Below, one piece after another: positions 1 to 64,000 of a DNA stretch of 64,000 nucleotides (position 1 is its first letter; each line of letters begins with the position of its first letter). Both the position numbers and the translations under genes were made by a program. The DNA comes from Opitutales bacterium (GTDB lineage: Bacteria; Verrucomicrobiota; Verrucomicrobiia; Opitutales; Coraliomargaritaceae). The DNA is taken from the NCBI GenBank assembly GCA_018607135.1, contig JABBCA010000018.1:1-64000 (forward strand), in the 5' to 3' direction. The notes under the pieces were generated by a model. It searched no databases and was not told where the DNA came from. It saw nothing but the letters and a program-made list of their open reading frames with translations.

Positions 1-226
1 GCAAACGCCTGAAAACTGCCCTTATTGCCAGTAAAAGTTAAGCGGTGGTATAAGATTGTTGTAGCGAAATTGGTTCCCACTCCCGCTACTGTGAAATTTA
101 ACGATTGGTGCAGGTCGTGCATAGTCGCGCTGACTGAAAATTCTTTCACTCAGTGCCATTCGGGTCACGGCTAAGACGCCTCTTTGAATTAATTGATCTG
201 GTAAGGAAAAAAGAAACTGTATCCAA

Positions 227-2506
227 TCATTTTTTCAGTGCTGCGTCGAACCAGTTGCTACCGAAGTCGTCGTTTCTTTGGTGCTTTTGTGGCTCTCTGT
301 TACCGCCAGGACGTGGGCCATTGCTTCGACTTTTTGGAGTGCCGGTGCGCTCTTTTTTACCGCCAACCTCTGGTTGCTTTTTCATGGAGAGGGCGATGCG
401 GTTACGCTGCAGGTCGACTTCGGTGACGGTGACTTGGACCTTGTCGCCGACCTTCACCACTTTGTTGGGATCGTCGACGAATTTATCGGCTAACTGACTG
501 ATGTGGACGAGGCCGTCTTGGTGGACACCGATATCGACAAAGGCCCCGAAGGCGGTGACGTTGGTGACGATTCCAGGAAGTTTCATTCCTAGAGTGAGGT
601 CGTTTGGCTTGTCGACTCCTTCGGCGAAGGCAAAGGCCTCAAATTGTTTACGAGGGTCGCGCCCAGGCTTGGCCAACTCGTCCATGATGTCGCGTAGGGT
701 CGGCAGGCCGACTTCGTCGGAAACGTAGTCTTCTAAATTGATTTTTGAACGTGCTGCGCTGTCTTTGGTGAGGTCTTCCACTTTGCAACCGACGGTGGCT
801 GCCATTTCTTCGACGAGGCTATAGCGCTCGGGGTGCACGCCACTTTGATCGAGCGGGTGTTTGGCATCGCGTATGCGTAGGAAGCCCGCGCATTGCTCAA
901 AGGCCTTTGGTCCTAAGCGGCTGACTTCGGTCAATTCTTTACGTGAAGTAAATGGGCCGTTTTCTTGGCGGTGGGCGACGATGTTTGCGGCAATTGAATC
1001 GTTGAGTCCTGACACGTAAGAGAGTAGCTGCTTACTGGCGGTGTTCACCTCGACGCCGACTTTGTTCACGCTGGAAACGACGGTGTCGTCGAGGGTGCGT
1101 TTGAGCGCATATTGATCGACGTCGTGCTGGTATTGTCCGACACCGATGGATTTGGGGTCGATCTTAACGAGCTCTGCAAGTGGGTCCATGAGGCGACGGC
1201 CAATAGAGACGGCACCACGAACTGTAAGGTCTTCGTTGGGGAATTCTTCGCGAGCGGCTTCGGAAGCTGAGTAGATGGACGCGCCTGATTCGTTGACACT
1301 GACGATCATGATTTTGGCAGACAGTTTGAGGCCGCGAAAGAAGGCTTCGGTTTCGCGCCCAGCGGTGCCGTTGCCGATTGCAATGGCTTCGATGTCATAG
1401 CGTTCTATCAATGCCTTGGCTTCAACGGCCGCGCGTTCGACTTGGCCTGCGCCACCAGTGCAGAAGAGCACGTGGTTGAAGAGGAGCTTACCTTGCGCAT
1501 CGAGAATGACAGTCTTGCAACCAGTGCGGAAACCAGGGTCGACTGCCATCGTGCGCTTTTGGCCAAGAGGGGAAGCCAGCAAGAGTTCACGAGCGTTATC
1601 GGCAAAGACCTGTATGGCTGCGGTGTCTGCCTTTTTCTTTGCTTGTAGGCGCACCTCGGTCTCCATGGATGGACAGAGCAGGCGTTTGTAGGCGTCGGCG
1701 ATGGCCAGTTTGACTTCGTTGGCTGCGGAGCCTCGTCCGTTGAGGAACTGCTTCTCAATCAGTGCGATCGCAGATTCTTCTTCGGGGAGAATACGGTGGA
1801 AGAGGAAGCCTTCTTTTTCTCCGCGGCGGATGGCTAGGATGCGGTGTGATGGGGCGTTTTTAATGGGCTCTTTCCATTCGAAATAGTCGCTGTATTTGGC
1901 GCCTTCGGTTTCTTTACCGGGGAAAGCTTCAGATACCAGTGTGCCTTGCTCCCAAAAAAGCTTGCGGAGTGTCTCGCGAATATCCGCGTCGTCACTGATC
2001 CATTCAGAAATGATGTGGCGTGCGCCTTCGAGCGCGGCGTTGGAGTCGGGCACCTCTTTTGCTTCGTCCACGTATTGGAGTGCCTGCTCGGCAGTGTCGG
2101 AAGCGTCTTGGTTTTTAAAAAGATGTATCGCGAGTGGTTCGAGGCCACGCTCGCGCGCAATCATTGCTTTGGTGCGACGTTTTGGGCGGAAGGGGAGATA
2201 GATATCCTCGAGCTTGGACATCGATTGTGCGCCGTCGATTTTTCCTTCGAGTTCGCTATTGAGTAGGTTGCGCTCTTGGAGTGATTTCTTGATGGATTCG
2301 CGACGAGCGGCTAAGTCTGCGAGCTGCTGGAGGCGGTCGCGAATAGTGGTGATTTGAACTTCATCGAGTTCGCCTGTTTGCTCTTTGCGGTAGCGAGCGA
2401 TGAAGGGCACGGTGCCACCTTCTGAAATGAGAGTCGCTGTTGCGGTTACTTGAGTCGCCTTGAGGCTGAGTTCCTCGGCGATTTGGTCGATAAATGGGTT
2501 CTGCAT
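227..2506 (-). CDS. tex: Tex-like transcription accessory protein with C-terminal S1 RNA-binding domain
   Basis: Long ORF. Tex motifs LEDIYLPFRPKRRTKAMIARERGLEPLA and AVDPGFRTGCKT; C-terminal S1 domain LPGIVTNVTAFGAFVDIGVHQDGLVHISQLAD. Start MQNPFIDQIAEEL is preferred over the upstream ORF start. Confidence 0.95.
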   Translation of the reverse strand: MQNPFIDQIAEELSLKATQVTATATLISEGGTVPFIARYRKEQTGELDEVQITTIRDRLQQLADLAARRESIKKSLQERNLLNSELEGKIDGAQSMSKLEDIYLPFRPKRRTKAMIARERGLEPLAIHLFKNQDASDTAEQALQYVDEAKEVPDSNAALEGARHIISEWISDDADIRETLRKLFWEQGTLVSEAFPGKETEGAKYSDYFEWKEPIKNAPSHRILAIRRGEKEGFLFHRILPEEESAIALIEKQFLNGRGSAANEVKLAIADAYKRLLCPSMETEVRLQAKKKADTAAIQVFADNARELLLASPLGQKRTMAVDPGFRTGCKTVILDAQGKLLFNHVLFCTGGAGQVERAAVEAKALIERYDIEAIAIGNGTAGRETEAFFRGLKLSAKIMIVSVNESGASIYSASEAAREEFPNEDLTVRGAVSIGRRLMDPLAELVKIDPKSIGVGQYQHDVDQYALKRTLDDTVVSSVNKVGVEVNTASKQLLSYVSGLNDSIAANIVAHRQENGPFTSRKELTEVSRLGPKAFEQCAGFLRIRDAKHPLDQSGVHPERYSLVEEMAATVGCKVEDLTKDSAARSKINLEDYVSDEVGLPTLRDIMDELAKPGRDPRKQFEAFAFAEGVDKPNDLTLGMKLPGIVTNVTAFGAFVDIGVHQDGLVHISQLADKFVDDPNKVVKVGDKVQVTVTEVDLQRNRIALSMKKQPEVGGKKERTGTPKSRSNGPRPGGNREPQKHQRNDDFGSNWFDAALKK

Positions 2507-2664
2507 GTGGTAGAAAAGCGGGCGTCTTTTTAGAGGCTGAAAGTGAAAGCGGATGAAGCTAGCGAACATCATCTTGAGGGAAAGCAAAACCCTACAAAGT
2601 TAGATCTTTTTTTGCTCAGTTGGCGATTTGACAGCGTTCTTTTCGCCAGCTATCACAGTCACCA

Positions 2665-3213
2665 TTGAAGTGGATATATAGAGCGTGCTTTTTAGCGATA
2701 CTGTTGGCGGCCATTTGGCATTCTCGGGTTCGTTGGTATGTGTTTCCAGCTCCAGAACTGATTGTGGATCATTATACGGTGCGCTATATGGAGCCCTTTA
2801 ATTTAAACGCGCGGGTGATCGTCACTAATAGGCATACGACCGACCAAATGTCTGATTTTAGCCCGATTGATGTCGGTGTCGCTTGGGGACCTTTAGGCGA
2901 AGAAGGGAAATTGGATCTCTCGAAGTTTTATCAAAAGGAACGTTTCCTTTACTGGAAGGGGCAGAAAATCGACGATGTTCCTTATTGGGATGTCCGTAAG
3001 CACATTGGGCATTTGCATGTGATCCCTGCAGACGATTATGTGCTTCAAGAACTCTATGCGCTACAACCTAATGACTTGATCTCTTTTAGGGGGCATCTAG
3101 TTCGCGTTGATAACAACGAAGGGCGCGGCATCTGGGTGAGTTCTCGCTCACGAACTGACACTGGCGCACAAGCTTGTGAGATTGTATATATTACCGACTT
3201 ATTTCGTTATTAA
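2665..3213 (+). CDS. GDYXXLXY-like hypothetical membrane-anchored protein
   Basis: ORF with N-terminal hydrophobic segment, divergent from tex. Family assignment is tentative. Confidence 0.55.
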   Translation: MKWIYRACFLAILLAAIWHSRVRWYVFPAPELIVDHYTVRYMEPFNLNARVIVTNRHTTDQMSDFSPIDVGVAWGPLGEEGKLDLSKFYQKERFLYWKGQKIDDVPYWDVRKHIGHLHVIPADDYVLQELYALQPNDLISFRGHLVRVDNNEGRGIWVSSRSRTDTGAQACEIVYITDLFRY

Positions 3214-3219
3214 GTCGTC

Positions 3220-4095
3220 CTATTCGCTTTGAAGCAGGCTCTCTAGCTTTTCGATGAGTTGATCTCTCAGTTTTTTGGACCGTTTAGCCAATTGTGCCTG
3301 CTCGATCTCGTATTCGGCACGGCCTTCTGACGTTTCAATCTGAATCGGTGTGTAGCCCAGTTGGCTGCAGTCGTAGGGACTGGCACGCATGTCGACTTCG
3401 CGGCAGCTGATAGCGTAGTTGAAAGTATCCCATAGTAGTTCAGTGCCGACCCAAGGCATGCACTTGGCAGTCCATTTATAAAGATCCATGTTTGTGTGGA
3501 GGCACCCGGGTTGCTCGTTGAGCATGCGTCCTTCTTGGTTGGGCTGAAAGCGATTCATTGGTATAGCGGTGTCAGTGAAGAAACGAAACGCATCGAAGTG
3601 GCTGCAACAGATCGGACGACTTTCAACGACGGTATCGATTTCGGACTGAGTTAAGCGTAGTGGTAGTGTGCCTTCGTGGCGTGCTCTGCCTTCGGGGCCG
3701 CCTTGATAGACCATTGCCCATTCGTGCATACCAAAACATGCAAATTGCGCAGGGCGGCTTCGAACCGATTTGCATAAATCCAGACTCCATTGCAAACGCT
3801 TACGGACCTTTGCATCGAGCTTTACCGTGTCTAAATAAATGCGATCTTTGTCTAATGAATATGATTTCTGATTATATCCGGGGAGCCATTCTTCAGTTTC
3901 GAGAGCTACGCCAATGCCTGGGTGCCAGTATTCAAGTTGCGCTGGCGCGAAGCGGTAATAGATAAATAAGAAATCAAAGACTGGGTGCATCTTGCTTTGA
4001 GCACGCCTAGAGCGATACGGGATCGTCCACTCCTCGGCCTTGGTGCGGTGTGTCTGCGCAATCGGCTGCCATTGCTCTGCTTTTAAAAGATTCAT
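3220..4095 (-). CDS. Conserved protein of the family often annotated as 3-methyladenine DNA glycosylase
   Basis: HPVFDFLFIYYRFAPAQLEYWHPGIGV motif recognised from memory; no search run. Confidence 0.6.
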   Translation of the reverse strand: MNLLKAEQWQPIAQTHRTKAEEWTIPYRSRRAQSKMHPVFDFLFIYYRFAPAQLEYWHPGIGVALETEEWLPGYNQKSYSLDKDRIYLDTVKLDAKVRKRLQWSLDLCKSVRSRPAQFACFGMHEWAMVYQGGPEGRARHEGTLPLRLTQSEIDTVVESRPICCSHFDAFRFFTDTAIPMNRFQPNQEGRMLNEQPGCLHTNMDLYKWTAKCMPWVGTELLWDTFNYAISCREVDMRASPYDCSQLGYTPIQIETSEGRAEYEIEQAQLAKRSKKLRDQLIEKLESLLQSE

Positions 4096-4101
4096 GTCAG
4101 A

Positions 4102-4488
4102 CTACGTCGGATCTTCTTGGGCATTTTTGGGTAGCTCTAGAGGGCACACTGCAAAGTAAGTCATAATCACCCAGCAGAGCATGAAAGGGTAAAGGAGCAC
4201 ACAGAGGATCACTGAGCCGATAATGCCGACACTGATTCCAGTCCACATTCCAAGAAGCCCCTTGACTACTAAAATACAGACAGGGATGATGATAAAGAGG
4301 ATGGCTAGCACGTAGCCAATTGAGGTAGTGCCAAAGTAGAATCCAGATTCCTCTTTTTCGAGCTGCATCTCGCAATGCGTGCAGTGTTTGTGTAGGCGAA
4401 ACCAAGTTTTGAACATACCAAACTCGCCGCAATTTGGGCAGCGTCCAGTCAGGCTGCGAATTACGATTTCACCACGCTCGATTTTCAT
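4102..4488 (-). CDS. DUF983 family membrane protein
   Basis: N-terminal zinc ribbon CPNCGEFGMFKTWFRLHKHCTHCEMQL followed by two hydrophobic helices. Confidence 0.8.
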   Translation of the reverse strand: MKIERGEIVIRSLTGRCPNCGEFGMFKTWFRLHKHCTHCEMQLEKEESGFYFGTTSIGYVLAILFIIIPVCILVVKGLLGMWTGISVGIIGSVILCVLLYPFMLCWVIMTYFAVCPLELPKNAQEDPT

Positions 4489-4507
4489 ATAATTGCGCTG
4501 TGGCTAC

Positions 4508-4642
4508 TTACCAGAATTTTAAGCTTTTGCCGTTATCAATAGTCACTCCATTCTCGGTGCGCGTTGAGGAACAGCCGCTGAAGACTGTCGCGAGTAGAAG
4601 GGTAGCAATAAGTATGGGGAGGGCTTTTTTGATTTTGTTCAT
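4508..4642 (-). CDS. Small putative lipoprotein, 44 aa
   Basis: Hand translation of minus strand: MNKIKKALPILIATLLLATVFSGCSSTRTENGVTIDNGKSLKFW*; lipobox FSGC. Absent from the ORF track because it is short. Confidence 0.6.
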   Translation of the reverse strand: MNKIKKALPILIATLLLATVFSGCSSTRTENGVTIDNGKSLKFW

Positions 4643-4648
4643 AGAAGT

Positions 4649-6418
4649 TTAATCGCTTGAGTCTTGAGTTTCGTGGACGGTTTTAGCCTGTTTGTCGTAT
4701 AGGCTTTGATAGAGATCATTGGTGGGGTAGAGCTCTTTATGACTGCCTGTTGCGACAATTTCACCATCGTCAAATACGAAGATTCGATCTGCGTGTTGAA
4801 TGGTGCTGAATCGGTGTGCAATGATTAAGACGGTGCGGCCTTTGGAGAGCTCTTCGAGTGCGGTTTGTATATTATGTTCGCTTTCAGAATCAAGTGCTGA
4901 AGTGGCTTCATCAAGTATGATGATTGGTGCGTTTTTCAAGAATGCTCTCGCAATTGAAATACGTTGCCGTTGTCCACCTGAAAGAAGAGAACCTCGTTCA
5001 CCGACTTGAGTTTCATAGCCCTGATCTAGGGCTTCGATAAAGTCGTGAGCAAAGGCCATCCGAGCGGCAGTCTGAACCTCTTCTACAGTGGCATCGGGAC
5101 GAGCCACTCGTATGTTGTTCGCGATCGTATCGCTAAATAATACCGACTCTTGTGAGACGAGTGCCATGTGTGCACGTAAATCTGCTTTAGTGACATTACG
5201 CACGTCGATGCCATCGACGAGCACATGGCCCTCGATCACATCGTAAAATCTAAGCACTAAATTAGCGAAGGTTGACTTACCTGCGCCACTGGGACCGACC
5301 AGGGCAATCGCTTCGCCAGCTTTAATTTCAGCGCTCACATTTCTTAATACCGTGCCATCGTCTTGAGTATATCTAAACGAGACCTTATCGAAGCGGATGT
5401 TACCTGCGATATTTCCAAGTGGGGTCGGATTGATGGCCTCTGGGACAGTGTCTTCCGCATCGAGAATGTATTCTAAACGATCAAGCGAGGCTTCCGCTTT
5501 CTTAACTGTATTAGAGACGCCACCAAGCTTTTTGACTGGCTGGTAGCACATGTAGAGTGCAGCTAGAATGGAAGCCAATGCCCCTTCATCGATATTACGT
5601 TGGACCGCCATATAAAGGGCTAAGACGATCGCGAGGGATGTGACGAGCTCAATTAATGGCGTGAGCATTTTGTCATATTTCACTACCTTCAACGACTTTA
5701 ATAAAAAGTCACGGCAAGCTTCGCTGAAGCGGTTGACTTCGCGAGTTTCCAAATTGTAGGAGCGGATCTCGCGTGTGGCTGATAAGCTTTCGTTGAGCAC
5801 ATGATTCAGTTGCCCCGCTTGCTTTTGCGCTTGGCTTGCCTTTTTGACGATACGTGTGCCGATTGCTTTGATCGGCAACACACAAGCTGGCACCGACGCC
5901 AGTGCGATCAAAATAAAGGTGACATCATTTTCTTGAGTCGAAAGGTATACCAAATACGCACCCGCACTGATCAAGGTAGCAGGTTCCTTGATCAAACTGT
6001 CCACCACTTTAACAATCGCAGTTTGTAGTTGTGCGGTGTCCCCTTGCACGCGGCTCATCAGATCGCCGATATTGTTACTATGAAAGAAGGCAATCGGTAG
6101 TTCTTGGATTCGTGCAAAGACGCTGATACGCAATTGCTCTAAGACATGCATACCCGTATAAGCAATGTAGTATGAATTGATAAAACTTCCTATTGCTCTA
6201 AGGAAGAACACTGCAGGGATCGATATGAGTATACCTGCAAGCAACCAGCCTGTGGGCTTGTCGTCTTGTGTGACTAGAGGCACTAGGTATTTGATGACCA
6301 GAGGTAATCCAAAGCCTGAGGATGCCGCGTAAACTAGGCCCGCAATCAAACCTATCGAGAACTGAACTCGAACCGGTTTTAGGTATTTGAAGTAAGCTCC
6401 GAAACGTTTTAAGATCAT
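4649..6418 (-). CDS. ABC transporter ATP-binding/permease protein, MsbA-like
   Basis: TM domain plus NBD: Walker [10 protein letters not shown], signature LSGGQRQR, Walker [13 protein letters not shown]. Confidence 0.92.
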
Positions 6419-6443
6419 AACAGTGAACGCACTCGTTCTTGGA

Positions 6444-7604
6444 TTAGGCCTTGAAGCTGGTAATGACTTCAACGACGCGCTCGATCATTTCATCGGTGAG
6501 GTCCGGAAAGATCGGTAGGGCGAGGCTCATAGCGGCGGCGCGCTCAGAATTTGGAAAGTCACCCTTTTTGTAGCCCAGTAGGCGGAAGCATTCCTGCTCG
6601 TGTAAGGACAACGGGTAGTAGATTTCGCAACCGACATTGTTTGCCTTCATGTGTTCCATGAGCGCATCCCGATGCTCACTGTAAATCACAAATTGGTTGT
6701 AAATGTGGTAGTTGCCCTCTTTCTCAATGGGAAGCACCACGCCACCATTGAGTCCTGTCTCCAGTTCGTCTGCAGTGCGTGTGATACCCGCTAGGTCGAA
6801 GCACTTTCGATATAGCGCGGCGTTCTCGCGACGTTGCTCGTGCCATGTATTGAGGTGCGGTAGTTTCACATTGAGCACGGCAGCTTGAAGTGCATCGAGG
6901 CGGAAATTACCGCCCACACGTGGGTGGTAATATTTCGGCTCCATACCGTGATTGCGCAGCTGCTTTAGAATGGATGCGTAGTCAGCGTCGTCGGTGACGA
7001 CCATACCACCATCACCAAATCCGCCAAGGTTTTTGGTAGGGAAGAAGGATAGGCAGCCCATATGGCCAAAGGAGCAGGCAGGACGACCGTTTTGCTTGGA
7101 GCCAATTGCTTGGGCGGCATCTTCGATGATCAACAGGTCATGCTCGCGGGCGATATCTTTGATGGCTCGCATGTCGGCCATTTGCCCAAAGAGGTGCACG
7201 GGTGCAATCGCGCGAGTTCGCTCGGTGATGGCCGCTGCTATTTTGGACGCATCAATATTAAAAGTATCGGGCTCGATATCAACCATGACTGGTGTTGCGC
7301 CGACTCGCACAATAGATCCAATCGTGCCAAAGAAGGTGTAGGGTGTGGTGATCACTTCATCGCCTTCCCCGATTCCAAGAGCCATCATTGCTACGATTAA
7401 GGCGTCCGTGCCCGAGGAGACGCCGATACCGTGATCGACGTTGCAATAGTCGGCGACGCGCTCTTCAAAGCTGGCCACTTCAGGCCCTAAGATGAAGTAT
7501 TGGGACTGCGCGACCGATAGCATTGCTTGGTCTAGCTCATCGGCAAGCGCAGCATATTGTGGTTTTAAATCCAGTAGCGGAACAGCAATTGGTGATTCAC
7601 TCAT
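6444..7604 (-). CDS. DegT/DnrJ/EryC1/StrS family aminotransferase
   Basis: [59 protein letters not shown]. Confidence 0.94.
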
Positions 7605-7689
7605 GTGTGTCTATGTTTTCTGGATTTTACTGCGCTGTCTAGCCTGCTTTCTGGTTAATCACGGCTCACAGTTTAGATGGGTGTGTGGG

Positions 7690-7720
7690 CACAAAAAAAC
7701 ACCCGCAGTTCTACGGGTGT
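7690..7720 (-). terminator. Rho-independent terminator of trxA
   Basis: Minus strand ACACCCG-loop-CGGGTGT followed by T-tract. Confidence 0.75.
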
Positions 7721-7744
7721 TTGCACTTAAAAACGTGAATGCAC

Positions 7745-8062
7745 TTAAGAGATCTTTGCCTTAAGATCGTCCTTAGATGTGAGACCAACGACGGTTTCGG
7801 ACACTGCGCCATCTTTGAAGATGAGGATAGTTGGGATGGCACGGATGGAGTATTTGCCTGCGATCTCGCTATTGTTATCGACGTTGACCTTGCAGATTTT
7901 GACTGCATCTCCCAATTCTTCGGCAAGTTCTTCAAGGATCGGTGCAATTGCTTTACATGGGCCACACCATGGTGCCCAGAAGTCTACTACCACAGGCGTG
8001 GAGCCGGCGCTGATGGCGGATTCAAAATTACTGCTATCGAGTTCTGCGATTTTGTCGGACAT
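7745..8062 (-). CDS. trxA: Thioredoxin
   Basis: VVVDFWAPWCGPCKAIAPILEELA active site WCGPC. Confidence 0.96.
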   Translation of the reverse strand: MSDKIAELDSSNFESAISAGSTPVVVDFWAPWCGPCKAIAPILEELAEELGDAVKICKVNVDNNSEIAGKYSIRAIPTILIFKDGAVSETVVGLTSKDDLKAKIS

Positions 8063-8082
8063 GATTCGTTTGATTTACTAGT

Positions 8083-8427
8083 TTATGATAGAAAAGGAAG
8101 CACTTCGTTAATTAGAAGAGCGGTAAAAGCAATGGCTACTGCGGCTGCGATGGCGTCTATTGCGACTCCTAGCATCGAGCTTGAACTCTCCTCCTCGCCA
8201 TCAGCGAGGTCTTCAAAGCGGGGAGCTGCTGTCGTGGGCGCAGGTTTGGCTTGAGCAGTTGGTTTAGCTGGGGCAGCTGGAATCGGCGCTGCTGGCGAGC
8301 TGGCTACAGGAGACGCTGGTCTCGCTGGTGCAGCAGGAATTGCTGGTTTGGCTGGTTTGGCTGGTGTAGCTGGAGCTGCAGGTGCGGGTGGAACTTCAGA
8401 TTCGGGGGTATTGGGTGTGTCGCTCAT
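8083..8427 (-). CDS. Ala/Pro-rich hypothetical protein with C-terminal TM helix
   Basis: ORF with low-complexity PAAPATPAKPAKPA and hydrophobic C-terminus. Confidence 0.5.
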   Translation of the reverse strand: MSDTPNTPESEVPPAPAAPATPAKPAKPAIPAAPARPASPVASSPAAPIPAAPAKPTAQAKPAPTTAAPRFEDLADGEEESSSSMLGVAIDAIAAAVAIAFTALLINEVLPFLS

Positions 8428-8474
8428 GTATTGATGAATAAGTGAGTGTTGGGAGGGCTGTCAAGCGAGCCAGC

Positions 8475-8717
8475 TTATACTGGGGTGCTTTCTTTGATAA
8501 TATCTGATAATTCGGACTTCTCGACGTTTTCGAGTGTCTTGCCGCGGCGATCGAGCGTTTCGAAGGTTTTCATGACAGTCTCTGTCATACGACCATGGGT
8601 CTCCTCGGAACCGCCGACAATTGCGAAACGTTCTGATCGGGTGATCCGCTTGTGGCCGTCTGCGTTGTCGAGTCCTACACCGAATAGGTGCGCGTTTGTT
8701 TTGGAAGGTCGTTGCAT
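8475..8717 (-). CDS. Conserved small hypothetical protein
   Basis: 80-aa ORF directly upstream of the scpA 3' end on the same strand; compact spacing. Confidence 0.5.
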   Translation of the reverse strand: MQRPSKTNAHLFGVGLDNADGHKRITRSERFAIVGGSEETHGRMTETVMKTFETLDRRGKTLENVEKSELSDIIKESTPV

Positions 8718-8723
8718 GATGAT

Positions 8724-9470
8724 TTACTCTGGGCGACTGCAGCGGATATCGGCAAAGGCGGTATCTTGCTTAATGAGGATCATATTTTGGCGGGTTAATT
8801 CGAGAACTGCAAGAAAGGTGGCCACAATGGTAGTTATGGTGGTGCTGGCTTCGAAAAGTTCGGAAAAGAGGAAGTTTTTTTCGTGTTTTAGGCGTAGTAG
8901 CACGAGTTCCATACGATCGGAGACCGTGACTTGCTCGGCATTGATTTCGCCTTCGGTAATCCGCTCGGCCAAGCGGCGAAGGACTTGATTGAAAGTGTTC
9001 CAGAGCTCGATGCGTTCGACTGGCTTGAGCGGGCGCTCAACGGCTTCCAAGGCTTCTTTCGGGCCGATGCGTGCAATCAGGTCGTTACTGCTCAGGATGA
9101 GTTTTTGAATGTCGTCTGCGGCCTCTTTGAATTTGCGGTATTCGAGCAGTTGTTGGACGAGTTCCCAGCGTGGGTCAATGTCTGGGTCTTCGACGTCTTC
9201 GTTGGTGCCTTGGTCCTTTTTGGGTAGGAGCATGCGGCTTTTGATATACATCAAGGTTGCTGCCATGACGAAGAACTCACCTGCGATTTCGAGGTCCAAC
9301 TTATCCATCGAGCCTAAGATCTCAATGTATTGTTGGGTGACGTGCTCGATCGGGATGTCGTAAATGTCGACTTCGCTACGGCGTATCAAGTAGAGCAGCA
9401 AGTCCAGCGGACCTTCAAATGCAGGAAGGCGTATCGCATAGTCGTTGTTGGGAACCAGTGCTTCTTCCAT
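8724..9470 (-). CDS. scpA: Segregation and condensation protein A
   Basis: RLPAFEGPLDLLLYLIRRSEVDIYDIPIEHVTQQY is typical of ScpA. Confidence 0.93.
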   Translation of the reverse strand: MEEALVPNNDYAIRLPAFEGPLDLLLYLIRRSEVDIYDIPIEHVTQQYIEILGSMDKLDLEIAGEFFVMAATLMYIKSRMLLPKKDQGTNEDVEDPDIDPRWELVQQLLEYRKFKEAADDIQKLILSSNDLIARIGPKEALEAVERPLKPVERIELWNTFNQVLRRLAERITEGEINAEQVTVSDRMELVLLRLKHEKNFLFSELFEASTTITTIVATFLAVLELTRQNMILIKQDTAFADIRCSRPE

Positions 9471-9474
9471 AGTC

Positions 9475-11613
9475 TTATGGCTGAGCGAGTCTTACGCTGA
9501 TGTTGAATTCCACGTCGCTTTCGCGTCGCGCGTCTTCTCGGAAAGTGAGTGCGTAGAGGATTTCCCAGGTGCTGCCGATACGGGTGCGCATGCCAATGGA
9601 AAACTTAGTGAAGTCACCTGTGTCTGCATCAAAGCGTGTGTTGAGCAGCAGCGCGTAGCGCTCGTTGAGTCGGTAGATGAAATCGAGGCGGTATTGATCG
9701 ATTTGCCGATTGAGCAGGTCGGTAGAGAGGCCGATCTCCCAGATTTCACCACTGATGAGGCTGGTGCGTGTGCGAAGTTCCTCGAGTGTGAAGCTCTCCG
9801 TCTTAAAGCGGCTGGCGAGGTCAAATTTGAGCCAAGGAGCTGGGCTGATGATGAGTTCTACCCAGGTGGCATTAAAGGTATCTTGCTCGTCGCCATCGTA
9901 ACGGGTATTTTTTTCAAAGAGAACATCTTGGTAGAAATTCAATGCCGCCAGTGTCCGCGAGCCGTAGCCTTTGGCGCGTGTTTGATACAGGTTTTCAACT
10001 CCAAGGCGCACTAGGTGAGCCTCAGCAAGGCTATCGACATTGCGTAAGTCGCTTAAGTTGAGCAAGGGGCGGTTCAAGTCGAACGACTGGCGATTGATCG
10101 CGGCAATTTCGTTCACGCTGTCTGGGTCCGAGTAGTAGCGGTAGCGAACCACTGGCCGCACTAAATGGCGGAGGCCGTCGATACCCCAGGTCTCATTAAA
10201 TGTGGGATAGCTCGCGTAGGCTCTGGCTTCAAGATCGAAACCTAGTTCGTAAATGTCACGGCTGTAGGAGTCGTCGATTAGAGTGGCTCCTAGGGTATCT
10301 ACGTCCAACTCTTGGTTGTCGTATTGAGTGAAGCGGGCTCCTGCAATCGGTGTAAAGGTCAACCAATCGGTTAGCAGGAACGGGCGCTCAATCCGGTAAA
10401 CCAAGTCGAAGCGGTCGGCTTCGGTCACTTCGTCCAGTGTCGGAAAGAAATCGCTAAAGTCTTCGCGTAGGCGAGTGTAACTGGCTGAACCACGTTGGTA
10501 GATACCAGTGTTGAAGACGGGGATAGGAAGTAAATCGAAGCGAATTTCGGGTAGGCGCTCTTGAACGAGCTGAAATTCATTCGGGCGGAATCGGCCAAAT
10601 GCAGAGATGAAGTAGTTGTCTCCTGCATAGACACCTTCGATGAAGCTGTCTGGGTTTTGATTGTCATCGTAGTAATCGTCGCGAAAATCGCGAGTGACCT
10701 CAGAGTCGGACCAGTAAGAAGCTTGTGCTGTGGCAGTGAAGCGTTCGCCAATGTAGTGTTTGTGACGCCATTCGGCGAAAATACGCTCGGATTCAATGGT
10801 GCGGTCTAGCAGGTCTAAGTCGCGTTCGCCTGAGTCGTCGATGAATCCAGTGCTGAGTGCACCTACAATACGTTGTGTCGAACTATTGTAGACATACTGA
10901 GCAGTTGGGCCCACCAATGGGCCTCGTTTACTGTAGTAGTCGACATTTGCTCCAAGCCGTAACCATGGAGTCACTGGGAAGAGCGTTGTGGTTTGAATGT
11001 AGGTTCCGAGCTCGCCATCGGTTCCTCCATTTAAATCTAGGTGGTAGGGGGAGGTGCCGAGATAGTAGGTGTAGCTTGGCAAATAAAAGAATGGAATGGT
11101 GCCGAGACGTAGGGTCGCTCCATGCATTTTGATGCGACGATCTTCTTCGTTGATGAACTCGACTTTGTCGGACGAGGCATTGAGCGTGAAGCGCCCGGGG
11201 TTGCCGTAATAAACGGTCGCTCCGTTGATTTCCATCTGATCAGTGTCGCCACCTGCGCTGACGCCAGAGAGATAAAAGGGCCATTGGCCAGTGCGTAATA
11301 TATCGACGGAAAACGCGCTGTTTTCGGTGTCAAAGCTCATGCGGTCGGCGATCAGGCGTCCGCCATCGCGAGAGACCGCAACATTACCCAGCGCATCTGC
11401 TAGGCCATATTCTTGGTAGTAGGTAATGCTGTCTGCACGAACACGAGTGTTCTCTACGTCTAGGCGCGCATCACCGCGAGCTACCAGCTTTTGCGCACCT
11501 TCGTCGAACACTAGCGGCTCAATCGAGCTCAGTTCAGGCAGGGCAGCAAAAATTTGCGACGATAGGGTCGCATATAAAAAAGAGAAAGAGAGAATCCGAG
11601 CTATTCTGGGCAC
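9475..11613 (-). CDS. lptD: LPS-assembly protein LptD/OstA-like outer-membrane protein
   Basis: Signal peptide, OstA-like N-terminal region (ARGDARLDVENTRVRADSITYYQEYGLADALGNVAV), and a long beta-barrel-like C-terminal region. Confidence 0.78.
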   Translation of the reverse strand: MPRIARILSFSFLYATLSSQIFAALPELSSIEPLVFDEGAQKLVARGDARLDVENTRVRADSITYYQEYGLADALGNVAVSRDGGRLIADRMSFDTENSAFSVDILRTGQWPFYLSGVSAGGDTDQMEINGATVYYGNPGRFTLNASSDKVEFINEEDRRIKMHGATLRLGTIPFFYLPSYTYYLGTSPYHLDLNGGTDGELGTYIQTTTLFPVTPWLRLGANVDYYSKRGPLVGPTAQYVYNSSTQRIVGALSTGFIDDSGERDLDLLDRTIESERIFAEWRHKHYIGERFTATAQASYWSDSEVTRDFRDDYYDDNQNPDSFIEGVYAGDNYFISAFGRFRPNEFQLVQERLPEIRFDLLPIPVFNTGIYQRGSASYTRLREDFSDFFPTLDEVTEADRFDLVYRIERPFLLTDWLTFTPIAGARFTQYDNQELDVDTLGATLIDDSYSRDIYELGFDLEARAYASYPTFNETWGIDGLRHLVRPVVRYRYYSDPDSVNEIAAINRQSFDLNRPLLNLSDLRNVDSLAEAHLVRLGVENLYQTRAKGYGSRTLAALNFYQDVLFEKNTRYDGDEQDTFNATWVELIISPAPWLKFDLASRFKTESFTLEELRTRTSLISGEIWEIGLSTDLLNRQIDQYRLDFIYRLNERYALLLNTRFDADTGDFTKFSIGMRTRIGSTWEILYALTFREDARRESDVEFNISVRLAQP

Positions 11614-11737
11614 GGAACGGGACTATGCCACCCGCGATAAGGTGGACAAGTCTTTTTACTCACCTATTTAGAGATGAATATTCTTTCGGCTGCTTACATT
11701 CTTGCCAGAGACATGAGTTTCAATTTTTCTTATCGCC

Positions 11738-13951
11738 GTGATAGTAACAAAAAAAGACTTCGTCTCGGTAACCAGTGTAAAGTGCGCCCAGCCTCATGGC
11801 ATCTTGGGTATGCATCCGCATAAAAAAGGAAACAAATCAGGACTTTTAGTCCGCGCTTACGTAGATGATGCTAAAAGCTGCGAAGTGGTAGACGTTAATG
11901 ACGATACGAAGCGTTATTCGTTGAAACGTCTTAGCGATGACGGCTTTTTCGAGGGTATTATCGAAGGACGTAAGGAGTTGTTCCAATATCGCCTACGTAT
12001 TGAGCGTTACAACGGAGAAATTCGCCAGTTCTACGATCCCTATAGCTTTTTACCGACACTTTCGGACGACGATACGTATCTATTTAGTGAGGGCAATGAC
12101 CACCAAGTGCATAATAAGCACGGCGCTCATATTCGCACTATTGACGGTGTGCCAGGTGTCTCATTTGTCGTTTGGGCGCCGAATGCAGAACGAGTCTCAG
12201 TGGTCGGGGACTTTAATCATTGGGATGGTCGCTATCACCCAATGCGCAGCCTAGGTGCTTCGGGTATTTGGGAGCTCTTTATTCCTGGAGTGGAAGAGGG
12301 CAATAAGTATAAGTATGAGATCGGCACGCGCCACGGATATGCGGCACTGAAAACCGATCCGTATGGCACACGCTTCGAATCTCCGCCAAATAATGCATCC
12401 ATCGTATGTAAAACGGACACTTACCAGTGGAAGGACGCGGATTGGATTGAAAGACGTAAACGCACCGACTGGGTGAATTCGCCGGTTTCGATATATGAAA
12501 TGCACCTTGGCTCTTGGAAGAAAGTTGTCGAAGACGCCAATCGCTCCCTTAGTTATCGTGAACTGGCTGTCGAGCTGGTTGATTATTTAAAGGACATGAA
12601 CTACACGCATGTGGAGTTCTTGCCGCTCTCCGAGCATCCATTTGATGGTTCATGGGGGTATCAGGTCACCGGTTTTTTTGCACCCACTTACCGTTTTGGC
12701 ACACCTGAGGACTTTATGTTCCTTGTGGATACACTGCACCAAAATGGTCTCGGTGTGATTATGGACTGGGTGCCCGCGCACTTTCCAACAGACAGTTTTG
12801 CCTTGGCGCAATTTGACGGCACCGCTCTCTACGAGCACGCCGATCCACGCCAAGGGTTCCACCAAGATTGGGGCACCTTGATCTTTAATTATGGTCGCAA
12901 CGAAGTGCGTAACTTCCTTGTCGCGAGCGCACTCGCATGGTGTGAGCGTTATCATATCGACGGCCTCCGTGTGGATGCGGTTGCGTCCATGCTTTACCTC
13001 GATTACTCGCGTGAAGAAGGACAATGGATTCCGAATCAATACGGTGGTCGTGAGAATCTGGAGGCGATTGAATTCCTCAAACAGACCAATAGCTTAGTTC
13101 ACGATTACTACCCCGGCACTTTGATGATTGCTGAGGAGTCAACTGCGTTTCCAGGAGTGAGTAAGCCAGTTTCTGAAGGTGGTCTTGGCTTCGATATGAA
13201 GTGGAATATGGGCTGGATGCATGACACTCTCGAATATTTTCAAAAAGATCCTGTGTATCGTAAATACGAGCATCATCAGCTCTCCTTTGGTATGCTCTAT
13301 CAATATTCGGAAAACTTCACTCAAGTGTTCTCACATGATGAAGTGGTTCATGGTAAAAAATCCATGCTATTGAAGATGCCAGGAGAGCCGATTTCTAATA
13401 AGGCACACCAGCTTCGCCTCCTTTATGGGCTCATGTGGATGTGGCCAGGGAAGAAGACCCTTTTCATGGGTTGTGACTTTGGTCAGTCTCAAGAGTGGCA
13501 GTGCAGCGGTAGTCTCGATTGGCATTTATTACAATATACTGACCATGAAGGTATTCAGCGTTGTGTGCGTGATTTAAATAAGCTTTACCAAGACGTTCCA
13601 GGATTTGCGGCGGGTGATGTAAATCCCGAAGCATTTGAGTGGATCAACTGCTCGGATGCGGATAACAGCATCCTTACATTCTTACGTAAGGGTAATGAGA
13701 AAACGGATACACTTGCGGCAGTGGGTAATTTTACTCCGGTCTTGCGTGAGGCGTTTCGTGTCGGCGTGCCATTCCCTGGTTTCTGGAAAGAGATCCTCAA
13801 CACGGATGCCAAGGAATATGGTGGCCTAGGTTATGGTAACAGTGGAGGCGTCGAGGCAGATGAAGTGGAGTGGGACGGTCGTCCATACTCAATTAAGCTG
13901 ACCATGCCGCCGCAGTCCATGAGTGTATTCCGATATCAAGGAAACGCCTAA
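11738..13951 (+). CDS. glgB: 1,4-alpha-glucan branching enzyme
   Basis: CBM48-like N-terminus (VVWAPNAERVSVVGDFNHWDGRYHPM), GH13 motifs DWVPAHFPTD, GLRVDAVASMLYLDY, EESTAFP, FSHDEVVHGKKS. Confidence 0.96.
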   Translation: MIVTKKDFVSVTSVKCAQPHGILGMHPHKKGNKSGLLVRAYVDDAKSCEVVDVNDDTKRYSLKRLSDDGFFEGIIEGRKELFQYRLRIERYNGEIRQFYDPYSFLPTLSDDDTYLFSEGNDHQVHNKHGAHIRTIDGVPGVSFVVWAPNAERVSVVGDFNHWDGRYHPMRSLGASGIWELFIPGVEEGNKYKYEIGTRHGYAALKTDPYGTRFESPPNNASIVCKTDTYQWKDADWIERRKRTDWVNSPVSIYEMHLGSWKKVVEDANRSLSYRELAVELVDYLKDMNYTHVEFLPLSEHPFDGSWGYQVTGFFAPTYRFGTPEDFMFLVDTLHQNGLGVIMDWVPAHFPTDSFALAQFDGTALYEHADPRQGFHQDWGTLIFNYGRNEVRNFLVASALAWCERYHIDGLRVDAVASMLYLDYSREEGQWIPNQYGGRENLEAIEFLKQTNSLVHDYYPGTLMIAEESTAFPGVSKPVSEGGLGFDMKWNMGWMHDTLEYFQKDPVYRKYEHHQLSFGMLYQYSENFTQVFSHDEVVHGKKSMLLKMPGEPISNKAHQLRLLYGLMWMWPGKKTLFMGCDFGQSQEWQCSGSLDWHLLQYTDHEGIQRCVRDLNKLYQDVPGFAAGDVNPEAFEWINCSDADNSILTFLRKGNEKTDTLAAVGNFTPVLREAFRVGVPFPGFWKEILNTDAKEYGGLGYGNSGGVEADEVEWDGRPYSIKLTMPPQSMSVFRYQGNA

Positions 13952-13978
13952 CTTTCCCTTATAAATAACTGTTATTCA

Positions 13979-14016
13979 AAGCCCTTCGCTGATGCGAGGG
14001 GCTTCTTTTATTTTTC
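13979..14016 (+). terminator. Rho-independent terminator after glgB
   Basis: AAGCCCTTCGC-TGAT-GCGAGGGGCTT then T-rich tract. Confidence 0.75.
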
Positions 14017-14156
14017 TGGCTAATTGGCTGAAGTCTATCGATCATCTATTGGAAACAGCTTGCGTGATTACTAATAATTTGCTTCTTCGAACTCTAAAGG
14101 TTTTCGGCTGCCATACACCTCGAACTGATTACTATCAGATGTATTCTTCTCTGTAG

Positions 14157-14600
14157 TCAGCTCCGTTTTTCTTCCTCAAAAGAGAGGTCATCGCTATCTT
14201 CTGGATGATTCGCGTGTAGCTCATCAGGTAGGCAAATGTAATAGGTCATTAGCCAGAGGCTCCACGTCGTTCGATAGAGTGCTAGTGGTAGGGTGAATGC
14301 GCCAATCAACGCGATGATAAGGGCGACCTTGAAGGCCAAGAAATCAGCCATTAAGCCAGTAAGCAACACAGGTGCAACGAAACCAATTGCGACCATGCCA
14401 TAGTTGATGCAGAGAGGGCCCAGGTAGTAGCCATCGCCTCGCTCGAGTGGCATCCCACATGCAGGGCAGCGTGGATGGATACGTAAGGGGCTTCTAAATA
14501 ATTCGGATTGGCCACAATTGGGGCATTGTTGACGCAGCCCTCTCTGAATTAATTGGCGGGTGCCCACTTTAGGTAGCGGCTCTAGCTCAGAAATAGTCAC
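14157..14600 (-). CDS. DUF983 family membrane protein (second copy)
   Basis: CPNCGQSELFRSPLRIHPRCPACGMPLERGDGYYLGPLCINYG; same architecture as 4102..4488. Confidence 0.8.
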   Translation of the reverse strand: MTISELEPLPKVGTRQLIQRGLRQQCPNCGQSELFRSPLRIHPRCPACGMPLERGDGYYLGPLCINYGMVAIGFVAPVLLTGLMADFLAFKVALIIALIGAFTLPLALYRTTWSLWLMTYYICLPDELHANHPEDSDDLSFEEEKRS

Positions 14601-14603
14601 AAC

Positions 14604-15395
14604 TTAACTATGGAAATAGCGTCTAAAGTTTTTTTCAACTTGAATGCAAAAGCGTTCAAACGTTTCACCGCGGAGTGTGGCGAGCGCATGATAAGCGGCT
14701 CGTAAATTTGCTGGGTGATTGAGCGATGGGTCGCTGAGCGCGAAGGAGCGATGGTCAGTTGTAGGTAAACAGTCGGGCGAGTCGGTTTCGACCAAGATCT
14801 GGTCCGATGGAATCGCTCGTATCAACTCGTAGATGTGCGTTGCGTTGGGTTTTAACTGACCCGTATTGAAAGAGAAATAGCTCCCTTGATCGATGAGTTT
14901 TCGAGCCGCTTCAACGGGCACGTTCAGTGCATGGACGTGAACGCCGCGCTGAGGGAGCGGGGTAGAGTTTAGTGCCTTCATCAGCGGGTCTATTGCTCTT
15001 AAGCAATGAATGGAGACGGGTAGGTTGCGCTCAGCTGCTTGTTTCAGTTGCCATTGGAAAGCCGCTTGTTGCTTGTGAATGTCGTGCCCCTCGACCCATT
15101 GATCGAGACCGATCTCTCCGATACTTCGCACGCCTTTGTCGAGTGCATGTAGAAACGCTTGCTGCCAATTTCCGGGGGCAGTAGTCACCTGCCAAGGGTG
15201 TAGCCCAATTGCGGGGAGTGCTCTTGGGTTGTCTTGGCAATAGTCGAGCACCTGTTGCCAGTCCCTAGGCGATGTGCCGTTGACGATAGAGCCCTGGCAA
15301 TGAATTGAATCGAGCGCCGATTCGATCGACTGTATCTCCTGAGCAAGCCTTGCATCCGCTAAATGGCAGTGTGCGTCATACAGCGGCTCATGCAT
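14604..15395 (-). CDS. TatD family metal-dependent hydrolase
   Basis: YDAHCHLAD, IGEIGLDQW, ILVETDSPDCLP motifs. Confidence 0.88.
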   Translation of the reverse strand: MHEPLYDAHCHLADARLAQEIQSIESALDSIHCQGSIVNGTSPRDWQQVLDYCQDNPRALPAIGLHPWQVTTAPGNWQQAFLHALDKGVRSIGEIGLDQWVEGHDIHKQQAAFQWQLKQAAERNLPVSIHCLRAIDPLMKALNSTPLPQRGVHVHALNVPVEAARKLIDQGSYFSFNTGQLKPNATHIYELIRAIPSDQILVETDSPDCLPTTDHRSFALSDPSLNHPANLRAAYHALATLRGETFERFCIQVEKNFRRYFHS

Positions 15396-15415
15396 GGTGT
15401 TGTGTGCCGCTTTTC

Positions 15416-15832
15416 CTAGCTAGCAAGGCAGGACTTAGCAAAGCGCTGAATGGATTCTACGATACGGCTAAGACCATTGCGGCGGTTGGGCGAGAGGTGT
15501 TGTGTGATGCCGACTTCGGCAAGGAACTCGGCATCAGTAGCAGCGATTTCTTCTGGCTTTTGTTCGCTGTAAAAGGTGCAGAGGAGTTCCGCGATACCCT
15601 TAACGATTGCGGAGTCGGACTCTGAGCGATAGTAGCAGAGGCCGTCTTTAAACTCTGGCACCACCCATAACTGAGACATGCAGCCTTCGATTTTAAAGGT
15701 GTCGATACGCAGATCTTCAGATAAACCTTCAGCTTTCTTTCCGCGTTCGACGATGTAGCCGAGGCGCTCGTAGGCATCCGGGATCAGTGTAATTTCCTCA
15801 ACGAGGGCGTCTTTTTTATCCTGTAGGTTCAT
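15416..15832 (-). CDS. SufE family protein
   Basis: RLGYIVERGKKAEGL..DLRIDTFKIEGCMSQLWV with conserved Cys region. Confidence 0.9.
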   Translation of the reverse strand: MNLQDKKDALVEEITLIPDAYERLGYIVERGKKAEGLSEDLRIDTFKIEGCMSQLWVVPEFKDGLCYYRSESDSAIVKGIAELLCTFYSEQKPEEIAATDAEFLAEVGITQHLSPNRRNGLSRIVESIQRFAKSCLAS

Positions 15833-15891
15833 GATCGTTAAAGGCAGCGGAACTTAGGCAGGCTACAGTTTAAGTCAAGCCGTGGCGAGTT

Positions 15892-16746
15892 CTAAGAACA
15901 CTGCACTGCCGTAGGATGCATCTGTTTATTCGGCTTGAAGCGGTTATTCACAAAGACAAGATTTTGATATGCAAAGAGTTCGTTGCGGCGAGGCTTCTTT
16001 CTTAGAGGCAGGACGCCTTTCGGTAGGAGTCGATAGGGAGTATAATTCTGGAGTGTTTGCGCGAAATCTCTGTAGAAGACGCGGCTGATTACATTCATCT
16101 CATTGAACTCGATGTGTATGAGATCGATCTGGTCGTTTCGTAGGAGCTTTTGGGCTCCTTTGAGCACTTCAAGTTCGTGGCCTTCAGTGTCGATTTTTAG
16201 CAACTGTATTGAATCAATACCAGTTTCGCTAGCATAGGAATCCAGAGTCGTTATCTCGACTTCTATCTCAATGGATTCAGCCTGATGTATATCTTCGATC
16301 ACATCTTTATACAGGGATCCAAATGCGGATGAACCATTTAGGTCCTTTCTATCGTAGAACGTTAACTTCGCATCGTTCGCTCCTAAGCCCTTGTTGATTG
16401 CAGTGATTGTGTTTGATGCAAGTCGCGGTGTCAGCTTTTCAAAGGTTTTAGGGTTCGGCTCGAATGACCAAATTGTTGCCTGTGGGTGATTTTTAAAAAG
16501 TAAGTTGCTGTAGAGCCCGACGTTGGCTCCGACATCTACAAATACGGGGTCTGTCCCGTCGATGTATTTGGGCAGTAACTTATCGATGAAATATCGCTCA
16601 CCACTGAGTTCCTGTGTCTGATAATTGAGAATCCCCAATCCTCTCAATGCATGATCTAAAAGTGCTTCGTTAACTTTTCGAAAGACTGGTCTGGCCATAA
16701 TGAATCGCCAGCATCTGCGTAGTAATCTGCGTTTTCTCTTCTTCAT
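15892..16746 (-). CDS. FkbM family methyltransferase
   Basis: DPVFVDVGANVGLYSNLLFKNHP, FEPNPKTFEKL, IQLLKIDTEGHELEVLKGA. Confidence 0.9.
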   Translation of the reverse strand: MKKRKRRLLRRCWRFIMARPVFRKVNEALLDHALRGLGILNYQTQELSGERYFIDKLLPKYIDGTDPVFVDVGANVGLYSNLLFKNHPQATIWSFEPNPKTFEKLTPRLASNTITAINKGLGANDAKLTFYDRKDLNGSSAFGSLYKDVIEDIHQAESIEIEVEITTLDSYASETGIDSIQLLKIDTEGHELEVLKGAQKLLRNDQIDLIHIEFNEMNVISRVFYRDFAQTLQNYTPYRLLPKGVLPLRKKPRRNELFAYQNLVFVNNRFKPNKQMHPTAVQCS

Positions 16747-16791
16747 CGTTTAGCTTCGTTACTTTCATTAGATGTGCGCTAGAAGACAAAA

Positions 16792-16815
16792 AAGCCTCAT
16801 CCTAGGATGAGGCTT
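16792..16815 (-). terminator. Palindromic terminator downstream of tRNA-Leu
   Basis: AAGCCTCATCCTAGGATGAGGCTT, a perfect 24-nt palindrome followed by T-tract on the minus strand. Confidence 0.75.
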
Positions 16816-16819
16816 AAAA

Positions 16820-16901
<82 letters not shown>

Positions 16902-17009
16902 GCATGAGCTGGTGTTATGAGGCTGTTTTTGTAGGATGCAAGCCCTTGTTCGTGGAAATCTTTAATCCTATTGTCATGTGGGTGCTATCGAGAGCTCTGA
17001 GTCTTCAGT

Positions 17010-17846
17010 TTATTGACCAACACTGTCCGTGGGCTGTTCTCTCTGCTTGGGCACCGCCTCTAAATAGCTGCGTAGGATCGCTTGCTCGACTTTGAGCTTG
17101 GACTCCGCGCTGGCAAGATAGCGTAGCGTGATGGACAGCGTGTCTTTATCCTCAACTTTGAGTAGGGTGCGCGGCTCTATGCTCGGGAGATCGATCCCGC
17201 CTCGCTTCATTCGCTGGATCGTTTTTTCGACTGTTTCCTTATCCTTTGCACAATGTTCGGCCGCAGCTGATAGTAGGGCCTTTTCATGTGCGTCCCAATC
17301 TTCCGTTCGTGGTAATTTGACCGTCAGTATACCGTAAACTGCGCTGCCATGATCGTGTGTGCTATTTCGAATGACCTGATTTAGAAAGAGTGAATTTGGC
17401 ATGGATACGAGCCGGCCACTGTATTGACCGTCAATCACCTCCTGCAGTTGAGTCGATAGCAGATTCTGGTCGATTACATCGCCCTCGACATCTGCGATGC
17501 GAATACGATCACCTAAAGCAAACGCGTTACTGCCTGCCTTAATGATACTGCCTAGAAAGCACATAATCAGTTCTTTCGTTCCAATCACAAGGGCTGCCAT
17601 GATGGCGACCGCTGAGAGAGCTGCAGTGCGTAATTCGGTGCCCCAAATGAGCACTAAAGCAATGACAAGGATGATGAGCCGTAAGTTCCGTAAACCTGCG
17701 AGCCAACGACGTTTGTAAGTATTGCTGTAGAATTGGCGGTTGTTGATCCATCGTGTTCCAATGATTTGGAATGCGAGAAACAAGATGACACATATGACGG
17801 TTACGAATAGCTTAGTCATGGTTGGATCTAATAGTGTAATGCTCAT
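17010..17846 (-). CDS. Mechanosensitive ion channel (MscS) family protein
   Basis: TM helices, then ALGDRIRIADVEGDVIDQNLLSTQLQEV...GRLVSMPNSLFLNQVIRN, MscS-type beta domain. Confidence 0.87.
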   Translation of the reverse strand: MSITLLDPTMTKLFVTVICVILFLAFQIIGTRWINNRQFYSNTYKRRWLAGLRNLRLIILVIALVLIWGTELRTAALSAVAIMAALVIGTKELIMCFLGSIIKAGSNAFALGDRIRIADVEGDVIDQNLLSTQLQEVIDGQYSGRLVSMPNSLFLNQVIRNSTHDHGSAVYGILTVKLPRTEDWDAHEKALLSAAAEHCAKDKETVEKTIQRMKRGGIDLPSIEPRTLLKVEDKDTLSITLRYLASAESKLKVEQAILRSYLEAVPKQREQPTDSVGQ

Positions 17847-17933
17847 TATAACGTTCGGTTGTTAACAGTTTCTTAGTAAATCACCAGTCGAAACACACTT
17901 GCTGTTTTGCAGTCAGTTACTTAAACAAGGTTT

Positions 17934-18443
17934 ATGGAATCCGTATTGGTTTTAACGATTAGCGGCGAAGATCGCGCCGGTCTAGTGGAGCAACTCGCTG
18001 AAGTAATTGCTTCGCATAGTGGTAACTGGGAGCATTGCCGCATGGCTCATTTGGCTGGGCGCTTTGTGGGCTTACTGGAAGTCAGTGTTCCAGGTGATCA
18101 GCAGCAGGAACTTGAGGTCGCCTTGCGCACGATCAAAGATTTAGACGTGCTGATCGCCGCTGGAGAGCTCGAAGCGCGAGAAGAATTACGACAATTTGAC
18201 CTCCAGGTCGTCGGCACCGATCATTCAGGCATCGTTCGTGATGTGTTTAAGGCATTGGCGTGTGCCGGGGTAAACGTAGAAGAGTTGAGCACTTCAACGG
18301 TGAGTGCTCCGGATTCTGGAGTGATGTTGTTTGAAGCCAAAGCGCGCTTGGGTTGTGGCCCAGATGTTGCTATCGGAGAAATTCGAACACAACTTGAGGC
18401 CATTGCTCAAGATATCATGGTGGATGTAAATTTATTGGATTAA
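17934..18443 (+). CDS. ACT-domain protein, GcvR-like
   Basis: Two ACT-like segments: [44 protein letters not shown] and [27 protein letters not shown]. Confidence 0.8.
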
Positions 18444-18454
18444 TTTTCTTACTG

Positions 18455-19225
18455 ATGATTTCTCAAAAAAGTTTAAAGGTCAGTGTATTGTGCGCAGCGT
18501 TACTGATGAGCGCGTTGACTACCATTGCACAAGAAGCGTATCGCGAGTTTACCAGTTCCGATGGAGCTACGATTGAAGCGACCGTGGTAGATGCCAGCGC
18601 GATTGCAGTGACGATTCGTAGAAAAGATGGTTCTGAGTTTAAGGATGTTCCGCTCAGCCGGTTCTCTGCTCAAGACCGCAAGTATGTTCGCGGCTGGAGA
18701 GATGCTCGTAAGCAAGCGGTAGAGGATGCAGACTTAACTCACGATTCACGGATTCGCATCACTGTCAAAAAAGGTAAAGACGATGACATGAACAATTACG
18801 GCGATATCGATGATCGTGTAATCGTTTTTGAGCCAGGCATCGTCGCCGACAATGAAGAAAAGGAACTGACGTTTCGAAATGTTCAAGGGACTTTGGTGAT
18901 CATTGGTAGCGGGGTGATCGAGAAGGACTCTTACGTAGTTCTCAGTAAACAAGATTTCGTTATTGATTTAATTCCTCGTGAGCAGACACGCTGGGAAGGC
19001 GATCTTTTTCAATGTCGTTATGACCCTGACTATGGCGGCTTTGACTATGCGGGCTATTTGTTGGTATTAAAAAATAAAGCGGGCCATAATGTTGTGGTGA
19101 AAGCGTCTAAGTCCGCTTGGGAGAAGCATCCCGAAGCCATTTTGAAAGCGAAGCAACTGACAGGTTATGATCGGAATTTCCGTAAAGAGTTTCAGCTGTT
19201 TTCTACCTTTGGATTACCACGCTAA
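18455..19225 (+). CDS. Secreted protein with SHD1/SLA1-like domain
   Basis: Signal peptide; YREFTSSDGATIEATVVDASAIAVTIRRKDGSEFKDVPLSRFSAQDRKYV. Confidence 0.65.
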   Translation: MISQKSLKVSVLCAALLMSALTTIAQEAYREFTSSDGATIEATVVDASAIAVTIRRKDGSEFKDVPLSRFSAQDRKYVRGWRDARKQAVEDADLTHDSRIRITVKKGKDDDMNNYGDIDDRVIVFEPGIVADNEEKELTFRNVQGTLVIIGSGVIEKDSYVVLSKQDFVIDLIPREQTRWEGDLFQCRYDPDYGGFDYAGYLLVLKNKAGHNVVVKASKSAWEKHPEAILKAKQLTGYDRNFRKEFQLFSTFGLPR

Positions 19226-19244
19226 TTTGTGCTTTCGAATATAA

Positions 19245-19274
19245 AACAGGCGTCGTATAAGCACGACGCCTGTT
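19245..19274. terminator. Hairpin between convergent genes
   Basis: AACAGGCGTCGT-ATAAGC-ACGACGCCTGTT; T-rich follow-on on the minus strand. Confidence 0.65.
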
Positions 19275-19296
19275 GGGTGAAAACGGTGAGGATCAC

Positions 19297-20829
19297 TTAT
19301 GCAGTCGCTTCTTCGCCGCTCACTGGCAATGGTGCCGCATCATGGACCTTGATCGCGGCTTGGCCCTCGCGGCTCTTTAGGCGCTTCATTTCAAGCTTCA
19401 TGAGCAGTGAAATGATCAGTGCGACTACGAAGGCGCCGCCAAAGACATACAAGCTGTGCTGGTAGCTATGAGTCCTTTCATAGACATAGGCATTCAGCAT
19501 CGGGCCGACGATACCTGCAAGGGACCATGCAGTGAGAATAAAGCCGTGAATCGTGGGCATTTCTTTCAAGCCAAAGAGGTCGCTAATGTAGGCAGGGATA
19601 CTTGCGAAGCCACCACCGTAGCAACTTAGGATCAAGAAGGTGACTGCCATAAAGGCAACCGGGGCGCCAGTTAAGTTCGCAAGTAACGGAAAGGCTATAA
19701 TTTGAATCGCAAAGAAAGCGATGTAAGTGTTTGCGCGTCCGATAAAGTCGGAGAAGGATGCCCAAATAATACGCCCGAGGCCATTGAACAGGGAAATACC
19801 CATCACGAGTAAGCTGGCCATTTCAACCGGCAGACGCACCATTTCATAGCCCATTTTCTTTGCGGTGGAAATCACTGCGATACCACAAGCAACGTTGATG
19901 AAAAGCATGAGCCAGAGACCATAGAATGCGGGCGTGCGAATTGCTTGCATCGCGGTCATCTCGGTGGTGACTTGTGTTCCGCTGCCAGTCATTTTTGCGG
20001 CGGCAAATTGCTCTGCATAACCTTCAGGTGGAGGTGCGATGTAGAGTGCGCTTGGCACCATGATACAGAAATAGATCACACCCAAGAATAAGAAAGCGAG
20101 GGCGATCGACTGCTTGTCGTAGATCAGTGTAGTGCGATAGCCCTCGGTCGCTGCTTTCAGAGCGGCGTATTTGGCCGTCTCGGTTTGGTTTTTTCGGAAG
20201 AGTTCGGCTGCTTCGTTGCTGTTCTGTTTAAAGACTTTAAGTGCAGGTGCGGTGGCAATCATGGCTGCTGCAGTCTCTGGGGCGCTTTGTAAGAGCTGTG
20301 AGTATTCATAGCTGGAGACACTCTGACTCAAGACCACTTCGGCTTGTGCGGGCACAAACTGATCGATGAGTTTGGCACAGATGAGTCCACCAAAACCAAA
20401 GCCCATAATAGCAAGGCCCGTGGCAAGACCGCGACGGTCTGGGAACCACTTGACCAGTGTCGAGACGGGAGAAATATATCCCACTCCAAGACCGATGCCG
20501 GCAACCACACCGAAGCATAGGTAGAAGAGTGGGAGGCTTTCTAGCCAGCAGGCTGCGGCCGAGCCGATCAAACCTGCAGAGAAAAAGAATGCGGAGAGAA
20601 GGCCCCCTTTAGAAGCACCTTTCTTCTCGATAAAACGACCGAGGAATGCGGCGGAGACACCTAAGAAGAAAATGGCGATACTGAATGCCATCGACGTTTT
20701 GGTGGAGGACCAGCCAAATGTGTTTTCTAGCGGCATCTTCCACGCACTGTATGCGTAGATCGATCCGATAGAGGCGTGAATGCCGACGGCGGATGCGGCA
20801 ATGAGCCAGCGATTTTTTGTCTTATTCAT
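19297..20829 (-). CDS. OFA family MFS transporter (oxalate/formate antiporter-like)
   Basis: 12-TM-like [51 protein letters not shown] is OFA-like; adjacent to pflAB. Confidence 0.85.
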
Positions 20830-20852
20830 TTTGGTGAAGATTCTTGAACTAG

Positions 20853-20909
20853 GAGGGACAGCCTCCGGCCTGTCCACAATCGTGCGGTCAAGCGAGGACG
20901 TTGACCCTC
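20853..20909. repeat. Two-hairpin REP/BIME-like intergenic element
   Basis: GAGGGACAGCCTCCGGCCTGTCC followed by GGTCAAGCGAGGACGTTGACCCTC; two adjacent stem-loops framed by GAGG...CCTC. Confidence 0.5.
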
Positions 20910-20928
20910 CAGTTGGTTGAAAAGTTAT

Positions 20929-21723
20929 TTATGAGATCGCTTCAATTCCGTGGCGCGCGAAGATAGCCTTTGCATTATCGACTTGTGCGGCGGTTGGTGT
21001 GGGCGTGCTTCCTAATTTGTAAGGGATGCCAGAGCGTGCGTATTTATCTTCGCCCATCTTGTGGAAGGGGAGAATTTCGACGCGATCGACATTGCCGAGT
21101 GTGGCGACGAACTCAGCGAGGCCATTGATGTTGCTTTCAGCATCAGTAAGGCCTGGCACGAGCACGAAGCGAATCCATACTTTGTTACCACGGGCATCGA
21201 GGCGCTTGGCAAACTTGAGTGTTTGATCGACGCACACGCCAGTCACGTATTTGTAGGTCATCGCACTGAAGCTCTTGATGTCGAGTAGCACAAGGTCGGT
21301 GTTGTCGAGCAGCTCGTCGCTGGCCTTATGGCCTACGAATCCAGAAGTGTCTAAAGTCGTGTGGATGCCTGCTGCTTTTGCCTTTTTGAACATTGCTTCT
21401 ACGAAGTCGGGCTGCAGCAATGGCTCGCCACCGCTGATGGTGAGCCCACCTTTGCGGATGAAGCTCTTGTATTTGAGCACGTCTGTAAAAGCGTCGTCTG
21501 CGCTGGTCTCGTTACCGCAAGGTCTGCCTTGGGCATCGGGATTGTGGCAATACTGACAACGCAGCGGGCAGCCATTGAGAAAGAGCACGTAGCGGATACC
21601 TGGGCCGTCCACGGTGCCGCAGGTTTCTACGGAGTGGATGAAGCCGTTGGTTGTTGGCTTTTCGAGCTGGTTGGCGTCTGGACCTGCGGTGCAGGTCGCG
21701 GGAGCGTCTAAATTTGCGATCAT
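20929..21723 (-). CDS. pflA: Pyruvate formate-lyase activating enzyme (radical SAM)
   Basis: SVETCGTVDGPGIRYVLFLNGCPLRCQYCHNPD; CxxxCxxC cluster. Confidence 0.95.
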   Translation of the reverse strand: MIANLDAPATCTAGPDANQLEKPTTNGFIHSVETCGTVDGPGIRYVLFLNGCPLRCQYCHNPDAQGRPCGNETSADDAFTDVLKYKSFIRKGGLTISGGEPLLQPDFVEAMFKKAKAAGIHTTLDTSGFVGHKASDELLDNTDLVLLDIKSFSAMTYKYVTGVCVDQTLKFAKRLDARGNKVWIRFVLVPGLTDAESNINGLAEFVATLGNVDRVEILPFHKMGEDKYARSGIPYKLGSTPTPTAAQVDNAKAIFARHGIEAIS

Positions 21724-21746
21724 TGGTAAAGAAGTTAGAAGGAGGT

Positions 21747-21848
21747 GAACGTCGAACGTCCAACTTCCAACGTTGAATGTTGAATTATAGATTCAGCGCG
21801 CTGCGCTTCATTCATCATTCGATGTTGGACGTTCAGTGTTCGATGTTC
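21747..21848. repeat. Inverted pair of 7-bp-period arrays between pflA and pflB
   Basis: Left: GAACGTC GAACGTC CAACTTC CAACGTT GAATGTT GAATTAT. Reverse complement of right: GAACATC GAACACT GAACGTC CAACATC GAATGAT GAATGAA. Confidence 0.85.
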
Positions 21849-21849
21849 T

Positions 21850-24132
21850 CTATATACTGTCGTGGAAGGTCCGAGTGATGACGTCGAGCTGTTGCTCCTT
21901 GGTCAATTTGACGAAGTTCACCGCATATCCGGAAACACGGACAGTTAGCTGTGGATACTTCTCTGGGTGTTCCATTGCATCCATGAGGGTTTCTTTTTCG
22001 AAGACGTTCACATTGATGTGGTGTCCGTCTTCGGCGAAGTATCCATCGAGGATGTTACTCAAGTTGGCCACACGGTCTGCCTCAGTCTTGCCGAGTGCTT
22101 TGGGAACAATAGAGAAGGTGTAGGAGATGCCGTCTTGCGAGTGCTCGTATGGGAGCTTTGCAACAGAGGCCATTGAGGCGACGGCACCTTTCTTATCACG
22201 TCCGTGCATGGGGTTTGCGCCCGGAGCAAAAGGTTCACCTGCTTTACGTCCGTCTGGTGTGTTTCCTGTCTTTTTACCGTAAACCACATTCGATGTGATC
22301 GTAAGGATCGATTGTGTTGGAATTGAGTTACGATAAGTCGGTTGCTTGCGGACTTTGTCCATGAAGCGTTCGACTAAATCGGTGGCGAGCGTATCGACGC
22401 GGTCGTCATTGTTGCCGAAGGCTGGGTAGTCGCCGATCACTTCGTAATCAACTGCGAGTCCGTCTTCGTTGCGGATGACCCTGACCTTCGCATGTTTGAC
22501 TGCAGAGAGGGCGTCGGCGCTTACAGAGAGACCTGCGATACCCGTTGCCATGGTGCGGAGCACGACTTTGTCGTGGAGCGCCATCATGATGTTTTCAGGG
22601 CTATACTTATCATGCATGTAGTGGATGATATTGAGGGCCTTCACATAGGTTTCGGCGAGCCAGTCCATGGTCTTGTCGAAACGAGCTAAGAGATCATCGA
22701 ACTCTAAGAAATCGCCAGTGAAGGGATCACTCGCAGGTGCGACTTGCACGCCGCTCTTTTCGTCGACTCCGCCATTGATCGCATAAAGCATTGCTTTGGC
22801 GAGATTAGCTCGGGCTCCGAAGAACTGCATTTGCTTACCGATACGCATTGCGGATACACAGCAAGCGATGCCGTAGTCGTCGCCCCAATACTTGCGCATG
22901 AGGTCGTCGTTTTCGTATTGGATCGAGCTGGTCTCGATGGAGACCTTTGCGCAGAAGTCTTTGAAGCCTTGTGGCAATGCTTCTGACCAGAGGACAGTGA
23001 GATTTGGCTCAGGAGCGGGTCCGAGATTGTAGAGTGTTTGAAGGACACGGAAGCTGGATTTTGTAACCAGTGTGCGACCGTCTTCACCCATACCACCAAT
23101 GCTTTCGGTGACCCATGTTGGGTCGCCAGAGAAGAGTTCGTCATAGTCGGTGGTGCGGATGAAACGCACGATACGCATCTTCATGACGAGGTGGTCGATG
23201 ATCTCTTGGATCTCTTCTTCATTGATGGTGCCTTCCGCGACATCGCGCTCGAAGTATGCATCGAAGAAGGTCGCAGTGCGCCCGAAAGACATCGCCGCAC
23301 CATTTTGATCCTTTACCGCACCGAGGTATCCGAAGTAAGTCCATTGCACGGCTTCACGCCCATTTTGTGCTGGAAGTGAGATGTCGATACCATATGCCGC
23401 GGCCATGGTCTTGAGATCTACCAGCGCTTTGATTTGCTCCTGCACTTCTTCGCGGTCACGCACCCAATCTTCATTGAAGGCTTCGTTGGCGGTGTCTTTG
23501 ATTTGTTGCTTTTTATCGGCGATGAGCTGGTCGACACCATAGAGTGCCACACGACGATAGTCACCGATGATGCGACCGCGGCCGTAACCGTCTGGAAGTC
23601 CAGTCACGATGCCAGCGCTACGTGCTTTACGAATGTCATCTGTGTAACACGCAAAGACGCCGTCGTTGTGAGTTTTACGATGGTCCTTAAAGATATTGAG
23701 TGTATCTGGGTCCATGTCGCGACCGTGTGCTTGCAGGGCCTTTTGAGCGATGCGATAGCCGCCGTAGGGAAGCATTGCGCGCTTGAGTGGTTTGTCGGTT
23801 TGCACCCCAACGATCGTTTCTAGGTCCTTGTTGATGTAACCGGCACCGTGAGAGGCGACTTTACCGACGACCTTGGTGTCTGCGTCGAGCACGCCACCCG
23901 CTGCAAGTTCTTGCGCGAGGAGCACTTTAAGTTCGTCCCAGAGTTGGTGGGTCTTGGCGCTTGGGCCTTTTAAAAATGCGTAGTCACCCGTATATGGAGT
24001 GTAATTACTTTGGATAAAATCGCGGACGTCGATGGTGTTTTGCCATACGCCTTTCGCGAAGTTACGCCATGCATTTTGAGGTGCAGGATTTGCATCGGTT
24101 ACTGATGTGGTAGTTGTGTGTGTGGTTGCCAT
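21850..24132 (-). CDS. pflB: Formate C-acetyltransferase (pyruvate formate-lyase)
   Basis: [37 protein letters not shown] (active-site CC) and glycyl-radical [12 protein letters not shown] near C-terminus. Confidence 0.97.
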
Positions 24133-24370
24133 AATGGTATTTATTTTCTGCTTTAGTTCAAAGAGGTGAGTCCTATTTGTGTGTATGAAAGTGTTAAATC
24201 ACTAAAAGATCAACTAATCCAGATGTAACATGAGTTTAGCATTACTAATAAGAAAGGAGGGTCTTCTGATTAGATTTACTTATATATGCTTAACGAACTA
24301 TAAGCTAATTATTTTTAACTTGTAGAGAAATAACGCGACAAACCTAGGCTTTCACTTTAGCGATACAGAC

Positions 24371-25297
24371 ATGGCATTGCATACGGACGGCACACGAATC
24401 ACTTGGATCGGACTCTCGATCAATTTGTTGCTGGGTGTGGTTAAGACCTTTAGCGGCTGGTCGCTTGGATCGAAGGCCCTGATTGCGGATGGAATGCACA
24501 GCCTGTTGGATTTATTGACCGACATCGCAGTGCTGCTTGGGCTATCCATGGCGCGTGTGCCCGAAGACGAGGGGCATCATTTTGGGCATCACAAATTTGC
24601 AAGTCTTGCCAAGTTCTTTGTGGGGGCGTTTTTGTTGGTCTTTGCTGGGGGATTGGTGGTTTCGGCGATCTTCGATTTTCACGCTGGCGTGGATGCACCC
24701 GATGCAGGCTGGGCTGCGGTTGTGGCCGTGGTTTCGCTGATTATTAAAGAAGCCCTGTTTTGGTGGACGCGAAGTGTTGCGAAGCAACTGAACTCTGATC
24801 TCTTGATGGCGAACGCCTGGCATCACCGCACAGATAGTATTTCATCGCTTGGAGTGGCTATGGCACTGATCGGTGTCTGGTTGGGAGGGGAGACTTGGGC
24901 CTTTCTAGATGCGGCGGTGACCTTAGTGCTCGGTTGTTATTTGTTTTTTGAGGCCTTCAAGATTTTTCGCCGTGCCTGTGCCGATTTACTCGATGCAGCT
25001 CCCGAACAAGAGATCGTCGAAGACTTTAGGGAGCATATTTTAGCGACTCCTGGTGCAATTGCGTATCACGATTTTCGGGTGCGCCGAGTGGGGGATGTAT
25101 TTGAAGTGGATTTACATTTGCAGGTCGACCCAGAGTTGACGGTTGAGAAAGGTCACGAGATCGCCAGAGACGTGAAACTCTGCCTACAGCAGATTCATCC
25201 TGAGGTGGCAAAGGTGCTTGTGCATGTGGAACCTGCGAACAAAGAGCATATTATAGAACGAGGGATATCCGACTTGGAAATTAATAGCGAACCATAG
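24371..25297 (+). CDS. Cation diffusion facilitator family transporter
   Basis: GSKALIADGMHSLLDLLTDIAVLLGL, HHFGHHKFASLAKFFVG, NAWHHRTDSISSLGVA. Confidence 0.93.
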   Translation: MALHTDGTRITWIGLSINLLLGVVKTFSGWSLGSKALIADGMHSLLDLLTDIAVLLGLSMARVPEDEGHHFGHHKFASLAKFFVGAFLLVFAGGLVVSAIFDFHAGVDAPDAGWAAVVAVVSLIIKEALFWWTRSVAKQLNSDLLMANAWHHRTDSISSLGVAMALIGVWLGGETWAFLDAAVTLVLGCYLFFEAFKIFRRACADLLDAAPEQEIVEDFREHILATPGAIAYHDFRVRRVGDVFEVDLHLQVDPELTVEKGHEIARDVKLCLQQIHPEVAKVLVHVEPANKEHIIERGISDLEINSEP

Positions 25298-25411
25298 CGT
25301 AGCGATGGAAGCTCTAAACAGCTGTGTGATTTTAGATAAGTGCAATAATTTTGTAAGTTTGCATCGCCACGGCGTAAAAAAGCCTTTTACCCTGCGGCTG
25401 TCTTTTCACCT

Positions 25412-27325
<1,914 letters not shown>

Positions 27326-27337
27326 AGTGGCTAGCTT

Positions 27338-27412
27338 TGTAGGGGCGCGACTTGACGCGCCCGCATTTGAAGGCCTAACCACTTGACGGGCGCGTCGAGT
27401 CGCGCCCCTACA
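27338..27412. repeat. REP/MITE-like hairpin, copy 1
   Basis: Arms TGTAGGGGCGCGACTTGACGCGCCCG / CGGGCGCGTCGAGTCGCGCCCCTACA, 26 bp with one mismatch. Confidence 0.85.
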
Positions 27413-27620
27413 TTGAATATCGAGGGCGCGTCTTCGTCGCTTTTTGGTTTTTAATTATCGGCAATGGTTCAGTGGTTGCGACGGTATGTCCACCGAAGCT
27501 TTTGCGGAGGTGGAAGCGCAAGCCTCCAGGGTTTATTTTATGCCCATTCATCATTCGACCTTGGACGTTCACCTGTTCCAAGGGCATTTCGCGAGCATGA
27601 GCCCCATGCCGCAGGTATCT

Positions 27621-27700
27621 ATCCAATACCTGGTGGATTCTCTACCCTGAATCAAGCGTTCATCAATTATTACGAGAATAAAGACGGCCGAGCTTATTAA
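27621..27700 (+). pseudogene. Duplicated 3' fragment of purF
   Basis: Encodes PGGFSTLNQAFINYYENKDGRAY*, identical to the PurF C-terminus, inside the second copy of the duplication. Confidence 0.85.
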
Positions 27701-27712
27701 AGTGGCTAGCTT

Positions 27713-27787
27713 TGTAGGGGCGCGACTTGACGCGCCCGCATTTGAAGGCCTAACCACTTGACGGGCGCGTCGAGTCGCGCCCCTACA
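27713..27787. repeat. REP/MITE-like hairpin, copy 2
   Basis: Same element as 27338..27412, offset by 375 bp. Confidence 0.85.
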
Positions 27788-27943
27788 TTGAATATCGAGG
27801 GCGCGTCTTCGTCGCTTTTTGGTTTTTAATTATCGGCAATGGTTCAGTGGTTGCGACGGTATGTCCACCGAAGCTTTTGCGGAGGTGGAAGCGCAAGCCT
27901 CCAGGGTTTATTTTATGCCCATTCATCATTCGACCTTGGACGT

Positions 27944-28459
27944 TCACCTGTTCCAAGGGCATTTCGCGAGTATGAGCCTCATGCCGCAGGTATCGGTTAC
28001 ACCGGCAAATACCAATCCAGCGCCGACGAATGCAGGGAGGCCAAAGAAGCCGCTGTGGACGTAGAGGCCAAGTAAGGTGCCGATGAAAACCAGTGATCCT
28101 GCCGCAATACGGACTTGGCGTTCAATTGAGATGGCGCCTTGGCCACGCGTAACCGGCACATTGACTTCGATTGCCGCCACCGTGCCACCGTCGACCACGT
28201 AGGTGGCACGGTGGCCGGCTGCGACGAGCTTGTGTGCCGCCATACTGGCGCGTTTGCCACTCTGACAAAGAATGTAAACAGGCTTGTCACTGCCATTTTC
28301 TTGGCAAAATGACTCCGCATCGAAGCTGTCGAGCGGATGGAGCTCTGCGCCGTTGACATGCACCGATTTAAACTCGGCTGGTGTGCGGACGTCGATCAGG
28401 TGTGCGCCTTCATCGAGTAGCTTTGGCAGTTTACTGGGAGTGATGGTTTCGTAGCTCAT
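27944..28459 (-). CDS. Rhodanese-like domain protein with DUF2892-like membrane tail (YgaP-like)
   Basis: HLIDVRTPAEFKSVHVNGAELHPL, VYILCQSGKRASMAAHKLVAAG, then hydrophobic C-terminal half. Confidence 0.87.
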   Translation of the reverse strand: MSYETITPSKLPKLLDEGAHLIDVRTPAEFKSVHVNGAELHPLDSFDAESFCQENGSDKPVYILCQSGKRASMAAHKLVAAGHRATYVVDGGTVAAIEVNVPVTRGQGAISIERQVRIAAGSLVFIGTLLGLYVHSGFFGLPAFVGAGLVFAGVTDTCGMRLILAKCPWNR

Positions 28460-28501
28460 GGTGAGAGGTGAGAGGTGAGAGGTGAAAGGTGAGAGGTGAG
28501 G
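28460..28501. repeat. Heptanucleotide array GGTGAGA x6
   Basis: GGTGAGA GGTGAGA GGTGAGA GGTGAAA GGTGAGA GGTGAGG directly abutting the rhodanese start codon (CAT at 28457-28459). Confidence 0.95.
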
Positions 28502-28652
28502 TGGCTTTCGAGTATAGCCTGTATTCTGAATCCTAATTTCTCCTTAAAGCTATTTCAGTTGAAAAAGAATTCAAGACTTGGCGCGCATTCATCAGCCGCT
28601 TTAATGCTGCACTTCACTTTCTCGAATTTCTAACTTCTCGCTTCTATAAATT

Positions 28653-30203
28653 ATGCAAAGAACCGCACTGCTCTCCGTCAGCGACAAATCAGGCCTCGTG
28701 CCATTTGCCAAGGCGCTCGTTGAAAACTATGATTATCGTCTCCTTTCTACAGGCGGCACTGCTAAGCTTTTAGAAAAAGAGGGCATTCCTGTCACTGAAG
28801 TGAGCGACTACACTGGGTTTCCTGAAATGATGGAAGGCCGTGTGAAGACCTTGCACCCAAAAATCCACGGCGGTCTGTTGGCACGCCGCGACAAAGCGGA
28901 CCACATGGCAGCAGCTTCTGAGCACGGTATCGATATGATCGACCTCGTTGTGGTGAATCTTTACCCATTCGAGGAAACCGTGGCCAAGCCTGACGTGACC
29001 TTTGAGCTGGCGATTGAAAATATCGATATCGGCGGCCCTTCCATGCTCCGTTCTGCGGCAAAGAATCATGCGTCCGTTTCCGTTGTCGTCGATGCCGCTG
29101 ATTACGATCGTGTGCTCGCTGCGATGGACGACGAGGCCGCACTGACAAAGCTACGCCGTGAGCTCGCGCTCAAAGTATTTCAGCGCACCTCTGCATACGA
29201 TGGTGCGATCTCTAAATACCTAGAAGGTCAACTCAGTGATGAGCCAGACCTAGGCGAACTTTCTGGTATCCCATCTAAGTTGGAGATTCAACTTCCACAA
29301 GTGCAGAGCCTTCGCTACGGTGAGAATCCACACCAAAAGGCCGCGCTCTATGGCAGCTTTTTTGAGTGCTTCAATCAACTCCAAGGTAAGGAGCTTAGCT
29401 TCAACAATATCATCGATATCACTGCGGCCACTTATTTGATCGGTGAGTTTCAGAAGCCAACCGTTGCGATCCTCAAGCACACCAACCCTTGCGGTGTGGC
29501 GTCTGCTGAGACTCTTGTCGAAGCCTGGGAGCAAGCATTTGAAACCGACAAGCAAGCACCGTTCGGTGGCATCATCGTGGTCAATCAAACCATGGATGCC
29601 GACCTTGCCGCAATCATCAGTAAGATTTTCTGCGAAGTGATCATTGCACCCGACTTCACTGCAGCGGCGCGTGAGATCTTTGCGAAGAAAAAAAATCTCC
29701 GCTTGATGACAGTGAAGGGCACACTTCCAGCCGATTCCCTCCAAGAAATTCGCTCTGTTGTGGGTGGTGTTTTGATGCAAGACCGCGACACCATGCCAGA
29801 CCGCCCAAGCGACTGGAAGATCGTCTCCAAGCGTCAGCCAACCGCTGAAGAAATGCGTGCCATGATCTTCGGATGGAATGTGGTGAAACACGTGAAGTCC
29901 AATGCGATCGTTTACGCAGGTTGCGAACGCACACTCGGTGTCGGTGCAGGGCAAATGTCGCGTGTCGATAGCTCCAAGATTGCGGTTTGGAAAGCAGGCG
30001 AAGCAGGTCTTGGTCTTGAAGGCTCGGTAGTCGCTTCCGATGCATTCTTTCCATTTGCAGACGGTCTCATTGCCGCCGCTGAAGCCGGTGCCAAAGCCGC
30101 GATTCAGCCCGGTGGTTCCGTCCGCGACGATGAAGTCATCGCTGCAGCCGACGAGCGCGACATGGTCATGGTCTTTACTGGCAAGCGCCACTTCAAGCAC
30201 TAG
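28653..30203 (+). CDS. purH: Bifunctional AICAR transformylase/IMP cyclohydrolase
   Basis: [78 protein letters not shown]. Confidence 0.97.
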
Positions 30204-30204
30204 A

Positions 30205-30299
30205 GAACTTCGAACGTCCAACGTCGAACGTCCAACGTTGAACTTAGAATAAGTTTATTGATTCAAAATTGGACGTTCGACGTTGGACGTTCGAAGTTC
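30205..30299. repeat. Inverted 7-bp-period array downstream of purH
   Basis: 31-bp exact arms GAACTTCGAACGTCCAACGTCGAACGTCCAA (30205-30235) and its reverse complement (30269-30299). Confidence 0.95.
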
Positions 30300-30310
30300 C
30301 CATATTTATC

Positions 30311-30342
30311 AAAAGGCTGAGCAGTAATGCTCGGCCTTTTTT
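30311..30342 (+). terminator. Rho-independent terminator after purH
   Basis: AAAAGGCTGAGCA-GTAA-TGCTCGGCCTTTTTT. Confidence 0.8.
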
Positions 30343-30570
30343 GTAAGTCAGCTCCTGTCTGACTGTTGCGCCGTAGACTATGCTAAGAATTCTAAAATGG
30401 GAGCGTCGGCCTCCGTGCCGACATCGTTACGGGCGGTGCATTCTCTACCTCGCAATTAGGAAATGAATTTAAATAGGAACGCAAGAAGACAGGAATGAAT
30501 GCTCTCCAACTCTGGATACATGCCTTGATGTAGCAATGGCGCTCTGCCGCCGTATCTGTTTAGACAAAAG

Positions 30571-30595
30571 AAAAGCCCCACCGAGGTGGGGCTTT
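30571..30595. terminator. Terminator-like hairpin in long intergenic region
   Basis: AAAAGCCCCACC-GA-GGTGGGGCTTT. Confidence 0.5.
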
Positions 30596-30950
30596 AATAA
30601 AACGCTTTCTTACGCCGACGTGTCTGCATGGCAGGCAGTGGTCTGAGGCTCGCGTTACTAACTTTGTTTCGTATGAAGCAATTATTGCTACCCGCGTAGT
30701 TTCAATCCGCGCGCGCCGTGAAGGGGCAAATGTTACTTTGAGATTTAATTTAGTAGAGCTAATTGGAGGTTTAACCAATATTAACTGTGGTTAGTGGTCT
30801 GGTGATGAAATCGCCAATCTGCCTGTCCAAGAATTCGGCGGTATGCGGTGGAGATGGTGAAGCAATTTAGGCACAGCTAAGCGCCTGGGCGCGAGGCGAG
30901 CTCGCACACTACCCGCGCGATTCTGAGCGCTCTGATGAATTCACGGAGTG

Positions 30951-32369
30951 CTACTCGGTGGTTTTAGCGGCTTGCAGGTCCAGCGCTGCAATCTCTTCTC
31001 TGGTAAGTTGCAAATAGAGATCGGAGGCTTCGACCACATATTCGTAGCTGCGCTTGATGGAATATTTGTAGACCTCTGTCATGGTGGTGTTGATTTTAGT
31101 GAGGTCTTTACTTGCTTGATCTAGCTGTGCTTGAAGTTGCTGGATGACGGCTTCGTCTTTTTCAGATTCGAGGGCTTGTCTCAATTGAACGAGTTGAGCG
31201 CGTAGATACTCCATGAGTTGAGCGTCATTTTGAAAGGCTAGATTTGCATCGACGTCGTTGATGCTGAGGAGTTCTACAAATCCATTTTCGGGGACAAGGT
31301 AGTTCGGATCCTTTTCCTTTTGTTGGTTGATCTCGTCTTCTGTGAGCTTGATGTAGAGTCGCGCCTTGGTGACGATTTGTTTGTAGTTGCGATCAAGTGA
31401 ATACTTGTAGGCATCAATCATCTTAATTGAATTGGCGTTGATGGTCTCATTGAGTTTTGCGAGCGCCTCCCTGAGTTCGGCTTCTTTGGCCGTATCTTTT
31501 TCGGTCAAGATCGCGCGTGTTAAACGTTTCGCTTCTTCGCGAGCATTCTCCATCGCGTTCACATTTCGTTCAAATTCGAGGTTGGCTTCGATGCTCTCAA
31601 GCGCACCAATCAAGACATAGTCGTTGGGCACACTGGGGGTGTTATTTAGCTTCGGTAGCGGTGCTTGTGAATAAATATCGAGCACTGAATTTTGTGTCTT
31701 AGAAGGGCGTTTAAAGGTGTAGCCATAACTATCGAAGAGTTTGGCATTACTGACTTCAAAGAGCGCTCGTATCTGTTCGAAGCTGGCTTTGAGCTTGGCT
31801 TTTTCAGCTTCATCGTCGACTCGTGGTAAGGTTTGCTGGATTTGTTCCGCTCGTTGACCGAGCTGCGCGATCAGGCTTCGATCACGTTGAAATTGTTTGA
31901 TTTCTTCTGAAGTTTTCAGCTCACCAGTGAGCGCGAATTCGCCTGCATCTTCCATTTGCACTAGAACGTTTGCACGTTGCGCTAGAAATAAGTATTCTAA
32001 AGGACTGTCGAGATTGATGCCGTAGGTGGTGATCAGGGTGATGTTTTGACTTTGATAGTCGGTGTCCACGCGCTCGAGCTCCTCTTGCAGTGAGCGTAAG
32101 GTGTCTGCATCGCTTGTTGCGTCTATTTGAGAGCGGAGTTCAGTTTTTTTTGCCTTCAGTTCATAGGCATCATTGATGCGTTGTGTGAGTATCTCGATTT
32201 GGTCGACGTCGTTCAAGGACATCACTAATGAGGGTAGATACTTCGAAGTCTCAGTCGGCTTCGTCGTCGTTGCTGAAGAATCGTGAGTAAACGTTCGCTC
32301 ATTCGTAGAGCTTGCGCTCAGAGGTAGTGCGAGGGTCAAAAGGAGTCCGTAAATCAAAGGAAATTTCAT
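30951..32369 (-). CDS. Secreted coiled-coil protein with about four internal repeats
   Basis: Signal peptide; repeated units ending YGINLDSPLEYLFLAQRANV, YGYTFKRPSKTQNSVLDIYSQA, YKYSLDRNYKQIVTKARLYIKLTEDEI, YKYSIKRSYEYVVEASDLYLQLTREEI. Confidence 0.7.
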   Translation of the reverse strand: MKFPLIYGLLLTLALPLSASSTNERTFTHDSSATTTKPTETSKYLPSLVMSLNDVDQIEILTQRINDAYELKAKKTELRSQIDATSDADTLRSLQEELERVDTDYQSQNITLITTYGINLDSPLEYLFLAQRANVLVQMEDAGEFALTGELKTSEEIKQFQRDRSLIAQLGQRAEQIQQTLPRVDDEAEKAKLKASFEQIRALFEVSNAKLFDSYGYTFKRPSKTQNSVLDIYSQAPLPKLNNTPSVPNDYVLIGALESIEANLEFERNVNAMENAREEAKRLTRAILTEKDTAKEAELREALAKLNETINANSIKMIDAYKYSLDRNYKQIVTKARLYIKLTEDEINQQKEKDPNYLVPENGFVELLSINDVDANLAFQNDAQLMEYLRAQLVQLRQALESEKDEAVIQQLQAQLDQASKDLTKINTTMTEVYKYSIKRSYEYVVEASDLYLQLTREEIAALDLQAAKTTE

Positions 32370-32641
32370 GCCGATGGTTCATGGCAGGTTGGTCGAGATA
32401 ATCAAGTTTTGTGCAAGAATCTGTTTAATTTCTATCGGTTCCTATTCTTGAATTGATGGCATATCGTTGCAAAGAAGAGGCGATATGTGGTTGCTTCTCT
32501 ACAGAATCTATCCTGTTCTCAAAATTATCCTTCGAGCCGTTCGAGGGTTCATTCATCGCTCTTTGGAGCCTTCATTCTAACTTCTAGTTTATAACGACTC
32601 ACTTCATCTCATCCGTTGCTTGTGGCGGTGTAGTTTAATCC

Positions 32642-34036
32642 ATGCCTGATTGTCCGAAATGCCGCGCTGCTTTAGCTCGTCGAAGAAATGACTTCGGTGT
32701 TTATTGGCATTGCAACGATTGCGATGGCTCTGCGGTGACGATGTCGTTGCTGCGTAAGATGATTCCGACGGAGGCAATGAACGGCTTGTGGCAGAGGGCG
32801 CGAGCGGGCTCGTATCCGCGCAAGCATCGTTGCCCAGGGTGTAAGCGTAAGATGGAGGAGATCTCGGTGGAGGCCGAGGGGCTTGAGCGGGCGATTGATG
32901 TCTGCACCTCTTGCCAATTTGTCTGGCTCGACGAGGGGGAGTGGGCGGATCTAGCCTTTTTTGCGGTCGACCAAGCCACGCCAGAAGCAATGCGCGAGGC
33001 GGTGCGCAAGCGTATCGCTCAGAAGCGCAAAGATCGCAATGCGCCGCCGATTAGCGAAGTGGTGGCGCCACCATTACCGACCGCGCAGTCCATTTCGAAA
33101 GCTGAGCCCGTTCGATCGATTGCGACGATGAAGGTTGAAAGCAGACGCACAGAACCTGCAAAACGAGTAGAGCAAGCGGCACCGCCTCTGCTGCGTCGTA
33201 AGTCAGTCGAAAGGCAAAGGCTTACACGAAGGGATTCTGGTCCTGTGGGACGACGCGAACAACGCGATCGCTTGGAAGCTAGGCAACGCCGCAAAGAATA
33301 TGACATTCCAAAGCGCAAAAGCGGTTGGGGAGAGGGCCCGAATGCGTTTTGGCAGTGGATACCCGCGCTCTTGGGAATGCCGATTGAGGATGCGCAACCG
33401 CGTGGCCCGCGACAGCATGATGACAAGCCGTGGTTTACATGGATTCTAGCGGGTGGAATCGTTTTGATCAGTTTATTGGCGATGCTTGACCTGCGGTCTG
33501 TGATCGATGCCTATGGGCTGGTGCCTGCGGAGTTTGGACGCAAAGGAGGGCTGACCTGGTTGACGGCTTTTTTCTTACATGCGGGCCTGCTGCATTTGGT
33601 GGGCAACGTGTATTTCCTCATCGTGTTTGGTGATAATGTGGAAAAGTGTCTCGGGACTTTAGAGTTTTTTCTCCTGTTGTGCTTAGCTACCTTGAGTGGG
33701 CATTTTTTCCATATTGTATTCGACCCGAATTCAACCATTCCCTGTGTGGGGGCGAGTGGGGGTATTTCAGGAGTGATGGCGTTTTACGCGCTTCGTTTTC
33801 GTCAGAATCAGTTGGCTGTGATGTTCTGGTTTTTCTTCAAGACCTATTGGTTGCGCTTGAGCGCCTTGTGGATGTTTGGCATCTGGGTGGTTTTGCAGAT
33901 GGTCATTGCTGGGCAGCAGATCGCTGGAATTAGTAAAGTCTCAGGCGCGGCGCACCTTGGAGGAGCACTTGCGGGTTGCTTTGTTTGGTTCGTTTGGCGG
34001 ATTAACCACGGGCAGCGTTATGTTCGGGATGCTTGA
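32642..34036 (+). CDS. Rhomboid family intramembrane protease with N-terminal zinc ribbons
   Basis: N-terminal CPKC...CNDC and CPGC...CTSC zinc ribbons (TFIIB-like); C-terminal GASGGISGVMAFYALRF (GxSG) and AAHLGGALAG. Confidence 0.87.
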   Translation: MPDCPKCRAALARRRNDFGVYWHCNDCDGSAVTMSLLRKMIPTEAMNGLWQRARAGSYPRKHRCPGCKRKMEEISVEAEGLERAIDVCTSCQFVWLDEGEWADLAFFAVDQATPEAMREAVRKRIAQKRKDRNAPPISEVVAPPLPTAQSISKAEPVRSIATMKVESRRTEPAKRVEQAAPPLLRRKSVERQRLTRRDSGPVGRREQRDRLEARQRRKEYDIPKRKSGWGEGPNAFWQWIPALLGMPIEDAQPRGPRQHDDKPWFTWILAGGIVLISLLAMLDLRSVIDAYGLVPAEFGRKGGLTWLTAFFLHAGLLHLVGNVYFLIVFGDNVEKCLGTLEFFLLLCLATLSGHFFHIVFDPNSTIPCVGASGGISGVMAFYALRFRQNQLAVMFWFFFKTYWLRLSALWMFGIWVVLQMVIAGQQIAGISKVSGAAHLGGALAGCFVWFVWRINHGQRYVRDA

Positions 34037-34037
34037 A

Positions 34038-34079
34038 GGGGGATGCTGGATGCTGGATGGGGGATGAGTGATGGGGGGG
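34038..34079. repeat. Heptanucleotide array downstream of rhomboid gene
   Basis: GGGGGAT GCTGGAT GCTGGAT GGGGGAT GAGTGAT GGGGGGG, starting 2 nt after the TGA at 34034-34036. Confidence 0.85.
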
Positions 34080-34200
34080 CTCCGAATTAGAGTGACTTTT
34101 TGCGAAAGCCTATCATACAGCGTTTCACCATTTTGGGCGGTTTTCGTGTGCGTATCGGTTAGTGCGCTGCGTTCTATTGCTCGTCCCTTTGGTGCATCCA

Positions 34201-35658
34201 ATGTATAAGACTATTGTTGTTACTGATCAGGCGAAGACACCTTCGTTGGATCTCAACGTGATTACTTTTGATCAATACCTTTCGGACTACCCTAAGCTAG
34301 GGGAACCGCGCACGCGTATTATCAATCTATGTGATACGGAGTATTATTTGAGCCGTGGATATTATTGCTCGCTGTTGGCGGAATCGCGTCAGCATCGGGT
34401 ATTGCCTAGTGTGAATACGATCAATGACCTGCGCTATCAAGATGATGCGGATGAGCGTTTGCAACCGCTCCGTCCGTTGTTGCCAAAAATTGTAGGTAAT
34501 TTGGATGAGCCAGTGGTGTTGACGATATACTTTGGTTGGGTGCCTGAAGAGGAGTGGAAGAAAGTGGCGCGGGCAATTTTTGAGCGCTACCCATCACCCA
34601 TTTTATGCGCGACACTCTCACGCGGTGAGAATGGAGTAGAGCTTCAAGTCGAGCGTGGCAATTTGTCTGCCATGAGCTCGGTAGAGCAGGCTGCATTTTA
34701 TGAGCGGTTACGTGTCTTTACCAAGCAGGTTTGGCGTAGCCCAAGCCGCCGCCAGCATCGTTGGGATATGGCGATTTTGTATAATCCTGAGGAGACAAAT
34801 GGGCCGAGCGATGCGGAGGCCATCAAGCGATTCGTCAAGGCTGCATCCAAGGTAGGGATCGAAGCGGAAGTGTTACGCTCAGATGAGCTGAAGTATGTTT
34901 CCAAATACGATGCTTTGTTTATACGCGAAACCACGAGTATCGATCATCCGACTTATCGACTGTCACGCAAAGCGGAAATGGAAGGCCTAGTGGTCATAGA
35001 TGATGCGACTTCGATCATGCGATGCTGTAATAAGATTTTTTTGCACGATGCCTTTAGTTATAATGAAGTGCAGGCGCCCGGAACTCTAGTCGTTGCGAGT
35101 AATAAAGCGCAGGAGCTAGATCGTATCGAAGCAAAGTTTAACTATCCGGTCGTGCTGAAAATGCCCGAGAGTTCATTTTCTATTGGTGTTTATAAGGTAG
35201 CGAATCGTGAGGAACTTAAGGACAAGCTAGGTATCATGCTCAAAGAGTCAGCCTTGGCGTTGGTGCAGGAGTATCTCTATACCGATTATGATTGGCGTAT
35301 TGGTGTGCTCAATGGTCGTGCGATCTATGCGTGTAAGTATTTCATGGCAAGCGATCACTGGCAGATTTATAACCATGCTTCGAATGAGGTCTCGGACGTG
35401 TCTGGAGACTCAGAGACCCTGCCTACGTTTGAGGCGCCTCGTGCGGTAATCGATGCTGCGCTGAAGGCCAGTGCTATCATTGGTAACGGCTTATACGGTG
35501 TGGACTTGAAGCAAAAAGGGGATCAAGTCTATGTGATCGAGGTCAATGACAATCCGAGTATCGATTCTACGATTGAGGATGCCTATCTTGGTGATGAGCT
35601 GTATTTGATGATTATGCAGGAATTTGTGAATCGCCTTGAGCAGCGTGGTCGTGACTAG
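34201..35658 (+). CDS. RimK-like ATP-grasp protein with RimK-type N-terminal domain
   Basis: MYKTIVVTDQAKTPSLDLNVITFDQYL; ATP-grasp segments FNYPVVLKMPESSFSIGVYKV, DYDWRIGVLNGRAIYACKYFM, DQVYVIEVNDNPSID. Confidence 0.87.
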   Translation: MYKTIVVTDQAKTPSLDLNVITFDQYLSDYPKLGEPRTRIINLCDTEYYLSRGYYCSLLAESRQHRVLPSVNTINDLRYQDDADERLQPLRPLLPKIVGNLDEPVVLTIYFGWVPEEEWKKVARAIFERYPSPILCATLSRGENGVELQVERGNLSAMSSVEQAAFYERLRVFTKQVWRSPSRRQHRWDMAILYNPEETNGPSDAEAIKRFVKAASKVGIEAEVLRSDELKYVSKYDALFIRETTSIDHPTYRLSRKAEMEGLVVIDDATSIMRCCNKIFLHDAFSYNEVQAPGTLVVASNKAQELDRIEAKFNYPVVLKMPESSFSIGVYKVANREELKDKLGIMLKESALALVQEYLYTDYDWRIGVLNGRAIYACKYFMASDHWQIYNHASNEVSDVSGDSETLPTFEAPRAVIDAALKASAIIGNGLYGVDLKQKGDQVYVIEVNDNPSIDSTIEDAYLGDELYLMIMQEFVNRLEQRGRD

Positions 35659-35668
35659 TGTGTTTGGA

Positions 35669-36781
35669 ATGATGACTCTACTGAACCACAAGCTACGCGA
35701 AGTGCGCGCGGAGGATTTGGAGCCTTTGCTGTTGCTCGAATCGGTGTGCTTTGAAAGTGACCGTTTGAGTCGGCGCTCTTTTGTGCGATGGATAAAGGGC
35801 GAGAATCGAGTCTTCTTGGTGCTCGAATGTGAGGGGCAGCTGATGGGGTATGGCTTAGTGCTGCTGCATAAAGGCACACGGCTTGCGCGCTTGTATTCGA
35901 TTGCGCTCGATCCGAAAACAAGGGGGCAGGGGCTCGGTCAAAAACTAATACAGGCACTTGAGGCGGCTGCAGTGGAAGAAGACCGATTGTTCATGCGCTT
36001 GGAAGTTTCAAAGCCCAATCGTGCGGCGATTCAGTTGTATGAGCGTATGGGCTATAGTGTGTTTGGAGAGCTTCCCGATTATTATGATGACCACACCGAT
36101 GCCTTGCGTATGCAAAAACGGATTCGTTTTCCAGAGCGAGTGCGAGCGGAAGCTCAAGTGCCCTGGTATCGGCAGACGACAACATTTACTTGTGGGCCCG
36201 CATCGTTGATGATGGCGATGGCAGGACTACAGCCGACGCTGGAGCTGGACCAAAATCTAGAGCTCGATCTCTGGCGTGAAGCGACTACCATCTTCATGAC
36301 CTCTGGGCATGGTGGTTGCCATCCATTGGGCTTGGCATTGGCAGCCAATCAGCGCGGGTTTCAGGTAGAAGTTTCACTGAGTCGCACCACGACGCCGTTT
36401 TTAGAAGGGGTGCGTGCTGCGCATAAAAAAAATATTTTGGCGGTGGTGCATCATCAGTTTTTAGAGCGCACACGTGCTGAGGTGATTCCGATTCACCAAG
36501 GCTCGGTGACTGTGGCTAAAGTGGACCGTTGGTTGGAAGAAGGCTACGCCGTGCTGGTGATGATTAGCAGCTACCGAATGAATGGTGATAAAGCACCCCA
36601 TTGGGTGGTGGTCACTGCAAGTGATGAGCTTTGTTTTTATTTGCATGATCCAGACGCGGAAAAGGTGACGAACAGTGAGCTGGACTGTCAGCACATCCCA
36701 GTTGCGAAAGTCGATTTTGCGAAGATGACGAACTATGGCAGCAGCCGTTACAGCGCAGCGCTGTTGCTAAAGGCGCGATGA
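35669..36781 (+). CDS. GNAT N-acetyltransferase fused to a peptidase C39-like domain
   Basis: GNAT LYSIALDPKTRGQGLGQKLIQALE; then QTTTFTCGPASLMMAMAGL (Cys) and PHWVVVTASDELCFYLHDPD (His/Asp). Confidence 0.87.
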   Translation: MMTLLNHKLREVRAEDLEPLLLLESVCFESDRLSRRSFVRWIKGENRVFLVLECEGQLMGYGLVLLHKGTRLARLYSIALDPKTRGQGLGQKLIQALEAAAVEEDRLFMRLEVSKPNRAAIQLYERMGYSVFGELPDYYDDHTDALRMQKRIRFPERVRAEAQVPWYRQTTTFTCGPASLMMAMAGLQPTLELDQNLELDLWREATTIFMTSGHGGCHPLGLALAANQRGFQVEVSLSRTTTPFLEGVRAAHKKNILAVVHHQFLERTRAEVIPIHQGSVTVAKVDRWLEEGYAVLVMISSYRMNGDKAPHWVVVTASDELCFYLHDPDAEKVTNSELDCQHIPVAKVDFAKMTNYGSSRYSAALLLKAR

Positions 36782-37060
36782 ATTCAGTTGAGAACGAGCG
36801 CGCGGAGGTGGAAGCCGTTCGTATTCAATTCTGAATGCTCTCCTGACTACTATAAGAATTATAGAAAACGACGGTGAATTGACCAATCGAATGGGCCCAA
36901 AGCGCACGCTATCGGTTACAGAGCTTAGGGGTGTAGCCGCTCTGAGGCGACGCCGACAACCCTCATCGGTAGGGATTGGGGCATTTTTGAGAGACTCTCC
37001 TTGCGGAAAACTTTTGAACATGGTTTGTTTTGGACTGTCACATTGTATTATCTGTATATC

Positions 37061-37843
37061 ATGAAATTTAAGTTCCTCTTGTTGCCGTTAACACTTCTCG
37101 TGCTCGTCTTTTTATCAGGTTGCCACACGGTGCCTCAAACTGGGCGCTCTGCTTTGCACCTGGTGCCTAACGATCAGCTCGCGTCGATGTCGGCCGCGCA
37201 GTTTGGTCAACTCAAGCAAGAGACTCCGATTTCGCGCGATCCGACCTACAATGCGATGGTGCGCCGAGTGGGTGAGCGAATCGCCTATGTTGCGGCGCCA
37301 GATATGCCCAATGCACAATGGGAGTTCGTGGTCTTTGAGGACGATAGCCAGATCAACGCTTTTGCGATGCCAGGTGGCAAGGTCGCAGTCTATACGGGTA
37401 TTTTTAAAGTCGCCAAGACCGAAGACGATTTAGCGATTGTGATGGGGCACGAGGTTGCGCACGTCGCGGCGGGTCATGGTAATGAACGCGTTTCGCAGCA
37501 ATTGCTGGCTGCGGGTGGTGCACTTGCCCTTCAATTCGGGACCAGCGATATGGATAGCGGTGATCGGCAATTGCTGATGGCTGCTTATGGTGCGGGCACG
37601 ACCGTCGGCGTGATTCTTCCTTATAGTCGCTATCATGAAAGTGAAGCCGATGAGATCGGATTACTCTATGCTGCCAAAGCGGGCTATGACCCGCGGGCTG
37701 CAATCGGTTTCTGGGAACGTATGGCGCAACAAAGCCAAGGAGCGCCGCCCGAGTTTTTATCGACCCACCCAGCGGGCGCGACTCGTGCGCGCAAGCTCAA
37801 CGAAATCATGCCCAAGGCGATGGAAGCGTATCGGAATCGGTAG
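37061..37843 (+). CDS. M48 family metalloprotease lipoprotein
   Basis: Lipobox LSGC; MGHEVAHVAAGHGNE (HExxH); ESEADEIGLLYAAKAGYDPRAAIGFWERM. Confidence 0.93.
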   Translation: MKFKFLLLPLTLLVLVFLSGCHTVPQTGRSALHLVPNDQLASMSAAQFGQLKQETPISRDPTYNAMVRRVGERIAYVAAPDMPNAQWEFVVFEDDSQINAFAMPGGKVAVYTGIFKVAKTEDDLAIVMGHEVAHVAAGHGNERVSQQLLAAGGALALQFGTSDMDSGDRQLLMAAYGAGTTVGVILPYSRYHESEADEIGLLYAAKAGYDPRAAIGFWERMAQQSQGAPPEFLSTHPAGATRARKLNEIMPKAMEAYRNR

Positions 37844-37854
37844 GGATGCTTAAA

Positions 37855-37903
37855 TGGCTGATGGCTGATGGCTGATGGCTGATTAATGATGGCTGATTAA
37901 TGA
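37855..37903. repeat. Heptanucleotide array between the M48 gene and the next ORF
   Basis: Seven heptads: TGGCTGA x4, TTAATGA, TGGCTGA, TTAATGA. The downstream ORF start ATG (37900) lies in the last heptad. Confidence 0.95.
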
Positions 37904-38363
37904 TGTTAAAGAAACGAAACCCAATCACGCTCTGGCTAGTGATGCTATTCACGGGTGGAATTTTTGGTATAATCTGGATCTATTTATTAGCACGGGATTC
38001 GAAGCTTTTGGCGGGAGAAGAGAGAATCAAAATAAAAAAGAATGTGCTTATCACGATTGGCCTATTCGTTGTCTATGCGGCCTTGTTTGCGTTGAATTTG
38101 CAACAATTCGAAAAGAATTTCGAAATCGCACAAGCGGGGGGCAACCAGAGATGTCTGGGCTTGTTTTCTTTATGAATTTTTTGATCGGTCTTGCTATGAT
38201 GGGGCACCTCATTTCAGTGCTTTTGCGAAGCGCAAATATTGCGCGATCTAAAGTGGATATTCCTAGCTCAATCAACCTTGGGGTATTCATGATGATATAT
38301 ATGATTAGTCTGCCTATATTGCAGAGTAAGTTTAATAAAATAGGCCAGAAGCAGTCGCCTTAA
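37900..38363 (+). pseudogene. Small membrane protein (DUF4234-like) split by frameshift
   Basis: ORFs 37900-38175 and 38151-38363 overlap in different frames and join at GGGGGG (38136-38141); both encode TM helices. Confidence 0.6.
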
Positions 38364-38450
38364 GTTGGAAGTTGATTGTTGGTGTGAGTTGCTTCTGATT
38401 CTTTTTATACACAATTTGCAACTTCACTATGATCCGCCACTCACATTCTT

Positions 38451-39824
38451 ATGATAGAACCACTCGAAGCTCTTAAAGACTATATTCGCTTTTCGTCTGT
38501 ATCTACTGATCCTGCTTATGCGGATAGTATGGTCGCAGCGCGTAACTATGCGCAGGGCTTGCTGGAAGGTTTGGGCTTTCAGGTCGAAGTCGTTGATACT
38601 GAGCTGCACCCGATTCTTTATGCAGAGCGATTTGGTGACCCAGCGTGGCCACATATTGTAATCTATGGCCACTATGATGTGCAACCAGCCGATCCATTTG
38701 AGTTATGGACTTCAGCACCCTTTGAGCCCGAGGTGCGTGAGGGGCGGATTTATGGTCGTGGCGCTGCCGATAACAAAGGTCCGACGATTGTGCACATGAC
38801 TGCGTTGTCACGTGTGCTTGCGGAGCATCCAGATTTACCCTTGAACATCACTTACGTCATCGAAGGTGAAGAAGAGATCGGCAGTGAGAGTATGCCTGCA
38901 TTTTTTGATCACTATGCAGAGCGTCTGGCAAAGGCAGATTTCATCTTGGTGTCAGATACCGGCAGTCCAAATACCGAGCAAATTGTGATCACCACTGCCT
39001 TGCGTGGCTTGGTGGATTTTGAAGTGAAACTTCGAGGAGCGAAGTCGGATTTACACTCGGGTATCCATGGAGGAGCGGTGTATAATCCTATACTGGCATT
39101 AACCGAGATTTGTGCGTCTTTGCACACACCAGATGGCCGCGTGAATGTGCCAGGCTTTTATGACGATGTGTTGCCTGTGCTTGAATGGGAACGTGAAGAG
39201 TTGGCGCGTTATCCCGAAACGGAAGAGAGTTACAAGCAGATGCTCGATGTGGAGGCATTTTATCCAGCCAATGGTTTGTCGCCCTTAGAAGCGGTGCGAT
39301 TTGGTCCTACATTGGAGTTTAACGGTATCGGAGGTGGCTACCAGGGGGTAGGGTCCAAAACCGTGATCCCCAGTGAGGCTTTTGTTAAAATTACCTGTCG
39401 ATTGGTGGCGAATCAAGACCCGGTAAAAATACAAAAGCAATTGTTTGAAACCATACGCGAGCGTTGCCCCGAGGGGATTCGTTTGACCTTTCGTGATGGC
39501 GGCATCGCACCCGCGTATCTAGCCATTCCCCCAGAACGTCCGAACACTCCCGTGGATCAGCCCGAGTCCTTGGCACGAGCCTTTAAGTCGGCAGACAAGG
39601 CGATTGAATCCTCTTTCGGAACGGCACCGATTTATTTGCGAGAAGGTGGCAGTATTCCTGTGATTGCAGATTTTAACAAGCGAGCAGGCTTGGAGGCGTT
39701 GATGATCGGTTTATTTACACCTGTGGATAATTTACACGCGCCTGATGAAAGTTTCGATTTAACATTAATGGACAAGGCGATCGTCGCATTTGAGCAGATT
39801 TTTAAAGATATCGCTGGTGTATAA
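38451..39824 (+). CDS. M20 family dipeptidase/metallopeptidase
   Basis: VIYGHYDVQPADP, GRGAADNKGP, VIEGEEEIGSESM, LREGGSIPVI. Confidence 0.94.
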   Translation: MIEPLEALKDYIRFSSVSTDPAYADSMVAARNYAQGLLEGLGFQVEVVDTELHPILYAERFGDPAWPHIVIYGHYDVQPADPFELWTSAPFEPEVREGRIYGRGAADNKGPTIVHMTALSRVLAEHPDLPLNITYVIEGEEEIGSESMPAFFDHYAERLAKADFILVSDTGSPNTEQIVITTALRGLVDFEVKLRGAKSDLHSGIHGGAVYNPILALTEICASLHTPDGRVNVPGFYDDVLPVLEWEREELARYPETEESYKQMLDVEAFYPANGLSPLEAVRFGPTLEFNGIGGGYQGVGSKTVIPSEAFVKITCRLVANQDPVKIQKQLFETIRERCPEGIRLTFRDGGIAPAYLAIPPERPNTPVDQPESLARAFKSADKAIESSFGTAPIYLREGGSIPVIADFNKRAGLEALMIGLFTPVDNLHAPDESFDLTLMDKAIVAFEQIFKDIAGV

Positions 39825-40073
39825 ATGACGGCTCAAGATCAACCGAACAATCCGCTGCATGGGTATACCTTGGAGCAAATTGTGATCAGTCTGTCGGATT
39901 ATTATGGATGGGACGAACTGGCGGAGCGTATCCCAGTTCGCTGCTTCATGTTTGATCCTACGGTTAAATCGAGTCTCAAGTTTTTACGTCGCACTCCATG
40001 GGCGCGTAAGAAGATCGAAGATCTGTTTGTGTATACTTTAGAGAAATACGGCGTCGAGGACGACGAGGAGTAG
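39825..40073 (+). CDS. VF530 family DNA-binding protein (DUF2132-like)
   Basis: [62 protein letters not shown]. Confidence 0.85.
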
Positions 40074-40077
40074 TCGG

Positions 40078-40119
40078 GAACAGCGAACGTTGAACCTCCG
40101 ACTTTGAATGGGTGAATGT
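40078..40119. repeat. 7-bp-period array downstream of the VF530 gene
   Basis: GAACAGC GAACGTT GAACCTC CGACTTT GAATGGG TGAATGT, 4 nt after the stop codon. Confidence 0.65.
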
Positions 40120-40334
40120 AAGTGATGTGCGAGCCTAGAAATTGTCTCAAAGTTGACCGAATCGTTGCTGATGAGGGTATTCGGCGTCGCCTCGGGTCGG
40201 CTACTGGCCTAAGATTTGTAGCCGATGGCGTAGGCTTTTAGTCAGTTTTAATGCTCAATGAACTTTAGTTTTATTTTTTAGATAGTTTCCTTGCTTGGCC
40301 ACCATCGCATATGAGCGATAGTGCAGCACTTGTA

Positions 40335-43055
40335 TTATTGAGTGGTAACTCGCACAAAGGCTTCTTGGCCCTGAATGTAATCACTGATTCTTACCGATAC
40401 GGAGTCATTTGCGCTGCCATACACATTGAGTGGTGTTACGCTAGACCAGTCCTTTAAGTCGTTTGAAAATTCGAGAGAGTAGTCTACATCGGCGGAGTCA
40501 CGCCCTAGTGTAAACTCTATATGTAAGTCACTACCCGTAGAATTGAGTTGTGGTGCTTTTTGTGCCGCGTCGTTGGCGATTGGATTTCCGCCATAGGAGA
40601 ATTCTTCGAAGTTAAGCAGTCCATCATTATCTGGATTGTCAGTTCTGGCGGTCAGCGTTTCACCTTGCCAGTCAAAGCCACTTGCCCACGTGCTGTAAGT
40701 CACTGATGCACCGGCTGTAGTGTTAAATTCCAGCGCACGGTTTGATAGCTTTACGTCGTCGACCGTCGCATCGATTATGCCTATGGTGAGACCGTCTATA
40801 TCTTGAACGGTGCTGGGTAATTCCTCACTTGGGTAGAGCTGTGTTGCTTCTAGGGTTCCGTCTAGAAATAAACTCGCTCGATTGGTTTCGGTGTTCCATG
40901 TGAATGCGACTGTGTGCCAGTCTGAATCGGCGATGGTAGTCGTTCCCGTCAATAGGCTTTGTCCGTTCAATTTTGCAGCTAGTTGTCCATTTTGGAGTGC
41001 TAAGTAGATGCCGCTGCTCGTCGCATTGTTGAACATTCTAAAGAAGCGCTGCTGGCCGCTGATCGTGCTCATCTTAATTTTCATTTCTACGGATAAGCTG
41101 CGGTCGTTACCAAAACTAAATCCGGTCACTTGTGCCCGTCCGATGAGCCCTTCGGATTCCTTGCCGTTGAAGGTGATCTCGCCGTCAAAGATAAGATCTG
41201 CTTCGTCGACACCGTCCTCGGTGACACGGTTCTCCGCGTTGTTACCATTGGTATTGAAATTGAAATCCCAGTGAGCGGTCGCACCTGTTGGAAAAACGTG
41301 CGGTTTTAAGATCCGATACACATCATCCGCAAACATTTCAGCGCCAGCTACACCCATATGCACCGGATCTGTTGAGGGGGTGACGCCATCGGCTTGAAAG
41401 ATTAAATAGCTGTCATCGGTGAAGGTTTCAGAGCGTATCAGGTAGAGCTTTTGATCACCCGCATGGATACGTGCATTCACCACACCAGCGATCGCATCTC
41501 TGGCTTGGTCGATGGTCACCCCAGACTCGGCATCTACGGAATTACGTGAGTAGATTAATGTGTTGCAGAATACTTTGGCATTCGGTTGATGCGTGCGGAT
41601 CGTCGTTAGTAAACTTTCGTATTCCGCGGTAATTGTAGGGATGTCATGACTGGCGCCTTGCCAGTTGTTATAGCCGACAAGAATCCAGATGATATCGACC
41701 TCGCCAAAGTGCTGTAGCAGGTCGGCGGCGGGGGGAGATATTTTGGCTCCACCGACTGCCATGTTGAATATTTGAGCATTTAGCTTTTCACCAGCGATGA
41801 ACGGGTAGGTTTTATATCCAGCAGAGCCTTGCCCCGTTCCGTGTGAGATCGAGTCGCCTAAGAAGACGATTCGCTTGGGGCGAATCGGATCGGCTGCGAT
41901 GAGTGTTTCGCCAGTTTCGATGTCTACTTGGGTGAGGATCGGGTTGGACCAGGAAGGGAGTGCGATGTCGTGACGAATGACTTCAAGTGGGTCACTTAAG
42001 TTTTCTATCGTTATGATCGTCGATGCTTGTGTTCTGGAGACATAGAATTCGCGTGTGAATTCACCGTTCTGGTAGAGCGCAAACTGTGAGTCGCGGTTTT
42101 CATCACTAGGATCATAGTCAAAATGTAAGCGAATCGTAGGAGAGCTGGTGTAAAGTGTCAGCTTTGCGCCACTCGTCGTCTTCGCATTGCTTGGGCTCAT
42201 TTTCGCCACGGAGCCGTTGCTGTCGTAGATCGTATTGTTAAAGCGTAAGAAATGCATTCCTGCAGCATCGATCGTTTTAAACTGTGCCCCTTGCACATAC
42301 AGCATTGATGATGTGAGCGGGACTGTGTCGTAAGCAATAGGTGTAGGAGCCCCTGAGCCGATGCGTAGGTAGTCAATCTCAACACTGTCGGTAGCACCCC
42401 AATCTGTTGAGTTGGCATTCGAAACATAGCGTAACCGATCCCAAGTGGTTCCAGTCGCACTCAGGGCAACGGTCCCTGCAGAGCTTTCCGGTAGAGTATC
42501 GATGCTGTAGAAGACCTCTGCCTGGTCACTGTCGAGGTCGATACTGCAGCGCACGGTGAGATTGCTGAGTGTGGTGACATTGGCACCGAAATCGACGAGG
42601 TTCGAACTTACGTTATCGATACGTGTGGAGAGATAAAGCCGACCACCTTGTTTTTGTAAGCGAATGAGAAAGATATCTTGAGCCGCGACCGAATCTCGAA
42701 AGCCAAATCCTATATTTGCACCTGAGATATCGCCCGAGGATAAATCGGCAGAAGCTATCTTGAATTCAAGTTGATAGGTTCCAGTGTTGGTCGATCCAGT
42801 GGGAACCGAAAGGTTGGCAGCATCACGAAAAAAATTACTTGTATCTTGACTCGCGACTAGCAGACCCGCGCCGTTGGTGGCTGTATTTGTGGACTGGGTA
42901 AAGCTTGCCGTGCCAATGCTATTCGAAGCGGACGCGAGGTCGGTAGCTGCTGCATCATTAAACTCCCATGCTTCGAGCGGAGTGATGGCGCAGTCAGCAA
43001 AATGTGTGAATAGATGTAGGCCGCAGAGCAATAGGGTGGGTAATAACGTTTTCAT
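40335..43055 (-). CDS. Secreted multidomain SGNH/GDSL-like hydrolase with LamG-like domain
   Basis: Signal peptide MKTLLPTLLLCGLHLFTHFADC; RIVFLGDSISHGTGQGS, ILVGYNNWQG, TDPVHMGVAGAEMFADDV; LamG-like C-terminal half. Confidence 0.83.
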   Translation of the reverse strand: MKTLLPTLLLCGLHLFTHFADCAITPLEAWEFNDAAATDLASASNSIGTASFTQSTNTATNGAGLLVASQDTSNFFRDAANLSVPTGSTNTGTYQLEFKIASADLSSGDISGANIGFGFRDSVAAQDIFLIRLQKQGGRLYLSTRIDNVSSNLVDFGANVTTLSNLTVRCSIDLDSDQAEVFYSIDTLPESSAGTVALSATGTTWDRLRYVSNANSTDWGATDSVEIDYLRIGSGAPTPIAYDTVPLTSSMLYVQGAQFKTIDAAGMHFLRFNNTIYDSNGSVAKMSPSNAKTTSGAKLTLYTSSPTIRLHFDYDPSDENRDSQFALYQNGEFTREFYVSRTQASTIITIENLSDPLEVIRHDIALPSWSNPILTQVDIETGETLIAADPIRPKRIVFLGDSISHGTGQGSAGYKTYPFIAGEKLNAQIFNMAVGGAKISPPAADLLQHFGEVDIIWILVGYNNWQGASHDIPTITAEYESLLTTIRTHQPNAKVFCNTLIYSRNSVDAESGVTIDQARDAIAGVVNARIHAGDQKLYLIRSETFTDDSYLIFQADGVTPSTDPVHMGVAGAEMFADDVYRILKPHVFPTGATAHWDFNFNTNGNNAENRVTEDGVDEADLIFDGEITFNGKESEGLIGRAQVTGFSFGNDRSLSVEMKIKMSTISGQQRFFRMFNNATSSGIYLALQNGQLAAKLNGQSLLTGTTTIADSDWHTVAFTWNTETNRASLFLDGTLEATQLYPSEELPSTVQDIDGLTIGIIDATVDDVKLSNRALEFNTTAGASVTYSTWASGFDWQGETLTARTDNPDNDGLLNFEEFSYGGNPIANDAAQKAPQLNSTGSDLHIEFTLGRDSADVDYSLEFSNDLKDWSSVTPLNVYGSANDSVSVRISDYIQGQEAFVRVTTQ

Positions 43056-43391
43056 ATAATTTAGGATAATATGATCATTACCGTAAATCATGCGCGTGCG
43101 AAATCGAGCCGCTTACTCATTGAATACTTTAGCGGTAAGGATGGGGTTTTGCACTCTTGGGGCGACAAGCCGTCCGACGCGTATTTCCACGTATTCGATA
43201 CTTTTCAAGGTCGATTTGTGAGCGACATCGTAAAATGAGGAGACTTTAGAATACTCAATGCTAAATTTTAAGATGTGCACTTATACATGCTTTTTTTGGA
43301 TTTTATAAGTGAGCAAGCCTCTTGTGTTTGTTTATTCTGCGAGCCATTTTATGAGCATCCGCAATTAATCTAACTCCAAATAAAAATACAC

Positions 43392-44150
43392 ATGAAAATG
43401 AAACCCTATATATTTAGCGCCCTTACATGCGCCATGGCAGCGTCACTGTCTGCTCAAGCTCTCGATTACTGGGATTTTGCCACCGCGACTGACGGTGACG
43501 GTCTTCAAGATGTCGCTAATACTGGTTCCCTCGGAACTGCCTGGAATTTTAACACGACTGCGCAGGGAGACGTTGTTACCAGTGGGGTTTTCAACGTGTC
43601 TGGCGACGAAACGATTACGCGCAAGGCAACACTTGCTTCCGCGACAGCCTTGAACACATTGGGCAGTTCTTTTCGTTATGAGTTGGATGTGGCATCATGG
43701 GATTTAACTAATGCAGATGTAGGGACTAGCGTTGCTTTTCGAGTGGCCGACAGCGCTGCTCAAAATTTCGCTCAAATAATCCTAGAGAAAGACACGGCAA
43801 CAACTGCACGTTTCCGCTGGTCGACCGAATTGTCGGACGGTTCTTCTTTCTTCCGCCAAGAGGCGGTTACCTTAACGGGTGGACCTGCAGTCTATGCCAT
43901 TGAGTTCGAATTAGGTGGACTCGTCAATTACCTCAGTGGTGCGACGGTCGTAAACACCTCGACATTGAATTTTGGTAGCTCTGATATAGCGGAATCATTG
44001 TTTGTTAAAAACAATATCACGACTGGAACAGCAGATGCTATTCTTTCTGTGAACAGCTTCGGTTTATCCGCAGTGCCTGAGCCAAGCACGTATGCGCTCA
44101 TTGGTGGCCTGCTAGCGCTTAGCTACGTGATGACACGCCGTCGCAAATAA
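43392..44150 (+). CDS. PEP-CTERM sorting-domain secreted protein
   Basis: Signal peptide; C-terminus VPEPSTYALIGGLLALSYVMTRRRK. Confidence 0.9.
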   Translation: MKMKPYIFSALTCAMAASLSAQALDYWDFATATDGDGLQDVANTGSLGTAWNFNTTAQGDVVTSGVFNVSGDETITRKATLASATALNTLGSSFRYELDVASWDLTNADVGTSVAFRVADSAAQNFAQIILEKDTATTARFRWSTELSDGSSFFRQEAVTLTGGPAVYAIEFELGGLVNYLSGATVVNTSTLNFGSSDIAESLFVKNNITTGTADAILSVNSFGLSAVPEPSTYALIGGLLALSYVMTRRRK

Positions 44151-44186
44151 TCTTTGGGTTATATTCAAGCGTAGTTAATTATGTGG

Positions 44187-44214
44187 AAGCCCCTAGTTCG
44201 CTAGGGGCTTTTTT
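44187..44214 (+). terminator. Rho-independent terminator after the PEP-CTERM gene
   Basis: AAGCCCCTAG-TTCG-CTAGGGGCTTTTTT. Confidence 0.85.
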
Positions 44215-44237
44215 GTAAATTCGAATCCATACATATC

Positions 44238-44762
44238 ATGAAAAAGCATACTTATACATCCTGGTTGTTCATTCCTATATTTTGCTTCGTTCTTGGATGC
44301 CAGACCGCGAGTGAACATTCTGGCCCAACAAGTAAGGCGACTGCCATGGAAGTCGCGACTGCAACGCATACACAAGCTGTGGCAGCTCGACAGGAGCCCA
44401 TTCCTGCGGTTGCGGTCGAACCCGTCGCTATCCCGGCTCAGGAATCCACGTCACTGGCTTCGTCCGTCGAGGTGAAAAGTGCCCCTATTGAAGTCACGCG
44501 GGTGGAGACTGCTCTTGAAGGGCCCGCACTAAAAATGTTGAAAGAGACGGATGAACTACTTTCTTTGAGTGATACGCAATACAACGAATTGGTGGCGCTG
44601 ATGGAAGCGCGCCAAGTCGAGTGGAAAGCGTTGATGGCGAAGCAGAAAGTGTTAACGGATACTGAATTCAATGGACGTAAGAAAGCCCTCTTTGGTGGCT
44701 ATTCTAAACGAATGATGGCCTTGTTTACTCCAGAGCAATTGAAGCTGTGGAGAAACCGATAG
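44238..44762 (+). CDS. Hypothetical lipoprotein
   Basis: Signal/lipobox FCFVLGC; Ala/Val-rich linker; C-terminal helical region. Confidence 0.6.
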   Translation: MKKHTYTSWLFIPIFCFVLGCQTASEHSGPTSKATAMEVATATHTQAVAARQEPIPAVAVEPVAIPAQESTSLASSVEVKSAPIEVTRVETALEGPALKMLKETDELLSLSDTQYNELVALMEARQVEWKALMAKQKVLTDTEFNGRKKALFGGYSKRMMALFTPEQLKLWRNR

Positions 44763-45133
44763 TTGGAAGTTCGTAAGGTTGCGCTCGGATGGATTCTTTG
44801 CAGATTACTTTGGCATTATTCTATAGGAGACTGCGAGTGGGGCCTACGAAAGCAAATCAAGGTCCGCACTGTGGCGTCCAGCTTTAGCAAACCTTTGTCG
44901 TATCTAATACGGTCGCAATGAACGTTTGCAAAAGACATCTGAGTGCGTCTAATACCGAATGAAAACATGTTTGATCGGGTAGCACTGACTGGCCCAGTCA
45001 GCACGATTGAAAGATGCAGGCTCGTCGGATGCATGCGGTGTGGGCCACACCGAGCTACCTCAAGCGTGTCTTATTCAAGCTGACGTAGGAAAGAACAATG
45101 AATCTTATACCACCCGCTGCGCTTGAGAGCACA

Positions 45134-45171
45134 AAGGCACGGAGGGAAGAAAAGAAAAATCTCTGTGCCTT
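45134..45171. repeat. Stem-loop in noncoding region
   Basis: AAGGCACGGAG-(16 nt)-CTCTGTGCCTT. Confidence 0.5.
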
Positions 45172-45208
45172 GTAGGTTCCCCCGAGATGTTAAACCAGCT
45201 TTTTGAGT

Positions 45209-45242
<34 letters not shown>

Positions 45243-45512
45243 TAAGGACTCGACCATGGGGTAGCGTTTGGCCAGTCTGGGTTACATCAAGACGGAGCTG
45301 GTCAACCCCATTTACGCGCAAGATATTCGATAACCACTTAGACTACAAATCGCTCGGGCTGGGTTGCCTGTCCTCATCGGTAGGAGTCGCCCATAAGTAT
45401 AAGTAAGGTGCAGCCATTATTTAGCTAGGCGTGCGTTATTTCAGCCTTTTTTAGGTATTTTTAAATGAGTAGATGTCTTGTTGGGATTGTTTTGAATCCT
45501 AATGTAGATGGT

Positions 45513-48500
45513 ATGCTATCCCAAAAGTTATCCCTATTAATTACTTTTTCGGCCTTTACTGGATCGATTTCTCATGCACTGATTAACGCACCGTCAGAGG
45601 TGACAGCGACTGCTGCTGGACCGGCCACGATTGCGATCAGCTGGACTGATAATGCTTCTGATGAAGACAACTATATCGTGCAACGTAATGACGGTTCATG
45701 GACCACCATTGCAACGCTGGATGCAAATTCAACGTATTATTATGATCGCGGATTGAGCCTTGGTTTAACACACGAATACCGTATACAAGCGACGAATACA
45801 TCGGAGGTTTCTGCTGCAGTCGAATCGGGTAGTGCGAGCACTCTGAGTTACCAGCCAAACATTATCTTCTTTCTAGCCGATGATATGGGCTACAAAGACA
45901 TCGTAGCACTCCGAGATGAGGCGATTGATGGCCCGACCATTTATGAAACACCAGCGCTCGATAGTTTTATCGGTAGTTATGCATTGAACGTGAATAATGC
46001 GTATTGCTCGGGCCCAAAGTGCGTGGTGGCGCGTCGTTCGATTCAAACGGGTAAATACGACTGGCGGCCTGAGGCGGTTCCCAACAATGATTATTATGTA
46101 GATCATAACGGTGCGCCAATCGGAGGTGGGCTTTGGGCCGGCGGAACTACGGTCGCAGGATCTGAGTCGGGTGCGGGTGTTGTGATTCCATCCGACAATG
46201 AAACTTACGGTGAAGCTTTAAAAGCAGCAGGCTATCGCACTTGTTTTATTGGTAAGTATCACTTGGGTGAATCTTCGACTGCGGACACGCCAACAGGCTA
46301 CTCTTTTGGCGATCAGCCAGGTCGTGGTCCCATTCACCAAGGATATGATGTGAGTATTGCCGCAGGTCATGCGGGTGCGCCGCCAGCATCTTATTTTGCA
46401 GTCGAGAATTTGAACGATGCGGGTAACTACACGTTCGAGCTGCCTGATCTAGATGGAGCCACGTATGGAGCCTCGGCGCCCGTAGCTGGTGAGTATATCA
46501 ATGATCGTATGACGGTTAAAGCATTGGGATTTATTGACGATGCGATTACCAATTATAGCTCGCAGCCATTTCACATGACGTTTGCGCACTATGCGGTGCA
46601 CACACCGGCAGAGGCGCAAAGCAATGCAAGTGCTCCCGATGGAAAGGGCTATGAATACTTCCAAGCCAAGAAGGCCGCGATGGCGTCTGACTTTGCAAAT
46701 CACCCCGCAGGTCCTGCGGGCCTAGTTACGGATTCAGGCTCGATGAATCGCACGCACCAAAGCAATGCAGTCTATGCAGCGATGATGAAAAGCTATGATG
46801 CGAGTTTCGAAGCACTTTGGAATTATCTTCAGGCGACAGATGACCCTCGTAATCCTGGTAAAAAACTTTCGGAAACTACAGTCATTGTCATATCTTCAGA
46901 TCATGGCGGTAAGTCGACGACGTCGATCGACAACAACAAATCGCTTGAGGATGATTCCGTTGACGAGGTGAATCCAGCACCGGTTCCGTTGACGACAAAT
47001 TATCGCAGTTCTTTTGGTAACACTTACTCCTTTTATCCCACTTCCAACTATCCTTATCGCCAAGGCAAAACGTGGAGCTATGAAGGCGGCCTGAAGGTGC
47101 CACTAGTCATTTACATTCCAGGGATCACTACTGGTAACACAGAAACCGATGCCTTTGTGCATCATGCAGATCTATTTTCTACTTTCGTTGATATGGCAGG
47201 AGGCACGCAATCCAGTGAGAGCACTGATTCTGTAAGCTTCATGCTTTCAGCCGCACAACCTGAGGTCACTGCACGTGATGAGATGCACCATTTCTTTACC
47301 AACGCAAATGAAGGCACAGCAAATCCAGCGATAGGTGCCTATCGTAAAGGCGATTACAAGATGCTCTATTTTATGATACAACGTCGGGTGGAGCTGTATA
47401 ATTTAGTCGCAGATCCGTATGAGCGAGACGATCTCTCGACGAGCCGACCTGAGTTAGCCGCTGAGATGTTGCATGAGTTGTATCAACAAGTGCTTTCTAC
47501 TGGGAATAGTATGCCGAAGCCTGGCTCGAATTCATGGAATCAAGAACAAGCAGTCTTTTTGAATAACGGTTTGATTGGATCGCTACCAGCGATTCCCGAC
47601 GCCAATCCTACGTGGGTGGGTGTGGGTGCAACTCAGACCTCTACCACCACCATTGAGCTCAATTGGCAAGTCAATGCGAGCAACGCCACGCATTCGGTCG
47701 TCCACCGTCGGTCGGACCCAGATGGTGAGACTAATTTCCGAGAAGTGGCATATTTGCCAGCAGGAGTTACGACCTATGTGGATCGCGATTTAGTAGCAGG
47801 GGGAACCTATCGCTACCGTATTGAGTCTGAAAATTTTGGTGGATGGGCAACTGGTAACACTGGCAATAAAACACTCACGCTATCGAATCCTGGCCCTGGC
47901 AATTTGGCGATCGATGCTGTGGATGATGGTGTGACTACTGTGCCAGGCGAGCTTCGCTGCTTCAATCCTTTGTTGAATGATGCAGGAGAGGGCGCATTGC
48001 TGATCACAGCGATCACGCAGCCTACACAAGGAACTGCAAGTATTGATGGTCAGTGGATTCGCTATCAAGCACCCGAAGGTTTCTCAGGTAGCGCCACGAT
48101 GACCTACACAATCGAAGATGCAGCCAGTCAGTCGGATACGGCTACGGTGACGTTTAGTTTACCCGTGTCTCCATCCAGTGAAAGTGCGCTCGAAGCGTGG
48201 GAGTTTGACGACACCGTTGGCACGGACCTTAATGATTTGAACAATTCAGGATCGTTGAATAGTCTTTGGCGTTTTAACACCACTGCTGCTACGGATGGCA
48301 GTGGCAATTTTGTAGTCCCCGGAGATGCTGGAACAACCACACGTAGACTACCAGAGCGCGGCACTGCCAATGCGCTCGCTGGGGATGATTTCTACGCGAC
48401 CCCCTTTACTTCAGGTAAGTATCGTTTTGAAGTGAAGTTTGCTTCATGGGATGTCGACGCTGCGAGTGCGGGGGATAGTTTAACGTTTCAGGTAAATGAT

Positions 48501-49178
48501 GTATCGAGCGCTACGATCGCGCGAATCGACTTTGAGCTCAACGCAGCGGATGTCGACATTCGGTTCAGTGGTTTTGATGGTAACTTTCGAGTGACAGATC
48601 CTTTGAACTTAGTTGAGGCCAGCGCGACCACTGCGGCCATCGAATTTGATTTCGATAATGACACGATTGATTATCTACTTAATGGCAGTGTCATTTATTC
48701 GTTCGCGTTTACTGGATCCAATATTGGACGAATGTCCTATGTGCAAACGGGTATCTGGAGCACTGCAGCGACGAGTATTTCGCTCGATCATTTGAAACTG
48801 ATCGAGTTTATTCCTGGTGGCACGCTATACGATGCTTATGCCTCCACTTATCCATGGATGGGTATTCTGAATCGTGGGGTGGATGAGGATCCAGATTTTG
48901 ATGGGATGAACAATTTCCTAGAGTTCGCTCTTGGCATGAACCCCACTCAAGCAGAGCCGAGTCCTGTGGTTCTTGATAACAGTGGTGTGACACCAAAGCT
49001 GCAATTCACACCCGTGCGGGACACTTCTTTGGTCGATTATACCGTTCAGTTTTCGAATGACTTAAACGATTGGTCAACGATTCCAGAAGTGGTGGTCACT
49101 TCAGACGCAGGTGTCTTGGTCGAAGAAACTCTACCCGTAGGGGGGCTCGGTTTTGGTCGTGTCTCTGTGAGTGAATAA
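45513..49178 (+). CDS. Large secreted sulfatase with FN3, Ig/cadherin-like and WEF-type modules
   Basis: FN3 ATAAGPATIAISWTDNASDEDNYIVQR; sulfatase NIIFFLADDMGYKDI, YCSGPKCVVARRSIQTGKY, HGG/KTWSYEGGLKVPLVIYIPG; C-terminal DFDGMNNFLEFALGMNP tail. Confidence 0.88.
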   Translation: MLSQKLSLLITFSAFTGSISHALINAPSEVTATAAGPATIAISWTDNASDEDNYIVQRNDGSWTTIATLDANSTYYYDRGLSLGLTHEYRIQATNTSEVSAAVESGSASTLSYQPNIIFFLADDMGYKDIVALRDEAIDGPTIYETPALDSFIGSYALNVNNAYCSGPKCVVARRSIQTGKYDWRPEAVPNNDYYVDHNGAPIGGGLWAGGTTVAGSESGAGVVIPSDNETYGEALKAAGYRTCFIGKYHLGESSTADTPTGYSFGDQPGRGPIHQGYDVSIAAGHAGAPPASYFAVENLNDAGNYTFELPDLDGATYGASAPVAGEYINDRMTVKALGFIDDAITNYSSQPFHMTFAHYAVHTPAEAQSNASAPDGKGYEYFQAKKAAMASDFANHPAGPAGLVTDSGSMNRTHQSNAVYAAMMKSYDASFEALWNYLQATDDPRNPGKKLSETTVIVISSDHGGKSTTSIDNNKSLEDDSVDEVNPAPVPLTTNYRSSFGNTYSFYPTSNYPYRQGKTWSYEGGLKVPLVIYIPGITTGNTETDAFVHHADLFSTFVDMAGGTQSSESTDSVSFMLSAAQPEVTARDEMHHFFTNANEGTANPAIGAYRKGDYKMLYFMIQRRVELYNLVADPYERDDLSTSRPELAAEMLHELYQQVLSTGNSMPKPGSNSWNQEQAVFLNNGLIGSLPAIPDANPTWVGVGATQTSTTTIELNWQVNASNATHSVVHRRSDPDGETNFREVAYLPAGVTTYVDRDLVAGGTYRYRIESENFGGWATGNTGNKTLTLSNPGPGNLAIDAVDDGVTTVPGELRCFNPLLNDAGEGALLITAITQPTQGTASIDGQWIRYQAPEGFSGSATMTYTIEDAASQSDTATVTFSLPVSPSSESALEAWEFDDTVGTDLNDLNNSGSLNSLWRFNTTAATDGSGNFVVPGDAGTTTRRLPERGTANALAGDDFYATPFTSGKYRFEVKFASWDVDAASAGDSLTFQVNDVSSATIARIDFELNAADVDIRFSGFDGNFRVTDPLNLVEASATTAAIEFDFDNDTIDYLLNGSVIYSFAFTGSNIGRMSYVQTGIWSTAATSISLDHLKLIEFIPGGTLYDAYASTYPWMGILNRGVDEDPDFDGMNNFLEFALGMNPTQAEPSPVVLDNSGVTPKLQFTPVRDTSLVDYTVQFSNDLNDWSTIPEVVVTSDAGVLVEETLPVGGLGFGRVSVSE

Positions 49179-49518
49179 GGCTTCGTTCGCAAGGCCATTG
49201 CCTGGAGACTGTTTCAAAAAGAAACAGACCTCTCGTGATCCCTACGTATTTGTTTCTGAATCCTATCCAGATGCTATCAGTCTTTAGCTTCCACTGACTC
49301 AATTAGGATTAAGATTACAACAATGATTACGACAGCGACCATCGCAGTATGAATTCACCAGATTTCGGTATGGTATCACATAGAGCACTACTTGTGCGCA
49401 TATTCATCATTAAATGATAATTTTTGATTGTATAAGTGTCTCGTTAACTGCGCACGGCTTTGCATGATGAAATCCTCAACCAACCCTTTTTAGTATCTTT
49501 AACTCCAACTTACCTTTT

Positions 49519-51984
49519 ATGAAATACGGTTATTTTGACGACGCAAATCGCGAATATGTGATCACTGATCCACGCACCCCTGCAAAATGGATCAACTACG
49601 TGGGCACCTTAGCTTTTGGTGGTATCGTAGACCACACTGGTGGTTCTTTGATTTGTAAACAAGACCCTGCGCTGAATCGTATGTTGAAATACGTGCCTCA
49701 GATGCCGGACTCCGATTTTAAAGGTGAGACACTTTTCATCCGCATCAAACGTGCGGATGGATCCTACAAAGTGTTCTCGCCTTTTTATGTGCCGACACTC
49801 GATGCAATGGATTTATATGAATGTCGTGTGGGTCTGTCTTATCAGAAGATTACCTCAGTAGTGTATGGTGTGCGCACTGAGGTGACGATTTTTGTGCCAC
49901 CCGGTAAGGATGTAGTGGTGCGCGATATTCGTGTGACGAATGTCAGCCAGAAAGCCCAAGAGATCGACGTGATTCCTGTTATTGAGTTCAGTCACTTCGA
50001 CGCGTTGAAGCAATTGATCAATGCAGACTGGGTGCCGCAGACGATGCAAGTCGATGCGGAGCACCAGGAGGGTGGACGAGTCATTCTGAAGCAAGCGGCG
50101 TTCATGAAGAAGGAGCGTCAGATTAACTTTTTTACATCGAACCATGCCGTGGACTCGTTTCAGACCGATCGCGAAAAGCTTCTCGGTAATATGGGCTACG
50201 GTAGTTGGCGTTGGCCAGCAGAGTTGCAGAATGAGCAACTCTCGAACTATGAAGCGCGACGCGGTAACAATATCGCTGCCTTACTTCATAAATTAAACAC
50301 TTTGCAGCCCGACGACACTCGTCGGATCATTACTCAACTCGGACAGGGGGTGCCATCTTCAATTGGGGAATTGGTGGTGCAGTTTAGGGACGAGTCAGAG
50401 GTTGATACGGCATTCGTCGAGCTGCAATCCTTTTGGACTCACTATTTAGACGCGTATCAATGTGAAACACCCGATGCCGCGTTTAATTCAATGATCAATG
50501 TGCACAACCCGCGCCAGTGTCACACGACATTAAACTGGTCGCGCTACTTGTCGCTCTATCAGCTCGGCTATGGAGCACGCGGCATAGGCTTCCGTGATTC
50601 GACTCAAGATGTCATGGGTGTGCTCGCAAGTGCTCCCAAGGAAGCAAAAGACTTGCTTCGCAAACTCTTGAGTGTGCAAAACCCAGATGGCAGTGCGATG
50701 CACCAGTTCTTCCCATTGACTATGGAAGCCAATGAGGGGGACTCGCGCGAAGAGGGTAACAAGCGTGTTTACGGAGACGATCACTTGTGGGGTGTGCTTG
50801 CAGTGTGTGCCTATGTAAAAGAAACGGGTGACTACGACTTTCTACAGGAATCGATTACCTTCTACGACAAGCGGCTACCGTTACCAGAGCGCGAAGATGC
50901 ACCCGTATTTGAGCACTTGAAGCGTGCAATGGCTTACACTAAAGCAAATGTCGGTCGGCATGGACTGCCACTACTGGGGTTTGCGGACTGGAATGATACG
51001 GTGAATCTCCCAGGCGAAGCAGAAAGTCTCTTCAATGCGAATCTCTATGGCACCGCATTACGTGAACTGATTGATCTGTCTACTTATTTAGAAGATCCTG
51101 CAACCGCTACAGCACTTGAAGCGGACTGGGAGTCGATGCGTGAGTCTGTAAACACGCATGCGTGGGACGGTGAGTGGTATACTCGTTACTTTAAGGAGGA
51201 CGGCGAGCCGATTGGTTCACGTCACAACGACGAAGGGCGTATTTTTACCAACGGTCAATCATGGCCGGTGATCTCTGGCTTTGCGACGGAAGATCGAGCT
51301 AAGACCGCTCTCGACTCTGTGTATACACATTTGAATACAGTGAATGGTATCAAATTGAGTGGCCCTGGCTACACACGCTTTGATCCTGAAAAGGGTGGGG
51401 TGAGCACTTATCCGCCGGGTGCTAAAGAAAATGGCGGTATCTTCTTGCACTCCAATCCATGGGTAATGATTGCGGAGACCAAACTAGGCAATGGTGACCG
51501 TGCCTTTGAATATTATAGCCAGATCAATCCAGCAGGTAAGAACGATCAGATCGAAACCTACGAAGTTGAGCCTTACTGCTATGCGCAGAACATCCTCGGT
51601 GATGAGCATCCACAATTTGGTCTAGGTCGTAACAGCTGGTTATCAGGCACTGCCTCTTGGACCTATCAAGCGGCGACGCAATATATTTTGGGCATACGCC
51701 CCTCTCACCATGGGTTGATTGTCGATCCATGTATCCCGAAGTCTTGGAACGTTTACAATGTGGTTCGCCAGTATCGCGGTGCCACCTACGAGTTTCAGGT
51801 TAAGAACCCGGAAAACATTAACAAGGGCGTCACGTCGATTCTTCTCGATGGCCAACCGTTGGAGACTGCATGTATCCCGCAGCAGCCAACTGGTAGCCGC
51901 TGTAAAGTCGAAGTGATCATGGGCTCTTTAAGTCCATTGTCAGTCGAAGAGCCCGCACCCAGTATAGCTACCACACCTCTATAA
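49519..51984 (+). CDS. GH94-like glycoside phosphorylase
   Basis: MKYGYFDDANREYVITDPRTPAKWINYVG; GYGARGIGFRDSTQDVMG; GLPLLGFADWNDTVNLPG; GENGGIFLHSNPW-like motif KENGGIFLHSNPWVM. Confidence 0.9.
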   Translation: MKYGYFDDANREYVITDPRTPAKWINYVGTLAFGGIVDHTGGSLICKQDPALNRMLKYVPQMPDSDFKGETLFIRIKRADGSYKVFSPFYVPTLDAMDLYECRVGLSYQKITSVVYGVRTEVTIFVPPGKDVVVRDIRVTNVSQKAQEIDVIPVIEFSHFDALKQLINADWVPQTMQVDAEHQEGGRVILKQAAFMKKERQINFFTSNHAVDSFQTDREKLLGNMGYGSWRWPAELQNEQLSNYEARRGNNIAALLHKLNTLQPDDTRRIITQLGQGVPSSIGELVVQFRDESEVDTAFVELQSFWTHYLDAYQCETPDAAFNSMINVHNPRQCHTTLNWSRYLSLYQLGYGARGIGFRDSTQDVMGVLASAPKEAKDLLRKLLSVQNPDGSAMHQFFPLTMEANEGDSREEGNKRVYGDDHLWGVLAVCAYVKETGDYDFLQESITFYDKRLPLPEREDAPVFEHLKRAMAYTKANVGRHGLPLLGFADWNDTVNLPGEAESLFNANLYGTALRELIDLSTYLEDPATATALEADWESMRESVNTHAWDGEWYTRYFKEDGEPIGSRHNDEGRIFTNGQSWPVISGFATEDRAKTALDSVYTHLNTVNGIKLSGPGYTRFDPEKGGVSTYPPGAKENGGIFLHSNPWVMIAETKLGNGDRAFEYYSQINPAGKNDQIETYEVEPYCYAQNILGDEHPQFGLGRNSWLSGTASWTYQAATQYILGIRPSHHGLIVDPCIPKSWNVYNVVRQYRGATYEFQVKNPENINKGVTSILLDGQPLETACIPQQPTGSRCKVEVIMGSLSPLSVEEPAPSIATTPL

Positions 51985-51988
51985 TAGT

Positions 51989-52732
51989 ATGAAAACACCA
52001 TTGTTCTACCTTTTTTTAGCGCTCACCACAACACTGTTTGCCGATGTCGAAGTTATTGAGAAGTGGGAATTTTCAGAACCTGACGGCACACAATTCAGTG
52101 GTATGTTCAGCAACAGTGGCACCCATCTAGCGAATGTGGATCGGGCCTCGGCAAGTGTCTCTGACGGCAAGTTAACGTTTACCAATGCTGGCGATGAAGA
52201 TTCTATTTTCTTAATCAATGCGTTCGCTGCGCGCGGCTTAGCAAGTGGCGTTTATGAGGCAAGTTGGACTTACACAGATGCTGATTTTTCTGCCACGCAT
52301 GAGGCGGGAGCTCGTGCAAGCATAGGGTTTGATCTTCGTGATAACAACGGCACCGCTTATAAGGGCTACGACGACCTGCTAATAGGAGGCGTGCGTCTGA
52401 ACTATGAAAAGCAATGGATCGAACTGCAATACCAAGACAGTGTTGCTGAGAATTATATAAGAATCGCAAAGATCGAGCGCAGCATATTGCCCGCTCCCTT
52501 ACACGTGCGCATGAGAATAGACCTAGACAAGTCAGGCGAGCCTGGATCCTTTCAGGTCTTTCTCAAGCTAGGTGATGAGGATGAAATCAACCCGTTGACT
52601 GATGGTGTGATCTCTGCCGGCGCTAAACTGTCGAGCTACCGCATTCTACAACAAATCACCAACGGCAATACCAATTGGAAAAAAGGCGACTCTGTTTCGA
52701 TTGATAACTTCACCTTATCTCGCGCGTTCTAG
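51989..52732 (+). CDS. Secreted stand-alone WEF-type module protein
   Basis: Signal peptide; VIEKWEFSEPDGTQFSGMFSNSGT resembles N-terminal or C-terminal modules of neighbouring proteins. Confidence 0.7.
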   Translation: MKTPLFYLFLALTTTLFADVEVIEKWEFSEPDGTQFSGMFSNSGTHLANVDRASASVSDGKLTFTNAGDEDSIFLINAFAARGLASGVYEASWTYTDADFSATHEAGARASIGFDLRDNNGTAYKGYDDLLIGGVRLNYEKQWIELQYQDSVAENYIRIAKIERSILPAPLHVRMRIDLDKSGEPGSFQVFLKLGDEDEINPLTDGVISAGAKLSSYRILQQITNGNTNWKKGDSVSIDNFTLSRAF

Positions 52733-52800
52733 GCCAGTTCTCACTTGTTGCCCATTTACATGACTACTATTCTTTATATCTTCCTAATAAACCTAAGTAT

Positions 52801-55656
52801 ATGAACTATCCCTATAAAAAATACTGGCTATTGAGCGTCGCTGCGATGCTTAGCGCCTCGTGCCTTGCAGTTGCCCAAGACGAGGCACCTATTATTATTT
52901 TACCAACCAACGATGAGGACGTCGTCGACTCAGCTGAAGCTACCGAGGCGACTGCTACGACGTCTGAGGATGCGAACGATGAGGTCTTTATGGTGATGCC
53001 CGACTTCGTGGTGACTGCCGAGCAAGACCGAGGTTACTATTCTGCCAACTCACTTGCAGGGACACGCACGAACGCATTGATCAAGAATACACCGATGACG
53101 ATTTCGGTGGTGAATCAGGATCTGATTCAAGACTTAAACCTCTATGGCTTAGATGATCTTGCGAATGTTGTTCCCAGTGTTGAGGCCGAGGGAGAGAGTT
53201 TCAGTAACCGCCTGCTTCGTTTTCGTGGATTATTAACTCGCTTCCAATTGTATGAATTCATGCCCCGTCAGTTGGCTCAAAATGGCTACAATGTTGAGCG
53301 TGTCGAAATCGTTCGTGGTGCAAATAGTTTGATTTATGGGCAAGCGGCTCCTGGAGGTAAGGCAAACTTTTTGGCAAAGCGTGCGGATCTATCTAAGAAT
53401 GCGACTTCAATAGATGCAAACATCGGTAGTAACAATTTGTTTCGGAGTTCTTTTGATACGAACTATGTGATCAATGATAAGCTCGCAATACGGGTGATGG
53501 GGGTTCATCAGGAGCAAGAATATGATCAGGAAAACAAGAGGCAGCAGTTTACTGGTGGAACGATTGCTGTGACCTATCGACCTACTGATAAAACTCAGGT
53601 TCAGTTACACTTTGAAGGTGTGGACGCTTATCGAAATTCTCCGCCATCTATTTATCAAGACAAGACGAGTCAGTATGGTTACACTGGTGTGCTTGCCGAC
53701 TTGCCAGCGTCATCAGAAATCGTCGATTTACTTGATCGCTCTGCCTTGAACTATATCATTAATTACAATGATGGTTTTGCTACGGCTCCACGAAGCAATA
53801 ACAATGGGCAAAATAATAATCGTATTCCAGATTTCTTCACTTCGAAAAGTGACTTAGAAGATTTCTACGAAAGAGGAATTCTAATACCTAACCCTGAGGA
53901 TGTCGACCCTCTGGACCCTTATCGCGTTGGCTATGGTGGTCGCCACTCTGGGACGGATTCCGACAAAGGAGGCACGTTGTCGCAAAATGAACGTGATACT
54001 GAAGGCTTCTTTGCTCTTGCCGATGTGACGCATTCTTTCACGGATGACCTTCAAGTTAAGGTCGCAGTGTCTCGCGAGGAACAATATAATGATGTTCTTA
54101 ATCGTGGTGATCCACGTAACCTTTATTTGACCCAACGCGCTAATGGTGGTCGAGCCGTGCAAAGAAAGGATGGCACTGGGGCCCGTGCGTATGCGGATGG
54201 TTTTTTCGTTTCACCATTTTGGCAGAAAACGGAGAATTCTGACATCACCACTGCGCTACGTGGAACGGTATCGTGGAATTTTGACTATCGTGATACGAAA
54301 CATCAACTCCTCTTCGGTCTAGATTTAGACCGGAGAGATAGCTCCGATGAGCAGGAGTCATTACTCGCAGTGGCACCTGCTGGTGGCAATGGATTTCCCT
54401 TTGCAGGTAATACGGCAGCAGAGGACTATTTTCAAATAAGTAATGGTTATCCTGCCTCAGGTGTCGGTTTTGATACAAATGGAGATGTCACTGTTGGAGG
54501 GAATATTACATCCGATTCACAGTTTACTCAGCGTTCGGGGCGTAATGGTCTAGGATGGTTCGAGAAGCAAAGCCGTGATGCTATCGTAGATGGTCAAGCT
54601 ATTTGGCTGGCAGCTCAAAGTAAGTTTTTTAACGGCCGTTTAAACACACTTGCAGGAATTCGTTTCGACAAGATTAATGTGAAGGCTGAAGTGAATGATT
54701 ATCAATCTGGTCTATTAAATCAGGAAATCGATGAGGACTTCAACCATGTCAGCCCGTCGTTCGGAGGGTTGTTCTGGATTAATGAAAACTTAGGTTTTTT
54801 TGCTAATTATGCGAAGTCGATTGAATCTCCAAACGGTTGGGCTTTAGATCCGCTTGGTAATTCAGTTCCTGCGGAGACAGGCACTGGTTACGAGGCTGGT
54901 ATCAAGTTCGAATACCTTGAAGGTAAGTTGAATGGTCAGTTGATTGTTTTTCATATCACCAAAGAGAACGAACGGAAATCTACTTTTAGTAATCAAATAT
55001 TGGAGGTTTTATATCCGTTTTCAGCGTATCCATCCTTGTATCCAGATGCTACAGGTCCAGACGACACAGGAGGTATCGATCCTCTGGGACGTAATGTTGC
55101 GGGTTCTACAGTAGTTAGTAAAGGCGTAGAGTTGGATCTCTATTATAATCCAACACCAAGCTTATCGATATTCTTAGGTTACGCTTATGTTGAATCTGAA
55201 TTTAAAGAGACGATTAATGGCATCTTAGATGGGCAAACACTGCCAGGGACCGCGAATCATAGCGCGAACCTAACTGTGCGTTATAATTTCAAAGATGGAT
55301 TGCTCAAAGGCTGGTATGTTGGAGCGAATGAGAAGTATCGTTCCCGAGGCTTATATGACACACTTTATGAAGACGTCGATTTTGACGGTCGTGAAGATGT
55401 TCTAGGGGCGGATACTACAAATGATGGTCTTTATGATGTGGCTCCGAAGGAACATGAAATTTGGCTAGACTATCAACTTGAGACGGCAGTCTTTGTGGGT
55501 TGGCGTGGAAAGTTTGCTGAAGGTAAAAAAGCACCCGTATGGAATATTCAATTCACAGTGAGTAATGTCTTTGATGACGTCCGCCTGATCAGCACTGGCC
55601 AAGCTCGTTTCACCGAGGGGCGCACCTTTAACTTCAAGGCTGGCGTGAAGTTCTAG
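52801..55656 (+). CDS. TonB-dependent outer-membrane receptor
   Basis: Plug: VVTAEQDRGYYSANSLAGTRTNALIKNTPMTISVVNQDLIQDL, VERVEIVRGANSLIYGQAAPGGKAN; barrel ending in aromatic-rich TFNFKAGVKF. Confidence 0.93.
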   Translation: MNYPYKKYWLLSVAAMLSASCLAVAQDEAPIIILPTNDEDVVDSAEATEATATTSEDANDEVFMVMPDFVVTAEQDRGYYSANSLAGTRTNALIKNTPMTISVVNQDLIQDLNLYGLDDLANVVPSVEAEGESFSNRLLRFRGLLTRFQLYEFMPRQLAQNGYNVERVEIVRGANSLIYGQAAPGGKANFLAKRADLSKNATSIDANIGSNNLFRSSFDTNYVINDKLAIRVMGVHQEQEYDQENKRQQFTGGTIAVTYRPTDKTQVQLHFEGVDAYRNSPPSIYQDKTSQYGYTGVLADLPASSEIVDLLDRSALNYIINYNDGFATAPRSNNNGQNNNRIPDFFTSKSDLEDFYERGILIPNPEDVDPLDPYRVGYGGRHSGTDSDKGGTLSQNERDTEGFFALADVTHSFTDDLQVKVAVSREEQYNDVLNRGDPRNLYLTQRANGGRAVQRKDGTGARAYADGFFVSPFWQKTENSDITTALRGTVSWNFDYRDTKHQLLFGLDLDRRDSSDEQESLLAVAPAGGNGFPFAGNTAAEDYFQISNGYPASGVGFDTNGDVTVGGNITSDSQFTQRSGRNGLGWFEKQSRDAIVDGQAIWLAAQSKFFNGRLNTLAGIRFDKINVKAEVNDYQSGLLNQEIDEDFNHVSPSFGGLFWINENLGFFANYAKSIESPNGWALDPLGNSVPAETGTGYEAGIKFEYLEGKLNGQLIVFHITKENERKSTFSNQILEVLYPFSAYPSLYPDATGPDDTGGIDPLGRNVAGSTVVSKGVELDLYYNPTPSLSIFLGYAYVESEFKETINGILDGQTLPGTANHSANLTVRYNFKDGLLKGWYVGANEKYRSRGLYDTLYEDVDFDGREDVLGADTTNDGLYDVAPKEHEIWLDYQLETAVFVGWRGKFAEGKKAPVWNIQFTVSNVFDDVRLISTGQARFTEGRTFNFKAGVKF

Positions 55657-55697
55657 TTTTAGAGCCCGCGCGATTCACTACTCAAACCCTACTTACT

Positions 55698-58289
55698 ATG
55701 CGTGCCTTATCAACAGCACTCCTTGCGATAGTTGTCTCTGCATCGAATGCATCGGCAGCGGATCAACTGAACGTTCTCTTTATAGCGATTGATGACTTGG
55801 TTCCGACCCTTGGTGTTTATGGTGATTCCATAGCTCAAACTAGCGAGATCGATACGATCGCCTCACTAGGCACGACCTTCTTAAATCACCATGTGCAGTG
55901 GTCGGTTTGTGGGCCCTCACGCGCGTCGATGTCGACTAGTTTGATGCCCGAAGAAACCGGTGTGACAGGGTTTAAACCGATTCGTGATCTCTTGCCCGAT
56001 GTGGTGACTTTGCCCGAGCATTTTAAAAACAACGGCTATGAGACCGCGTGTGCGGGTAAGTTTCACGACAATCGGACGGTAGGCACTTTCGACCTTAACG
56101 GTGATCTAAATGCAGATGGCAAAACCGTCGATGATCCAGCATCATGGTCGATTGGTTACAACTCGGCGGGAGGCTCTGGCTTCAGTCCGACGGGCAAGCC
56201 CGCAATCGACTACACCGATCAAGCGGATAGCGCATATGTCGATCACGATATTTTGACTACAGGTTTGGCGCATATCGATACGATAGCCGCTGGCAGTAAG
56301 CCTTTCTTCTTAGCAGTTGGTTTTAAAAAGCCACACCTTGGTTTCTATGCACCCAAGCAGTATTGGGATATGTATGATACCAATAATGACGACGATTACA
56401 CCAATGACATGCCATTGGCTTCGTTTACATCCGACCCAGCAAATGCCAGTGCCAACGTGGTTGACATGCTTGATTTCAATAATGAGCTCTTAGGCTATGA
56501 CGAATATATCGGTGCAGATAACACTGTCGGCACTGCCGACGATGTGCTGCCTACCGATGCGCAAGCACGCGAGTTGAAGCATGGCTACTACGCATGTGTG
56601 TCCTTTATCGATGCGTTGGTGGGGCAGTTGGTGGATAAGCTCGAAGTCACTGCCGACCCAGTCCAAGCCGGTAAGATGATGAGTGAGACCACAATAATTG
56701 TTGTATGGGGCGATCATGGGTTTTATCTAGGACAGCATAACAAGTGGGCGAAGCACACAAACCTAGAACCTGCGACCAGTGCGCCGTTGATTATCTACGA
56801 CCCACGCACACCGACCACAGGAGCAAAGTCTGAGAGCCCTGTAAACTCGCTAGATATTTATCCGACTCTTTGTGAGTTGGCAGGATTGCCCATACCAGAG
56901 CAACCTATCAGTGATGTCGTCACTACAGGGCGTCCGCTACGAGGCCGAAGCCTCGTGCCGATTCTTGAAGATGCCGATGCGATGGTTCATTTTGGTGCGG
57001 TCAGTCAATTCAATAAAGGGGAGTGGGGCTATGCATATCGCACCAAGCGCTTTCGTTATATCGAATGGATCAATGGTTCGAATACGATCACTGCGCAGGA
57101 TCTCTACGATTATGTGGCAGATCCAGAGGAGACCGAGAATCTAGCCGCAGATCCTGCTTATGCCTCGATCGTGTATCAGTTGTCGAAAGCACTTAGAGCA
57201 GAGCCAGCGGCGCTCGGCATGAGTCGTTTGCAAGCAACGCCTCCGATCTCACCGCCGAGCGAGTTAGAAGTGCCTTTCTTAGGTGTGAACGGCGTGGTCG
57301 CAGGGGATTTAGTTTTAGAGTGGCCTGGAGCTGCAGGGGTGACCTATCGCGTCTTATCGACGATTGATTTAGCGACAAGTTTCGCGCCGCATAGCTCAGT
57401 GCCAAGTGGCGACTCTATAGCCATTCTAATCGACGAAGCGCAGGAGTTTTTCGTCGTCGAAATCGATGACAACACACCCCCCATGTTTTCGGAGGACCCT
57501 ATTTTGGGCACGCTTGCAAGGGTCGATTCTGCATACAGTGCTACGCTCCTCGGCACCGCGACCGATTCAGATATCGGTGCAACGCTTTCGTATGCAAAAT
57601 TAGCAGGTGCTCCATGGCTACAAGTCGCACCGAATGGACTCTTAACAGGAACGCCTCAAAGTGCAGATCTAGGCGCGCAGTATTTCACCGTGTCTGCCAC
57701 AGATAACGAAGGGGCAGTGGTCCAGGCGAAGTTGCAGATTACGGTTGAGTCCGCTCTGCCCGCTGGGACAGAGGTTTCATTTGAGCCAGTAGCCGACACC
57801 TATCTACATCAAGCGAATGACACGATCAATTACGGCACGCGAGCTTACTATGAGCTGCGCCAAGAATTCGGACACGCAAATAACTTTGGGCGAATTGCAT
57901 TGTTACGCTTCGATCTTACTGGGATTGCTGGCACGGTGCAAAGTGCGACGCTGTATCTCACTCCGGATACAAGCACTGGCGCCACACCCACTCCTGAAAC
58001 AGACAACATTGCGGTCTATGATCTGAACAACGACTCATGGGATGAGACCACAGTCACTTGGAGTAATGCGCAATCACCTGGCTTGTTCGACGATATCGCG
58101 GCCTCCGCAACGGCGACACTCAATAACACCGGAACGGGTGAGCAGTCTGTAGATATTACCAGTTTGATCACAGGTGATGGCACTTACAGCATTGTTCTAG
58201 ATGAGCAGGCCAATAGCCTTGGGCGACTTTACAGCCGAGACGAGACCGATAGCGCGAAGCGACCTCGTTTAGTGGTTGTTTACGAATAG
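55698..58289 (+). CDS. Secreted sulfatase (iduronate-2-sulfatase-like) with cadherin-like and DNRLRE-like C-terminal domains
   Basis: NVLFIAIDDLVPTLGVYG, VCGPSRASMSTSLMPEETGV, GDHGFYLGQHNKWAKHTN; C-terminal VADTYLHQANDTINYGTRAYYELRQ. Confidence 0.9.
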   Translation: MRALSTALLAIVVSASNASAADQLNVLFIAIDDLVPTLGVYGDSIAQTSEIDTIASLGTTFLNHHVQWSVCGPSRASMSTSLMPEETGVTGFKPIRDLLPDVVTLPEHFKNNGYETACAGKFHDNRTVGTFDLNGDLNADGKTVDDPASWSIGYNSAGGSGFSPTGKPAIDYTDQADSAYVDHDILTTGLAHIDTIAAGSKPFFLAVGFKKPHLGFYAPKQYWDMYDTNNDDDYTNDMPLASFTSDPANASANVVDMLDFNNELLGYDEYIGADNTVGTADDVLPTDAQARELKHGYYACVSFIDALVGQLVDKLEVTADPVQAGKMMSETTIIVVWGDHGFYLGQHNKWAKHTNLEPATSAPLIIYDPRTPTTGAKSESPVNSLDIYPTLCELAGLPIPEQPISDVVTTGRPLRGRSLVPILEDADAMVHFGAVSQFNKGEWGYAYRTKRFRYIEWINGSNTITAQDLYDYVADPEETENLAADPAYASIVYQLSKALRAEPAALGMSRLQATPPISPPSELEVPFLGVNGVVAGDLVLEWPGAAGVTYRVLSTIDLATSFAPHSSVPSGDSIAILIDEAQEFFVVEIDDNTPPMFSEDPILGTLARVDSAYSATLLGTATDSDIGATLSYAKLAGAPWLQVAPNGLLTGTPQSADLGAQYFTVSATDNEGAVVQAKLQITVESALPAGTEVSFEPVADTYLHQANDTINYGTRAYYELRQEFGHANNFGRIALLRFDLTGIAGTVQSATLYLTPDTSTGATPTPETDNIAVYDLNNDSWDETTVTWSNAQSPGLFDDIAASATATLNNTGTGEQSVDITSLITGDGTYSIVLDEQANSLGRLYSRDETDSAKRPRLVVVYE

Positions 58290-58369
58290 TTCGTTGTTTC
58301 ATCTTAAATGTTGAATTTATCATAGAATAGTGCACTTGATTAAGCAGAGCTGATCGCTATCTTAAGATC

Positions 58370-59023
58370 ATGAACTACCCCATAGCGAATCGCTCAAAAT
58401 TGTCCGCTTTCACCCTTATCGAGTTACTCACCGTCATCGCGATCATTGGTATTCTAGCAGGTCTCTTGCTTCCATCAATTAGCAAGGTGCGCACACGTGC
58501 CATGGAAACGAAAAAGATGGCCGCGTATCGTCAGTATTTCGCTGCGAATGCGCTGTATGCAAACGACAATCAAGGCAACACTTGCCCAGCAAAAGACGCA
58601 CGTGGCGAAGACATGCTCTGGCAAGAGTTACTCAGCCCTTATCTTTCAAACGACTCCAAATATAGCAATAAGACCGAGATCTATATCGATCCATTTTACG
58701 AGGCATACAATCCCCAACGTGCATTTCTGACAGGTGCTGGGATTAACGTGAAAGTGAAGCTACCAGAGTCGAACCAAGATAACGTCTTTTGGAATAAAGA
58801 AAGGGTCTCAGAAGGGCGCACCTTTAAGTTATCCCAGATATCTGAGTCCGGTAAGCGCATTTTTCTGGGGGATTCAACGAATTGGTTCATCAATGCGCAG
58901 AAGGTCGATACCACTCGCCACGAAGGAGGGACGACTGGGATGTTTGTCCGCTTTGATGGAAGCGTTACGTATTTGACGCAAGAAGAGGCGGTCTTGGCCG
59001 TGTCAGATCCTGCAAAACTGTAA
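58370..59023 (+). CDS. Type II secretion/pseudopilin-like protein
   Basis: Prepilin N-terminus SAFTLIELLTVIAIIGILAGLLLPSISKVR. Confidence 0.88.
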   Translation: MNYPIANRSKLSAFTLIELLTVIAIIGILAGLLLPSISKVRTRAMETKKMAAYRQYFAANALYANDNQGNTCPAKDARGEDMLWQELLSPYLSNDSKYSNKTEIYIDPFYEAYNPQRAFLTGAGINVKVKLPESNQDNVFWNKERVSEGRTFKLSQISESGKRIFLGDSTNWFINAQKVDTTRHEGGTTGMFVRFDGSVTYLTQEEAVLAVSDPAKL

Positions 59024-59212
59024 GCACTTCGAGTTGCACAAGCCTAAAGCGGCGTCTGCACGTGTAAATTTGTCACCATAGGAATTAGGGGCACATCGGA
59101 AAACGTAAACAAAATTAAGCACTTTCAACTTGCTCAGACCCATTTACAGACGAAATTTTGCGCGGCCGCATATGTGCGAAAGTAATTGGTTATATTCTAG
59201 GGCATCCCATTG

Positions 59213-60029
59213 ATGAATACATACAGATCAATCATCATTTGTTTGATCTGTTCGGTGACTGCTTCGCAGGCCGCAGACATCTATGTCGGCCCTGCTGGCT
59301 CTGACCTCAACCGTGGGGGAGCCGGTGAACCACTTGCCTGACTCAGCGCAGCACAACAAAAGGCGAAGTCATTCGCAGGCAAAGAGGCCGTGACGGTGCA
59401 TGTCGCCGATGGCGTTTATTATCTTCCATCGACCGTGGTTTTCACACCCGAAGATTCTGGCACAGCGCAGCATCCAGTTCTCTACAAAGCCGATAACGAT
59501 TAGAATACTCAATGCGCCGTGCGTCATGATGGAAAGCGTTGACTCGGAAGGAGAGTTTTCAACATTTGCGCGCCCGGTCGTATCAAAGCGAATTGTGCGT
59601 GCTAGCCCGAAAACAAGTAACAACTCTGTCGCCACGCTAATTGATGGGAAATTAGTTACCGACTATGGCCCTGTTTTTAAAAATCGCATACCCGTAGGCA
59701 TGTATAAAATGGATTTGGGTGCGAGTCAGCCTGTCTATGCAATTACGAGCTGGTCCTACCATCTGAATGGCACGCGTGGACCGCAGCTTGTGACCGTCTA
59801 TGGCTCAAGCTCTGATCGAGATCCGGGCTGGGGTTTGCAGGATGCTCAGAAGTTCGAACCGCTTGGGACGATTGATCTCCGCACGATCCGACTCTCTAAG
59901 TATACCGCAGTTTCACTGGTTGCCGCAAAGGGCTTAGCGCTCGGAGACTACAGATGGATCGTATGGGAAACCGCTCCAGTGACGAAGAACGGGGAGCACA
60001 CAGCGTTTCAAGAGCTTAGCGTTCTGTAA
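59213..60029 (+). pseudogene. Decayed secreted right-handed beta-helix-type gene
   Basis: MNTYRSIIICLICSVTASQAADIYVGPAGSDLNRGGAGEPLA*LSAAQQKAKSFAGKEAVTVHVADGVYYLPSTVVF...; in-frame stops at 59339 and 59501, then a second-frame remnant (IPVGMYKMDLGASQPVYAITSWSYHLNGTRGPQ). Confidence 0.75.
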
Positions 60030-60311
60030 GGCAGATACATTGAGATGAACCTCTTTTCAGGCACTCGTTGCTACAGCTGGTTAAAAGTTGGCCACACCAC
60101 AGAGTTTTGGGGCCACATAGCGGTGTCCGCTCTCAGAAATAGACGGTGCGCTCACGATCCGTAGAAACGTATTAACGCACAAGAAGTTCTACACGATGAC
60201 CTTACAGAAAATAAAGAACGTGTTTCCAGAGGGAGAGAAAGCCTAGCTCGAGTAGTTTGCTTTCACCTCCGCCTAGGCTGTTTTCATGAAAATTATAGAT
60301 TTTGATTGCAT

Positions 60312-60349
60312 CCGAACCCTGAATGTAAATATTTACATTCAGGGTTCGG
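60312..60349. repeat. Perfect 38-bp palindrome
   Basis: CCGAACCCTGAATGTAAAT|ATTTACATTCAGGGTTCGG, 19-nt arms, no spacer. Confidence 0.98.
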
Positions 60350-60392
60350 CAATCCCTATACTCGACTCGTTAACCTCAACCCCATATTAAGT

Positions 60393-61700
60393 ATGTTTGT
60401 CTATAAGAAAATTAAGTGCGCTGCTGTTGCGCTATTCGCTGCCTGTTCGGTCACGGTATCCGATGCGGCGATGTCGAAAGGTGAATTGTTTGAAAACTCA
60501 TATTACGCAATCGACGCGATGCGGACTCCTGAAGGAATGTATCGAGATAAATGGAATTTCTACACACCTCAAGATAACCGAGGTTCGATTGCCAACGTCG
60601 GCGTCGGAATCATGGCACTCTGTATTGCCGATTCGATGGGCTGGGAGAACAATGCCCAGGCCAAAGTGATCCAGACACTGGAGACGGTAACCAATGGAGC
60701 GCCGACTGCAACTGGCTATATCTGGATCGACCGCAATGAGACCGGATACTACCGACACTTCTTTGACACCACAACGGGGGCGAATGTCGGTAACTCTGAA
60801 TACAGCACGATCGACACCGCGATCCTAGCCAGTGCCGCGCTCTTTGCGAAAAACTATTTTCAAAACGGTGCCGTGTCCTATTGGGCCGAACGCGTCTACC
60901 GTGGTGTTGACTGGAGCCGTGCCATCGCCGATCCGAATGCAGGAACGATTTTCCTTGAGATGCAGGCCAATGGTTTCGGCGTTCCCGGGCAAACAACCAG
61001 CACTTTTAATGAATACATGATTGTCGCCTATCTCGCCATGCTAGCAAACAATGGCAACGGGGGAGCAGCGACCAGCTTATGGAATAACTATTACGGAACT
61101 ATCCCAAATCTTCCGACCAGTGGCTATTGGCAGTATTCCCTGCTGACCGATGCTCCCGGCACCTTTATTTCTGGTTTCATTCCGCAGTTCAATTATTTCT
61201 ACTGCAACGCGTTTTCTTCGAATACTCAGTATGTTGACTATTTGCGAAACGCAGCGGATGCCGATGCGCTCTGGTTCACACATTCTGGCTACGGCTGGGC
61301 TCCTTACTGCTGGGGTGTGGGTGCAGGCGCTTCCCCAGTCGCAGGCGGATACAACGCGGACAAAATTGCGAACAACCCTTGGATGGTCGTTTCTCCGCAC
61401 ATCATCGGCGGTTACTCAGTCGGGAATGTCTATTCGGGGCCCAATGCAGTCGATTACTCAAACGACTTGGCTCCCCTCGAAGACAACTTCGGCGCATCCC
61501 ACTATTACATCAACGGACGTAAAATTATCTGGAGATTCAGTCTGAGTGATCCTAATTGGAAAGCACAAGATCTCCAAGGTATTGATTACTCATCGATGCT
61601 ATTCGGTCTAGCCAGCCTGTATGGGCATTGCGGCCCCAACTTCTTCAACCAGCACAATAACTATGCGGGAACGACGCATTGGTTTCACAAATACTGGTAG
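60393..61700 (+). CDS. Secreted glucoamylase-family/GH144-like protein
   Basis: Signal peptide MFVYKKIKCAAVALFAACSVTVSDA; GYYRHFFDTTTGANVGNSEYSTIDTAILASAALFAKNYF; W/Y-rich catalytic-like region. Confidence 0.6.
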   Translation: MFVYKKIKCAAVALFAACSVTVSDAAMSKGELFENSYYAIDAMRTPEGMYRDKWNFYTPQDNRGSIANVGVGIMALCIADSMGWENNAQAKVIQTLETVTNGAPTATGYIWIDRNETGYYRHFFDTTTGANVGNSEYSTIDTAILASAALFAKNYFQNGAVSYWAERVYRGVDWSRAIADPNAGTIFLEMQANGFGVPGQTTSTFNEYMIVAYLAMLANNGNGGAATSLWNNYYGTIPNLPTSGYWQYSLLTDAPGTFISGFIPQFNYFYCNAFSSNTQYVDYLRNAADADALWFTHSGYGWAPYCWGVGAGASPVAGGYNADKIANNPWMVVSPHIIGGYSVGNVYSGPNAVDYSNDLAPLEDNFGASHYYINGRKIIWRFSLSDPNWKAQDLQGIDYSSMLFGLASLYGHCGPNFFNQHNNYAGTTHWFHKYW

Positions 61701-61774
61701 GATCTGTTTTGTCTATGGCATCATCGGAATGTTAGATATCGCGAGTTAAAACTCGTTGAGAGACTTTACTTCCC

Positions 61775-61805
61775 AAAGCCCGCTCGAGAGAGCGGGCTTT
61801 TTTTT
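61775..61805 (+). terminator. Rho-independent terminator
   Basis: AAAGCCCGCTC-GAGA-GAGCGGGCTTTTTTTT. Confidence 0.85.
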
Positions 61806-62143
61806 GATCCTAGCTCGCGTCGTTGAGAGCCCGCATCCCAAGAACCAGAGTGTGTCGAGACTTGCGGGCAGATGGTTGGGATCAAGAGCGCAAGGCTAGG
61901 GGGATTCTATCTTCTACGTTTGAACCCTTTTATGACCCCCAAGGAATGTAATGAGTAATTTGTTCATAGTTGTTATGACAACTTTGGAATGTAGGCGCTT
62001 TTTAGTTGTATAAGGTTGTGCATGACAAGGAAATAAAAATTGAGCTAAAAACCGGGTCAGGGGCTGTAAAGGGTGCAGGGTGGCTGTTAAGGGGGCATCT
62101 TTTTGCCGACCCCTTTTTGCCCCTGCTGTATCTTTTGCGAAGA

Positions 62144-62340
62144 CTACCTAAAATCGACGGGTGTGATTGTATGATTCTCTATTGAATCGTCCGTTAGCGT
62201 GGTTTTCCCATCATCAAAACCAATGTCTTTCCCTGTGTAGACGATACGGACATTATCTTTAAACTGGATTGCCTCATTTGCTTGCCTCGCAAGATCTGCA
62301 GGGGATCCTGAGTATCCTTGAAAAGGGGAGGATACTCATC
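62144..62340 (-). pseudogene. Orphan 3' fragment of an unidentified protein gene
   Basis: Minus-strand translation GYSGSPADLARQANEAIQFKDNVRIVYTGKDIGFDDGKTTLTDDSIENHTITPVDFR* with no start codon nearby. Confidence 0.4.
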
Positions 62341-62380
62341 GCCAGTATAACCAACTGAAATGAAGCCTACTATGACATAC

Positions 62381-62441
62381 TATGAAAATGGGGTCATTAT
62401 GAAAATGGGGTCACATTATGAAAATGGGGTCATGTCGTTAC
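62381..62441. repeat. Cluster of three TATGAAAATGGGGTCA repeats at the RAYT 3' end
   Basis: Copies at 62381-62396, 62398-62413, 62417-62432; the last overlaps the RAYT stop codon. Confidence 0.95.
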
Positions 62442-63434
62442 CTTTGCAATGAGTTCTTTAAATGCCTCTTCCGTGTCCTGTTTATTAGCCTTAAAAGTGC
62501 CAACGTAGCGACTGACTGCGTGGGGGACGCCCATGTTTAGGTTGTTTGCGATCCAACCATTTGTGGCGCTGGTTCGTGACTTGAGGACTGCCGCAATTAA
62601 TATCTTCCAATCCGCTGATTTGATATCCAGACTGCAGTCAACCTCAGTTTTCTGAAGCAACTGCATGCACGCATCGAGCATCAGCTCCCACCTAAGCTCA
62701 TTCGCTTCTTGCAGAGTGGCGCCATCGTAGCGAGGGACTTTTGAGGTGGGCTCATCTCCTTCCTCGTTGTCATCTTCGACTTCTGCTATCAGCGCCTTCT
62801 TGAATGCTTTGGTGCCCAATGCCCAACCTCGGCACATTTTATCAAATGCCATTTTATCCTGCGCGCCTTTGTCATTCGTGAGCCAATTCAGATAGTCTGC
62901 ATACTTGCAGCGACCATAACTCGTATCGGCTAATCCGCCAGCGGCGAGGAGCGCTCCAGAGCAATCCATGAAAGCAGGACGCTTTGCGGGATGGTTCAAA
63001 TACCAATAGCTTGACCATCGGTAATCACGCAGCCCCTTTACGTCGGTCATGCCTGCTCGCACGGGATTCAGATGCGTGTAATGGAGTAGGGCGCCCAGAT
63101 AGCCGTCCTCTTCAACGATCAAGCTCTTGTAGCGACCTTGGAATAGTTTTCCATGCACTTTGCGAAACTTGTGGTAGCGATTCGCGAAGGTCGATTGCAG
63201 CCACTTCATCCCATAAATCAAATTTCCCTTCGGAGTGCGCACGACTAAGTGGAAGTGATTCGTCATCACGCAAAACCCTTCGAGGATCCACCCGCACTTC
63301 TCGCAGGTTTCAAATAGACATTTTTCAAAGGATTGGTGCGCACCTTCGTTGATGAACACATCCTGGCGGTAGTTCCCGCGGTTGATGATGTGATACACAC
63401 CATTTTCTTTTTCAATGCGTAGACTTCGTGGCAT
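62430..63434 (-). CDS. REP-associated tyrosine transposase (RAYT, IS200-type TnpA-REP)
   Basis: MPRSLRIEKENGVYHIINRGNYRQDVF, VMTNHFHLVVRTPKGNL (HUH), FQGRYKSLIVEEDGYLGALLHYTHLNPVRAGM. Confidence 0.95.
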   Translation of the reverse strand: MPRSLRIEKENGVYHIINRGNYRQDVFINEGAHQSFEKCLFETCEKCGWILEGFCVMTNHFHLVVRTPKGNLIYGMKWLQSTFANRYHKFRKVHGKLFQGRYKSLIVEEDGYLGALLHYTHLNPVRAGMTDVKGLRDYRWSSYWYLNHPAKRPAFMDCSGALLAAGGLADTSYGRCKYADYLNWLTNDKGAQDKMAFDKMCRGWALGTKAFKKALIAEVEDDNEEGDEPTSKVPRYDGATLQEANELRWELMLDACMQLLQKTEVDCSLDIKSADWKILIAAVLKSRTSATNGWIANNLNMGVPHAVSRYVGTFKANKQDTEEAFKELIAKVTT

Positions 63435-63468
63435 GAATAAAGAGGGTGCTCACAATGTAATTTATGTC

Positions 63469-63612
63469 AAATTGCAAACATAACGACATGACCCTTTTCT
63501 TGTGACTAAATTGCAAACATAACGACATGACCCTTTTCTTGTGACTTGACCCTTTTCTTGTGACTCAAACATAACGACATGACCCTTTTCTTGTGACCCT
63601 TTTCTTGACCTG
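63469..63612. repeat. Tandem/nested REP-like cluster upstream of the RAYT
   Basis: 39-bp unit AAATTGCAAACATAACGACATGACCCTTTTCTTGTGACT x2, then partial copies TTGACCCTTTTCTTGTGACT and CAAACATAACGACATGACCCTTTTCTTGTGA. Confidence 0.95.
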
Positions 63613-63630
63613 CCTTTTCCTAGACCCCCT

Positions 63631-64000
63631 CTAAGCTGCTGTAGCTAAACTACCTAAATATTTAACTGCCAATTCTGTCTTTATTATTAAGTGTTTTAGG
63701 CTCTTGGGCTTGTAGTCATCGGTTAGCAATGACTGCATCATAAAGGCGAACATGTCGTCTTCATGAGATTTCTTCTGGTTGAAGACCTTTAGGACCATTT
63801 CTTTTACTAACAAAAATGTGAACTTCCCCTTTAAGTCATGCTTAGTTGCCGGGATTTTTACTTTCCATTCGTCGAAAGCGTAAGCATCAATTTTTTTCTT
63901 AAATCTAGAAATTGCCTGCTGTATTTTCACGTCAGATAGACCGTTGCTATCAAATAAATCTAGACCCGAACCAGAGAATGGGCCTGGCAAACCAGTGCTC
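63631..64000 (-). CDS. Hypothetical protein, partial (open at window edge)
   Basis: ORF FSGSGLDLFDSNGLSDVKIQQAISRFKKKIDAYAFDEWKVKIPATKHDLKGKFTFLLVKEM...; frame stays open to 64000. Confidence 0.5.
   Translation of the reverse strand, partial: STGLPGPFSGSGLDLFDSNGLSDVKIQQAISRFKKKIDAYAFDEWKVKIPATKHDLKGKFTFLLVKEMVLKVFNQKKSHEDDMFAFMMQSLLTDDYKPKSLKHLIIKTELAVKYLGSLATAA

Follow-up and report, generated by a model that had tools for sequence, protein, structure and literature searches.

The window (the whole stretch of DNA analysed, 64,000 nucleotides) carries a gene for a secreted GH194-type enzyme, preceded by a 38-bp palindrome, CCGAACCCTGAATGTAAATATTTACATTCAGGGTTCGG, which is exactly self-complementary, has 19-bp arms without a spacer, and ends 43 bp short of that gene's start codon (ATG at 60393; Table 1). 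These properties had been described in an earlier note on this DNA, together with the lack of a terminator T-tract, and all of them were confirmed. No other perfect palindrome in the window is as long, the runner-up being a spacerless one of 24 bp (AAGCCTCATCCTAGGATGAGGCTT, 16792-16815). Perfect palindromes of 38 bp are expected about 2e-7 times per window (~64000/4^19), and the largest found in 60 Markov-simulated windows measured 18 bp. A genome search, which the earlier note had proposed, returned a single copy at ≤3 mismatches, both in the window and in the 3.53-Mb genome; many copies unrelated to promoters were not found, and neither of the two further congeneric genomes searched contained the palindrome. 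Directly upstream, a decayed secreted-protein gene with in-frame stops (59211-60029, + strand) and a weaker, separate inverted repeat with a long loop (60240-60282, AGCCTAG...CTAGGCT) were observed.

A terminator reading of the palindrome was rejected, as no T-tract follows either arm and the terminator scan found no terminator-like site, an intrinsic terminator combining a hairpin with such a tract. The symmetry does continue beyond the palindrome, with five further base pairs past a bulge, and the fold predicted for RNA is very stable (MFE -33 kcal/mol, z -7.2). This stability, as well as a perfect symmetry that exceeds the need of a LacI operator, would suit an element that works as an RNA hairpin or a DNA cruciform, either stabilising the 5′ end of the mRNA as a stem-loop transcribed from upstream, or blocking transcription that comes from the decayed region. 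However, neither a T-tract nor a terminator call accompanies it, the Rfam hits are weak, mostly to microRNA models and all far below gathering scores (an Rfam RNA family was rejected on this ground), and the recurrence of the palindrome core without long arms in four β-1,2-glucan promoter regions (see below) would be left unexplained; this role is therefore considered very improbable.

A REP-associated tyrosine transposase-like gene (Y1_Tnp/RAYT-like, 62430-63434, - strand, below the NCBIfam cut-off) is located 2 kb away, which would agree with a mobile-element relic, be it a REP/RAYT singlet, as the earlier note had suggested in the alternative, or a pair of fused terminal inverted repeats. 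The singlet proposal fails because the element is single-copy in the genome, whereas REP elements are multi-copy, and the palindrome is for this reason not taken as a REP/RAYT family member. Moreover, the half arm (≤2 mismatches) gave one extra match only, non-palindromic and at an unrelated locus, no target-site duplication is visible, and the RAYT gene has no matching repeat alongside, leaving a mobile origin exceedingly unlikely.

Table 1. Features of the window and of the β-1,2-glucan locus on contig C5 of the same genome.
Feature	Position	Strand	Basis or remark
Perfect spacerless 38-bp palindrome with predicted operator inside	60312..60349	.	Sequence, genome pattern search, simulation
Predicted operator core TGTAAATATTTACA	60324..60337	.	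Common to 4 promoter regions of the C5 β-1,2-glucan locus
Extended hairpin	60304..60354	+	GATTG/CAATC prolongs symmetry past 3-nt left bulge (CAT); sequence and RNA fold
Possible promoter	60332..60362	+	TTTACA 60332-60337, 19-bp spacer, TATACT 60357-60362; read by eye
Secreted GH194-type endo-β-1,2-glucanase, 435 aa, presumed regulated gene	60393..61700	+	PDB match 8xuk
Intrinsic-terminator-like hairpin with T-tract, after GH194 gene	61775..61806	+	Inverted repeat 61775-61800, then T run
Motif site before GH1	C5:16914		9-46 nt 5′ of start codon (range for the four C5 sites)
GH1 β-glucosidase	C5:16963-18303		PF00232
MFS_2 sugar transporter	C5:18321-20114
Motif site before GH144-containing operon	C5:20195
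Two secreted proteins without Pfam families	C5:20255 and C5:21047		PEP-CTERM-like tail in the one at C5:21047
GH144-type protein	C5:21743-23410		PF10091; endo-β-1,2-glucanase 5gzh among its PDB matches
Pilin-like protein	C5:23846
1,2-β-oligoglucan phosphorylase (SOGP, GH94)	C5:25098-28484	opposite	PF21958/PF21250/PF21270, PDB match 5h3z
Motif site before SOGP	C5:28494
LacI-family regulator	C5:28551-29603	-	ATG at 29603; PF00356 and Peripla_BP_3
Motif site before lacI, TGTAAAACTTTACA	C5:29645		41 nt from lacI ATG

The enzyme gene downstream of the palindrome

The product of the downstream gene gave no Pfam or NCBIfam match, and its sole relative in the PDB is 8xuk (PgSGL3, H744_1c0222; E 8.7e-59, residues 23-433), the Group 3 β-1,2-glucanase on which family GH194 was founded and whose catalytic acids, D148 and E214, were shown by mutation (PMC12102758). 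The two proteins are alike in their full-length similarity, which covers the whole domain as in a GH194 member, in both catalytic acids (D148 and E214 correspond to D141 and E207 in the window protein, with a chain-numbering offset deduced from the construct length) and in being secreted single-domain enzymes, while PgSGL3 comes from a different phylum and the window protein is known from its sequence. The gene had been described as glucoamylase-like in the earlier note; the PgSGL3 match and the two catalytic acids place it with GH194 instead. The carbohydrate-responsive control envisaged in that note, on the other hand, gains support from a downstream gene that encodes a β-1,2-glucanase-type protein.

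No orthologous GH194 gene whose upstream region might show a conserved site was found, as none of the 372 other genomes in the order sample contained one. A phylum sample held only four distant relatives with ~30% identity, and the motif described below (2 mismatches) was not found closely upstream of any of them. The absence from the 372 genomes of the order, combined with these four distant relatives, suggests that the GH194 gene was acquired from outside.

A core shared with the β-1,2-glucan locus

When the region was searched as DNA against the same genome, a partial look-alike emerged on contig C5, 5′ of a GH1 β-glucosidase gene. A scan with AATGTAAATATTTACATT (≤3 mismatches) matched six places, and a 12-kb part of C5 accounted for three of them. 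The left flank CCGAAC also resembles the flank of the GH1 site, being too short to be relied upon. With the 14-mer TGTAAATATTTACA (≤2 mismatches), 13 sites were found in the genome: one in the window, a group of four on C5, and eight dispersed ones. The dispersed sites are at background level, as the backwards control pattern gave 10 matches, and all eight lie inside ORFs, whereas the window site and the four C5 sites stand 9-55 nt before start codons; an upstream placement of 5/5 against 0/8 has a chance of 1/1287. For C5 alone (44.7 kb), four sites compare with 0.11 expected (Poisson P ~6e-6, or ~4e-4 once ~79 contig-sized pieces are allowed for), and relaxing the search to ≤3 mismatches added none there. 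At ≤1 mismatch only two sites remain, those of the window and of GH1.

The C5 sites belong to a locus that is regarded here as dedicated to β-1,2-glucan utilisation, because SOGP and GH144 have known roles in it; in addition, a GH1 enzyme active on sophoro-oligosaccharides has been reported (PMC12369401). Since the similarity to PgSGL3 extends to both catalytic acids, the product of the window gene probably acts outside the cell as the first enzyme of the pathway, which the C5 locus would complete. The identities of the window gene and of the C5 genes were established independently of the motif.

The outer 10-bp arms of the palindrome (CCGAACCCTG/CAGGGTTCGG) have no palindromic copies elsewhere and are common to no other site, the symmetry of the other sites mostly stopping near the core. 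The earlier operator proposal is thus made more precise: the inner 14-18 bp of the palindrome are shared between promoters, and the remainder is not. As the other sites do without them, the outer arms appear not to be needed for shared recognition. Template switching at quasi-palindromes is known to perfect inverted repeats (PMC7202029), and the arms probably arose or were perfected by such a mutation at a quasi-palindromic operator, which would be their simplest origin. That they are functional themselves, as a second nested symmetric site or a cruciform forming a compound switch for the newly acquired GH194 gene, seems doubtful; were it true, the other promoters of the regulon would have no such compound switch.

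The predicted regulator and its operator

The core very probably serves as an operator of the LacI-family regulator whose gene is on C5, a prediction drawn from the recurrence of the site and the features of the protein. The earlier note had proposed the operator of a dimeric, carbohydrate-responsive regulator and had named LacI first, which is supported by the occurrence of the core in four promoter regions of the locus harboring this lacI gene. The element shared by the five upstream regions is an even palindrome of 14 bp, extending to 18 bp in the best sites, as in LacI-family operators, which are mostly even palindromes of 16-22 bp with a central CG (PMC4052901). The operator reading would most likely place the unlinked GH194 gene in the β-1,2-glucan LacI regulon, although the regulator gene and the window site are on different contigs, which counts against it.

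According to this proposal, in the absence of inducer a LacI dimer would bind at the core and block GH194 transcription, both the binding and its sign being conjectural. Sophoro-oligosaccharides or another breakdown product of β-1,2-glucan would presumably act as inducer, upon which the regulator would leave the window site and the four C5 operators (GH1-transporter, GH144 operon, SOGP and lacI), and this joint release would switch on the whole pathway. A candidate -35 element, TTTACA, sits in the right half-site of the core. The promoter candidate is weak, because its spacer is longer than the 16-18 bp allowed in the promoter scan, which does not list the TTTACA/TATACT pair, and the start site is deduced.

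None of the five sites has the central CG, their central pairs being TA, TA, CA, TG and GT/AC, which somewhat lowers the standing of the core as a LacI operator, this feature not being strictly defining. A central CG was reported for 1173 of 1303 LacI regulators, and is thus common but not universal, the centre being different in 49 regulators and degenerate in 29 (78 of 1251 even motifs; PMC4052901). It has been described that the central CG pair is lost together with the hinge Leu (PMC2329647). At the hinge, the sequence is YRPNPGARLI in the C5 regulator and its orthologs, compared to YRPNAVARGL in CcpA, with Ile at the conserved Leu position of CcpA, and this Ile hinge fits an operator without a central CG.

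The genome encodes seven LacI-family proteins, the family covered by our survey, and a motif common to several promoters does not alone name its protein, so that a different dimeric regulator (another LacI, or one of the GntR, AraC or TetR type) could also bind the C5 promoters. Such a regulator is unlikely, given that the other six LacI proteins carry Leu (five) or Met (one) at the hinge position, which predicts a central CG, and that a motif site precedes lacI within the cluster, autoregulation having been reported for 72% of LacI regulators (PMC4052901). The recurrence of the motif with the LacI ortholog in a related genome likewise speaks against it.

Four further genomes of the family encode orthologs of the proposed C5 regulator, with 54-73% identity. 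In the closest (G016, 73%), SOGP follows the regulator as on C5, and the motif is found before SOGP (TGCAAACATTTACA) and before lacI (AGTAAATATTTACT), so that a site in the position expected for autoregulation is present in both genomes. G015 and G018 speak against the proposal, as in neither was a clear site seen 5′ of lacI, and SOGP is not adjacent. Across 44 genomes of the family, an 18-mer (≤2 mismatches) was found in 5/5 with the LacI ortholog and 2/39 without it, a count given little weight because its places are mostly away from glucan genes. Indeed, the extra sites in the relatives are mostly not before β-1,2-glucan genes, and their contexts are for the most part unconvincing. One copy with two mismatches (L070 1501-1518, G015:C71) lies 48 nt before a gene for a secreted protein with a PEP-CTERM tail, a type of protein present in the C5 regulon too. 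Another copy with two mismatches, on G018:C131, lies ~300 bp after a GH144-like C-terminal remnant (L075 953-1518), which may be what is left of a further member of this regulon. For a LacI protein of Neptunicella with 32% identity, no motif was found and no β-1,2-glucan genes were recognised nearby.

Known LacI systems and biological meaning

The predicted regulon resembles known LacI systems (CcpA cre, PurR and the LacI regulons of RegPrecise) in its even palindrome near sugar-catabolic genes, and in being a local regulon with an autoregulated lacI gene. It differs from them in the centre of its operators, TA, CA, TG or GT where known operators mostly have CG, in the embedding of the window copy in a 38-bp perfect palindrome compared to motifs of 16-22 bp, and in the unlinked position of the window target gene. 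Two points of the predicted operator would be unusual, its long perfect symmetry and a centre other than CG that goes with the changed hinge residue of the regulator. A further close parallel, which favors the LacI reading, is the SOGP cluster of Listeria innocua, which holds the LacI gene lin1838 and for which LacI control was suggested by the authors, no operator being named in the passage concerned (PMC3960220). According to that passage, SOGP and a LacI-family gene are likewise united in one β-1,2-glucan cluster, the Listeria cluster having GH3 and an ABC transporter, whereas GH1, an MFS transporter, GH144 and GH194 are found here.

No published operator governing the use of β-1,2-glucan in Verrucomicrobiota (Opitutales) was found in the literature. 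The present analysis offers a predicted transcriptional switch for this use in Opitutales, in which both the sites and the regulator are specified, and would show how an unlinked and sporadic enzyme gene (GH194) can come under the control of a sugar regulon already in place. The combination of an Ile hinge with a non-CG operator would provide a testable point in the recognition rules of the LacI family, and the 38-bp symmetry may represent a natural product of quasipalindrome template switching.
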